Shown here: positions 1-64,000 of the stretch, in pieces | How positions within the stretch are numbered: the stretch's first letter is position 1 | How the letters are laid out: each line of letters begins with the position of its first letter | Assembly (NCBI RefSeq): GCF_018873765.1 | Contig: NC_057922.1 | Coordinates: forward strand, 9,251,563 to 9,315,562 | Reading direction: 5' to 3' | From: Telopea speciosissima | Taxonomy: Eukaryota; Streptophyta; Magnoliopsida; Proteales; Proteaceae | Length of the DNA: 64,000 nucleotides | Position numbers and translations under genes: made by a program | Notes under the pieces: model-generated | The model's input: the letters and a program-made list of their open reading frames with translations, nothing else | Told to the model about the DNA's origin: nothing | The model's database searches: none

Positions 1-1095
1 ACTCTCTCTCTCCTCCAACTTCTCAAGGGCACTTCGAAATTCTACTTGGGATAGATTTATTTTGAAAGATATTCTCTCACCTATGGAAAGTTGAAAAATC
101 AAAGACGTTTTGATTTTATTGCTTGGAGAAGATATCTACAAAGAAAATGAAGCACTTGTTAGAATTGGAAGTTTACTTTTCTAGAAATAGAAGGTCTATG
201 TAAACAATCTTCTTCTTCTTCTTTCTATTTTTTTCTTTTTCTTAGGATTCAAGGCATTGTAAAGAGGAAGGAGAAGAGAATATTCTCTTTCTTAGGGAAT
301 ATTTCTCCTACACTTCCCTCTTCTCTCTTCTCTTCTCTTCCCCTATAAATACCCCTTGCCCTTTGGGTTGTAAGAAGTTAGTAGTTTTAGTTCAGTTTTT
401 AGTTAGTTTCTAGTTCAATTTTAATTCATTTTTTAGTGTAATTTTTATTTCATTCACTTAGTGAATTTTCTCTTCTTTTCCTATTTTTGGCTTAAGTTCT
501 TAGTTTTGATTTCAAGTTCTTAGTTTTGATTTCATAAGTCTAGTTTAATGGTTGTAATAGTTTTAGTTTAAAGCTTCCTAGTCTAAGTTCCTATGTTGAT
601 GACAAGACATGGAGATTTAGAAGAGGAAGCCATGGTGAGTTTATTCAAGTATTCAAGCACATCAAGGTATCTCATTCTCTAAACCCTTAATCTCATTTTC
701 CCTTTCCTCTATCTCTCTCTATCTTCTTCTTCTTCTCCCTCTATTTCTTTTATTTTTTTATATGGTTGTGGTATGTGGATGCACTTTTATTCCCTTATTT
801 CTTTTTATGTGATTATGAAGTGTGGCTGCGTTTTTATTATTCCTTTCAATTCGCTTTAGTTTGATAGGTTAGATGCTCATGCGTTAGGACGCCAATTTAA
901 TCCCTTAATTTTGTTAGATGCTTATGAGTTAGGATGCATTAATTTTCATTAATTTAATTAGTTTAATTTAACATTTTAATTTGGTCCACTTTGCATTACT
1001 TTTAAGTTAATTAAATAGAGTGGCGTATATCTCCTCGTGTTCGACCCGTAGCTACGATTGACCCGTACGCTTGCGGTATTATTTTAACTCAAACA
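1..1095 (+). mobile_element. LTR-retrotransposon relic at the left edge (Ty3/gypsy-like, broken)
   Basis: AT-rich DNA with a TATA box (CTATAAATACC, near 344) followed by a pyrimidine-rich leader and, near 1020-1085, a GC-richer block (CTCGTGTTCGACCCGTAGC) of the kind seen close to the ends of plant gypsy LTRs. No coding domain is visible and the left part lies outside the window. Family placement is inference from texture. Confidence 0.35.
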
Positions 1096-2827
1096 CTCAG
1101 CAAGGAAAACGGAAAGAAATCCCCTAAGGAATACCTTTCCCAATGCCATAACCCTCAGTCGAGGAGCACATTTTTGCTATGCTAAAAATACATGTACTGG
1201 CTCTGCTATTCTGCCCCAGCCCAGCTGAGGAAGAGTTAAGAGTAAAACGCAAAATATGCTGATTCGGGCTGGCCGGCCATACTATATTTGAGTCAAAATT
1301 TCAAATAATAATAAAAAAAATAAGGCCATTCCATTTCGACAAAAAAACCACACCCGAGTTTCATAGCTTTGGGTCCGCTATCCCAGTCATGATTTTCCTA
1401 CCCTCACTACTCTACACAACTGTGAGCAGCAAATTCTTGAGTCTTCCAAACCCTAATTTTCATTCTTTCCTTACTAGGGTTAGCAATTGTCATTTCATTT
1501 TGAAATCCAATTTTGAGATTGTAGGGTCCTTATGCTGCATTAGTTTGTTTAAGCTATACTTAGTTTGGTAATATATATTTTTGGTTTAGATTGTGGTTTT
1601 ATTACACTTGGATCTGTTTGGCAAGTTCAGTTTGGAAGCTTTTCCTTGTTTTGTACTGCAGGAGTGCAGGGTTAGGGAAGTATTTAGTTAAGCACTTACC
1701 TTTCATTTATCTTTGAGGATGTTACTCAAGTGCCTTCAAGTAGCCTTTTATATTCATTTGCTGCTTCGTTTACAATCTTATTGTAACAATGTTGCTGATC
1801 GAAAGTGAGTGCATAAATGGGGAGAGTGATGCAGACCAAATCAATGGATCTGCTTGTGGTGGGATTAAGAGAGAGTAAGAGGAAAAGAAAGAGAAGATAA
1901 GGAGTTGTTCCGGGAATGTGAACAGTACCAGTCAAAGCTAAGAGAGGAGAGAAGGGAGAGAGAAATACGAGAGGCAACAGCCTCAATATAAAATCAACTA
2001 AATCTCATTCATCAAATAATGTCTAGGGTGTGGCAGCTCTCTTTATTTATAATAATGAAGCAACATTACATAATTAGAAACTCTTCATAACTAAGGAAGA
2101 GTTTTCAAAATAGAAAGTAGAAACTTACAAGAAATAGAAACTAGAATCTTATAGATTAAGGTAACTAAATAAGTAATAAAGAAGCGACAAAATAAAACCC
2201 ACGATCCCAACAAGCAGTTGAAAGATCTCAACAGAATATTCTCCAAACATTCTGGTCAATCTCCTCAAGATACCCTCCATATATGCTGATCAAGCCCCAA
2301 TCGACCTACTTTTAAGGAGACCAGAAAATCTCTAGCTATAGGTAAGATCCCAATCTAGGAATCCTTGGAACCAATGGGCCCACTACTAATACTAAATTAA
2401 AAGATTAAATTCGTGCCCCCCCCCCTGGACCCAATATTTGGGGCTTATAATTGAGCCTATAACCAAAGACTATCAAAACATGCCCTAACATAAAAGACCA
2501 AACTACATCCAATGGTGGTGATCATGCTCTTGCATTAGGGAGGAAGAGAGTTCACTTCGTATCAAGTTCTCATTTATTTTTTCGATCTTGACAAAATGTC
2601 TACATATAAAGCATTAATTGTATTTGAAATATTTTATGCATCTGAAAAGAACTGATATATAAAACAGATATATAAAACAAATCAAAAAGTGACAAAAACG
2701 TTAAAAAACAAATACTTTTGTTGGCAAAAAACATGAGATATGTAGATGAATCTTTGAAATCAGAATTTTTTTCTCGATTCTCCAATTTCCAAAAGAGAAT
2801 AGACCTACATAATTCATAAGCACCAAC
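1096..2827. other. Intronic or intergenic DNA downstream of VPS52 exon 4
   Basis: No coding exon could be found on either strand. About 1600-2250 is purine-rich and resembles decayed LTR DNA. The next VPS52 exon, which should begin with the conserved DYIKES-type segment, is not visible here. This is therefore the start of a very long intron that carries repeats, or the gene is broken. Confidence 0.4.
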
Positions 2828-5800
2828 CTGAATCGAATTCAGTTCAACTTGGCGTACATTGTTCTCAACACCCTTAGCATAATCCCTTAGTTTTGTGCCT
2901 TTAGACAATATATCTGTAACCACCTATAGAACAAAAAATAATAAATCATTTAAGTGATCAACAAACGATGTCCTCAAGGGCACCAACCATCTGTACGAAA
3001 GAAGCATTAGAATATTAACATGTAACCTTTAACAATAAGAGTATCAGGATTATTATGAGAACAAAGAACAACTAGATAATAAACATGGCACTGAACCTAA
3101 AAGGAAATAAGTTTTTAGTATAGATACATTCACATAATTAAGGATATGTGCGATGGAGTTATAACAAATGTTAGAACAACTAGGAAGAGATGAGGGAGTT
3201 CCCAACCATGGTCTACAAGAGGGGTCAGCATTGAGCCCATACCTCTGTGTTAGTGAAGGATAAGTTGGTTCATACATGATTAAGGAAGAACAATGAAGGC
3301 TTTAATAAGGAGTGAACAATACAAATTGAAGGTGCAGAGCAAGGCCAAAAATGACCTGGGTTGAAGTGGTGGAGAAAAAACAAAACACCATTTACCTTGT
3401 AGCCAATTACAAGATGTGAAGCCAGCACCATACACCTTGTCAATTGCTTAAGGCATAAGAGCACCTCATGCCATTGTCCAAACTGTTTGGAACAGATTGT
3501 CAGACCACCAACCACCAGGCCAGAATGGTTCAGCATCCAGCCCATGTTTAAAGAACTCTTGTTGTCAGTGATCATGCTGGACATGGACACAACGTCCAAC
3601 ATCTTTTAGGGCTCACTTCGGACCATCAAGCGATTGAAAAGCATGAACTGGGTGGGAGCCAAGGGTTATATGGTTCACCAGCTCCAGGTTTTTGATAGAA
3701 TATCATTTGTGGCTTTCTAATGGCCGACATTTCTAAACCAAACCTTACTGGACAGTTGGGAGATCCAATTCGGATCATCTAAAATTATCTTAAAACACTA
3801 ATCTCTTCACCAGCACGGCTAATTTCAAATAACCTTGAATCCTTTTGAACCTGTTGGCTCATTCTACACCAAACCTACTTTATGCTTTCAAGCCCTGATT
3901 GATTACATTCATGATCTCTCAATCTCTGGACCTGCTAATAGCAAACAATCCTTTCAGAACCTAAATGTCTTCAACTAGTCCAAGATTGTATATATGGTGC
4001 TGATAAAAGAACCACAAGCAATTGCCAACACTGAATGTAGTACTAGAGATATGGTTCCTTGTTCACCAACTTTAGAATGCCACCCCCTTGATATCCATTC
4101 TTCTTTGAAATCATAAAACCATTCCAGATTATTTTCTTTTGCATAACAAATTCCTAGAGGTTTATTTATGCTCAAAATAGCAGTCCCCAATGTTTCAAAG
4201 CAAAATTCTAAGTAAAAATCAAGATCAGGATTCAATGATTATGATAAAATACTCTACTCTACTTTGCCAGGTGTGAAATCACTCTTTATATCAAAATTTA
4301 ATTCCAGAAAAAGTATTCTGTTTTTGTGATATAGACTAATGAAGCATAGTACAACGCACAAAGACTAGGTGGCCCTCCATAATGCCCCTTCAATAAAATA
4401 TAAGATCAAGCTACACAGTAAACCCAAGGAGAATCCACCTTTAGGTGCATTCCGTTGGAGGTATATTCTTTATGCTACCCTGATCGCACCCCTCTCCATT
4501 CTTTACATACTATTTACCTTTATCTTTTTGTTTTTTATTATTTTTTTTATAAGTATTAGTAAACGCAGGATTCAGCATGGTGTTCATCAGGTAAATCCTC
4601 ACCATTTTTTTAATAAAGGAAGATGAGGCAATCCCTTAATGTGGCCAGATGCAAGCAACATCCACAACAGAGAAGCAAAAAAGAAAGTTCACTGTTCAAT
4701 AATATCATCAAATATCTCATTTTTACCTCACTATCATCTAGTGGACAATTTTTGCCACATCATTGATTTACGATGAAAAAGCATTACCAAGGTACTAAAA
4801 GAAACTAAAACAGCATCAGTTTAGCATGTAAAGGCATTGCAAAGATACAAAAGAAAGCTAACCCAAGAGTACTTACTTCATCATTCTTACATTCTTCCAG
4901 CTCTTCCTGTAGTCCATCCAATGATACATCGTCACTACAAGAAGTAAATCCAATGGTTGCCTCAGGCCATAATAATTAGAATGTAAGCAATAGATATAAG
5001 CCTTATCCTCGCTGCATGCCACTGGAAAATTATTTATTGTGGACATTTTAACAAGCAAATCACTATGACCCTTAATTATCTTCAGCAAAGTTCATTGAGT
5101 CAATTTTGGGTTCCTTTTCTAATGCAATTTGACTTTGGGGTCAGGTTGTTTCTCTCTGAAGTGTCTTAGGGCAGCACAGGTAGTATTCATTGCCATCATG
5201 ATCTAAAGGAACTTTCCTTCACAAAAGAGGTTATAAAAATTGGGGTTTTTAGAGCAGAGACCACAAGAAAACCACCACAGCTTATTGTAAGTAAAATTTT
5301 AGTCTATATACCTGTTTACATCCTCCTCAAAAGCCAAATCCCCAACAAATACTCCCTCAAATCCAGCTTTCTGGATATCATGAGTCTCACCATAGGAGTC
5401 ACCCTGCAGCCAACATAAAAAACTTCTAGAGTCAAAACATCATAATCTCCATCTTATATGTGTTAATCAGGCATAATGTCGATTCGTTGGCAACAGATAG
5501 CATGGGCCCTTGGTGATTATCTCATTTCATTAGAGTGTCCCATTCCCTGGCATCTTCAGTAACATATCATTCCACTGGGTGGCAAATAATCTCACAGATG
5601 AGTTAGCCAAACTAGGGGCAAATAAAACACATAATTGGCCCTTACCACCATCGTAAACTCTGTGTAGTAACTCATTTTTCGGATCATATCTTGGACCCAG
5701 CGTATTCACTTCTCTCTTGTATCATTGCTGTATCTTCTAACTAAAATTCAAGTTATTTCATACAACTCTGGACCAAGCCAGCAATTAGCCATTTAATTCT

Positions 5801-5964
5801 GTAAATCCTTAGTATTTCAACAGATTAGAGGGCATGAGGGCAGGAAATTCAGGTCTAGAAGTTCTGCATCCTGTACAAGAACATTATTTTATAAGAACAG
5901 AAATTCACGTACAAGAACTTGTAATTTGAGTTCTTACCACTGTCTTTGTCACAGAAGCATCCAT
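2828..5964 (-). CDS. VPS52: VPS52, N-terminal exons 1-4 (partial; gene runs toward the left edge)
   Basis: VPS52 (POK in Arabidopsis) is a subunit of the GARP/EARP complexes that tether endosome-derived vesicles at the trans-Golgi; loss blocks pollen-tube growth. Exons on the minus strand: 5938-5964, 5312-5403, 4877-4934, 2828-2923. All junctions are GT-AG and phases agree (0, 2, 0, then 0 at the exit). They give 91 residues: MDASVTKTV, an acidic stretch with GVFVGDLAFEED, the helix SDDVSLDGLQEELEECKNDE, then VVTDILSKGTKLRDYAKGVE and NNVRQVELNSIQ. The last two blocks match the most conserved N-terminal part of the plant family. An in-frame TAG directly precedes the ATG at 5964. The family protein is about 700 residues, so only the first eighth is present. 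Identification is from remembered family sequence; confidence is high for family, moderate for the very short first exon. Confidence 0.85.
5470..5660 (+). mobile_element. LINE relic: C-terminal RNase H-like piece
   Basis: Within VPS52 intron 1 the plus strand reads HWVANNLTDELAKLGANK (about 5575-5625), the typical end of the RNase H domain of plant L1-like LINEs (usual form: H.PRE.N..AD.LAKLGA). Only about 200 bp is recognisable, with no poly-A tail or target duplication seen. Confidence 0.4.
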
Positions 5965-7458
5965 CTATCAAGTGTACTTCATCCAACACAAGCTTCTAAA
6001 TGTTGTGTTGCCAAATCCAAGAAAATTACCAGGAAGAAAGCTTAGGAATGATCACCACAAAGACCGCACAAGTTCCCTGCAAAAAAGTTTGCCATACATA
6101 AATATACAACACAGATGCATCATTCAAAGAATAATAATTTAAACATAGCATTACCTATGTTATATACTTATATATGTATATAGGAGACGGTTGGGTAAGC
6201 CGCCAGCTCCAGGTAAGCTAGCAACTGTGCCCAATGGGGAGGGCAGGGGTATCAATAAATATATTTATATATATACATTTAATTCTATTAAAATAACTCT
6301 CCAACAAGCCCAACAGTGCCAAATTTGAACATAGCATTACCTATGTGACCAAATTGGCCCTTGAAAGATTTCAACTTCTTTTCCTTTTTTACTCTTTCTT
6401 TTTTGGTGGGTGGGGTGGGGTGGGGTGGGGTGGGGTGGGGGGGGGGAGGGAGGGTTTATAAGTCTACCTTCATTTATAATCAAATCCACCACCAATTGAG
6501 AAAATGTACTCTGGTATGGGGTAAGCATCAGCAGTTTTTCCCCTTTGTTTTCCCCCCCCCCCCCCCCCGCCCTGAATTTCAGTGATAACATTCTAAGAAA
6601 AGAAACAGCAGAAACAACATACCCAATTAATGTTACTTTTTAAATACAGACAATAACCATCAATGATACATGTCACCCTCGTTAGATCAGAACTCAGTTT
6701 CCCTACTGTAATTCGGACATTGTTCTCCAACCACGTAGCTCTTCCTCAAAACAATGCCACAAATGCCTATTTGCCTAAAAGAAATCAAAGAAAATTGTAT
6801 AGAAAGCAGAAAAGTTCATATATGTAAAACTAAAAGCACGCTGAAACTCCGATCATCATAGCAAAGGGAGCAAATACGTATCAGCAACTAAACATTTTAA
6901 ATAGTATTACCTAAAGTAAATCAGTGACAGAAAATGAGCTGAATCACATTTGTATATACATATGATTCTTCAGTAATACTTGAGATAGGATGATTGAATC
7001 AACAAATGATTCAATCAATGAATCCTCTGAGATACGACAATCTAGCAACATCTCGACGCATCAGGTAATCATCAACACCATTAATCATAGATTCAATTTG
7101 TCGTTGAAAACAAAACTTTGGAGGGAGGAGGGGGGGAACACCTGTCAAAAGAGTCGCTTTGTACGAAATATGAAAATAGGGATTCGCCGGTTAGAAGCAG
7201 ATCCAACAGCTCTTCCAAATTCCGATGCTGCGTTCGTCAACCACTCGACGCCGGCTCTGGTGAAGAACTGTAATTGCTGGAACCTGGATCTGAATCCAAG
7301 TCCACTCAAGAGTCAAGAGTGGGGCTCAAATTCGTGGCGAGTACGAAAAGACACGAATTAGACCAAATCCTTATGGGCGGTTTTTGGACGGGGTGTTTCG
7401 GAGAATTGTAAGAAAACTATATCGGTCGGACCATTCTGGTACCGGTTAGAAATCGAAA
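5965..7458 (-). promoter_or_regulatory. VPS52 leader and promoter region
   Basis: Upstream of the VPS52 start codon on its strand. The stretch 7150-7400 is GC-richer than its surroundings and, read on the minus strand, looks like a plant 5' leader containing TTTTGACAG followed by GTGTTC, so a leader intron is possible. The transcription start is probably near 7400. No clear TATA box was found. The region also holds the G-run and C-run pair at 6404-6571. Confidence 0.3.
6404..6571. repeat. G-rich minisatellite (GGGGT units) facing a C-run
   Basis: At 6404-6451 the plus strand has repeated GGGGT units followed by an uninterrupted G-run. About 100 bases on, at 6551-6571, there is a long C-run. 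The two can pair as a hairpin, and the G-rich strand has far more than the four G-tracts needed for a quadruplex. Long open frames on both strands here are by-products of the low complexity. Confidence 0.8.
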
Positions 7459-7609
7459 AACTTTTAGGCCAAATGTTCTATGTGCAGTAGCGCAGGCTGC
7501 ACTAGACACATAAGAATGGACGAAATGACCATCCTGCCCACCTGAATGGATAACCCATGTGTCTGGGTGCAGCCTGCGCTGCTGCAATTACAACTTCTGC
7601 CCAAAGTTT
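7459..7609. mobile_element. Small foldback MITE, about 150 bp
   Basis: The left arm (7466-7510) contains GCGCAGGCTGCACTAGACAC; the right arm (7550-7605) carries its inverted counterpart. Arms of about 50 bp pair with few mismatches, separated by about 45 bp. No clean target duplication was found, so the superfamily is open. Confidence 0.6.
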
Positions 7610-8127
7610 TATTACTGGTTTTAAAGACATGTATCTAAAATTAAAACCGTATTAGATCGAAAACGGTATTAGACCAATGATAACCTGATAAGAGGAAATC
7701 GATAAAACTTCGAACCAAACTAGAACAAGACCGAAACTGAAACCTAGATGAATAGAATCACTTCATATATTAGCACGCGCAAGTTCTTCAACTTCTTTGA
7801 ATCCTTTTTTGTGATATGAAAGAAAAGAGGTACCCTTCCGGCCATCCCTTGATGAGAAGTCTTTAGGAGACCTGTTACCGTGCTACTCTTTACTGGCTAG
7901 AGATCTAATTTCATGGGTGACAGCCAAGGGAAATCCTTTCATCAATGGATATGCACAAAGAGGTTCGTTTTTTTTTCCAAGAAAAAGTGTGGAGGATGAT
8001 TGAACGGAGAAAGAAAGAAACATGTGCAATAGGCTTTTGGAAGGTATTAGGACGACTCTGAGTAATTGACTAGATTTTCAGGGAGCTCCTCGCCGTCTTG
8101 GCAAGGTTCGGCAATCATACTCGTAGC

Positions 8128-8505
8128 TTGGCAACCACCGTAGGAGGTGTGATGTACATGCACCCCTTTCAAGAGGGTGCAAAACTTCTCAGTTTGGGTC
8201 TCATATTTATCATATATACCATGTTCGTATTGTGACACGATGTTCTACATGAATATACGTTGGAAAGACAGCATACCAAAGTCGTGCAATTAGGACCTCG
8301 ATATGGTTCTACTTCGTTCACTGTATTGGAGGTTATGTTCCTTTTTGCTCTTTTTCGGGCTTCTTCTCATTCTTCTTTGGCATCTACAGCAGATATCGGA
8401 GGTATTTGGCCCCCAATAGAGATTTGGGTTTTAGATCCTTGAGATATCCCTTTTCTCAATACCCCTATTTGCCCCCCCCCTTTCATCCAGAGTTGTCGTA
8501 ATACC
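8128..8505 (+). pseudogene. cox3: Nuclear copy of mitochondrial cox3 (NUMT), decayed
   Basis: The plus strand reads [20 protein letters not shown], then [50 protein letters not shown] and [16 protein letters not shown]. These follow plant cytochrome c oxidase subunit III in order through the first half of the protein. Two conserved tryptophan codons (in the family's WWRDV and DPWEIPF motifs) are now TGA or a related stop, and the copy ends soon after FLNTPI. The segment just upstream (from about 8085) is weakly alike. The surroundings are nuclear repeats, so this is an old organelle-DNA insertion rather than a gene. Confidence 0.85.
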
Positions 8506-8509
8506 TACC

Positions 8510-10238
8510 AAAAGAATCATGAAAAACATTTTTTTGATTGGTGACCAACTTAAAATTGCTTCAGATGATTCTTCCCCACCAACCATTTTCATTTCCTCAT
8601 AACTGGCTCTCAAAATTTCGTTGATACCATATTCGAATTTCCTAGTTATAACTATCTCATAAGTATCACTAAAGAATCTGGTTGAGCTTCATGCTTGCTC
8701 CTTAATGGTGTTTTTTGTTACCAGCTTACATGGATTGTGATTTTTCAGGTTCAGCCCAAGAAGCCAAGGCAAGAGCTATCCATGGTTTTAAAATTGAGAT
8801 CGTATTAGTCGGATTGGAATCAGCCAAAGCCGACCCCAATTGGTTAATCCTATTCCAGAATCTAGGGTTAGGGCAACTTTGGGCCAATTCTGACTGAATC
8901 CTCACTGATCAACCTGGCCCAATCCAGATGTACTTGGCATCCTATCCAATGATATATCCCTTTGTAGTTTAATGTAAAGTTATAGTACAAAAGGGCCAAA
9001 TAAAAATGTGAAATAAGGCTCCATATGTTCAGTTAGTAGAACTTACAAATGTTGTTTTGTTTTTTTTATGAGAAAAAGAAAATTATATTACTAGAAAGAT
9101 AATAGAGTCTGTACAATATTGTGTTGAAGAACCACTTGTTCTTTATGAACTTACAAATGTTGTTCTTATTCACTTTGAAAGTTTTCTATAAGTGGGCCAA
9201 GAAGCCCAACCTACGCCTCCATTTTTATATTAATTCTTTCAAGGAGAGAAAAAATGGATTGAGACGTAGGCTACTCCGCTTGCTCAGAGAATCCTATCCC
9301 AAAAACTATTTACAGTTTGTAATTTTAATGTTTTAACTTTTAACAGAATTATATTTTTGTTCTGCTAGTTACAAATAAAATCCGAGTCATTCATCCTTTT
9401 CATTGTAGTCAAAATAAATAAAAAAAATCTGCTAGATGTAAAAATAAGAATCTAAAGGCCATGAACAAAAAGTTGAGCTATTTCTTTGTTTCTATTTTTT
9501 TGGTTTTAGAAAAATTTGAAAGAATTTTAATCTTCTTTTTTTTCACTAGTTTATGACTAATTAGCACTAACAAACACTAAAACAAGCACAATGCTATTTG
9601 ACAAATTTGGGCCACCAGAACCAAATAATCCTTACTAGAATGGCTGGAGTAAATTCTTACCCTCAATACTACAAAGTAGGGCCAAGCAAGAAGGTGAGTA
9701 AGCAGGTAAATGGTAACCCCATTCCCCAGCTAGACCTACCTATACTAAATTTCTGTTACAATGATATAAATGCAAAAGATAGTTTTAGCCTCTTCTATCG
9801 AGAAAGTTGAAGGGATGATCAAGGGACTTTTCAACATTTAGCTTGAGAAACAAGGACATAACCATAATATTGACCTAGGAGGTATGATTGTTGAAACCCT
9901 AAGATATCTTCAATGAGGAACCAATGCTTTTACTAGATATCAAGGTGCTTCAAATGAGGCTACCCAACCTGGCAAGTCGGGCAACACATTGGTCCCTGAG
10001 ATTGGGATTCAAGCCAGCGTTTGTTTTAAGATTGCTCGATGTGGAGAATATTATGGAATCTATTGAAGGCCAAAATGCTAACACTCAATTTCATGGATTT
10101 TCCTCAATCCAGCTGCCAAAAAAAAAAACACTATGCTGAATCTAATGAGAGCATTTTTTTTTTTTATCATTCTCTTTCTATATATTATTAAAAGGCAAAA
10201 ATCCAGAACTCAGGTCCCGTAGACTGATTCCTTCGGCC
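8510..10238. other. Intergenic DNA, no gene recognised
   Basis: AT-rich DNA between the cox3 copy and COX19. Short open frames on the plus strand (for example 9598-9810) have no recognisable motif. No inverted or tandem repeat structure of note was seen. Confidence 0.5.
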
Positions 10239-13200
10239 TCAAGTAGTAACTACACTTTTACCCTGAACACCAGGCAAGGCACTGTCCCTAGCACCAACTT
10301 TTTCATTCCTCTGTTCAGAAGCTTCCTCATCAGCGTCTTTGCCGAATCCAAGCTCAGACATATCTTGCTTTGCCATTAAGTTCCTGGTGATCTCAAAAGA
10401 GTTTCCCAACCAAGTTCCACAAATTGAGAGAATTATAGAGGAGAGGAACAATATACCAAAAGAGCAAATAGGAGACTACAATTAGATTACCTAAATATCT
10501 TTAATCCTATGAAAGTTTTTCAATTGGAAAAATGTTCTCATCTTCATACAGAGATATAGAGCATATTCATGCAGATGTCAGACTGGAAAAGTAAAATTTC
10601 AGGCCATACAACTAGTTGCCTATTGTTCATCTCCAATAATGAATATAAGATTAGACTTGATGATGATGATAAAACCCAAATGTCCAAATAGACGATAGAA
10701 ACACGATAACCCAGCTTTTCCTAGTTCTTTAATAGTATTGGATACCAGCCAAGATTTGTTGGACACTCCCCCTCATTAATTTTGCGGGTCTCTAAATGTA
10801 TTGTGTCGGTCGCTTGTATAGATACAGCTAGTCACTTGAATGGACACTGCTGTGCCTCTTTTGCCTATTAGCTACCTCAATAGGACCTACTTAGGCGTTT
10901 GCTTTCTATCTTAAAGAACAAAAAAGTACTCTTCCATAATCTAAGCATCAAACAGTCCCTCTGCATTTCTGGATTTTTTTTCTTGGGAGGGGGGGTGTTT
11001 GAAGGGAAGGGGAGAAAGGGGGTTGCCATGTCTGACACAGTGTCCCTGTCTAATGCTGGAAACTTGTGTCAGTGTTAGGAGACGAGTCTGGTCAAGTAAC
11101 CTGAAAGTGAGAAAAGACATGGATGAAAGCTTTGGTCTAACAAGAAATATGACACAAAATAGAGATCAATGGCAAAACAGGATTCATGTACCAGAGCCAT
11201 TTCAGCATAAGGCTTAGTTTTGAGTTGAGTTGAGTTGAGTTGAGGTCGAGGAACTGAAGTCTAAAGACAGCCATAAACAGGACGCACTACCCTTTTCGGC
11301 TGTGGCGACTGTTCTGCTTAAAATTAAATTAGTGACACGTGAAGACTACGAAATTATATTTTGTGCTCTCTTTTCTTCTTGCCCCCTTCGCCCTTTTTTC
11401 CTGGTCATCCTCGTCCACTCCACTTGTATTGAACTAAGATCGATGCAGGTGCATTTTGGAATCTTGAATGGATGGTCCAGATTTGTCCCTACATATGAAG
11501 TTTATTATTGAAACCAGGGGTATATTTGTCTAGTTGCTTTGTTTATAAGTTGGGGTCAAATATGTATTTAGGAGGGTTAAATCGATGGTTAGCTGTTAAG
11601 GTCTTTCAGAAGGTCTCATGGGGTTTAATAGTTGTCCTCTTTGCATTTAAAAAGTTGGGGCCAAAATGTGCCATGCATCGGCTTCAAGTTAGGAATCTAC
11701 TAAATTAGTCAACCTAGAGCCCTTATCATGTTGGTGAAGTTAGTGTATCTATCTGTTAAAGAGTACCAAGTTGAGTCTATTTCTATTTTGGGCCTTTATA
11801 TATGTAACCAACACCCCCCAACCCCACTACGAGATTGAGTATTGTTAGTGGATAAGTTTGCTCTATTGCAACCTGGTGATTGCGGGTTCGAATCAAGGAA
11901 AGAGCCTCTCCGCGAAGTAGGGTTAGGGTGTGGACATCTGCCCCTCTCCAGATCCTGCAGTAGCAGGAGCCTCGTGCATTGGGATGCCCTTTTATATATG
12001 TAACCAACAGTAACACCACCCACCCCTTTCCGGACTAGCCAATTTTCAGGTTGGTAGAACTCACTCTCTCTCTCCCCTTCCTTCCCTCCATTTCACTTTA
12101 TTGATGTCCTACTTTCTTGCCCCTGTTGTCCCATCGATTCCTTAAAATTCTATTGATTTAATTTCTAATATTAAAATTCTATTGATTTAATTTCTAATAT
12201 TATCAAAATTTCATATATCAATTTCTGTCATCTTACATAACCAGATCTAATCATCATATCTGGAATGTTTCCTCCATTGTTTGTAACCATTAGATGCAAG
12301 GCCAGATCTGTTGCCCATCTTTGTCAATAAAATCACAGCCCGAGATCTCTTTGGGTCCATTACCCACAGGCTGATCTAATTGACCTGCATCAAAGACATT
12401 CTCCATTGAGGCTTTCTCCACTTGTTAGGCCTTTTGAAACTGTCAAAAGCGATCATACTCAGTTTTGTACTACCAAAAATTGTGACTAGAAGCAAGAGAG
12501 TTATCACCATCTACCCAGATGTGAGGATCCCAGGGTGATAGGGGTGTGGGAATAAAAAACCTAAATAATAGCAAAAGAGGGAGTGAAACACATTGGAATT
12601 AAAAACATAAGATACAATTTCAATTTACATGTAGGGATGAGAGGTGGGCATAGGATTGAGAAGAAATTGGTTAAGTCAGAAAAAGCTCACCAAATCAAGC
12701 ATAAAATTCTCAAGATATTTAAAACAAAAGCATTATATACGCATCAGACCATGCCGAACTGATTTCTCTAATCCTAAATGGTGCAATTAAGTTGGCACTG
12801 GTTGCTTTAAGATAAAATTTTGATCAATTGAAGAGAAACTCAATGAACGGTGAAATGAAGTTCGAGAACCCCAAATCAAAGATGAGAGAGGGGACAAACT
12901 TAGATGTAAAAATTTATGCTATAGTTATATAGAAAAGAAACACAATGACCTCCAAGGCAGCCAGTGGTTCTCCATTATTTCCTGTTTGTATATACACAGT
13001 AGAAGAAAATGAATGAAGAGGACTTTGTTTTGGGCTCCTATTTGGAGGGGAATAAAGGGGAAAAGGTAAGGGCAACAAAAAAGGGGATTTTCTTCATTCA
13101 GTTTCTGTTGAATTTTTCAATTCATAAAGTATAAACAACATCAGATATTATATATTTTAATTTCTTAGCTCTCAGTCATAAAATAGCTATTGAATATTTT

Positions 13201-14552
13201 TTTGGTAATTGAAAAAAAAAAATTAGTTAATAGCACTGAACTCAGTCCTGACCATCCTCTCCATCCAAGGCAGAAAACTCTCCAGCACTAAACTTAAACT
13301 GGAAGACTATATTCCTTGCAGAAACAGATTTAAGACCTTGTTGATCAACATGCTATTTAAAAGATGAAGATTCTATTTATAATTAAAAATATAAAAGTAC
13401 CATAATAAAAAAGGATTCCACATTTTGTGCTCATATATTGGAGCAGAAACATAACTTTATAAAAACGAACATAACCATACTTCAACAATTTCTATGGAAA
13501 ATGCATAACTTACTGACCTTTCCATTCGACATTCCAGGTACTTTTTTGAAAAGTGTCTACATCTTTCGGATTGATAGCCAGAGGATTTGAGACAAGTAAC
13601 ATACTCTTTCTTCTCCTGAAACATTATCAGTTCAAAATTAAGTCATCTTGAAAAGAGTTGAGACATCAAGCAAATTTAACAATAAGTATTTGACTCAAGC
13701 CGAATCACTTCCATTAATTACTTGCTTCAGTGAGTGGTAAAGCACTAGGAAATTGATGGTTTAGTCAGAACATTACGTGACATACCAAGTCACATTCATG
13801 CATATGATCCAAAGGAAAAATGCCTTTTTCTGGGGGTACTGGTCTTAATCCCCTGTTCCCACCAAATGCACCACCTGCAAAAAATGTGAGTCTTATACCA
13901 GCGATCAAAATAGCAGAAAAGTAGTATAGCACATCACAAAATGTATTTGAGAGCAGGGGCTTGGCACACCATCACCTGCAGGTAGAACAGTTTGCCCACC
14001 AATAACTGCCACATGGCAGTTTAAATGGGGCTGAAATATTGGGTAATGATGGACCCTAAGGTCCTCTGCTAACATTTCAAATTTCAGCCAACCCAACTCA
14101 AGTCTAGCAAGTGGCAAAACAAGGTATTGAAGAAATCAGGGACTACTAAGGAACTGCTGCAGGGTGCATGGACATGGAAGGGAGTGTTTGGCTACATATA
14201 AAAGGATAAATTGAATTCGTCTGAAATTTGACACTTATCCAATCCACATCATTTCCTAAACAGCCAACCGGCAGAATTGCCACAACACTCTTCCATGTGG
14301 CCAAATAATTACAGGGCATGCTGAACCACATCCAGGTGAGGATGTGCTGGAATGGTTTCCCAATATTTTTCTCATATTATCACCTGTACATTCATGAGGG
14401 TGGTTAGGAAAATCAGTTCACGCGTCAAACCAAGATGATAAGCATAAAATGAAAACAAGGTAACTGGGGCCAAATTCAACATTAACATAAATCCCCAGAT
14501 CTTTTCCCCTTAAAATCATTGCCAGAGAATGAAGGAACTTACCTGCACTCAT
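10239..14552 (-). CDS. COX19: COX19, cytochrome c oxidase assembly protein (complete, 4 exons)
   Basis: COX19 is a small soluble protein of the mitochondrial intermembrane space, folded by the MIA40 pathway, that helps deliver copper to cytochrome c oxidase. Exons on the minus strand: 14543-14552 (MSA plus one base), 13786-13874, 13518-13615, 10239-10383. All are GT-AG and phases fit. The 113-residue product begins MSAGGAFGGNRGLRPVPPEK, then GIFPLDHMHECDLEKKEYVT C and CRHFSKKYLECRMERNLMA. The twin Cx9C hallmark is intact: C-DLEKKEYVT-C and C-RHFSKKYLE-C, forming a CHCH domain at about residues 30-63. The tail after the conserved AKQDMSELGF is acidic and ends GKSVVTT. The family is about 95-110 residues, so the tail is slightly long. 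The third intron (10384-13517, 3.1 kb) holds a SINE. The first exon carries only ten coding bases, a split that naive gene finders miss. Confidence 0.93.
11814..11990 (+). mobile_element. Au-type SINE in COX19 intron 3
   Basis: A tRNA-derived SINE. It contains a box B-like GCGGGTTCGAATCAAGG at about 11882, AGCCTCTCCGCGAAG, and the 3' part CAGTAGCAGGAGCCTCGTGC ending in a T-rich tail. It is flanked by a perfect 19-bp direct repeat, TTTATATATGTAACCAACA, at 11795-11813 and 11991-12009, which is the target-site duplication. It is more diverged internally than the 58.9-kb copy. Confidence 0.85.
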
Positions 14553-14912
14553 TTCTCTGTTTCTCTATCCTTGCCACAATATGATTGTCTTTTATTGGAA
14601 TGTTTTTATGAAAACTAGCAACTCCTGGCAGGGATGTTCAGGTCTTGTTTTTCTTCAATAGACAAGTAGGTCTGAATGCCCCAACAAGTTGAAAATATTT
14701 AAGTTGATGACCAATGAAGCAACTGTAGAAGAGGAAGGTTATTGCAGTCAGCAGGGTATGGATGGGTGTTTTTTGGAGAAAAAAAATTCTGCAAGAAATT
14801 TAAGTGAATATGGGAGAATGAGGTTGGAAGAGAGGTCATAGCAGCAATGTTCGGTGGCTAAATAATAATCAGTAATCTCGAAATCTAATTAGCTAACGTC
14901 CCACATTTCAAT
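14553..14912 (-). promoter_or_regulatory. COX19 upstream region
   Basis: About 360 bp lies between the COX19 start and the stop codon of the unrecognised upstream gene, both on the minus strand. The COX19 promoter must lie here or inside that gene's end. No clear TATA box or other element was identified. Confidence 0.3.
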
Positions 14913-15056
14913 TCAAATGTCAAGATGCGCAGTTTCTTCTATTTTCGTCCAGAATTCATCTTCTTTATCCCCTGTTTTCAGCATTAGTGCATTTCCCATC
15001 ATCCTCAAGTCAACTCCTTTCTGCCTAAATAGTTCTTTAAAGGCCTCTCCAAATTC
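14913..15056 (-). CDS. Terminal coding exon of an unrecognised gene
   Basis: A 47-codon frame ending in TGA, preceded by a strong acceptor (GACTCTGTTTCAG before GAATTTGGAG). It reads EFGEAFKELFRQKGVDLRMM, then GNALMLKTGDKEDEFWTKIE and ETAHLDI. Charged, helical composition and clean codon use suggest real protein. I do not recognise the family. Just upstream (15125-15170) the same strand also reads WLNREEDYLN, possibly another exon, but its splice phase does not join simply. It may be the end of the gene whose other exons lie at 18389-18637. Confidence 0.4.
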   Translation of the reverse strand, partial: EFGEAFKELFRQKGVDLRMMGNALMLKTGDKEDEFWTKIEETAHLDI

Positions 15057-15745
15057 CTGAAACAGAGTCTTAACAGGCCACTTTACGTTCTTCAACTGTA
15101 TTTCATGATAGAACACCAATCAAACCATTCAAATAGTCCTCCTCACGGTTCAGCCAGTCTTGGTATACTTGGGGATCAAATTTCCTGTTGTATTATTTCA
15201 ACCCAAGCTACACTTGTTGGGAGTCATCATTAAATCTATTAGTACTACCAGTAGTAAAAAGGCTACAAAGGGCATATTCCACTGGGGATTAGGGAATTGG
15301 AGCTCTTTGTGGTCGTCTCATCACTCTAGGGGTAGGGTTGGTGGCGAAGTGAGCTGGTAGTCTCTCACCCTCCCTCCATTCATTATTAGTTTCAGGCTCT
15401 GGTGTGTGTGTGTGAGAGAGAGAGAGTATCCACATGCAGCCGTAGGGCACTTACCTCTTCAGATATCGCCTACATGTTGTGGGACATTTGTTGTATGATC
15501 TCAAACAGGTGTGCAAGAGATTCAGGTGGTTGTTCAAGAGTCCTAGAACCACAACTAGCCATGGCTCTGATACCAAAATCATGGGGTTCTAATCACCTAG
15601 TAGCAGGGATAAGAATCCCACAGGAAGAACCAGAATCACAAGGTTAGGACGAGCCAGTTTTAGAGAGAAAATTCAACACTTACAATCAGCTGGATAGTGG
15701 GTTCGGTGCTGGGCTGAAACTTGACAATGACTGAACTCAAGAAAA
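15057..15745. other. Probable intron DNA with a (GT)n(GA)n microsatellite
   Basis: Apart from the possible WLNREEDYLN exon at 15125-15170, no gene was found. A compound GT/GA microsatellite lies at about 15402-15427. Confidence 0.5.
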
Positions 15746-16990
15746 TATACAACAACAACAACAGCAACAAACTCAACCTTACCCCAACTTAATGGGGTCG
15801 GCTACATGGATTCAAACAAAACAAAGTAGGGAAAACAGAGTTCGAACCTAAAAGGGGAAGAAAGTATGGAAAAGAGGGATGGGGAAAGAGGTGAGAAATG
15901 AAAAATAGCAAAAGACTAATGAAAGATAGGATACAAATAGAAAGATGAAAGAAAGTAAGAGGAAAGAGGCACATCCCGGCACGTCAGGGGATTCTCAGCT
16001 ACATGGGGTCTGCGATATGGATCCTTGCCCTCCAATAGGCTCTGTCCGAGGTCATACTTGGTACAAGACCTAAACTATGCATGTCCTTCCTTACCACTTC
16101 TCCTATGGTCATTTTAGATCTGCCCCTAGCTCTTTTAGCTCCTTCAATAGGAATCATATCACTCCTCCTTACTGGGGCATCCCTACCCAGGCCTCCATTG
16201 ACTATGACCATACCACCTTAAATGACTCTCTCGGAGCTTGTCACTAATCGGGGCAACTCCCAAGTCCGTTCTTATATGTTCATTTCATACTTTATCCTTC
16301 CTTGTTTTTCCACACATCCATCTTAACATTCGCATCTCTGCTACACGAAGCTTATCAATATGACACTTCCTAATTGCCCAACATTCGGCCCCATACATCA
16401 TGGCTGGTCGAACAACAATCCTATAGAACTTTCCTTTGAGCTTTAAGAAAATGCGTTGGTCACACAATACTCTGGACGCACCTCTCCACTTCATCCATCC
16501 CACTTTGTGAAACATCATCCTCTATGGCACCTTCTTTATTTATGATTGACCCCAGATATCTAAAATAGTCACTCTGCGGTATCTCTATTTCCTCAATTCG
16601 CAGTTTCGCACCCTATCAATCAAAGTGTGACTAAAATTACACATCATATACTCTGTCTTCGTTCTTCTAATCTTAAAGCCTCTTGTTTCCAAAGTTGACC
16701 TCCAAAGCTCTAACTTAGAGTTTATCCCTTCTTTAGTCTCATCCACCAAAATGATATCATCAGCAAAGAGCATACACCATGGAACCTCATCTTGAATGAT
16801 CTTGGTTACATCGTCTATGATAAGCACAAAATGGTAAGGATTTAGGGCTATAAGCCTGAACCCTGATGTAATCCAATCGTCAAACCTCCCACAGATCTCA
16901 CACTAGTCACCACACTCTCATACATATCCTTAATGACATCCACATATTTACCTGACACCCCCCTCTTCACTAGAACTTGTTGGATTAGAT
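15746..16990 (-). mobile_element. RTE-type LINE, 5'-truncated and decayed
   Basis: Minus-strand reverse transcriptase pieces in order: 16585-16827 with PWCMLFADDIILVDETKEG (the FADD catalytic box) and LELWRSTLETRGFKIRRTKT; 16285-16518 with [17 protein letters not shown] and [14 protein letters not shown]; 15999-16211 near the C-terminus. The frames are interrupted by stops and small indels, so there is no working protein. The 3' end at 15746-15800 has the (TTG)n tail and the GGGGTAAGGTTGAGTTTGTT signature usual for plant RTE elements. The 5' half, including the endonuclease, is absent. Confidence 0.85.
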
Positions 16991-17467
16991 CTCTAGGGAT
17001 TCAAGAAAATATTAGAACTAGAATTGAAATAACAGACCAACTCCGAACAATAGAACAATAGAAACTTGATGAAAAAACAGTAATAACTCTAAGGCCTCTT
17101 CGGATGGACAGATTAAACCTCTTTGAAATCCTACGATCCCTTTTCCCCAATTCTTTTTTTGACAACAGTCTCAAAGTTTAAACCATTTGATCAAACTAAA
17201 AAAAGGCATGTCCCTTGAAGTAAACCAGCTTCACAGATTTCACTAAAGAAATTCCTACCAAAGCCAAAACTTGTGAAAACAGAATTGGAAAAAAAAATCC
17301 CATTGCACCAAGAAAATAGAACTGGAATTCAAATATCTGCTTCAGAATAGGGAGAAGGGAAAACGACTATTCTCATTTATAGAATACTCTACGAGAGATA
17401 GAGACAGATGATTAAGGCTCTAACACAAAGCAGCAATTGACTGAGACATAGGCAAATAACATGGTCC

Positions 17468-17700
17468 ATGTTCATGATTTTTTTTTTCTTCTATCAAATG
17501 GATTCTTTGCCTAAAAAAATTTGAAACCCACTTTGCAGAGACAATTCTAGCCAACCTATGGCCATTACTTGCATCAGCTAATGTTCATGTTCATGATTTT
17601 TTCTCTCTCAATGATTCTTTGCCTAAAAAAATTCAAAACCACTTTGCTGAAGACAATTCTAGCCAAACCACACCCATTACTTGCATCAGCTAATGTTCAT
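17468..17700. repeat. Two-unit tandem duplication, about 118-bp unit
   Basis: Units 17468-17585 and 17586-17700 both run from CATGTTCATGATTTTT through TCTTTGCCTAAAAAAATT and ACAATTCTAGCCAA to GCATCAGCTAATGTTC. They differ by scattered substitutions and short indels, so the duplication is not recent. Confidence 0.85.
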
Positions 17701-18388
17701 GCGCTTCTTACTTTCTGGAAACATTAGATCAGTTTTGAAGCGGAATGGTACGACTTCTTAAGATGCATTCATGTACTGAGAGAGAGAGAGAGAGACTAGT
17801 ATGACCACCCATGTCTCTATCAGGCTAATTTTCTCCATTCTTTTCTTCCTTGTGGATGATTTGAAATGCTATTCTAGATTCCAAAGCACAATAGTTCAAA
17901 AAACTGAAGTTAATTGAGTTTTAACACACAGTTTAAGAAGCAAGAATCAAAATATGCCAACCAATGAAAGGATAATTCAAGAGGAAATCCTTATTTACTA
18001 ACAAAAAACAGGATGGGGAACATTTAAGTTTTTAAATTGACTTTAGAAGACGGTAATTTTGAAACCCCAATATAAGCCTGAATTGAACATGTACCGCGAA
18101 CCAAAGCAAGTGACCCAAATTAAATATATTAAGCTCCACCCAATCCTGGCCTTACAAATCATAAACAAAGAAGGGAGCAAAGAAGGATTTATTTGGGGAA
18201 ACTGAAAATTGAACTACTAATAAGCATTTTCTCTTTTTTTATCCCTAGCGGTCATGTGGAACTTCACATTGGTCCACATCAGGCAAAAAGTTATCTTTAG
18301 CCTTTAGGGAAGTAATGGAATGAAAGTAATAAAAGAAATACTGTAATTGGAGAGAATTTCCGACTCCATCAAGTGATGAAAATCCTAC
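17701..18388. other. Probable intron DNA, no gene recognised
   Basis: A GA microsatellite lies at about 17779-17797. Otherwise AT-rich DNA without coding character. Confidence 0.5.
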
Positions 18389-18637
18389 AGTGAGAAAAGC
18401 TCACTATAAATCTTTTCAAGTGCATCTTTGTGATCGATAGCATGATTTCTCTTGCTTTTGTCGGGTCCTCTGACGGCCTTAAAGTCGATCAAAAGTTGGT
18501 TCACGCTATAGTCGTAACATTATCTTTACTTATGCTAAATACTAATTCCTAAATATTGGACTGCAATTTCATAATCAAACAGTAACTTACACCACCACTA
18601 TCGATTTTTCAACAGAGAAGCTGATATTCGGACTGGT
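18389..18637 (-). CDS. Two coding-like exons of an unrecognised gene
   Basis: Minus strand. Exon 18591-18637 (after TTTTGCTACAG, donor GTAAGT) reads TSPNISFSVEKSIVV. Exon 18389-18505 (after GACTATAG, donor GTAGGA) reads VNQLLIDFKAVRGPDKSKRN, then HAIDHKDALEKIYSELFS. The phases match (2 into 1), and together they give about 53 residues without a stop. If the second donor is not used, the frame ends in TAG two bases on. No start codon is visible in these exons; upstream sequence at 18840-18960 looks like a GC-richer first exon. The family is not recognised. It may belong with the exon at 14913-15056. Confidence 0.4.
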
Positions 18638-19053
18638 CTGTAGCAAAACTGATTGGTTTCAGAAAGGCAAAACGAGTGGATAGCCTAGAAGTGCACCCAT
18701 ACTAATTATGGGTAAATATGAAGAGAAACACTAAAGCAATCAAATCTAATTTAAAAACAAAAATAGAGTTCAGAGAGAAAGAGAGACTATGATGGTAGAG
18801 AGTTTGCTCGAGGAGTGTGAAAAAAAGAACGAGATGTGAGAGAGAAACGTACTTTAGCAACTGGTTGAAGAATCGGCTCTGTTTCCCTTTATTCTTCGAT
18901 GCGAATAGATAACCGTTAGTGTTGCAGAATCGCCACTTCTCTTTGGTGTTTATCCTAGCAGGCGCAAGAGAGAAGACCTACGAGAGATTAGAATTAGGAA
19001 ATGATGGTTTGGATGGGGTATTACGGTATTACCTCAAGTAGGAGTTTTTTTTT

Positions 19054-20539
19054 GGGTTTTTTCACGTACCCCTGAGGTTTTACGTAATTATGGAAAAATC
19101 CCTAAATTTTCAAAAATACCATGTACCCCCCTGAGGTTCTTAACAGTTAACATATTCTCCCATTCCGTTATTCTAAGTCTAACAGTGTTAAAATCAAGTG
19201 ATAAACTGACAAAAATGCCCTTATGAGAAAGAAAAAAAAGACAAAAATCCTGCAACTCATCTTCCCAAGTCGATTTGAGAAAGATGAATTGCAATATCGA
19301 AGAAGGGAACACCATTGATCTTCACCATTGTAGTTGAAGATCTAAAAAATATGCCTAAACGTGTGAAATAGGAACCAAAACGAATACAAATTGAGTTAAA
19401 ATCAAATTAGTGAAAATTCTGCAAAAAACCGAATGGATTTTGGTTTTCAGTTGTAATTTCTAAGATTTTGTATCAATTATTATAAAATACAATGTAAGGC
19501 TCTTTAGGCACATGCGATTAGGATTTTGGGATATGATTTGAGTTGCTTGCGCAGGGAGTCTCTGAGAAACAGCTAGGGTGAGAAGCCTACAACCTGAGAT
19601 GGGTTCTTCTTCTCTTTTCTTCTTCTTTTTCTCCATTCTACCGCCAACCATATTCTGAGTTTGAATTTTGATCATCAATAGCTATAGTTGCTGGGTGCGT
19701 TTGATCTCAGATTTAGAGTGTCAGACTACTCTTTCATTCCATATCAGATTCCTGATCATCAGGTAAGATCAAATCAAAGTTTTGATTTCTGATTTATCTA
19801 ACTAGCGGCTGCTCTGTTTTATTATCTATTTCAACACCTAGTGATTTGTTATTAAACCTGATCCATTAACCTGATTCCACCCAAACTTTTGGGAATCAAA
19901 GCCCTACCCTGGACTTATACTCGACCAGATTTGGTGGCTGTCTAATCTGTTATTTTTCTGCTATTTAATCATCGCTCATACCTGCAAATTCTTGATTCCA
20001 GAAAAAATAATTCCTGATTACTTCTAATCTAACCATTAGATTAGGATAATTATTGGGGATTGTTGAAGACTATCGAGATAGGGGAGCCAATCTCGACAGT
20101 CTTCAATAGGGATCATTAAAGCTACCCTGGGAGAGAATTCGATCCACATTTGGGGAAGATCTGACCAGTGGATTGAATTTCTGTTTGATTGAAGTCTGAA
20201 AGTTCTCCTTCAAAACCGGAATTCTCTAAGTACTCTCGAACTACCTAACCATTATCTCATCTTCTGAAGGAGCTAACACACTCATTGTTCCCTACAAGAT
20301 ACATGCAACTCATCTTCCCCAAATCGATTTGGGGAAGATGAGTTGCCAGGTTTTATTTTTCTTTCTTGTAAGGACATTTTTGTCGGTTCTTCCCTCTATT
20401 TTAATACTATTAGGCTTAAACTAACGGAATAGAAGAATATGTTAACTGTTAAGAACCTCAGGGGTACACAGTATTTTCAAAAACTGAGGGAGTTTTCCAT
20501 AATTATATCAAACCTCAGAGGTATACGTGAAAAAAACCC
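19054..20539. mobile_element. Long-TIR Mutator-like element, copy 1
   Basis: The left arm begins GGGTTTTTTCACGTACCCC at 19054 and continues with CTGAGG and a fixed series of blocks to about 19300. The right arm (about 20290-20539) is its inverted counterpart, ending ACGTGAAAAAAACCC. Arms are about 240-250 bp. Flanks are nine Ts on the left and TCTTTTTTT on the right, compatible with a 9-bp duplication carrying one change. The 1-kb interior has no recognised gene. A 38-bp near-perfect palindrome (20308-20345) sits at the inner end of the right arm. Confidence 0.8.
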
Positions 20540-20854
20540 TCTTTTTTTTTCACCTTATATGGGATTGGATACCCTTTCTAGCGATCGGAAGCACTCCAGT
20601 GTCTGGGCGCAGAAACCACACAATCAGGTAGCATTATTTACCTATTATACATATTATTTAGATAAATATAGGGAAATTTACGCATATCACCCTGAGGTTT
20701 GACAAAAGGATATTTTCACCCCCAGGTTTGAAAAATTCTGTGTACCTTCCTGAGGTTTGCAAACTGTAACAGACAGGTCCATTCCGTCAGTTCATGATTA
20801 ACACTGTTAAAAAATAGATTTGAACCGACTGAATTGCCCTTCTAAGAAGAGTCG

Positions 20855-20885
<31 letters not shown>

Positions 20886-21152
20886 CAACTCATCTTCCCC
20901 AAATCGTTTAGGGTTTGAAAAAAGGGGAAGATAAGTTGGGGAGAAGAGAAGCAATTCTCACCACCATTAATGCTTCTCAGGAAGAAAGCGTGACCTAGCT
21001 TGACCTAGCTTTCTTCTTTTTCACGGATACCTTCGCAGAAACTTGAGAGTATATCATCGTCCGCTTCAACATCTCTGTATCAAGAACCAAAGCCAAAGTA
21101 TCTCTTACTTCTATTCTCTTTCTTCTCTCGCTTCTTCTTTAAAGACAGAGAA

Positions 21153-21484
21153 ATGGAGCTTAGCAACCTAACGCAGGAGATCTTCTCGAGACTGGAGCAG
21201 AACTGTAGCAGAAATGGCTATCGCATTGTGAAAACAAGAAAACTAGAATTCTTAGCATTGACGGTGGTGGAACAAAAGGCCTTGTTGCCGGAGCAGCCTT
21301 AATCCATCTAGAAGACCAGATCCAATCCAAAACCGAAGATCCTCAATCTCGAATCATCGATTTCTTCGACGTTCTCGCTGGAACGGGAATCGGCGCCATT
21401 TTCGCTGCAATGCTGACGGCAGACGCCAGTAATGGTGGCCCATTGTTCACCGTCAGAGATTGGATTAAAACATGGTTAACTTAG
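21153..21484 (+). pseudogene. Captured patatin-like phospholipase fragment (pPLAIII type)
   Basis: Starts ATG at 21153 with MELSNLTQEIFSRLEQN, like the N-terminus of plant patatin-like proteins. After a one-step frame change near 21240 it reads TRILSIDGGGTKGLVAGAAL, IHLEDQIQSKTEDPQSRI and IDFFDVLAGTGIGAIFAAML, ending with FTVRDWIK and a stop. DGGG is the oxyanion-hole motif. GTGIG replaces the classical GxSxG, the known mark of the pPLAIII group. About 105 of some 400 residues are present and the catalytic Asp region is absent. It lies wholly inside the Pack-MULE and is a gene fragment. Confidence 0.85.
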
Positions 21485-21603
21485 GTTGCAGGATTGATCA
21501 TGTTGGAACCTGCAACGCTAATTATTTTGTTTCTTTCTACTTTTTCTATATCTCTGTACATGTTTCAATCTGCAGATGATGTTCCTATTTTATTTTGTTA
21601 AGT

Positions 21604-21816
21604 GTTGATAAAATTGGTGAAACATTTCTACACGGGAAGAAGGGTATTTGGATTAAAATACCTATTGAACTTGCAAATCTAGTTGAAGCTGCTGTTAAGG
21701 TAACTAATTCAGAAGCTTATCTGGAAAATTGCATTTTATTTATAAAAATTTCTTCGATTTCCTGGGTCAATTCATGTTTCCCTGACTCTGATTAATGGAT
21801 TTGCAGGAGGAAAGCA
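21604..21816 (+). pseudogene. Captured Nudix hydrolase exon with its intron
   Basis: Reads VDKIGETFLHGKKGIWIKIP then IELANLVEAAVK, followed by donor GTAACT at 21700 and, about 110 bp on, an acceptor GATTTGCAG before GAGG. This matches the N-terminal part of plant NUDT2/NUDT10-like proteins (family form: QGKKGVWLxLP...NLVEPAVKEG), with the exon boundary in the expected place. The Nudix box itself is not present. Keeping the intron shows it was copied from genomic DNA, not mRNA. Confidence 0.75.
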
Positions 21817-22403
21817 TGACCTAGCTTTCTTCTATTCTCTTTCTCAAATGCGCCGGGGGGTGGGGTTGAAGCTTTTGTTTCTTAGCAATTCACCATTCGA
21901 AGGTACGGTTTCTTCTATTCATGTTTCTTAGCAATTCACCACAAACCGTACCTTCGAATAGTGACCTGCTTATCATTAATTAGCAACAATTGACATAGCT
22001 TTCTTCTATTCTCGGTTATGGTAAATTGCTGCTTATCATTAATTAGTAGCAATTGAACGAACAACAAATCTGATTAATGGATTTCCTGCGTCAATCAAAG
22101 TATCTCTTTCTCAGGAAGAAAGCGCTTGACCTAGTTTTCTTTTCTTTCTTCTCTCACTTCTCTTTGGGGAAGATGAGTTGCAGTTTTTATTTTTGATTTT
22201 TGATTTTTTTGTTCTTTTCTTAGAAGGGCAATCCATCAGTTCAAGTTTATTTTTTAACATTGTTAGTCATGAACGGATGGAATGGACCTATCTGTTACCG
22301 TTTGCAAACCTTAATGGGATACGTAGAATTTTCCAAACCTGGGGAGTAAAAATATCCTTTCGTCAAACCTCAGGTGAGTATGCGTAAATTTCCCATAAAT
22401 ATA

Positions 22404-23423
22404 TGCTCAAGAGAGTTTCACAATTTATGCTTTCATGGGCCACAAGGGGTGTTAATTGTAAATCGAAACCAAATCAAATAGTTTAAACTGAAATCGATAA
22501 GCCATTACTAATCTGCTCGATTTTGGTTTTGAAATGTAAAACTGTCTATTAAACTATTCAGTTCAATTTTGAACCGACAAATCGTGGGTTTTGAAACTAT
22601 GAAGCTGCTTAGAACCAGTTTGATGTTGAGCTGATTATATATATTAAGCCATTGAAAAAATCGATTAATCCTAGGAACAGCCTCGAAAAAATTGATTAAT
22701 CCTAGAAACAGCCTCTGTGAAACGGGGGACATATGGCTGACCAAATAGTAGTGGGAGCCTCTTGCACTAGATACAACCTTTGATAATTTTTTCATTGCGA
22801 GTCCAATAAAAATAAGTTCATTCCCAATTAGACCCATAATTAATAACTAAATGGACAACAAAATCAAAATTGAAACCAATAAAACTGTTTAAATTGAAAA
22901 GCCCATACTAAAGGATCTAGATATGATACTCTCCTTTTCCTATGGTCTCTCTGTAAATGTCTAAATTCCAAAGCACTTATTGGTTAAAAGTACGTGTATT
23001 TTTCAAGCATTACATTTAACCAGACTGAACCACATAAGCCATACGCATGGTATCTTCAAAGATCAGAAACGCCCATTTACAGTGCAGTCACAGTTAACTA
23101 GGCACTTACACAATGAATCCTCAATCGATGAGCAGTGCAAGTCAAATAAACCGAAAATTAGACAGACCAGGCATCTAGAATTGAAGGATAGCTTGCCTTC
23201 TTCAACAGATTTCTCTTTCCCCAACTTCTTATGTTACAGGAGCCAAAGAATTGCATTACACAGTATGTATGGTAATGGTATAACTATATAATCAACATCT
23301 TCTTAGCTTGCTACCTAGGAATAACTTAACCACAAATTGAAACTATGCATTGGGCAGATTAGAATGAATTGCTATCATGGATAAATCTTTTTCTTTCAAT
23401 TCATTCAAGCTCTCATCCCAAAT
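22404..23423. other. Region downstream of MTR4, with a SINE relic
   Basis: About 22695-22785 keeps the order of an Au-type SINE 3' half (AGAAACAGCCTCTGTG, then GTGGGAGCCTCTTGCACTAG), heavily decayed. The rest is AT-rich, with MTR4's 3' untranslated region expected just below 23424. Open frames at 22508-22837 and 22980-23291 show no protein character. Confidence 0.5.
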
Positions 23424-26400
23424 CTACAAATACAGAGATGCTGCAAATACAATGTCCCTCTTAATCTTTGAGACAGCCTCTCCAAATTTTAATTCAAGCT
23501 CAGTTTCTCCAATGGATTTTGCAGCTTGTATGAGTTGCTGCAGGACTTCCTCCAACCTCCTGATGGCCCTGATCAGGCTACCCTCGAAGACCTGTGAGAT
23601 TTCCATAATCTCGTAGAACTTCGAACCTTTTGTCCAAGCATAAACAGCCTCCATAATGTCGGGCTGGAAAGAATTTACGAAATTCTCGACATCAATTTGG
23701 ACCTATGGGATAAAACAATGCTTGTTATTATAACTTCTTGACATTAGGACAGAATAAATAAATAACAACTGATCTGCAAATTATAATAACCAAGGTCAGA
23801 GAGTTCTTATAGCTAAACATGCATTCTTCAGTAGACAGTAGTTGCGAATTATGTTCATCAGATATCAAAAATACCAGATAGCTGGGAAAAGAAATGCAAA
23901 TAGGAGTCACCTAACTTGGAATGTCTCCCACGTAAACTCCAAGATCAACCCTCAATAATAAGTTACAACTTACAACTATAACTTATGCCATACTGTATTA
24001 GTAATCAAAACCAGTAGCAGGATTTCTTTTCATTTTTGCTGTGATGGTAAGAGACTCCGGCTGCCAACATTAAGACAGGTTTGAGTATGAGGGCCACTAA
24101 TGCAAAATGATGCCTAGGTTTGAACCAACTCCAGTCCATCTGTCCTAGGCCCCTATTATAATGAAACCCGAACTAGGTTACAGCCCTTTTATCCAAGTAA
24201 ATGGTTATAATTCAAAGATCAGGATCATTTGACCTCCATCCCCTGACAGAACCCATGCAATGGTGAGCAACATGATGCCTTGAGTAGCCAGTAGCACTAT
24301 ATTCAGAATACAAAATTTTAGATAAAAAAGGGCAGACACACAGGTGGTATTATGGTAATCAACTAGCTTAGAATTCTGCCCCTATATGGTTTACATGTGT
24401 GGATCGAAACCATTGTATATCCTCTCTCTAAACCATTGGGTGTTACCCCAATATACAAAATGCTAGATAAAAAGGGGCAGATACAGATTGCATTATGGTA
24501 ATGGTAATCAACTAGCTTAGAATTCTGCCCCTATATGGTGTACCTATGTGGGTCGAACCATTGTATATCCTCTCTCTAAACCATTGGGTGTTACCCCTTT
24601 AATTATCATCAGATGAGATGGTTCCAATTCTTAGATTGTGTTCATTAGACCTCCAATTTCTAGACTGGACCCAGACATCGTGACTACAAGCCCACGCAAA
24701 CATGGATCATGTCATTCTTTGTGCGCAGGAATTCAAAATGCTGTGCATTTTCAATGAAATACTCAGATTAACACAAATAAATTTTTAAAAAACAATATGA
24801 AGTAATAGCCTGATTTTAAAGAGTCTTGTTCTCAACCTAGCACATCCACAACAGCTTCCAACTCCAAGTTAACATTGAATTGTAATATCATAACCGACCA
24901 GGCCTGAAAAACTAGTCAACATGATATAGCTCTTCAAGGGAATCAGAACCTGAACGAAGTATACTCCACAGTTTCAGGTTTCCAACCTCCTCAACGGCAC
25001 TAATAAATCATAGGTAAGATTATAGTCACAAAACAGCTACTGTACTCGACCAGTTTGCACTGACATAACCACGACTCCATGGTCTGTTTTGAGTTTCAAG
25101 TCACTATATATTGGGCTGACTATTGATTAAAGAAATGTAATGAACCAAACAAGGGAAGACCATTTGGTACCTTGCACTCAAGCTGAACCTTGGCAACCCT
25201 CCTTGCGGTCTCTTGTAATTGAGTAAAAAGCAAATCAAGTTCTTCCCGGGGCTTCTGGGCATCTTTAAGCTTCTCCTGCCACACGAAACAAGAGAGAAGA
25301 GAAACCATCTCTTCCACATTTATGTCCTTTAACACCCCATTGAACATGAGTTCTGTCAGTGTGAGCTCATCTGCACTACTTATCTCGCAAGCAACTTTCC
25401 CCTTCAACTCCACAACATCATCAGTTGTAATGTATCTGCAATAATTATATTCCAAACATTTAATATGACACTTTCAATGAAGAAAGTGATTATCAAAATG
25501 GAGGAAAAAAGACCTCGAATCCTCAATAGAACAGATCTCATAAAAAGCAAATAAAGGAAAGTTGAAGCCATGCATAAATGATGGCTCTATTGAGACCAGA
25601 ATTCAAGATGTTAAAGGGATAGTTATCAAAGAAAACGAACAAGGACAAAATGAAACAATAATGATCATCAAGGTAGCTCCTACCTCCCACTTTTCATGTG
25701 GGGAGTGGTATGGCCAATCCAGGCAGACTGCTAATCTAGAAAGGGAGCTTTTGGATGGCCAACATGCACAGTGCCATCATCCATGCAATCCTTTAACCAC
25801 AGAGATTTCGATGTTTAACCACTATAATCCTTTTTCCTGAAGGTGAAGAAATACTTTATTCGGGAATAGGGCTATATGGTATCAAGCATTCAGCCAAGGT
25901 TTGGTTCACTTTTTTTTTTAGTTGGAAAAAAAATGAAATTCAAAGAGTGTGAAGTTAATATAATAGGATTATTTGGACCTCAGCTTCCATGCATCAAATT
26001 CCAAAACCATGAAAACTCCTAAGCAAAATGTCCTGAAGGTGAAGAAATACTCTATTCAGGTTTATGATTTGTCAAGGAATGCGGAGGAATGCTAGGGGCA
26101 AATGACCTTTTTTTTTCCTTTTTGGGTGGGTAAGGGAAAATAATTTTAAGAAATGAAAAAATAGAGGGCTAATTCCATAGGGAGTTAACTACTGATCGAG
26201 AATGCTGAGTACAAAGGGATGTTTTGAGAATTCACAAGGTTTCTAACATATTGGGTCTACCATTAAGTCAGAAACTTGGATAGGAACTGGGCTTCAAGAA
26301 GGGTTTAAATACTACAGAACCATTTCTAGGAACACTGAAATGTGGACACTGCTTTATTAATAAAAATTATTGCAGAGTCAATATAACCAACCCAAGAGAT

Positions 26401-29400
26401 ACTTTCCAGGCTCTGGCCAACTCCAATACCATTACTCTAGTGATTGAAAAAGGATCTCTGAATGGTTGACCATACACATAGAGAAACCACTGCCACAGTT
26501 CCACATTATCTTGTGTGGTATCTCTAGTTCTGTTTGACCAAAAGCTAACTAAAATTTTTAATTGAGAAGCTCAATTCTAGTCAGTATTTTTTTACAAGAA
26601 AGGTGTTTTTTTTACTTGTTCAGTACTGTATAATTCCATTACAGACTTTTGTTCCTATTCCTCAGAATACAAAACCATATTAATTGGCCAGAATATGAAT
26701 TCCATAAATATACATATGTGACCAGAAACCATTTTAACATTCAAATCTACTTTGGGGTATTCCTTCTTTCCAGACATATTGAAACTTATCTGAATCTCAT
26801 ATACACTTGTTAACAATAACCCAACAATTCCAACCTGTTTTAACCATCAACTGAACAGTAATAGCATGTGCTCAAAAAGTCCATCCAACCCCTACTCTAG
26901 TACTCTGGTTGTCCGACGTTCCATCATGCATTGCAATCAGAAGCACAACTAAAATGTAAAAGCAACCATTTCAGAATTCAGAGAAGAAATGGATATACAT
27001 CCGACATGTATTAAGTATCAACCTGCCTTGAAACATAATTTTCAACCAAAATACTGATAAATACATGAATTCAGAAGTACAATGACAATTAGCGACGATC
27101 AATCTATATGGATATTACATTATTTAAAAAGTTCCAGTGACATCGAAGGGGAAAATAAGCATTTTGTTGGTTGCTTAAAAAGATCATGCCTCAAACTGGA
27201 TTAAAAATTGCAAGTCAAAACCTAGAGATGCATCAATGCTATAAGCATTAAAAATTTTAGCACTATTAGTTTATTACCCAAGCCTCCGAAGAACTCGTTT
27301 GCGGGCCTTGAGTTCATCTTTAAAAGCCAAGACTCTGGACGAACGCATAGCTTTCCTTATTGACCTGATTTTGGCTGTTAATTCCTGCTTCATGTGTAAT
27401 ACTTTGAGCTTTTGCTCAATAAGTGGAGCCTTTGCAACTTCATGCTTTTCAAACAGGTGCTCTAAAGCCTCAATCCGGCGCACAGCCTTCTTGTATGAGT
27501 TACTTGGAACCTGAAAAATATCAAATATACATTGAAACATAAGAACTACGAGCAAACAAGAGATAGTAGAGGAAAAACAACGCCACAGTCGGGGTATTAG
27601 ATTTTGGGTAAGGGTCGTTTAAAGAGAGGCGGTACAAGGATACTTGTGTGCTTTAATGTGGTGCGGTTCTAGGGGATATTCTGTGGGACAACAATCAACT
27701 GAAAAAATAATAATAATAATAACGAAATATTCATTCTGCCGTCTCCCAATTGGGGAATGCTTCCCCCTTGCTTGTAAAGCTACACCTTCAGTAATTAATA
27801 CATGTTCTTCCTATACCAATTGAAAAATAACAAGAAGAATAGGAAATGCAATGCAACAGACCTTCATGTCTTCTTCAGGATCTAGGAAGGGCATTCCCTC
27901 TTTAGCAAATCTGGAAAGCACTTCCAAGATCTTCTTCAGAGTATTTTCTCGAGCTTGCAATGGCAAAAGATCCTTTGGGATGATAAGGCGGATACTACTC
28001 AAACCCTCAATCTGCTCATGTGCAAATGAAGCAACTCAGTTTCTATTTTCCATCCGAGCACAAAGCAAGGATCATACAACATAAGAAAGTGACAAGGAGC
28101 ATCCCATATATTCAATATGAATGCAACACTTGAAATTAGTTATTACAAATATACTTGTATCTTTTGTATAATACCTCACATGAAAAGGAATTTTCTAAGA
28201 TCATGATGTTATAGTTTCAAGATAGAACATTTAAGTTCCCCAGATATTCTTGATTCTAGCACTCAATTTCCCTTTTCCTTATCATCAAATGTGAAACCTC
28301 TTAAATTAGGAAGGCTACAGCATTGCTTCACTAGGAAAACTAAAGAATGATATTTAAAAGGAAAAAGGAAAGAGAAATTACCTGAGCAAGGGGTATGGAA
28401 ATGACAATTGGCTCCCCGGAATCCTTCAATGGAACAATCCTAATAGACTTTTTTGATACTCCCTCTTTATTCACCATGCATCTAGCAAGAACCTCCACTT
28501 TGTAATTTGCATCCTCAGGCTTTCTATTCACATCATCTGGAATAATAAAATATAGACAATTTAAAACACAAATTGGACCCAGTAAACCTTGTACAACCAG
28601 AAACTATTTTAGGCTCCCCACCTTCAGAAATGTCCTTTACCCGTTCAAAATTGATTATCACTCCCCAAGTAACCTGCTCCTCAGGGGAGACAGATGGAGT
28701 TTTGTCATCACTAATTGAGCAATGGATGCGCACAAGTCTTCCTGGCTGTAAAAAGGGTAAACAGTACCTCGGTGAGCACACAATATCACGTACATCCTTC
28801 TTCAAACTTTTGTACTGCTGTAAGAGATTGTAGTAATCCTTCAAACTCTCCTCTTCGTCAATGTCAATTGAATCTCTCTCCACTTCAAGGTCCTTTGCTT
28901 GTTTCTGCATATGAAACATTGGTCAGCAAACAATCTAACACAGGTAAGACTTCCAACGCCAATTTCCAAACTAAACATAAATAAACTGGCTTTGGCAAAT
29001 AAGAACTGACCTCAAGATCAGGAATGGCACGGTCAGATTGAAACTGATAGAACGAATTCCTGAGCAAATTTTCTGGATCACCATCCTCACACCGCATTTG
29101 ATTCAAAAGCATGTTGTAGCTTAGATGGAAGGCACTATAAGGGTGGAAAAAGATAAAAAGTAAAAACAACTTGGGAATTAAAAAACAAGTAATACCAAAA
29201 TAATAATTATGACTCATAGATCATATGGACATGCAATGCCTGCAAGAAAGAACTTAACTGTATTCCATTTTAATGAAATTCACTACCTAGTCCTCATTTA
29301 AAGATCACTGTTTTGAAAAACTAAAAGCATGATGCTATGTGTTCCACTGGCCAAAAAGCAAGGGAAAGACACTCAGTTCTCAATTTCAAAATGTACAGTT

Positions 29401-32400
29401 AAGTGGTGAAAAAGAATATTGATAAGTATCATTGCAGGTCCTTCATGATACCTACTGAATTTTAACCATTCACAATCTGCCACGCAGTGGTGTATTGGAT
29501 CCATGTGATACAGGATCCGGCATTTCATCACACCGGTAATATAAATGTTCCAGAAGATAGATCAATATAAATGTTCTTATTATCCAGAAAACTCATTGGT
29601 GGAGCTCCCAAAGACGCTTCCCAAGAATCATTAGGAGATGACTACAGATCTATTTCTTTGGAGCAGAGGTGAAATTAAATGTCCTATTTATTGTTTTATA
29701 GTTTTCATAATTCATCGAACAACAATATTATAGGATACTATACCATGTTTGACAATGACAATAATGGAATTTAGGACTTGTTTTAAGGAAAAGATAGTTC
29801 AACATATATGTCCCTAATTACTAGCAGACTTTACGCCTTATGGCAATCTGTAGAGCTTTTGAAGAGGTAGATTATAGATCCATCCTCTGGAGATGAGATT
29901 GAGTTATATATGTTGTTGAACTTTTTGGAAGTGATATATAAAGAGAGCATGTACAACCCTAACTGGCTAACCCTACAGTCCCCCCTTAGTGATTTTCATT
30001 GCCCTACATAACTCTCATAGGGCGATTAGAAGAAACAGGACAGTCATGGAGATCAAAGACACTTCCAATAGACTAACAAATCAATTTAAAACAGCCACAA
30101 GACAAAGAAAAATGTAAATAGTTTCAATGAATAAATGTGTGATTAATCGATCAGAAGATGCCACAAGCATCATGCAAAAAGCATTTCAACAAACTGAAAT
30201 AATTTTCAGAGGTCAACTGTAGTAGGTCCACCCAGGTTTATCACCATCATTTTCCAAGGAAACTAATGATATCAGTATGCACCCTTCAAGATGATAGGGA
30301 AGAACTGCAGTCACAAAAACCCCCCATCAATGAATGTGTGAAGGAACAACCAAAGATGCACAGATGGATGATAGACAAAACAATGGACCAATCACTTTAC
30401 CTGTTCAAACAATCAGCACTTCCTTTCAGCATCATTTTAGCTGTAGATGGCTCCAGCTTCTCATCCACCATGAGGATGCATATCCCACGCTCATCAATAC
30501 CTCGACGGCCAGCACGACCACTCATCTGTATGTACTCTCCACTGGATACCCATCTGAACTTATCCCCGTCAAATTTACGTACGTTTGTAAACACAACAGT
30601 TTTTGCTGGCATGTTCAAACCTATGCTGAATGTCTCTGTGGCAAATAAGCACTAAAAGCAAAGGTTTCAATCCTAAGCAAAACTTCAAAAGAATGTAGGT
30701 CCAGTCACATATATCTCAAAAGTTGAAAAAAAATCATATTCAATGTAGCAGTAAAAAAAAATGCAAAGCATGGACTAATTACCAAAATACAAAAACAAAA
30801 GATTGATACCAACAGTTGGGGAGAAATAAATGCCATATGACAAAAGAGTATTTTGTGAAAGAAAACTAAATCATGGTCTGGCCACATTCTATGAGAAATG
30901 CAGCAGAGGGCAATTACGGTTCTTAAAATGACCAAAGCCCATAATTAAGTAAATGATTTGGCAGATGCATTGGCCAAACCAGAGGTGGTTACACTGCGAA
31001 TATGTTATGGGCACAGAGATCCTTTGTTTGATTATGATTGTTTATTGTGTTTCCAGGGTCCAATGGCCTTTTTACCCTCAACCGTTCCAGCACTAAGGCC
31101 TTTTCTATTAGCAGTAAAGTCAGTTATTAAAAAATAAATAGAACTTGCTCTCCATTGTGACTAAAACCCCCTCATTTTTTATGTTGGAGAGGCTCCTCAC
31201 AAAACACCAAGTCTATACAAGGAAAGGCAGACCATAGCCTATTATCTGGGTATAACCGTATAACTGGTTGTTAACCATAAGATAATTCTAGTATAGGGGC
31301 ATTATAAGTAAGAAGAAAGAGTGGAAGCTTAAAATATTAAAGAACCACATAATGTGAGCATAAGTGCAAAATCAGGTGCTTCAGCCACTGAAATGTAAAC
31401 AACTCATGGTAAAATGTTTCTATCCTCATATGTGGCCTTTACGGAAAACTGTTAGCAAGTCATTTATTACAGTGCTAGACTAGTCCATGGGTTTAGAGTT
31501 TGGATGGAAGGATAAAACTCATTGTTCCTTTAAATTGCCTTTTCCTTTAAAGTGCAACACCACTTGCATAATCAAAAACACTTACTATCTACATGAGCAT
31601 TTCTACTTACTGCAATTTTATAAGAGTACAGGAACCTTGAAGTGGTATCTCTTACCAATAAAATAAAATTTACAAGAAAAAAAATCATAGAGGCACCCTC
31701 TGCCTTCTGGGAGAAAAGCTTAGTCTGTTACTGAGTGGTATGATAGATGGGTATGCGTAAAATGGTTGGTCTGTAATAGACTTCATCATTCATTTGGTAA
31801 TTAGTATGCAGCTTTTTTTATTTTTGTTTTTTCCCCCTAATAATATAGGGACTGCTATTCTGGTGTGATTGCAGGTGGATGGTGAGTCCATCGCAGTTAC
31901 ATGGGGGGTGTGGTGACGCATTTACTCTCGGTGTCTTTTGGGGGGTTTTGTGGACCTTTAGTTTTTGGTTAGGTCCTAGTTGGGTGATAGTAGTTGTTCT
32001 GTTGCACGGTTGAGGGACCTGGGGCTGTGGCTTGCTTCTTGTTGCTATTCTTTTGCTGTGCTCTTCTTGAACCTTTTGGCCTATTCTGTTTCTCTTTTGT
32101 TAACAGCTTCACTGCTCACCTCTAATAATAGACATACTACATGTTCGTGTTTTTGTGTGTGTGCATTTAGTCGCACTTATTCATTTCTCATCTTAACAAA
32201 GTGAATAATCCAACAAAACTCAGGCCACTAATACAAACTAGGAAGAATGTCATCCTATCATAGTTATCATGGCATCTAGGCAATCCTAGGTATTAGAGGG
32301 AAAAATCAAAGCAACACCAACAAGGCGTAGCATAAGCGACCAAGGCGCCCTTCCAGTAAAGGGCACCTGGACGCCTAGGTGACACCTTGCCAACTATGCA

Positions 32401-35400
32401 TTCTATTCATTAGAAGCATGTAAAATCTACAGGATTTGTTCCCAACCTTGATAAAACCTTCTTGAAAGAGTATCTCAATCACTTCCTTTAAGATGGGAAG
32501 CAAGCCAGAGTGGTGCACTCCAATTCCACGCTTCAACAGGGGTAACATATTTGAAACCTGTAGACCATCAAACAGTTAGAGATGATCATTAACGAAGCAG
32601 AACATAGACAGTACACATCAGTGTTTTCATCATGACATCCAAAATGATGGCAAAAGATCAGAGTGCGTATACACCTATTATTATGTTCAATTAATATGTA
32701 TAACTATATACAATATTCAGGCATTGGTGTCAATGTGGAGCATTATTGATTTTTCATGAAAGAAAGGAAAGAAGAGAGAGATGGGTTTTAGCTTTCCTTT
32801 TTATTCTACTAACCCACCTGATCCTATTATTGTTCAAGTCCCACGAGTTGACCATATCCATACTAATTATTGACTCCAGCAGGTAACTACCTAGGTATTC
32901 ATTTACACCTACTACAGCATAAGTCTTAGTTTTACTCAAAGATGATAAGAAATTAAAATACAACCAGCTACCAAACTTGTTAGAAGTTACCCTTTTTTAT
33001 TGGGGGAGGGGGGGCGGGGGGGGGGGGGCGGGGGAGTTGGGACTTGTTATACATTAAATTGGCTAGTAACTAAATTTTGATTGAAAGATTTCTAAAGGTT
33101 TCTTTTTCTTTTTGCTGGACTCATTTTATATTTTTAAATTGGCTTTCCCATACAAAATCATAGATTTTGGGAGATTTTTACATGTCACTAGTTTATGAAT
33201 AGAGAAAACAATTTATTGACAGCTTTTCAAAAAAAATGACACATAAAAAAGTCACATCTTAATGGCATTGAAGATGACTTATAGACGTAGAAAAAAGAAT
33301 TTATTTCCAACAATCCTTATAAACTAATAGAACAAATAGAATCCTATAAAATTTCAACCCTTAAATTTAAATCATTTCAACATAAAAAAATATTTGGGCT
33401 GCCCAGGTTCATGTCTTGAGGGTAGCCATTTTGTGCAAAAAATGCCAAAGGTTAGGACCAACTCCAAACTCAACCCTCCCAGGACCCTGCATAGGCAGGA
33501 CAGCACTAGGTAACGACTCCCTTTTTTTTCATCACGAACTATTCAATGAAGTGTAAAGATATATGACATTTTAAAAGTAACAAACATAACATACAACCTC
33601 ATAAACTTCTAAGAATCCATTTACATTTATCTCATTTCATATGTAAGAATAGACGGCATTAAAAGAGGCAAAGATGTAGATAAGTCACTTAGAGGGCTTA
33701 TTTTAGTGGAAATAAAATAAGCCTTGGGATGGGTTATGAATGCATTGGGCCTTTGATTCTATGCGTTTACTTTGTAATTGGCCAATTTAATAAGCCTATA
33801 GGAAAACGGGATTTACTTCATTAGTTTAGTTAGGGTCCTATTTTGAGTCTGTTTTCTTTATTATTTTACTTTCCTAGTCAATTTAGGATACCTCATTAGT
33901 TAAGGATTGGGTTAGGCCTTTCCTTTTTAGTCCAAGTCTATTTTTGAGTCTTCTATATAAGTTTGTAAGGGAGGCCAGCACTGTACACGAATTTGAATGA
34001 ATGGAAAAGTTGTTTATGCAATGCTAAAATCCTGAGATAGGATAGGTGAGAGGCCTAGGTTGAAATGCCCATTCCATTCCCCCATCCCCTTCTATCGATT
34101 TTATCATCAAACCCTAATTCTGCCCTAGCCGATATCAAGAAGCTTATCAAGTTTGCTGGAAATTCTTCACAAGCAGTTCACATAAATTTTATTGGGTTTT
34201 TCTTGTTGCTGCCAAGTTCAAGATCAATCACCACTGCAGGGACCAATTCCCCATCAGTGATTTTTGGAGGAAATCTTGGGTTTCAAAACCCTAAAGTGCT
34301 GATAGGTTTTCTTTTCTCTCTACCGATTGTAATCTTCGAGTGGGAGCTTCTTTTTACATCTGCAATATCATTCAACTGCAGTCCCAACAGCTTCAACAGG
34401 TTATTAATTTTTGGGATTATTTCTTTCAGTTATCTTTTGAGATCTAATCATTCTTTTCCAACCAATTTTAATATCCCATTGTTCTCTTTGGGATCCCATT
34501 GCTCTCCTTGTTCTTTGGGAGATTTTTTATTTAATCCTGCCTGGGATTAGAACTATTCTGGTTCTAGTCCTACATAAGACAAACTGAATTATAGGCCATA
34601 CACCATCAAACTATTTAGACACCATACAATATCATAAAACTCTAAAATCACTTTAGAGGGCTTCAGACCACGTCTCTTCGAATATTCTTGGTCTTCCAAT
34701 TCATAGCCACTGAATGAATACATAATATCATTAAATTTTAAAATCTTTTTTTTTTTTTTCCGGGGGGGGGGGGGGGATAATTGCTACTTGGGTCATTTTT
34801 GAGAACCTTGGAGAGGAATGGTCTATTCAACAACATAAAAGAAACAAAATTTTGGGTGGTATATGCAAGAATTAAGAAGCATCATAAGGACACTTTGAAG
34901 GCCATGCCCTTCTGTACATCTTGCAATATTTGAAAGGAAAAATAAACCATCATCTAAAGGTGAAATGAAGAGGATGGAAATGATCAAGGAAAACCGGCTC
35001 ACTTCTTTTGGTGGTCCTCAGTTTTTGACAAAGGCTTTTTTCCTTTTGGGTTGAAACTTATGACTAGGCTTAAGGAGCTAAATATAACACCTAAAATAAA
35101 TTGGAGTTTATCAGTTTATGGATATAAATTTTTGCTCTTCTTTGTACTGTCTAACTTAATAAGGATTTTGCCATCCCTCTCCATACTGATCCACCTTGTT
35201 CGCTGTGCAACTGTTATTGTTAGTATCTTAATTAAAGTTAAATTTCAGAGGGCAAGTGTTTACTTTGCAGTCATCCTGCTTAAAAACAGAAAAAAAAAAA
35301 AAAAAAAAAAGTTTACCAAATCCAACATCAATTTAGAAAAATCTGTTGGACTTTAAGTAATGACTGTATGGCAATATGACATCAATAGTTTCCAACAATG

Positions 35401-38400
35401 CTTTCATCTCCTCTTTCCACTTTGGCTGTTCTATGGGTAAGGGCCAGTTCTTGGAGGGGCATCACTATCAGCAATTTATCATTTTTCTTTTCTGGTTATT
35501 TCCTCTTAGCATATACTTTTGTTTGAAATTTTGTCCAGATTTGAAGCTTGCCTTTGCCTGCCAAGAGTTTCCGATTTGAGACTTCTGGGCAGAAAGGGGG
35601 CTGCCCTTTTCCTTTCACTGATCTTTTTCTTTTTTCTGTTACTTCTGTCTCTTTTCATTTTGCTTCTTCTATTCCTTATTTGCTTTGTTCCCTTTGGTGT
35701 ATTTCTCATGCGCCTTCAGACAAATAAAGCTTTTTCATTCCCAAAAATAGAAAAAAATAATAATAATTTCAAAGAAAACAATATGCCAATATGAATGTAC
35801 AAAAATGAGCGTCCCCCCCACCCCCCTCCCAATCCCAAGAAAAAAATAGAATGAGGAAATACTAATGTAAAAATGTGGGTTTGGGTAGTCTATCTGAATC
35901 CAATTTCATACAAAAAATTTAGGAGCTCAATAGCTTTTATTCTTTGACGTGCCCAGTGCACAAGGCTCCCGCCACTCCGGGGTCTGGGGAGGGTCATAAT
36001 GTACGCAGCCTTAACCCCACTTCACGGAGAGGCTGTTTCCCAACTCGAACCCATGACCACTAGGTCCCAATGGAGCAACTTTACCATTGTGCCAAGGTCC
36101 ACCCTCTTAGGAGTTCAATAGCATTCAAACTAAAAGATATAAAGAAGAGAAGGGAATGGCATCTTGCCTGGGGCAGCTTCTTGTCATCATCTGAAAGCAT
36201 GTCCATAGCACTCCAAAATATTCTTTCTATGTTCTCTTTTTCATCATCTCCATTCAGATCCATTTTTGCCATCTATGCACCAAACGAAAAGATCAATGAC
36301 CTCCATCATAAACTTGCATATAGTGGCGCAACTAAAATAAAATTTTTAAAAGATATCGAAAATGAAACAACAACAAATATAACAGTAGTTAAGATATCAT
36401 CATTCACACAGGTTGCAGCTCAACTCTCCTTTTTCTGCACATTATACAAAATTACCTGCATTGCTAGAAATTCACATTCCCTTTTGCTAAAGCTAAAGAG
36501 AATCACTGGATCATTCTGACGCTGAATTATCATTTTCACCAACTTGAAGATGTCACTTTCTTCACCAGCTCTACCTGTCAATAAACCCTTATGCCACTTG
36601 CCATTCTCCCTTTTCTTGTCCCCTTCAGCAGTGGAAGCAAGTGCATTAAGAGCCTTCTGAAAGCTATCCTCACGGAATTTTCCCTTTTCATCCACCACCA
36701 AGTATAGTCCATGACCTCCAGCAGGAAAAATGTAATGCTGAAGCGGCGTTGGCCGGTAATCCGTATAAACAATATGACATGGTTGTTGGTGGATCTGCAT
36801 TCTGGGTCACAGTATTAATACCACTACTTTAAGTAAACATACTAGCCGATTAAACATTGCATAAGTATAAATCTATTATTTATATGGGTACATATATTTC
36901 ATACTGACACATAGTGCTGAGGCTAAGTTAGCTGCTTATCTGATTCAGAGGCTCATGCTGATGAACTCAAGTGCATATAAATACCTCACACCTTTTGTCA
37001 TCAGTATCAAAAGAATTAAGTCATTAATTATAAGAAAGCTGGGTAACATAGGGGCCATAGGAACCTAAAAGGGCTCTACATGGCAGATGCAATCATTTAA
37101 GCAGTATTTGAATGTCCATGAAACCAGAGAAACCCCTATTGTTGAATTGTTCGAAGAGTTACCTCTATCCCTTGAACAGTTGATGGTTGAATCACCCAAA
37201 ATCAAATAGATTCCAGATACAACCATAGTATCAGATGGTCAGATTGTTCAGAACAAAAAGATTCTAAGAACATACATCGGATTGGGTGATTGAATTGTTT
37301 GGACCGCCCAATGAAGAACCACTGAACCAGAAAGATCCAAGACTTTCTGAAAACATTGTTCAAGAGTACAACAATATGGAAGGAAACCAATTTCCAACTT
37401 TAGGTGACAAGCACTACATTAAAGCTACATATGTAGTGCTTTATTCTCTATTAACTTCTTATTAAAATTATCAATAATAGTTGAAAGACATTACTCAGAT
37501 AAAAGTAAGACAGCAATAAAATCAGACAAATTGGGATCACCTTAGCCACCCAATCTGCAAACTCCTTGGCATTTGGCACAGTTGCTGAGAGGAATACAAA
37601 ATGAGAATTCCTTGGGGCCATAACAATACTCTCCTCCCATACCACTCCTCTCTCTCTGTCACGCATGTAATGCACCTCATCAAAGATAATCCAAGCCACC
37701 TCCCGCATAATCTCAGACCCTTTATATTGCATACTCCGCCAAATTTCCGTGGTCATGACCTAAAATTGATAGATAATTGCAAATTCAGCCAAACCCATAA
37801 GTTGTAACATAAGAAGTTCCACTCATCATGATATATATGCACCCATTGTACTAACCAAACAAGAAGCATTGGGCTCAATGGTTACATCCCCAGTCATCAA
37901 ACCAACATCCGCGAACTCTTCTTTGAATTCCCTATATTTTTGGTTGCTGAGTGCCTTGATTGGCGAGGTGTAGATAACCCGTTGCTTGTCTCGTAAAGAC
38001 ATAGCAATGGCATATAATGCAACAACAGTTTTTCCTGCTGATGTATGTGCAGACACCTAACAATCAAAAAATGAGAACTTCAAGTCTATCTAAAGTTATA
38101 AGCATAGAATACAGTCAGCATACCTGAATATAATTTGTTTTTCCCTTGTAAGAACAAGTAACATTAATCAAGAGGATGCTCTAAATAATGCACAGCTTTT
38201 AGAGTTAGAAACACACAACAATAACAAGCCCGGATGGTAATATGCCAAACCATGTAAGCATGTACATGGCATCGCAAAAGAAACTAGCTATCCCATATGC
38301 TATAAAAATGAAAAGGCAGTAGAATCTCATATAAAACGATGTGATCATTGAAACATGAAAAGGAAGCCAAAAATAATTACTTGGAAGATATAAACGAAGT

Positions 38401-39007
38401 TGTAGCCACCAGAACGGAACATTTCACATTCCAGCTGAAGAAGCTTTCTTCTTTTTTCCTCACGTAAATGTGTGCTTTTTTAGGTTTTTTTTTTTATATA
38501 AATGTGTGTTACTTGCTCTATGAGTGCTGATTCAAACATACGTGAATTAACAAACCCATTCCGTTTTATATGTGCAGTTATAAATCTAACCCAACACGGA
38601 TGAATTATTGTAACTATTGAAGTAAAGGTGTGAGTTAGAGGAGTTAGTCCTGTGTGGTATGTCAAAGTGTCGTATATTCCATTGGCAAAAAAAAAAATAC
38701 TATATGTACCTAAATTAACGAAACAAGCCTAAAAATTTTATCTTACCATGACAGATTCCCCATTATCAAGGCACCTAATTGCTTCAGACTGAAAAGGGTC
38801 AAGCTTGAAGGGGAATTCCTTTGCAGGCTTTATTTCTTCTCGAGAAGCGAAACTTGAAGATGGAACAAAACCCTCAGGGTAAGACACGTCGTGCACACAT
38901 GCTATCGGCTCGTCTAAACTGATTATACCGTTCTCCTTCTGTTGTTTCTGCGGATGCATAGACTCCACAGAATCTTCTTCTATCGATTTCCTCTTCAAAG
39001 ACGCCAT
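23424..39007 (-). CDS. MTR4: MTR4, exosome-associated DExH RNA helicase (complete, 14 exons)
   Basis: MTR4 (DExH9) unwinds rRNA by-products and aberrant RNAs for the nuclear exosome; in plants it acts mainly in the nucleolus on pre-rRNA. Exons: 38747-39007, 37856-38056, 37541-37759, 36456-36794, 36168-36272, 32447-32557, 30401-30651, 29011-29134, 28622-28904, 28382-28536, 27862-28011, 27278-27510, 25171-25435, 23424-23702. They join in frame to 991 residues (the Arabidopsis protein is about 988). Visible motifs: Walker [10 protein letters not shown] (89-97), DEVH box (181-184), SAT (212-214), GVHHSGLLP in RecA2, and motif [12 protein letters not shown] (about 454-463). An arch/KOW region follows (about 540-760), then the C-terminal DSHCT helical domain ending [29 protein letters not shown] and [10 protein letters not shown] separate it from the paralogue HEN2. 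All introns are GT-AG except intron 5, which has a GC donor. Confidence 0.98.
24308..24597. repeat. Two-unit tandem duplication in MTR4 intron 13
   Basis: Units 24308-24449 and 24452-24597 share AACTAGCTTAGAATTCTGCC and AAACCATTGGGTGTTACCCC. The second has an extra ATGGTA step. About 95% alike by eye. Confidence 0.9.
30945..31150 (+). mobile_element. LINE relic (RNase H end) in MTR4 intron 6
   Basis: The plus strand, opposite to the gene, reads [20 protein letters not shown] and continues open for some 60 codons. This resembles the closing RNase H segment of plant L1-like elements. There is no tail or duplication in view. Confidence 0.35.
32259..32398. mobile_element. hAT-like MITE, 140 bp, in MTR4 intron 6
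   Basis: The ends are imperfect inverted repeats, CATAGTTATCATGGCA and TTGCCAACTATG. Flanks are CATCCTAT (32251-32258) and CATTCTAT (32399-32406), an 8-bp duplication with one change. The interior is rich in GGCGCC-like words (AAGGCGCCC, GACGCCTAGG). Confidence 0.65.
33001..33036. repeat. G-run in MTR4 intron 5
   Basis: About 35 bases, nearly all G on the plus strand (C on the transcribed RNA). A second G-run lies at about 34761-34777 in the same intron. Confidence 0.9.
33680..34575 (+). mobile_element. LTR-like segment (possible solo LTR or TRIM) in MTR4 intron 5, broken
   Basis: About 0.9 kb with promoter-like architecture: AGAGGGCTTATTTTAGTGG near 33690, a TATA box (TTCTATATAAG, about 33950), then a GC-richer leader. 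The open frame at 34065-34550 has no recognised domain. No second LTR or priming site was found, and boundaries are approximate. Confidence 0.35.
35935..36106 (-). mobile_element. Au-type SINE in MTR4 intron 5
   Basis: On the minus strand: GGTGGACCTTGGCACAATGG, box B-like GGTCATGGGTTCGAG, AACAGCCTCTCCG, GCTGCGTACATTATGACC and CGGAGTGGCGGGAGCC. Flanking 16-bp repeats TTAGGAGCTCAATAGC (35919-35934) and TTAGGAGTTCAATAGC (36107-36122) form a target duplication with one change. Confidence 0.9.
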
Positions 39008-41009
39008 GAAATATCAGAATATAAATGAAAAACAGAAAGTTCCACTACAAGTAACTGGGCTCGAATAAATGAATATTTCCTCTTAAGCCTCAGTGGAGAT
39101 GTCAACCAGATGTAAGACAGAAACCCACTCCACCAGGATACTCAGTTGTTTCGCTTTCCCAGAGGAATTGAAGAAAGGAGTCTCTATTGCTGATAGCTAT
39201 CTGCAGTTAAAAATGAGTAGACGCAATAAGTTTGTGGTGGCGCAGGCAAAACCTTGTAAAGAAAATTGGACGGAATTCAGTAAACCTAACCGTGATACCG
39301 TCTGGTTTTGTTTTACAGAAGTACCCTAGGTCGGGAGTCGGGACTCGGCCGATTTGGATCATCCGATCCTTGTATGAAAACTAGGGTTAGCTGGTTAGGG
39401 AATGTTGCGGCAAGATCTGGTCCGAGCCGTGGTCCACCTGATTGGGTCAACCTGCACAGGTAGACAACAGAAGACAAGGAGGTGTCCGCCTGAACTGGTT
39501 AGTACAATCTGATGCGGAAGTCAAATCTCTGCAACAGATAATATTCCCAAGTTAAAAACTTAAGGAAAATGAGTAGTGAGAGACCCTTCTACCTGGGTTA
39601 GGCACATTTAATTATAGTTTTTAGTTATTAGATCGATATGTGTGCTTAATTGATCATAGATGATAGTGTCGACTCCATGTAGTCTTAGATGGAACGATCT
39701 GTGCCCGACACGTATCAGACCGGTAGTCATGTTGAAGGTGTGACTTTGACCTACTCGAAGTCCCAGATTAGGTTAGTTAATCATACCATATTTTGGTAGT
39801 GCAAGGCCGTCCTAAGTCTATTATCCCAACCCAAGCTCTAGGCAAGTGTGGTACGTGTCCGGTTCTCTACGTTTTGCTTGGGGATTGGTCGGGATAAGCT
39901 ATGACTCTCCAGGGCATGTTTCAACCTAGTCACACATAATTTTCACTAATCTTGACCGATTCTGATCCAATCAATCTGCAAGACCGATCCCAATCCCGAT
40001 TCCAGGCTTTTAAACTCTGGTGTGTTTCTACTTTCTACCCTAAAAACACTCGTGTGTGAACCTTTATAGAGTTGTCGGAAAACCATGAGAATAAAAATGT
40101 TGTTCTTTTTATATTTTGGAACAAGTTTCCCAGACGTTAATAAAGAGTCTGAGAATACAATTTTAGAACAGAAAAAAAAAAGAGGGGTTCTGTCTAAAGA
40201 ACAGTATTCCCATACAGGAACATTACCAAACACAAACTTGAAGCAATGCTAGAAGATTCAGGCCACCAACCCCTCCCAGACCCCACATGGTCAGAACCAG
40301 CGCTAGGTAATAGCCCAGTATCTGGATCACTTCTAGGTGATGGTGTCAATCAAGACAGTTCTAAAACTAATCAAAACAAGACGCATTTAGTTGCTGGCGG
40401 TTCTAAGTAATCAAGACGATTCATACTTAGCAAGGGTGGACTCAGGAAGAAGAAGAGGGGTGGTGCTGGCAGTGGAGGTGGTGGACAAGAAATCTATTAA
40501 TGATAATCATGGTTAAACATTGGAGTGAAATCAGGCTAAACCGTCATTCACATCAATGATAGGCCTTTCCGGTAAGGGTATGACTTGCACAATTCATTCT
40601 TTCCTATTTTTATTAAAAGAAAATTTACAGATGGTAGAAGAGGTGGTTATCTTTAAGAAGGATCAACGTCAAGAGCACAAGGTCATTAATGGTTTGTGAT
40701 CATGGGTTGAAGGATTGGTATCGGATTGGCCAGGTCAGCCGATTCATATTGGTATCGGTGGAGATCAATACTGAATCTTAGTTGATCACGTATTGATGAA
40801 TCGGTATGAACAAGGGTAAAATATGCTAAAAGAAAAAACAAGGGCAAGCCTAAGGGTGTCAAAATCGAACCGTTTACGCTAAAAATATGAAATCGTTTAA
40901 TAAATGGTTCGGGCTTTATTTTAATTTGAGACTGTTTAGTTAAATGGTTTCAATTAAACCGTTTAAATCAATGGTTAACTATTTAAAAACATATAAATTG
41001 AAGCAAATA
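39008..41009. other. MTR4 upstream region and intergenic DNA
   Basis: The MTR4 promoter and 5' leader must lie just above 39007. No TATA box or known element stood out, and the plus-strand frame at 39093-39329 has no protein character. About 39400-40000 and 40700-40850 look like decayed repeats (GATTGGTATCGG-type words). About 40265-40310 shares its wording with about 33460-33510 (ACCCTCCCAGGACCC, AGCACTAGGTAACG), a possible second SINE family not pursued further. Confidence 0.4.
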
Positions 41010-41178
41010 GGGAAAAAGTTCTCTGTCCGGGAGTGTGGGATACGCCAGCACTCCCATGAGTCTATCTCTCTCCTCCCCATGTGAAAAGACACCTCAGCCC
41101 CATTGTTTTAAGGAGGAGATAGATAGACACATGGGAGTGCTGGCGTAGGCCACACTCCCGTCCAAAAAACTGCTTCCC
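41010..41178. mobile_element. Inverted-repeat MITE, copy 1
   Basis: Ends GGGAAAAAGTTCTCTGTCCG and the inverse GTCCAAAAAACTGCTTCCC, with inner arms CTACGCCAGCACTCCCATG and inverse. Arms of about 70 bp fold with a short loop. Same family as 61804-61968. The flanks no longer show a clean 9-bp repeat. Confidence 0.8.
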
Positions 41179-41316
41179 AATAATATGTAATACCAACACT
41201 TAAACATTAACAACATCAAGGGGCAGTGTAGTTAGCAAGGGACACGGTAATTGAAATCCTCTGTACCAAACAACCTATCTAATTAACAAACTAAGTAATC
41301 AACTAATAAAATTATA

Positions 41317-41477
41317 GGAAACACTTTACGGGAGTGTGGCCTACGCCAGCATTCCTATGTGTCTATCTCTCTCCCTTAAAATAAAGGGGCAGAGGTGTCT
41401 TTTTACATGAGGAGGAGAGATATAGACTAATGGGATCATGGGAGTGCTGACGTAGGCCACACTCCCGGACGAATCCA
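41317..41477. mobile_element. Inverted-repeat MITE, copy 2
   Basis: GGCCTACGCCAGCATTCC on the left and its inverse (about GTGCTGACGTAGGCCACACT) on the right. The termini are more decayed than in the other copies. It lies 138 bp from copy 1 in the same orientation-neutral form. Confidence 0.75.
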
Positions 41478-41645
41478 TCGAATTCTGAAACTAAAAGTAA
41501 CGGAAACCAAAGATTGAACGTAGAAGATCACAATGAGTTTAGAGCCCTAGCGGATGCAAGCCCCATTCTTCGTCTGACAAGCAATTCAGAGTTGAGATCG
41601 CAAGAGAGTGTGTTTGAGGTATCTTCGAGCATTTCCTTTTCTCTG

Positions 41646-42011
41646 TTATGCGAATGGATGAGCACCTGAAGAACGGGAAAGGTCTGTTAACGTGAAGATG
41701 GCTTTGGCCATGATTTCCTTGTCATTTGATGACAAGGCTTCTTTCCCGTCGCTGTCTGAGAGGGTGGAATCGGAGGGTGAGAGGGTGGTTGATTGTCCAG
41801 TCCCGGTTGAGGGTTGTGAGGGTACTGGACTGATGGTGCTGCTGGAATCATCTATTCTTGAAGGTGGACCTTGGGCCTTGCTTGTCGTCCTATTATTCTT
41901 AGGCACTAGGAACGAAGCATGCATCTCCAGAAATTGTAGGATCCGTTCTTGTGCTACAACCTTTTTTCTTCTTTGTTCTGCTATAGCAAGGTGTAGGGAT
42001 TCCTTAATCAA
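41646..42011 (-). CDS. Coding-like exon, unrecognised (no ATG)
   Basis: A 121-codon open frame starting at TTG, so it is more likely a last exon than a whole gene. A possible acceptor (GATACTAG) lies about 25 bases upstream. It reads LIKESLHLAIAEQRRKKVVA, then QERILQFLEMHASFLVPKN, followed by a Ser/Thr/Pro-rich tract and DKEIMAKAIFTLTDLSRSSG. The basic helix and orderly composition suggest real protein; the reverse strand is also open, which weakens the case. It runs away from the SLG1 pseudogene 400 bp off, so it could share that locus's old promoter region, or be a captured fragment beside the MITE pair. The family is not recognised. Confidence 0.35.
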   Translation of the reverse strand: MIKESLHLAIAEQRRKKVVAQERILQFLEMHASFLVPKNNRTTSKAQGPPSRIDDSSSTISPVPSQPSTGTGQSTTLSPSDSTLSDSDGKEALSSNDKEIMAKAIFTLTDLSRSSGAHPFA

Positions 42012-42410
42012 CTCATAATGATTGATTGGTGAGCTAGTATCGGTAAGTTATACATCAGTTGCCTGTTAACGGTTTTTTTTTTTTGGTGAACTGCCTGTTA
42101 ACGGTTCACATTGTCTTTCTGCAGACCTGGCACACGGAAGTTGAAACTAGGTGACCAATACTTTTCGGTCTCGCATGAGATCATATCGTTCGTTCTAGCA
42201 GACTATATGATCTGATCTGTTTTTTTTTTTTATGTTTGTTTGTTGATGATCAAACCTCAATCCCAGGTTTTCTTCCTCCACCTGAGATCTGATACTAGAA
42301 GAAGTTACTGGTTCCCATTACACCGACATCATATTGCTTTGAAATTTTCCCTTGCAAAATCTGAGTTCATTCATGGCCAATGCGGACATGTGCATCTACC
42401 ATTCGACAGT

Positions 42411-45038
42411 ATGTCTCAATGGGATCCCAAAACTTGGGAAGCCATGTTCAGGAGTTATTGTGTTAATGCTAGGCATACAGAAGCTCTGTCATTGGTTTAT
42501 CAAAGGATGCATTGTTCTGAGAGCTTTAGACTGGACTACCAAGACATGGCAGCCCTTCTCAAGTCTTATGCTGCTCTCTCGGCTATTGAATTGGGGAAGT
42601 CTTTTCATGGGTATACCGTTAAATTGGGTTACGACTCGTGCTAAGCCGTGTCTAAGTCTCTGATGAACATGTATGCCAAATGTAGGGCCCTACATGATTG
42701 CCACCGATTGTTTGTTCAAGGATATGCTGGGTCCAGGAGGCATGACCTTGAAGCAATGAAGTTGTTCCATGCAATGCATGTCTGGGAGGAGGAGCCTAAG
42801 CCCAACTCAATTCCTGTGGCCATTATCCTTCCTGCGTATGGTCGATCAAGAGATTTGCATGCCGACAAGAGTGTCCATGCTTATGTGATTAAATCTGGAT
42901 TTGAATCACAGACTCTTGTTGGAAATTCTTTGGTATACATGTATGCAAAATGCAGTTGTTTAGATGATGCCTATGTTGCATTTTGTGGGATTGCTTGTGA
43001 AGATGTTGTCTCGTGGAATGCAATTATCTCTGGGTATGCAAAGAAGGGGTTCTTTGCTGACGCATTTGAATTGTTCCGTCAGATGTTGGCAGTTGATAGT
43101 GAACCTAATTATGCAACAATCGTTAATATCCTTCCTCTTTGTGTTTTGATAGAACATGATGGAAAATACTGTTTTGGGGAGGAAATTCACTGTTATGTGA
43201 TGCGGCGACCCCAGTTGGCAGCAGATATTTCTATAGACAATGGTCTGGTGAGTTTCTACTCAAGGATTGGAAGGTTGGGAGAAGCAGAATCCATACTGTA
43301 GGATGAAATCAAGAGATTTAGTTTCATGGAATGCTATAATTGCAGGATATGCATCTAATAGTGAGCCATGGAAAGCATTGGAGTTGTTTCATGAATTGCT
43401 CTCAATGGAAATGGTGGAGCCAGATTCTGTAACTCTTGTGACCATACTTCCAATTTGTGCACAATTATGCAATGCACAAGAGGGGCAGAAGATCCATGAG
43501 TATGTTCTCCAACATCATGAACTATGTGAGGACACGGCTGTAGGTAATGCCCTAATAAGCTTTTATGCAAAATGCAATGACATGGAAGCTGGCATTGAAG
43601 ATATTCTCAACCATTCCTCAAAAATATTTTATATCATGGAACACAATGCTTGATACTTATGCAGAACATGGACGTGCAACCCAACTTGTCAATCTTTTAC
43701 ACCAGATGCTCAATGAAGGATTGCTGCCTGACTCCATAACTCTCTTGACCATTCTTCGTGTTTGTGCCAATGTTTCCAAGGAGGCCATGGTTAAAGAAGT
43801 TCGTGGTTATTCTATTAGAAGAGTTTGTTACTGAGTGACCTGGAACGAAGTGTTGGAAACATGATACTTGATGCATACACCAAATGCGGGAACATGGATT
43901 ACGCATTCAAGACCTTTGAGGGTTTATTAGGAAGGAGGAATGTGGTCACATGCAATTCACTGATCTCAGGTTTTGTTGATTGTGGGTCTTGGGAAAATGC
44001 AGAGATGATTTTTAGTAATATGTCAAAAACAGATCTCACCACATGGAATCTGATGGTCTGGGTTTATGCTGAAAGTGACTACACCACTCAAGCTCTTATT
44101 CTATTCAACGAGTTACAGGCTCAGGGAATGAGACCTGATGCTGTAAGTGTTATGAGTCTCCTTCCAGTTTGTGCTCGTTTGGCCTCAGTCCACCTGCTTA
44201 AGCAGTGCCATGGCTTTGTATTAAGGTCTTGCTTTGAAGATGTCCATTTGAATGGAGCTCTCTTGGATATGTATGCAAAATGTGGATCCATTGATTATGA
44301 GTACAAGTTCTTCCGGTCATGTCCTCAGAAGGATCTGGTTATGTTCACAGCCATTGTGTGCGGGTATGCAATGCATGGCATGAGAGAAGAGGCACTTAAG
44401 GTCTTCTCCGAGATGCTTATGTTGGGTATAAAGCCAGACCATGTCATTTTTACTGCCATCCTATCAGCTTGTAGTCATGCAGGCCTTGTCCATGGAGGGT
44501 TTAAGCTTTTTGAGTCCTTAGAGATGGTCCATGGGATTAAACCCAACATGGAGCATTATTCCTGTGTGGTGGATCTTCTTACTCGGGTAGGATGCTTGCA
44601 AGATGCATATTCCTTTGTAAATAGTATGTCTGTTGGAGCTAATGCAAATGTATGGGGCACATTGCTTGGTGCTTGTAGAACCCATCATGAGGTGAGCTCG
44701 GGCGGGTTGTAGCAGATCATCTTTTTGAGGTTGAGGCTGGTAATATTGGGAACTATGTACTATTGTCAAACATATATGCTGCAGATGCCAAATGGGATGG
44801 GGTCAACAAGGTGAGAAGATTGATGAAGATGAGAGATCTAAGGAAGCCAGCTGGATGCAGCTGGATTGAAGTCCAGAGAAGGATGAATGTTTTTGTAGCT
44901 GGAGATTTCTCTCATCCACAAAGAAGCCTCATTTACAATATGTTAAGCACATTGGACCAACAAATCAAAGAGCCATGTTGCAGTAGCGAAAACATTGTTT
45001 GTGTCAATCAAGTATCAAATAAGATATTAGTACCTTAA
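42411..45038 (+). pseudogene. SLG1: SLG1-like mitochondrial PPR editing factor, pseudogene
   Basis: Intronless and collinear with the E-class PPR protein At5g08490/SLOW GROWTH1, which edits mitochondrial transcripts needed for complex I. It starts MSQWDPKTWEAMFRSYCVNA at 42411. PPR units follow throughout (NMYAKC, SWNAIISGYA, GNALISFYAKC, NVWGTLLGACRTHHE), with the E/E+ end KPAGCSWIEVQRRMNVFVAG and no DYW domain; the tail is DQQIKEP. It is broken: an in-frame TAA at 42642 where the family has Gln (GYDSC-Q-AVSK), an in-frame loss of about 15-18 codons after HRLFVQ (about 42720), and frame changes near 43300, 43595, 43825 and 44693. The intact 991-residue MTR4 nearby argues against sequencing error. 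A functional copy should exist elsewhere. Decay is moderate, so inactivation is not very old. Confidence 0.93.
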
Positions 45039-45210
45039 ATAGGGAAGAAGTGAAGAACCTCATGCAAGGTTCCAAAACAGGATTAGCGTTCCCAATGAAA
45101 GAGGATACTTTCAAGTTTCAAGCAAACTGAAAGCTTGTTGAGAACAGAGCTGTGAATTAGGAGATTTGAAGTAAACATAGGGGAGGATGGGAACAGGCAT
45201 GTTCTTTTAT

Positions 45211-45640
45211 GGGTAAAGTACACGTACCCCTATAATGCACCCAATATTCCTCATACCTCCTAAGCGGCTCAATATTCCACGTACCATCCCTGTTTTACAC
45301 CCCAAATGCGGGATAGGTCCAATCCGTTAAATACCACCGTTAGATGCCAAAATTTTGACCATTTTATCCTTTGCTCCATTTTCTTAAATCTGAAAAGACT
45401 TAATTACCCTCATTTATTTGTTGTCCTAAACTAATTAATAATGAACATTTTACCCTTTATTTTATTTTTATAAATGAAAAGACCTAATTGTCCTCATTTA
45501 TGTATTACCCTAACCTAATTTGAAAAGACTAGTTTACCCCTAAATATTTATTCCTAACAACCTCAAAATACCCTCATTTTCCCCAAATCATCATCTTCTT
45601 TTACATACCCACCACCACCACCACCCACCAAATCATCATC
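45211..45640. mobile_element. Left terminus of a third Mutator-like element
   Basis: Begins GGGTAAAGTACACGTACCCC and shows the layout of the other long-TIR elements here (GTACCCC, TCCAATCCGTTAAATACC, then repeated AATTGTCCTCATTTATG steps). It ends in a CCACCA microsatellite with AAATCATCATCTTCTTTTAC present twice (about 45585 and 45627). No inverted partner was found on the right; a gypsy fragment begins about 700 bp on. Confidence 0.5.
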
Positions 45641-45645
45641 TTCTT

Positions 45646-46203
45646 TTACATACCCACCACCACCGCCACCGCCACCACCTCCGATTTATCGATTCTCCGA
45701 CTAGTCTCCGACAAATTTCTGGCATCGAAGCCAGAGGAAAGAGAGAGATCCAGTGTTGTTTTCTCGTAGGAATTCATCAAGCAAGAGACATCAGAACAAG
45801 TCTCCAGTGATTTTTCAATAGAAACTAACGTTTTCTTAACGGATTCCTGCAGAATCTCTTCCATGTCGGGACATATATACATTGAGGTTTTACAATGATC
45901 AGAAGCCAAAGACGAAGAATCTGAACCGAGATCGTTTCGTTTTTGCTTCTCTGCTTCAACAACGACTTCTTCGCTGTTCTTCCTCCAGTGTTTTTGCTAA
46001 AAGCTCGATGAAGCTGCAATAATGATGATGATGAAATTAACGGCGATGTAGAGATACGGAGGAGCTAACCAGCTACGGAGTGAAATCCAAAGTCGTGGAA
46101 TGGCGGAGAGGATGGCATTCACAAAGTAAGGTACTGCGAGCATAAGTAACAGAACAGTGGATATGATTTCGATGAAAAGAAAATCGAACTTCACGGCCCA
46201 CAC
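45646..46203 (-). pseudogene. DUF4408-type membrane protein fragment, probably captured
   Basis: Minus strand, single frame. LLLMLAVPYFVNAILSAIP, then RLWISLRSWLAPPYLYIAVN and FIIIIIAASSSF form a hydrophobic segment matching the DUF4408 pattern (WLxPPYLYxxxNxIIxxIAASS). A TAG at 45997-45999 follows, then the same frame continues QKHWRKNSEEVVVEAEKQ to LSLSSGFDARNLSETSRRID. There is no ATG: the frame opens with GTG, so the N-terminus is missing. The C-terminus runs into the (CCACCA)n of the neighbouring Mutator-like terminus, so the piece was probably picked up by that element. The reading as DUF4408 is from remembered family pattern. Confidence 0.65.
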
Positions 46204-46329
46204 GGTAGTCTAAAACCTATTTCTAGTTGAGCTCTGCAAAAAATCTACCATCTTCTCTCTCTGAAATTCAGAAATCGATGGCAGAAGAGTTACTGAGATA
46301 TTTTTTAACAAAATGCTCACCCAAACCGA

Positions 46330-47695
46330 GCTGAAAAGTTAAAACCCTATGACAGCGACAGGAAGACCTCTGGACAGATCTCTGCGGGCTAGGCACCCTC
46401 GCCCTGGGTGTTGGTGTCTTCCCACGTTTTGACCGTGGCAAGAGGTCTCTTGTTCTCCTGGGACGCTGGGAAGGCTCCCCCCGCTGCGGAGTAGGGGTTG
46501 CCCATTGCGCAAGTCTCTCTGATCCCACGCCCCTGGGAGATGATCTCCTAGGATTCGGCTCTTGTCGAGGTACGGACTCCACCCTTGCTAATGGCGATGT
46601 CCTTCGGCGGTGAGACGTCGCACGCTGTGTCAAGTATTCTCAAAAGAGTCATTGTTCATCGAGGATTTATCGCTGCAGGTCGTTGATCTGACCCACAGTG
46701 GCTGGTGCGTTGGGGTCAGGTATCACCTCTAACACCACATCGTCTGCCTCGTCATTGTTGGGCTAGTTGACCACAAACTGGTCATTAAGGGGGATCTCTT
46801 CCTCCAGAGGGACATGGTCCTGGTCATTGGCTCTGCGGTGAGAGCACTCAGGGGGTGGTGATCCATTCCTCGCTCCGTTGTTGGTGGTGGTAGTCTTCCT
46901 TAGTGCCATTGAATGTATATGGCTAGCGTCGTTCCCACAGACGACGCCAATCTATTGCGTCAAGAAATCATCGAGCGGTCCTGCGAGTGCCGTCACCTGC
47001 AAGTGGACCAAGTGGTCAACAAAGAGAACCTGTGTGGTTCCGGCCTAGGGCTCTCGGATGCCAAAGTTAGATCTCCTGAGCAAATAGATGAATAGTGATT
47101 ATTCAATATGAGTTTTTCTCCCTCCAATGGGGTTGTGTACCTTGCCTTTTATAGTAGTGTATGGCGGTGTGGAGAGTCCCAGTTTGATGGCGAGTGTGTA
47201 CCGTTGAGTGGATAGAGGCCCTGGGTAACGGGGCTCTATCCTGATTGGCCATCTCCCCGCGGGAGGGAGTATCCTGGTGGTATCAAGATCCTTGGCGGAT
47301 AGATACCCGCATGTGGTGATAACGTCATTGGTGCTTGAATCCGTCTGGGTGATGTGACTTCTAAGCGGTGGCATAGAGTCCTGGTGGTGACATGAGTCTG
47401 TAGTGACACGATTGGGTCACAGACGAGTGGCCCTGGTGTCCGTGTACATCACGTCTGCGTCCACGAGGCTGTGCCTGGGTGCAGGCCGTGCCTGTGTGAG
47501 AGGCCGCGCCTGGGTGCAGGCCACACCTGAGTGAGAGGCCGCGCTTGGGTGTAGGCTGCGCCTGGGTGCTGGCCGCTCCCGGGTGGGACCCCTGGTTGGT
47601 TCTCCTTGGTCCTGGAGCGGGTCGCTCTGTGACACGTGGCAACCGCTGATTGGTTCGGTGAATCTTGGATGTATCACTGATTAAACAAAGCACAA
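46330..47695 (-). mobile_element. Ty3/gypsy fragment: LTR plus leader and start of gag region, broken
   Basis: GC-rich island in AT-rich DNA. On the minus strand an LTR runs from about 47695 to 46956, followed by TTGGCGTCGTCTGTGGGAAC, a sequence typical of the junction just after the 5' LTR of plant gypsy elements, and then about 600 bp of leader/gag-like DNA. The 3' part is absent. Long open frames on both strands within the LTR reflect its composition. It looks middle-aged; no second LTR was found for dating. Confidence 0.6.
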
Positions 47696-48844
47696 CCAAT
47701 AGTTAGGATGTTTGAGAACCATCTAAAATTTTGAACTCAAAAGTAAAGAAACAGGGAAATTTCCCCAATGGAGAATAACAAAACACTTCCAAGGCCCCAT
47801 TTGACTAGAAGTTCAATGAAGCAAGCAACCAATACAAAAAAGAAAAGGTTCAATCCTTATACTGAAACAAGGATTAAAGCAAAACACCAATTCTAGGGCT
47901 TATCCAAATCGATCAATCCCTGAATGAAAGAAGAAAAGGGAAGCTTTTATTTGGGTGTATTCAAGAAACAATCTCTCTGCAAAGCGGGGAGTAAAGCTGC
48001 GTAGTATAGTATGACTCTCCTCCAGGTGTGCGCTAGGTATGCCCATTGTTAATCTCTTCCTTGTTACTTGCAACCAGGAGCCTTAGAAAGTTATTAGAAG
48101 GGAATGGATTTGATAAGGCCATGTCATGACTCGTGAAGCTACAATGTACATACATTGGCTTTGGAGACTATAAGAAGTTGGAATTTCATGTCTCTAGACC
48201 ATGCATGGTTTCCAGCCTCCAATGTGCCTATCAGCTCCCTAACTAACGACCTTCCTTTCCTTCAGAGCAGGATTTTAAGAATCAGGAATGGATCCACCAT
48301 GGCCGATCTCGAATCTAGTTGATTATGGTTTCTTGGATTATTACCCAAAAAACAAAAGAAAAAGGATTCTTGGATTAGGGCATATTTTGTCCGATTCCGA
48401 TCAAATTCTCATTGATTCTGATCGATTTTTATCAATTATTGCAAAACGTATGGTTTTGGTTAGGATAGATATAAACAAATCTGGATAGACTACATATCTA
48501 ATACCAAATTTAGTAGTCCATCTCAATTCACAACAGCACAAATCTCCATTTACCTAACCTGACAATTGGCCCGAAAAAGCACAGCCTAAGAGTAGGCCCA
48601 AATAGAATCCACCTTCTGGCTTGGCCCAAATTTGACCAAACCTAGTTCTTACACAACTCGAACCTGGCCAATCACGAAACTTTACATTAAGCCTTCACAT
48701 ACGAAGAGCTGACCTGGACTCTAACCTCCCTTATGGCCAATGAAACTACAATTGCAATTTTTCAGGTCAAGTGGTTGCGTTTGTAGCGCCATTTCTAAAT
48801 CCCCACGAGACCTTTTGGAGAAATTGAAACCCTAGGTTCGCAAG
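47696..48844. other. Intergenic, with a SINE relic
   Basis: About 47975-48035 (TCTCTCTGCAAAGCGGGG, GCTGCGTAGTATAGTATGAC) is a decayed Au-type SINE piece on the plus strand. Nothing else recognised. Confidence 0.45.
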
Positions 48845-48993
48845 ATGAAGATGGACGAGCTACACCATTCTTTTCTGCAGAAACATAATGTTCATGTTAG
48901 TGAAGACAGTAGAGCGGGCATGGAGTGCCAGGGGCCTCTCAACCATCACCATGATTATCATGAGTTAGAATGTGAAAAGGATAATTCCAAGTA
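48845..48993 (+). CDS. Possible first exon of an unknown gene
   Basis: ATG at 48845, preceded by a plausible leader. Reads MKMDELHHSFLQKHNVHVSE, then DSRAGMECQGPLNHHHDYHE and LECEKDNS. It is followed by a possible donor GTAAAG at 48994; without splicing it stops at once (50 codons). Histidine-rich. Not recognised, and no partner exon was found. Confidence 0.25.
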
Positions 48994-50520
48994 AAGTAAT
49001 GGGCTGTGTTTAGTATGCATTCTAGGTTGATTTTTCTTCTGGTTTTCCCTCATGTTTGCATTGGTGATAGGGATATTTTCATAATTAATTTTTATTGCGT
49101 ACCTCTGCATATGAATTTATTTGTTTTCTCCCTCATTCAATGATGTTTATGTAGTTTTTCACATTCTATGCATGCATCTTAGGTTTAGGTAATTCATATT
49201 TAGAATTAGACTCTTCATGCTTCAATTCCAATTCTTGTATATTATCTGTTTACATGACGTTTACTAACCATGCAGCCAAACCTCCGGTTACGTCATTTTT
49301 CACTCCCTTGTATTTTACAATTTTCTTACTCCTTATCCTACTTTCTTTTCAAAGCATGTTATGCCACTGCCTTTCCAAGTAATAGAAAGACCGACAAGTT
49401 CGGGCGGACTGGGATGTCTAATACCTTCCCAGATCGTAACTTGATCGTACCTAGACTAACGGACCAATTAGTCTCCAATAGACGTTGTATGAGAGTTATT
49501 ACATTCACATCATGGATTCTAAATTCTATTCTAGGTGGCGACTCCTGACATTCAATTCACCTCTCTTCCTTCTCCTCCAAGGAGAGATGAGGTGGAGGAC
49601 ATGTGACGATCCCCCACCATTTGGCAACCTGTCCTCACAATTGGGTGGATCAAATCCTGTGGACGTGGAAGCGACTCCTTGTCCTCAATTATTGCTGCTA
49701 CTTCTTCTTCAAAGAGACGTTAGACTCCGAAGTTTCGTTCTTCATTTGCAATCCAAGTAGTATTGGCACTGGCTTCTCCAAATTGGGCAAACTCCCACCA
49801 ATCGACACCATCTACAAAGAAGATTTCAAAACTTGACATTATATTTCTCGAAGTTAAATCGAATCAAGGTTCATTAAATCCACGGGAAACTTAATTGGCC
49901 CACAATTTTTTGTTGTTGTAGGCTCTTAGTCCTTGTACAGAGGGTTTCAAATCTAATATTTGAAATCAGGTGTTATTCTAAAATCTGAGTCCTAATTCTA
50001 ATAAAGCTCTTCAGTTAATTTTACATTTTGTTTATCACCTGTGTATCGTCTAGTAGTTAATTGTGATGTCAACTATGACAACAAAATAATAATAAAAATT
50101 TAAGATGATGGATTAGGAATCAATTTTCCTTTATATAACTCAAAGTTACTTGTGGCTTTTACGAATCATGAATTTGCAAAGAGCATACATGATATGAAAA
50201 TTTGAAGTATATTACAAAAACTGCCAGATATACAAAGGCAAAGGTGGGAAGAGATAAAAGTTTGAACTGATTGTAAAGAGAAGGTTGGTTGGCTCACTTA
50301 AGGGAGCTAGAAGAGGTAGCCATGGTTTCCTTTTGTTTTACTCTCATATGGTTTTAATAAGTTAGGACAGATCATTGAATAAGTCATCACGCATGAGTTA
50401 GCTAAGAGAACCAGGGTCAGAAATTAAACAGCTACGTTGATGATGCGTATTTACTCTGTTATTTGACCCCCGAGATTGGTACCAGTTAAGTTATACCCTA
50501 TACAATAGGAAGTTAAAAGT
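48994..50520. other. Repeat-derived intergenic DNA
   Basis: About 49360-49560 (GACCGACAAGTTCGGGCGG to AGGTGGCGACTCCTGAC) resembles the internal border region of plant gypsy LTRs, broken and without domains. About 49700-49836 has a short open frame with weak protein character. Nothing firm. Confidence 0.35.
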
Positions 50521-50807
50521 GGGTGTATTTAGTCCCACATCGGGTGTGTGTGGTGTGTGTTGTGTATATCCACCATTCCACGGTCCCAAAAATTAGTTAA
50601 CCTTTTGGGATTGGTGTGTGGTTTGTATAAATACACTTCACATCATTGTTTCATCAAAAAAAAGGGGTGGGTTTAGTCCTACATCGGGTGTGTGTGTTGT
50701 ATGTGTTGTATATATCCGCCATTCCACGGTCCCAAAAGTCAGTTAACCTTTCAGGATTGGTGTGTGATTTGTGTGATTACACTTCACTTTGTTGTTTCAT
50801 CAAAAAA
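50521..50807. repeat. Two-unit tandem duplication with promoter-like unit
   Basis: Units 50521-50662 and 50665-50807 share ACATCGGGTGTGTGTG, CCATTCCACGGTCCCAAAA and GATTGGTGTGTG. The first has a TATA-like GTATAAATAC at about 50625, the second a changed version. They are about 88% alike by eye. Confidence 0.85.
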
Positions 50808-52451
50808 CAAAAAAGTTAAAGATGACAGAAAAATCCAATCACATGGTGACAACACCAATGGGGAAGGGAATTTAAGAAATGTCACCAGCATTGTGTCGTT
50901 CGAATCACTATGCAAAACCATAGCCAAAATGGTGTCATTAATTGGACAATCTAAGAACTGGAGATCGATGTACTTTTCCATTTGCACAAACTGAAAGGCT
51001 AGAGAATCCCCAGCATCAACAAACCAACTGTACAACCCCCAAATCACCTCGAGACACATCTAATGAGAGTGCAAACTGAATTAAACTAAATAGTCAGTAA
51101 CAAAATATAGCTTGCATACAACCCCATCCAAAATCTTCTTATGTACAGGAAAGAGGCTATAAGGTTCAGCCAGTGCTTTGGGAGGTTGTCAACATTCTCA
51201 CAGCAAGCAGATTTTTCTCTTCTGCAAAATTTGGAGACAAGATCACTACTGGCAATGGAATATCTAGGGTATCTGCAAACTGCTGCACTCTTTTAGCAAT
51301 CAAATAACAGAGAAGAAAAAAAAAAATATTTCACACCATCTGCCCAAATCATCACTAATCATAAAAAATAGTGATAAGATCTTATACTTTCCCTGGTGGC
51401 CACATTAGCCCTGTCAGATTGCTCCAGTACAAGATGTTGTTTCCATTCCCACCATGGGTATATGTTATCTGAAGATGGGATAAAAAACATTTCAGGTCAC
51501 AAGGAATAAAATAAAAGGCAGCGGAAACAAAGTAGATTATAAATAACAGTTTCAAATGGACCTACTTGAAATTGGGAATACAATGTCATGATCTTCAAAC
51601 TTCCACTGAACCAAGAGAGAGAGAGAGAGAACAAATATTTATTTGATGTACTGAGAAGCAAATCATTTTCAAATAGATGTACTGAGAAGCAAATCATTTT
51701 CAAATATTATGGACCCATCAGATCAGTTACTATGCAACCATAACATTTTCATCCCCCTACCTACCAAAAAGGAGAGGGGGGGGGGGGGACTCTACATTGA
51801 AAGAAATTTATGATGGTTTGTGATACTTAGTTCATGTACGTGTGAACTGAGAAGTTAGAAAGATATCAAAATGGATCAACATATATGCCACCTCAACATC
51901 CACATGTACAGTTCTGTCTAATACCTAGATCCAACAAACCATATAATGTAGTCCTAGATAGGAGTAGTCCCACTAAGAACCAGGGTTATAGGATCACCAA
52001 ACAAGACGGGCCGATTGGGACAGCTTAAGCTAATTAGGGCAAAATTAGGGTTAGGGTTAGGGTTAGGGGATTTATTTGGTAAAGATGTGTAGATTTTTAT
52101 GAGTCTATTGGTGTAGGTTTGGGTTGATTTGGATGAAGTTGGAAATCTAGGGTTTCAGGTTAGAGGCCTTGTAAAAATGGAGTGTTTTCAGGATCTAGGG
52201 TTTAGGGGGGGATTTTGGGAAAGGGGTTTATAGGATATTAATGGGCAGGTTTAGGGGGTTATTTTGGGATAAAAATAATTGGATTTGGGAAGGTTTTAAA
52301 ATTCTGCAATTTTGGACAGAATTGAGTTGCAGGTTTTGAGTTTAATGGAGTGGAGGAATAGAGGGTATAGAGGGGAAGTTATGGACTAGGTTTAAGGTCG
52401 AGTGTAGGGAGAGGTGTGGGGGATATATGCTAGAAGTTTGGTTTGGAATTG
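50808..52451. other. Region with weak coding-like blocks on the minus strand
   Basis: Minus-strand blocks: 51557-51595 reading WKFEDHDIVFPIS between fair splice sites; 51388-51468 reading NIYPWWEWKQHLVLEQSDRA and NVATRE; 51166-51288 reading VQQFADTLDIPLPVVILSPN and FAEEKNLLAVRMLTTSQSTG with a stop. The first two join in phase but the third does not join cleanly, and a competing frame is open through it. They may be the remains of one gene. The frame at 50784-51059 is of similar low quality. About 52000-52450 is G-rich, with (TTAGGG)4 at 52045-52069. Confidence 0.25.
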
Positions 52452-53123
52452 ATGGACGGATCTGAAATTATGAAGGAGTTTAAATCCATAGCCGACGTCA
52501 AGAAATACTTCAGCTCTGCAATACTGAGCTTCAAGAAAGCTAAGCTTGAAATCACTCCTGAATCTTATCTGATAATCTCTGTAAGTAATTAAGCTTGTAC
52601 CCTTTTAAGAATAGAGAATCCAACAATCAAACTAGGATTGCAAAATCTCACTCCAGATTTCAATCTGCCTCAGTCAAGTGGCAACGTTTGTTTGGGAATT
52701 CTGAATGGAACTCAAATAGGACTGGACGATCTCAATCTTATTGGAGGTAATTCTCTTAAAAAAGTAAGAGGACCTAAGAGGACCTGCATACGAAACTCTC
52801 CCTGTGGATGCTGATCTTTCTTCCAATTATTGTTTGTAGATAATTCGATGCTGAATAAAATGGTGATTTACGACAATGAGAAGCAGCAGATTGGATGGAT
52901 CCCTGCAGATTGCAATAGGCTTCCCAAGTCTGGAATCAACATTCAGTGATTTTCTTCCTTTTTATGTAGCTCTGTACACTGAGCATTCTCACCAGAACTC
53001 TTTTTTTTTCCCCCCTTGTTCAACAGAGCGGATCGTGATGCTGACGAAGGTTTTTATCAGACCTGTACAGCCAGCTTGGGTGTGGTACCGGAACAATGTT
53101 CATCAGCAACATATGATTTGTAA
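52452..53123 (+). pseudogene. 3' exons of a nucellin-like aspartic protease (fragment)
   Basis: Blocks 52452-52580, 52674-52746, 52840-52927 and 53027-53123 join with agreeing phases. They read KEFKSIADVKKYFSSAILSF, LEITPESYLIIS, SSGNVCLGILNGTQIGLDDL, NKMVIYDNEKQQIGWIPADC NRLPK and ADEGFYQTCTASLGVVPEQC, then SSATYDL and a stop. This is the C-terminal lobe of plant pepsin-like (A1) proteases of the ASP1/nucellin group. If the weak donor at 52928 is skipped, the frame stops at 52947. Neither catalytic Asp motif (DTGS, DSGS) nor the N-terminal lobe was found upstream, so about 130 of some 400 residues remain. It may be a 5'-truncated relic or the end of a gene with a very long intron. Confidence 0.75.
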
Positions 53124-53469
53124 GAAGACCAATAAGTTTATAGATGATAGAGTAGAAGAATTCTCGTCTCTCATATTTGGACATGTACACCCTCAGAATG
53201 TCCTACAAGTGGCCCAGAAATGGTTATAATGAATATAAATAGAGAATTTTATTACAGAAACATGTTTTGTGCTGCCTTGGAACAACAAAACCAACCCACC
53301 CCCCTCCCCCTAAAAAAAAGAAAAATATCTGTTGCTACTAGTTGGACATGGCAAGAGCTAGATCTTCATCTTCCTCTTAAAAGAGCAAAAAGATAAACCA
53401 ACTGATCTGGATCTAACAAAATCGTTGCAATGTGCATGGCGGTGCAAACGCATTCCACCTGTATGAGGA

Positions 53470-56400
53470 TCATGAACATCCTATCATCACCTGCAATACA
53501 CACCAAAGGGATCTTTTAAGTCTCTGAAACTAAAGGGCATAAGCCTTTTCATGGCTAATGGTTTAATGCATACAGTGCAAATAAGCTGGCAGACAGTAAT
53601 GAACAACAAAACTGAAAGTGTTAATCTAATCCTTCCATCATTATATGGAAAATCTATATGGCAAGGGCCTTTATTTTAATTGAATTATTTGCATCTTATC
53701 AATAAGAGGGGCTGAACTATAAATCATCCGGCAGAATGATTGCACTGGAAACTGCAATTTGGCATGTGCTGTGCAATCCTTGGCACGTAATTAAGTAGAT
53801 GGATTGCTTATCTCAATGAGCAGTCAAGGCCACCATCTTACTACAGACTTTGCTGAAGTTCCCACTACTGGCAGGTCGCAAATAAAGCAACTCTCTCAAA
53901 CACATCAATCAAGACTTCATCACCACAATCAGGAACCCCCTCACCCAGGTGGACTAACACCAAAACAAACTATTGCAATCTCCTCTCTAAATGAAACTTC
54001 AGATATAGATATAATGCTCATGAAGATCTAAATCATGTTCACTAGACCTCAGAAAATATTCAGTATTATAAAAGAGAAGATAAAATATCAATCTGCTAAA
54101 AGAATTTAAAACACAAACTGACATTACCTCCGGGGGAAAAACTAATTTCAACTACTCCAATGATGAGACAACCACAAAAAACTACAAGACATGATCTGCA
54201 AACTGAAAAAACAAATGACTAAATGGTTAATATAATCAGAAAAAGAGATATCATATGAGCTGAACGTTCCAATAGCCAAAATAGTTTACATTCTACATAA
54301 AAATATACGAAGTACTGGAGAGGTCCCCCAAAACAGAAAAGGTTTATATTCTAGAACGGATTCTGTTGTCATTAGAGCTAAACTTTCCAACTAAATAATT
54401 GCCATAGATAACAGAAAAAGAGATATCATATGCATAATTCTTCACGGTTAATGTATATGGTCAAATTGGCTCACCCAAACAGCATATATATTTAGTACCA
54501 TAAAAACATACTCCTCTAATGGTGTACACTAAATTGATTGATTTCTTCAAATCATTATTTGAAATGGATAGGAGGTCCTTTTCTCCATTGGCATGGCTTT
54601 TCCACCAGTCTTAAGTGTTTGACATAGGGAACTAACCAACAAAGATGAAGGCATAACCTAGTTACTTAATCAGGAACTCCAACAACCCAGATTTGGTCTC
54701 CTGTGCATAGCAGACTGGAATGGTAGAGAATTAAGATTCTTAATCTGTCAGCTTTAGGTCCACTGAATTTCGATGCGGGCTGAAAGAGAAGAATCTAAAA
54801 CTAAATTGACTCATGTTTTGGGTCCAGATTATTTTTCTTGCAACTTATAATAAGAACCTTTGTCTACTCTTTCATTTCGATTTCCTCATTTCATTCTCAC
54901 CATCTTTCAAGCAAAAGGAACGAGGGATTTGTTTCAGTTGGAGAAAAAAAAAAAACCTCATCGAATCCGACATAGTTCTTGGAAACCACCTTCTGCATGA
55001 TGAAAATAAAAACCACATCCAAATCTGGTTTTGTTTACTAGATAAACATGACATCAGGACAATTTATTTTGTGTGTGCATGTGTTTCTGGGATATGATGA
55101 GTGCATGCAAGATGCAAAGATTCTTAAATCTTACGAGTTTGGACATCAATATTATCGTGTCTGACATTAAAAGTGGGGTGATGTGAGCTTCAATTTACAT
55201 GAGTCCCTACTTAATAAAATGGAGAGATGTCAAGCTTCTTTTCCACCAAGTTTTGGCCTCCCAACTGATTATATCTTTTGCCTTGCTTTCATGCAAGCAT
55301 TAATTAATGGGTCTATCTTGTTGTAACCAAAGTGGTGAACTAAAAAGTTGTAACTTTCTTTTCATTGCCCCTTGTCTTATTCCCAAAAAGTTTGTTAAGG
55401 GTAAAAGAGAGTTTTCAAAATTATTTTGAAGTGACTTACCATTATGTCATTGTCAAGAAATGTCATTTGTCTTCCACTCTTCTGAGTACACGTGTGAAAT
55501 GACATGAATTTATCCTCATTGAAAGTTACTAGAAGGGCAAAAAAATAAGGTTAAAACTTTTTCACCAACTTTGGTAAGAATAAGATTCTCCCTTAATTAA
55601 CTCTCATTATAAAAGAGGAAAGTAAAGAAGGTAAAAGATGTGTGCCTACGCATGCTTACATCTACAATTTTTCCTGCACACTTGCATGCATCCACGCTTA
55701 TGTGTGCATGCACATACATACATGTACAGACAGTATTTTTTTAAAACAATAAAAATAAAAATAAAAAGGGTGTACCCAGTGCATGAGGCTGCCGCCACTG
55801 CGGGGTCTGCGGAGGGTCATAATGTACGCAGTCTTAGCCCTGCTTCGCGGAGAGGCTGTTTCCCGATTTGAACCCGTGACCACTAGGTCACAATGGAATA
55901 ACCTTACCATTGCATCAAGGTCTGCCCTCTAAAAAAAGCATTATAACATTAAAGGGAATAAAGATTGACTACCACGCATAAGTGTACCATACATTCAGAG
56001 GTCAAATTGGTCTGACATGACCCACAAGGCTGTAATCAGTGACATAGAAGTGCCCATGCATTACAATTTCCATCTGATGTTCCTGTGCATGATTGAAACA
56101 GAGTCATGCATCACCTCATATCTGATCTCTGTCAAACTAAGGTTTTTGAAAGTAAGGTCTAACTTAATATTTGTGACACTCATGTAGCATGAGAAGCTTT
56201 TTAAGATGAATTGCATCGGATAAATACTAGCAAGAGGTTTAACACACATCCGTAACTCTATAAAACTTTGAAACTGCAGAATGGTACTGAAATTGAATCC
56301 CATCAAGTTAAAAATTATTAATAAAATAACAAATTAGGAGAAAACAAACAAGACAACAAGAAAAGATAGACACCAATATTATCGAAACTCTAGAAGAAAG

Positions 56401-59400
56401 ACTCACCTTTGCATGGCATATCTTGGTAATTGCCTCCACATGAAAGTTCTGCAGTTCTTCAAGAGCATTGATATCCAGAGCAAGAAGATCTTCACTCTGG
56501 AACAGATATGCATGTGAGTAAAAACGTTTGATTTTCCTTTTCTTGTGATTGTTTTAGTCCATTTCTGTTGCCAAAGTAAGCTTTAATTTTTATGATTAAA
56601 ACATGGATGACCAATCCCCACTCCCCCCCCCCCCCCCAAAAGAAAGAAAGAAATAGCAGGTCTAACTAAATCCACACGTTAAGCACTCACCAAGAAAATG
56701 GAAAATATACCTCAACATTGATTCATTACATATTACATGTGCTGTCATGCACCCCAAACCCACACAACCCAGGGAGGGGGGTCAAATATAAAATAAAAAA
56801 GGAACACCCAACTATAGAACTCAAAAAGATATTCCTGACCAACTAAAGATGAGATATGAGAAGGATATAACAGTATATCAAATACCAGGAAAGCACAACA
56901 CAAGCCATTGCATGCAGCTTACAGAGTGCCTACCTTTAATCTGGAAATAATGCTTTCCAGTTCTCTGCACCTTCTCTTTTCTCTCTCATAGCCAACTCTT
57001 AATCCCTCCAATGTACTCCAATCATCCATGTCCCTACAAGTTTCAACTGATTTGAACGTTTTACTTGAGTGAACATTAGATAAAGGAAACCCATTTTCTA
57101 TTCTTGAGTGTGATATATCGGATGCATGTGCCTCCTCAGGTGACGTTTCCTCGGAACAGCAACCACTCTTCTTCATCTTTGCAACAAGCACCCACATACT
57201 TGCCAGCTCATTTTCCAAATCTTCTCCATGCCTTCTTGCTTCTTCCAGTCTTTTTTGCAGCTTACTTTCTTTATGATCTCTTTCAGATAATTCAGACTCC
57301 AGAGAAGCTTCCCTCTGGCATTTTTCCAAAAGCTCTTTTTGCAACTTCTCAACCAAAACTCCATGGTCTGGTTTTCTTACACATGATTCAAATTGGGTAC
57401 CACTATTGTGATCTTGCCTCCCGTTAAATGGTTTGTGCCTATCACATCCATTAGATCTGCAACGACCCTCTTTGGCTGCAGCCAAGTCCTCAGTCAACTT
57501 TGCATTTTGGTATGAAATTCTGGTTACTTCTTCAGCCAAATTTTTAAGCTCCACTGCTGCAGCTGCAGCCAACTCCTTTGCATACGAAGCTTCCACTGAA
57601 AGCTGTTGGCTGTGAATTTCAAGGCCATCCTTCTCTTCAGTCAGTCTCACCTTCTCTTGCTTCAGAGTCTCTACCTCAGCAGCCTAAATCATAAAGAGTA
57701 AGACCTCTGTCAATCAGAAGAATTGACGAGATATCGCATAGCAGAGCAATGGCCTGTGGTTAAAGATACAAAACATGCCAATAAATAAAATAAAGCAACC
57801 AACCTGCATAAGAACTTGAGCATTCAAAGACATATCTCTGTTGCACCTTCTGGAGTCTTCTTGGAATGACATGCCATTTGAGCTTGTAATACATGCGGGT
57901 ACCTTTACATCAACATTTGTTTCTTCATGTGAACCAAACCCATCCTTCCATTCTCCATTTTTTTGAGATGGTTCCGCTGAACAGTTCCCATGGGTAGTAG
58001 CCTCACTATCTGAAATTTTTTTTACGTGACATGAACTTTTATCTAACAAAGAATTAAATTGTTCCCTTAACAGAAGGATAGTTTCCCGCATCTCAGCATT
58101 CTCAGAGTTCTGGTACAAATTGCAAAAGATTGTCAGAAAATTGTAATTATAAACCAGAATGAGAAAGGAAGGAACCAGGCAGTAGAAATTCTCACCTTCA
58201 TCTGCAACTGCTCCTGAAGAATTCTATTATCTGCCGACTTAATCTTCAACATCCAACAAATTAGCAAAACAAACAAGATACAACAGCATAATATAATTAG
58301 AATTTGGTTTTAATCATATTATTAGAAGCAACCAACAAGATACAATTAACCAACCTCAAGCTCAAACAGTTTCTCATTAAGCTGAGTAGCAAGTTTGGAA
58401 AGAGCCTACAGAAGATAAATTCAATCATTAAAAACAGTAGTTAGAATTGGACGAACTACAAGACAAAATATCGTCAATCAGTGGTTTTTAAGGACCATCG
58501 GACCAGACAGTCTCACTGCTCTCAGATTGAATGGACTGTCAACCTTTTTGAGGAGCTGGCCTGTACCAACTAGCTGACTGGACTTTCCTCAAGAAATGTT
58601 CACATGTCACAGAACCGTCCAGTTTTGATGGTCAAACAGTTCAACTGTTTGTACTGTCAAAAAAGGTGGAACGCTGCGTATTATTTTTTATTTTTATTTT
58701 TTTTCAAATTTATAAGGGTCATGGGTTCAAACTCGAGAACTTTCCGTAACTCACTCAAGGAAACACCACTGCCCAACAAGCCACTGACAGTTATGATTCC
58801 AGGAACTATTATATTATATTTAAAATTTATTATTATAACTTAAATATGTAGCAACGGTAAGGTTGCTCCAGTGTGACCAAGTGGTCATGGGTCGAGTCTG
58901 GAAACAGCCTCTCTGCGAAAGCAGGGTTAAGACTCTGTACATTATGACCCTCCCCAGACCCCGCAGTGGCGGGAGCCTCGTGCAATGGGTACGTCCTTTT
59001 ATTATTATAACTTAAATATGTAGCAAAAACCCAGGTAATTGTAAACATATCCTGCACCAGTAGCAGATGGAACGCCACCACGGCAAAAGCCACTGCGGGT
59101 GCGTCCTTTTTTTTTGTCAGTTCTGTTAACTTAAACGTCAGTGGCTTTAAACAATACAGAGCTAACAACATGGATGATGACAATGTTGGGTCTATTGTCT
59201 TCGTGATTAAGTGCAGGTGTATTTACGTACTTGCACAGACTTAAATTTGGTACAAAGGGACCAATTCATGCATTTATCATCATCCATGTTGTTAGCTCTG
59301 TATTGTTTATGGAAATTTAGCACTACTTTACATGCCATTTTTTAGAACGAAGCAGTTGGGGCTGTATATTCACTATGGAACAGTCACCTGAGACATTTCA

Positions 59401-62400
59401 ACACTATTTAATGCATTTGGAGTTGCCTCAATTGAACCAATCATCCTCTGTTCAAGAACACGCATTTGAAGTTTCTTTTCACCGATTTCATCCTTCAACT
59501 TCAGCATATGTTCCTGGAAGCAATAAGATCATCAACAAATATCAAATTCTCAAACTCGCCACATTGTCCATTTAGCGAAGAAAATTCACTAGATAGTTTT
59601 AGCATACCTGAAGATGCCAATCTTCAGGGTTGCTGGCTGCCTGCTCTGATAATCTTTTCAAAGAACTTGTGCACAAGGCCACCTCTCCGGCCAACATTTT
59701 TACCTGCTCGCGGAGTAGATCCATTTGATCCGTTATAGTGGACCCAGTCTGTGAATGTCATTCAGTGAATCAGAGTCCCATACATAAATTGGTACATGAA
59801 TATGGAGAAGCACCTATCTACCTTATACAATTTTGAAGTTCCAGTATATAACCCAATTTGTAAATGCTGAGAAAGATGATTTAATTGCCAACACAAATGC
59901 AAACGATAGAGACTACACAGAAACTTATTGATGCTATGAAGAAACAAAATCAACAACCAAAGAAATACACTCGAAGCTTTTTTTATTTAAGGTAGTTTTG
60001 CTGTGTCAACCAATCTGAGATGAAACTATCCAAAGAGAACTATAGGGCCAATAGTTTTTCCTGAGCACCAGCCACCATCAGCAAATCATATCTTTTAATG
60101 AGCAAGAACAAGGTTGTTAAAGCAACTAGTTGATACCGAAGTGTTCGGGCCTCTCTATGCAGTGTGTCAGTTAGTCAATGCCAAGTCAATAACAAGTGGA
60201 CACCAAAAATATTTGTAAAGCTTTTCTTTTGGTAATAAATGGGTCTATCACATACAGATACTAATAATAAAAATGTAAGACGTCAAACAATACCAAGAAA
60301 AGGGGGGGGGAGAAAGAGAGAGAGAGAGAGAGCAAAGAAAAAATGTACAGTAACAAAAGTATTGGTGGCCAAAGTCTATAAAAACACAAATAATTCACCT
60401 TCAACAACATAAGAAAGCATAGTTCGAGAACTCGCGAGATCTCGCCGAGTTTCTTGGTTTTTCGAATTCCTGAGACGAGACTGCCTACGAGTCTCAAAAT
60501 GCCAATATCTTGCCGAGATCTCGGATCTCGGTCGAGATCTCAGTTTGACATAGGAAAATGCCCATCTAGGTCCGTTATATGAGTGTCAGAGCTCGAGATC
60601 TTGCTGGAAATTCTTGGTATACAAACACCTATCTATGCTAGGAACCAAGACAGACACTTATTTATGGCTAATATCAGTTAAGTAAATGTTTTTGTATTTT
60701 TATTTCATTTACTTAAGATATTATTCATAAATAAGCAAATACCCTCCTATTTGAATCCAATAAAAATAGTTAAAAAATCAAATTCCAAAAGGAAAAAAAG
60801 TCAACCCCCAGTTCAAGAACAAAAACTGGATTTTCGGCGGTAGGTGCAATTTTCAACTTTCTAATGCTGGGATTTTTCTCAAATCTAAAAATTCCATAAA
60901 TCTTATGGTAAAACATTGCTAAAAACCAAAAGTGCACTTTCCAACAAGTCCAAGTTTGCTAAAATCTGATTTATATTGAAAGAGTTATGTACCGGTCAAA
61001 CTTAATTCGGTGTGCGCGAATGCTGTCAAAATCGCTCTGAATGAAAATAGTTTTTTGGACATCAAAACAAATGAATATTTTACCGCACTTTTGGTTTTTA
61101 GCAATGTTTTACCATATTAAGATTTATGGAATTTTTAGATTTGAGAAAAACCCAAGCAATAGAAAGTTGAAAATTGCACCAACCGCCAAAAATCCAATTT
61201 TTGTTCTTGAACTCTTTTTCCTTTTCGAATTTGATTTTTTAACTATTTTTATTGGATTCAAATAGGGGGGTATTTGCTTATTTATGAATAATATCTTAAG
61301 TAATACAAAAGCATTTACTTAAATGATATTAGGCATAAATAAGTGTGTTTGTCCTGTGTCTGTCCTGGTTTCTAGCATAAGTGTCTGTCCTGCTTCCTCA
61401 CTAACTGAAACTCCTATTTGGACTTTGTTTTTGCAAAATCTGATAGTGTCATTGTGTTTAAATGGCCTAAAATAGGCTGAATACCAAGTTTCAGACCCAA
61501 ACTAGGTCTAAAACCCACCGAGATGAGGCTTCAAGTCGAGAAAAAAAAAAGTGCACCAACTCGGCAAGATCTCGACTCGACTCGGTTTTTCAAGGGTCCG
61601 AGTTGGCACCGAGACCCGAGTTTTCGAACCTTGTAAGAAAGCTAGAAGCCCACATAATAGTATCTCACTATCCCATAGCCCCCATAGCTTCAATAAAACT
61701 TATTTCCATTCACTGACACATAGATATGACACCATAAGAGTATAAAATAATGTATTATCTTAAATTATGTTACAAACATGTGATGCCAAAACAATTAAAG
61801 AATGGGAAAAAGAACTCTGTTCAGGAGCATGGCCTACGCCAGCGCTCCCATGTCTCTCTCTCTCCTCCCCTTGTGAAAAGACATCTCTGCCCCTTGTTTT
61901 GGGGAGGAGAGAGATAGACACAGGGAGCGCTGGTGTAGACCGCGCTCCCGGACAGAGAACCACTTCCCTTAAAGAATATACAGGATATTTTTTCGATGCA
62001 CACAATTTGATCGACTAGATAAAAAAGCAACATGACACAAACCATCAACTAGCTGCACCTCAGCAACAATTGCCTACTCATAGCCCAATCAGTTATTGAC
62101 TATCCCAAATGCTTAGTCACTTGCTAAGGAAACACAAAGTCAATGCCTTGATAATCGTGGAACAAAATAAGGAGTAAAAATCAGAAAATCTCTACTGTTA
62201 CGAACCATATTAGCAATGGATCATATAACTAAGGAATAAATATAATTGCCTTGGAAAAAAATGATTGACATCACATTGTAAACATGCCAGGGGCCATGAC
62301 TTTATTATCCTTAGCCATGGCATTAAAAGGATTGTTATGTAAATTTCAAGAACCCGCAAAGGATATTTGATCGGGAATTCCTATAATTCATGTCACACTT

Positions 62401-63041
62401 CTGTAAATCTAAAACCACCACAAAAGAATTGAAGGCAAAAGCTAAAAGCTCCAACAGTGTAGACTTAAGGTAAAACAATTGTTCTTCCTTCTTCATGTAG
62501 GAAGTTGTGAAGTATCTCATAATATATTACCAGAACTACATTAGTTTATGTGAGTGAATAAACTTCACACACCAGCGCACAAAGGCCACAAAAAAAAAAT
62601 ACTGAAATTAATGGAAGAATAGATGAGAAATTGTAGGAAATACCAAATTACAGGAAGTTAGAAACAGTAGAGCGAAAAACTTTCAAAAACAAACAAAACA
62701 GAAAATGAGACATGTTGGTCTTCCCTCAGCGTATTTATCAGTACCAGGTAAATTAAGAGAAGAGAAAAGAAAAGGTAAACTAACAATTAGTTGTTTTCAC
62801 TCACTGGTGGCAGTGGACGCCGTCTAACAGTTGCACCAAACAGTTCACCTGCTTGGGTTTTTTCTGGAAATGAGTCAACAATTGGACAATCATCACTCCT
62901 TCTACTCACTGATTTTCGCCTCCCTTCCTTCAAGTCATTTTGTAGAAATTTTTGTTGTGATGCTTGTGAAGATGCAGGTGATCCACTAGCAGAGGTCTCA
63001 CTATCAGCTCCAGGTGATAATCCACTAAGTTGCTCAGGCTT
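53470..63041 (-). CDS. KIN-7 family kinesin, stalk and tail exons (motor lies beyond the right edge)
   Basis: Plant KIN-7 (MKRP-like) kinesins are plus-end microtubule motors with long coiled-coil tails. Exons: 62805-63041, 59608-59748, 59388-59513, 58355-58405, 58196-58243, 57804-58109, 56934-57683, 56407-56496. All are GT-AG and phase 0, giving 583 residues. Landmarks: SETSASGSPASSQ, GRRKSVSRR, FPEKTQAGELF, the heptad exon QMDLLREQVKMLAGEVALC, EMRETILLLREQFNSLL, AAEVETLKQEKVRLTEEKDG, KELAAAAAVELKNLAEEVTR, LENELASMWVLVAKMKK, and the tail LEELQNFHVEAITKICHAK. There is no RING finger, unlike some KIN-7 members. The last exon is uncertain: the best candidate is 53470-53490 (VMIGCS, stop), after acceptor TGTATTGCAG and with AATAAA about 215 bp downstream (53248-53253). 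The motor domain should lie beyond 64000. Confidence 0.9.
55763..55930 (-). mobile_element. Au-type SINE in the last KIN-7 intron
   Basis: On the minus strand: AGAGGGCAGACCTTGATGC, GGTCACGGGTTCAAATCGGG, AACAGCCTCTCCGCGAAGC, GACTGCGTACATTATGACCC and CAGTGGCGGCAGCCTCATGC, with a short T-rich end. Near full length, about 165 bp. No clear target duplication, since the left flank is A-rich. Confidence 0.9.
58855..58998 (+). mobile_element. Au-type SINE in KIN-7 intron, with long target duplication
   Basis: GGTAAGGTTGCTCCAGTGTG, GTGGTCATGGGTCGAGTC, AACAGCCTCTCTGCGAAAGC, GTACATTATGACCCTCCCC and CCGCAGTGGCGGGAGCCTCG. Flanked by a perfect 28-bp direct repeat (58827-58854 and 58999-59026), so it is the youngest copy in the window. 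Confidence 0.93.
59149..59308. repeat. Perfect 32-bp inverted repeat in a KIN-7 intron
   Basis: Arms 59149-59180 (starting AAACAATACAGAGCTAACAA) and 59277-59308 are exact reverse complements around a 96-bp loop. The loop itself has a smaller GTGCAGGTG...CACTTGCAC-like pairing. No transposon family is assigned. Confidence 0.85.
60302..60332. repeat. G-run and (GA)n microsatellite
   Basis: AAAGGGGGGGGGAGAAAG followed by about ten GA units, just left of the foldback element. Similar GA tracts occur at about 17779 and 51611. Confidence 0.9.
60419..61633. mobile_element. 1.2-kb Mutator-like foldback element in KIN-7 intron
   Basis: Two long inverted arms (about 60419-60940 and 61085-61633) pair over most of their length; for example AAGATTTATGGAATTTTTAG against CTAAAAATTCCATAAATCTT. 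Ends are rich in CTCGGCGAGATCTCG-type words. A perfect 9-bp flanking repeat, TAAGAAAGC (60410-60418 and 61634-61642), marks the insertion. There is no coding capacity. The arms have diverged by roughly a tenth. Confidence 0.88.
61804..61968. mobile_element. Inverted-repeat MITE, copy 3 (best preserved)
   Basis: 165 bp, beginning GGGAAAAAGAACTCTG and ending CAGAGAACCACTTCCC, with arms of about 67 bp (GCCTACGCCAGCGCTCCCATG and inverse). A perfect 9-bp duplication TTAAAGAAT lies at 61795-61803 and 61969-61977, placing it with Mutator-type MITEs. Two relatives lie at 41010 and 41317. Confidence 0.92.
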
Positions 63042-63474
63042 CTGCACAAGAAGTACATCAATAAGTGTTCAAGAGTCCCAATCAGTTAGGCATGACAGAT
63101 CAGCTCTGACACAGACTGAACAGACCAAGTGAACAAGACACAGCAGTTGGGGGGTGAGGGAGAAATGAGGCTGATGATTAAGCATAAGTTTATAAGAAAC
63201 AATCTTGTTGGAATAAACTAATAACAAATATATGATGTCAAATGGTTAAACCCAGAGAATACAAAGAAACCAAATTCTTAACTTTTCATTGTATGGAGAA
63301 GCCAAGAGAAAATATTAAGTGATCTTTTCTCCCAGTTTTCTATTGGTGACCTAAATATTTAGTCAATAAAAAAAAGAAAAGAAACAAGTAAGAACCAGAA
63401 AGGCAGAAACAAAACACAAGGCTGCACAATGAGAACACTAATCAAACTCATATTCTGATTACAGGTTTACTACA

Positions 63475-64000
63475 TGTTGAAATAGGCTATTTACCCCGAT
63501 AGGGGTAATTAGTCCTAGTTGTATTATGATTTACCCTTCTTTTGTTTTCTCTTTTTTCTCTTTTTTCTGTTTTTCCCCCCCTCAGCCGATCTCTATTTTT
63601 GTATTCCTAGTTGGATTAGGAATTCCTAATAGGATTAGGCTGAGGTGGCATTCCTACTTCTACTGTGACTAATTGTAATTCAGTTTATTATAAATAAAGG
63701 GCCTGGATGATCTATTTTTATCATCTAAGCATTCAGTTCTACAGAGTTTTAACATGGTATCAGAGCAGAAACAGATCTAAGAAGAAGCTTTCAAGTTTTT
63801 CTCTGGTTTTTTCCTCTCCTCCCTCCCACGATTTCTGGTTTCTCCCTTCTCCATCACTCTCGGCTCCTCTCTTCCATTCAGGGCAGCACCTATGAGGTGA
63901 TCTAATGAAGATTTAGATGCTGTGCTTGCATTCACCTCATTGAAGATTTCAGTTTACTGGTGTTGCCTACTGCCGACAGGTTCCCTCCACCATTGGAGAT
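63475..64000 (+). mobile_element. Ty1/copia 5' LTR and start of the internal region (runs off the right edge)
   Basis: A 280-bp LTR (63475-63754) beginning TGTTGAAATAGGC and ending GAGTTTTAACA. It has a TATA-like TATAAATAAAG (about 63690) and is followed at once by TGGTATCAGAGC, the initiator-Met tRNA priming site usual for plant copia elements. Leader sequence then runs to the window end. It sits in the KIN-7 intron in the opposite orientation to the gene. Whether it is whole cannot be judged. Confidence 0.8.

Follow-up and report, generated by a model that had tools for sequence, protein, structure and literature searches.

A Pack-MULE lineage in Telopea speciosissima with patatin-like and Nudix gene pieces and a readable capture history

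Pack-MULEs were reportedly described from rice and other plants by Jiang et al. in 2004. The element reported here lies in a window of 64,000 nucleotides (the whole stretch of DNA that was analysed) and resembles the Pack-MULEs of rice: it is non-autonomous with long inverted ends and 9-bp duplications, its lineage holds pieces of several unlinked genes with their introns kept and it occurs in several copies. Both are the same in kind; here, however, the order of the captures can be read from sister copies, and the second piece is found inside the first.

Within the dicots, 46 Pack-MULEs are counted in Arabidopsis and 220 in tomato according to PMC3310237. Capture from several loci is given as frequent in maize and as present in rice, and it is also reported for Arabidopsis Pack-TYPE elements (PMC8903248). 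The preliminary description of this DNA had considered two-gene capture as uncommon in a dicot-type genome, which these reports do not support; a published rate of two-gene capture in dicots was not found. As Pack-MULEs are well documented in dicots, rarity is not the point of interest.

The tomato family PM-ZIBP has 14 members with the same captured gene piece, 9–10-bp target site duplications (TSDs) and lengths of approx. 0.9–1.4 kb (PMC3310237). It is likewise a multi-copy family of a dicot in which tandem ends occur, comparable to those beside element L017 in the present study. However, one gene piece is described for it in that source, whereas two shared donors and further loci in sub-lineages are involved here. 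Animal Pack-TIRs, for which gap filling (FoSTeST) is put forward in PMC8277862, share internal breakpoints, a small gap, interchromosomal filler, short microhomology and multicopy spread with the present lineage, but their hosts are animals and the account given there is mostly one of single captures. Its authors regard the applicability to plant Pack-MULEs as worth exploring. Arabidopsis Pack-CACTA elements are non-autonomous elements with terminal inverted repeats (TIRs) and multi-locus capture as well; they belong to another superfamily, and capture between closely spaced insertions is proposed for them (PMC13317346, PMC8903248).

The route by which plant Pack-MULEs acquire gene pieces continues to be debated, and the end state is all that can be seen in most cases. 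Here, the sister elements still include a stage that precedes the second capture, together with the fullest chimera and a number of derivatives that came later. The gap-filling route thereby becomes testable in a plant with regard to the letters lost, the letters gained and their order. The element is ordinary in kind, but its build history is unusually readable: a single lineage can keep collecting gene pieces after the first one, and the interest lies in this ordered capture history, an above-average record of construction.

Anatomy of the window element and its donors

Positions 20671–22394 of the window form one element of 1,724 bp (Table 1). The two TSD copies agree in 9 of 9 letters, for which a chance rate of 8e-5 was obtained with random 9-mer pairs from 15–28 kb of the window, and their length lies in the range of 9–11 bp that is characteristic of MULEs. 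The same holds for the inverted arms (element letters 1–233 and 1493–1724), as 100–500 bp are typical for long TIRs of this group. Source copies of the host gene pieces are located without such ends on C1 (locus L014) and C9 (locus L015). Open frames inside the element do not reach 130 aa, and its content is accounted for by the inverted arms, the two gene pieces and the filler; therefore, the element carries no transposase. Its anatomy is that of a non-autonomous Mutator-like element, i.e. a Pack-MULE, and the preliminary description was right in this respect, with TSDs and TIRs that both align when computed.

Table 1. Features of the Pack-MULE, in window coordinates.
Feature	Position	Strand	Remarks
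Left TSD copy ATAAATATA, 9 bp	20662–20670	.	perfect match to right copy
Left terminal inverted repeat, first letters GGGAAATTTACGCATA	20671–20903	+	85% to right arm over ~233 bp
Captured patatin-like piece, leader DNA and start of coding region	20945–21459	+	92% to C1:37754065-37754558
Patatin frame that is still open, 83 aa with the motifs DGGG and GTGIG	21233–21481	+	Pfam PF01734 match
Captured Nudix piece, from an intron across an exon and a further intron into the first bases of the following exon	21460–21810	+	93% to C9:2093653-2094005
Nudix exon, donor GT at 21700	21603–21699	+	PF18290 and splice sites
Filler, patchwork and internal repeats	21811–22162	+	contains short copies of patatin leader and Nudix letters from the same element
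Right terminal inverted repeat	22163–22394	-	inverted copy of left arm
Right TSD copy, 9 bp	22395–22403	.	perfect match to left copy

The ends are part of a large family, since the end pattern GGGWAATTTACACATAYCACCCCTG with one mismatch allowed occurred 1,324 times in the genome (651 forward, 673 reverse) and its reversed control not once. A search of the same genome with the joined flanks gave no paralogous empty site, but both flanks at 100% and four weak partial matches with 78–87%. Two further inverted ends, which are degraded and related to the same end family (∼66% identical), lie a short way upstream of the Pack-MULE at 19108–19275 and 20318–20490. They have no clear TSD and probably belong to an older element of approx. 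1.5 kb.

The patatin-like piece (element letters 275–789) begins ahead of the ATG, in leader DNA. The frame that begins with the ATG at 21153 is interrupted by an 11-bp insertion, while the remaining frame was matched to PF01734 over the cut-off (E 8e-9) and runs for a few codons into Nudix intron DNA before it ends with a stop. In the donor locus on C1, an open frame includes the Pfam patatin domain over its full length (PF01734, E 2.5e-21), and patatin-17 (1oxw) is its closest solved relative by sequence. Donor and captured piece both have the motif GTGIG. Patatins proper have the serine of GXSXG at this position; GTGIG in its place is presumably typical of the pPLA-III branch.

The second piece (element letters 790–1140) derives from a NUDT7-like Nudix gene. 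Its exon matches PF18290 just below the curated cut-off (E 1.5e-5, 25.4 bits vs. 26.5), and an acceptor is present after its donor GT. The donor locus on C9 has PF18290 matches in two exons, and the next exon was matched to Nudix hydrolase 7 (4zb3, E 1.1e-15). Introns are retained in the captured DNA and thus genomic DNA was copied. Both pieces had been named correctly beforehand as parts of two unrelated host genes in the same direction, one with the phospholipase motifs and the other as an exon with its own intron and acceptor, and their parental loci exist at the identities given in Table 1. The extents assigned to them had to be corrected, namely for the Nudix piece as a whole and for the patatin piece by inclusion of the leader and with regard to its broken frame.

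Within the filler (element letters 1141–1492), 98 of 352 letters sit in 12-mers common to element letters 1–1140, compared to 1.5 letters on average and at most 25 in 300 dinucleotide shuffles; the other 254 are without explanation at the 12-mer level. Bits of patatin leader and Nudix DNA succeed each other in a new arrangement, and CAGGA is shared at the junction from Nudix to filler. Elsewhere in the genome, only one match of 58 bp was found, on C3. The window copy is a decayed and shortened derivative of a chimeric lineage.

Sister elements and the order of captures

Querying the genome with the complete element and with the two pieces separately led to at least 13 elements with patatin and/or Nudix DNA, a number that is a lower bound. 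Both captures are present in eleven of them, namely, the window copy, L009 (C30), L011 and L013 (C1), L012 (C2), L018 and L022 (C3), L019 (C6), L020 (C4) as well as L021 and L023 (C8), while L010 (C2) and L017 (C3) contain patatin DNA only. The TSDs of the ten elements with clear outer ends match in 9 of 9 letters in seven cases and in 8 of 9 in three, and nearly all of their sequences are distinct. L010, L012 and L017 have unclear outer ends without a convincing TSD and were left out of this count. What had been taken for one element with two genes does contain two captures, but it is actually one truncated copy from a chimeric lineage with several members, where the Nudix DNA lies inside the patatin DNA. 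On one side of L017, two ends of the family are arranged in tandem (3460–3606 and 3646–3877 of this locus), and a second end pair was observed approx. 0.8 kb from the L013 element (6347–8117 of that locus).

The patatin capture of L010 is a single continuous stretch with donor coordinates 1442–2499 (96.4% identical), which amounts to 1,058 bp for the full capture. In the fullest chimera, L009, this stretch reads patatin up to 1935, Nudix 2155–2598 and patatin from 1953 onwards, so that approx. 445 bp of Nudix replace 16 bp of patatin. Neither the donor gene nor the two patatin-only elements are interrupted at this site, and L017 is unbroken across it save for a 1-bp gap. L010 and L017 have the same right boundary of the patatin capture as the chimeras, and L010 the same left boundary too. 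The simplest order would be that patatin was captured first, that Nudix entered the patatin piece later and that the chimera spread afterwards.

The first Nudix junction is common to the window copy, L009, L011 and L013 and the second one to L009, L012, L019, L020 and L021. Both have a 1-bp overlap, which is no evidence by itself, as chance gives 1 bp in 44% of cases. One site supports that L010 branched off before the chimeras. Trees of the patatin and Nudix pieces had low support that does not settle the branching order, with the donor placed among the elements in the Nudix tree (support 0.35); hence, the order rests on shared boundaries and junctions. Just two clean shared changes, one per half, set all tested elements apart from donor and paralog, and at most differing sites the odd one is the donor itself. 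An entry of the Nudix piece into patatin as a transposon of its own was ruled out because its borders have neither inverted ends nor a duplication, and 16 bp were lost instead.

With a probability of roughly 0.7 (0.72), we consider these elements as a Pack-MULE lineage that captured patatin DNA, gained Nudix DNA by gap repair with template switching, spread and then underwent deletions and further captures. A transposase made elsewhere would have been the mover, and the first uptake of the lineage would have been the 1,058 bp of the patatin-like gene. Later, a break within this piece may have been repaired by copying of the approx. 445 bp from the Nudix gene on another chromosome, in place of the 16 bp of patatin, an order that the sister copies show. 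The chimera would then have been multiplied by transposition, as shown by the distinct 9-bp duplications. Parts would have been lost through deletions with 3–4 bp of shared letters, and some sub-lineages would have acquired DNA from further loci. The leader, the patatin start and the Nudix exon would have been retained in the window copy, where template switching possibly rebuilt some of the right part out of the element's own letters. Copying from another chromosome during gap repair accounts for the insert within patatin, for the few letters lost there and for the filler with its patchwork.

Two related elements might instead have inserted on either side of host DNA and later moved as one, a route that is described and proposed for Pack-CACTA elements (PMC13317346). 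It could explain the patatin capture, with this piece directly between the inverted ends, but we regard it as improbable, for it leaves unexplained the position of Nudix within patatin, the 16 bp lost, the borders without ends or duplication and the micro-patchwork of the filler. Moreover, the donor loci on C1 and C9 have no flanking inverted ends of the family in 9.9 kb each; the sole exception is a 26-bp match to an A-rich stretch near the C1 donor. Even less probable is a chimera that was formed first by another rearrangement and enclosed as a whole by an end pair later. Although the junction microhomology is too short to single out one repair route, L010 and L017 with the capture boundaries of the chimeras put the patatin capture first. 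Furthermore, no free-standing chimera without inverted ends was noticed among 14 patatin and 14 Nudix matches, of which the four viewed in full context were donors or elements.

Concerning the mover assumed for the gap-repair lineage, no autonomous partner was found when 150 PF10551 places listed out of 827 candidates were compared by eye with the first 100 of the 1,324 matches to the end pattern. On C1, and on C2 as far as 39.2 Mb, the 21 PF10551 places listed are all at least 20 kb away from any listed end. Of two long end pairs, L028 has no frame over 112 aa, and no MULE frame was seen in it or in the second one (L029). The family ends of L029 on C1 are 6.8 kb apart and enclose a frame of a hAT-like transposase (PF05699) at 2432–3259, likely a nested hAT insertion.

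Deletions and additional DNA in the sub-lineages

Internal deletions were detected in L012, L018, L022 and L023. Three distinct deletion junctions were readable and have AAC, TCA and CCTA in common (3, 3 and 4 bp), for which the chance per junction is 5.6% (3 bp or more) and 1.8% (4 bp or more). The TCA junction is that of L012, with pre-deletion letters taken from the window copy, while the L017 junction was not clean and was left out of the junction count.

Extra DNA is present in three sub-lineages, namely L011/L013, L018/L022/L023 and L019/L020/L021. One source is C1:12279624-12280034 (98%) with a 231-aa frame that has no Pfam match, and part of it also matches other places at 83–89%. For C8:11967298-11968125 (88–97%), an adjoining exon matches Fumble (pantothenate kinase family), and for C10:55973597-55974193 (91%), the adjoining exon matches a HAD hydrolase weakly, under the cut-off. 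The three fetched source loci have no inverted ends of the element's family. The left piece of L011/L013 is a repeat with 49 genome matches, several of which span all 687 bp of it at 93–95% (L011 4502–5188). In L019–L021, a 48-bp patatin stretch is found in both arms in inverted order; acquired sequence can be built into extended TIRs according to PMC3310237.

A further-reaching reading, which we consider improbable, regards the lineage as a serial capturer: breaks inside captured DNA would be filled from other chromosomes, and one family would build ever new chimeras from patatin, Nudix and then pantothenate-kinase-like, HAD-like and unnamed gene DNA. In copies with patatin exon letters in both arms, a read-through transcript could fold back on itself, and the resulting double-stranded RNA might silence the patatin donor.

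Coding capacity and possible effects on the donors

The window copy most likely encodes nothing useful. Chimeric genes are transcribed in a fraction of Pack-MULEs. That the element is kept by selection, either as coding DNA or for effects of a chimeric transcript or of small RNAs on both donors, appears very unlikely to us. The leader of the patatin gene is included in the capture, 148 patatin and 61 Nudix 21-mers of the window copy are identical to the donors and the 48-bp stretch in both arms of L019–L021 would fit a regulatory role. However, the patatin frame is broken by indels or stops in five of seven measured elements, and the two unbroken pieces (L011 and L013) are just approx. 41 codons long. 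Changes by codon position, summed over nine stretches in 7 of the 13 elements, amounted to 72 at third, 58 at first and 42 at second positions. This excess at third positions could reflect constraint, but part of it stems from changes in the donor lineage itself, to which 6 of 7 such sites in the right half belong. With an excess that is mild, weak constraint may exist. Small-RNA cross-talk with the donors may arise from the shared 21-mers, and captured DNA in maize is described as a siRNA reservoir in PMC13317346.

Apart from the element, a 254-aa open frame without Pfam match and with a coiled-coil look by eye was observed in the window at 56919–57683 on the minus strand, and frames of a PPR-repeat protein, split over several reading frames, are located at 42216–44712 on the plus strand.
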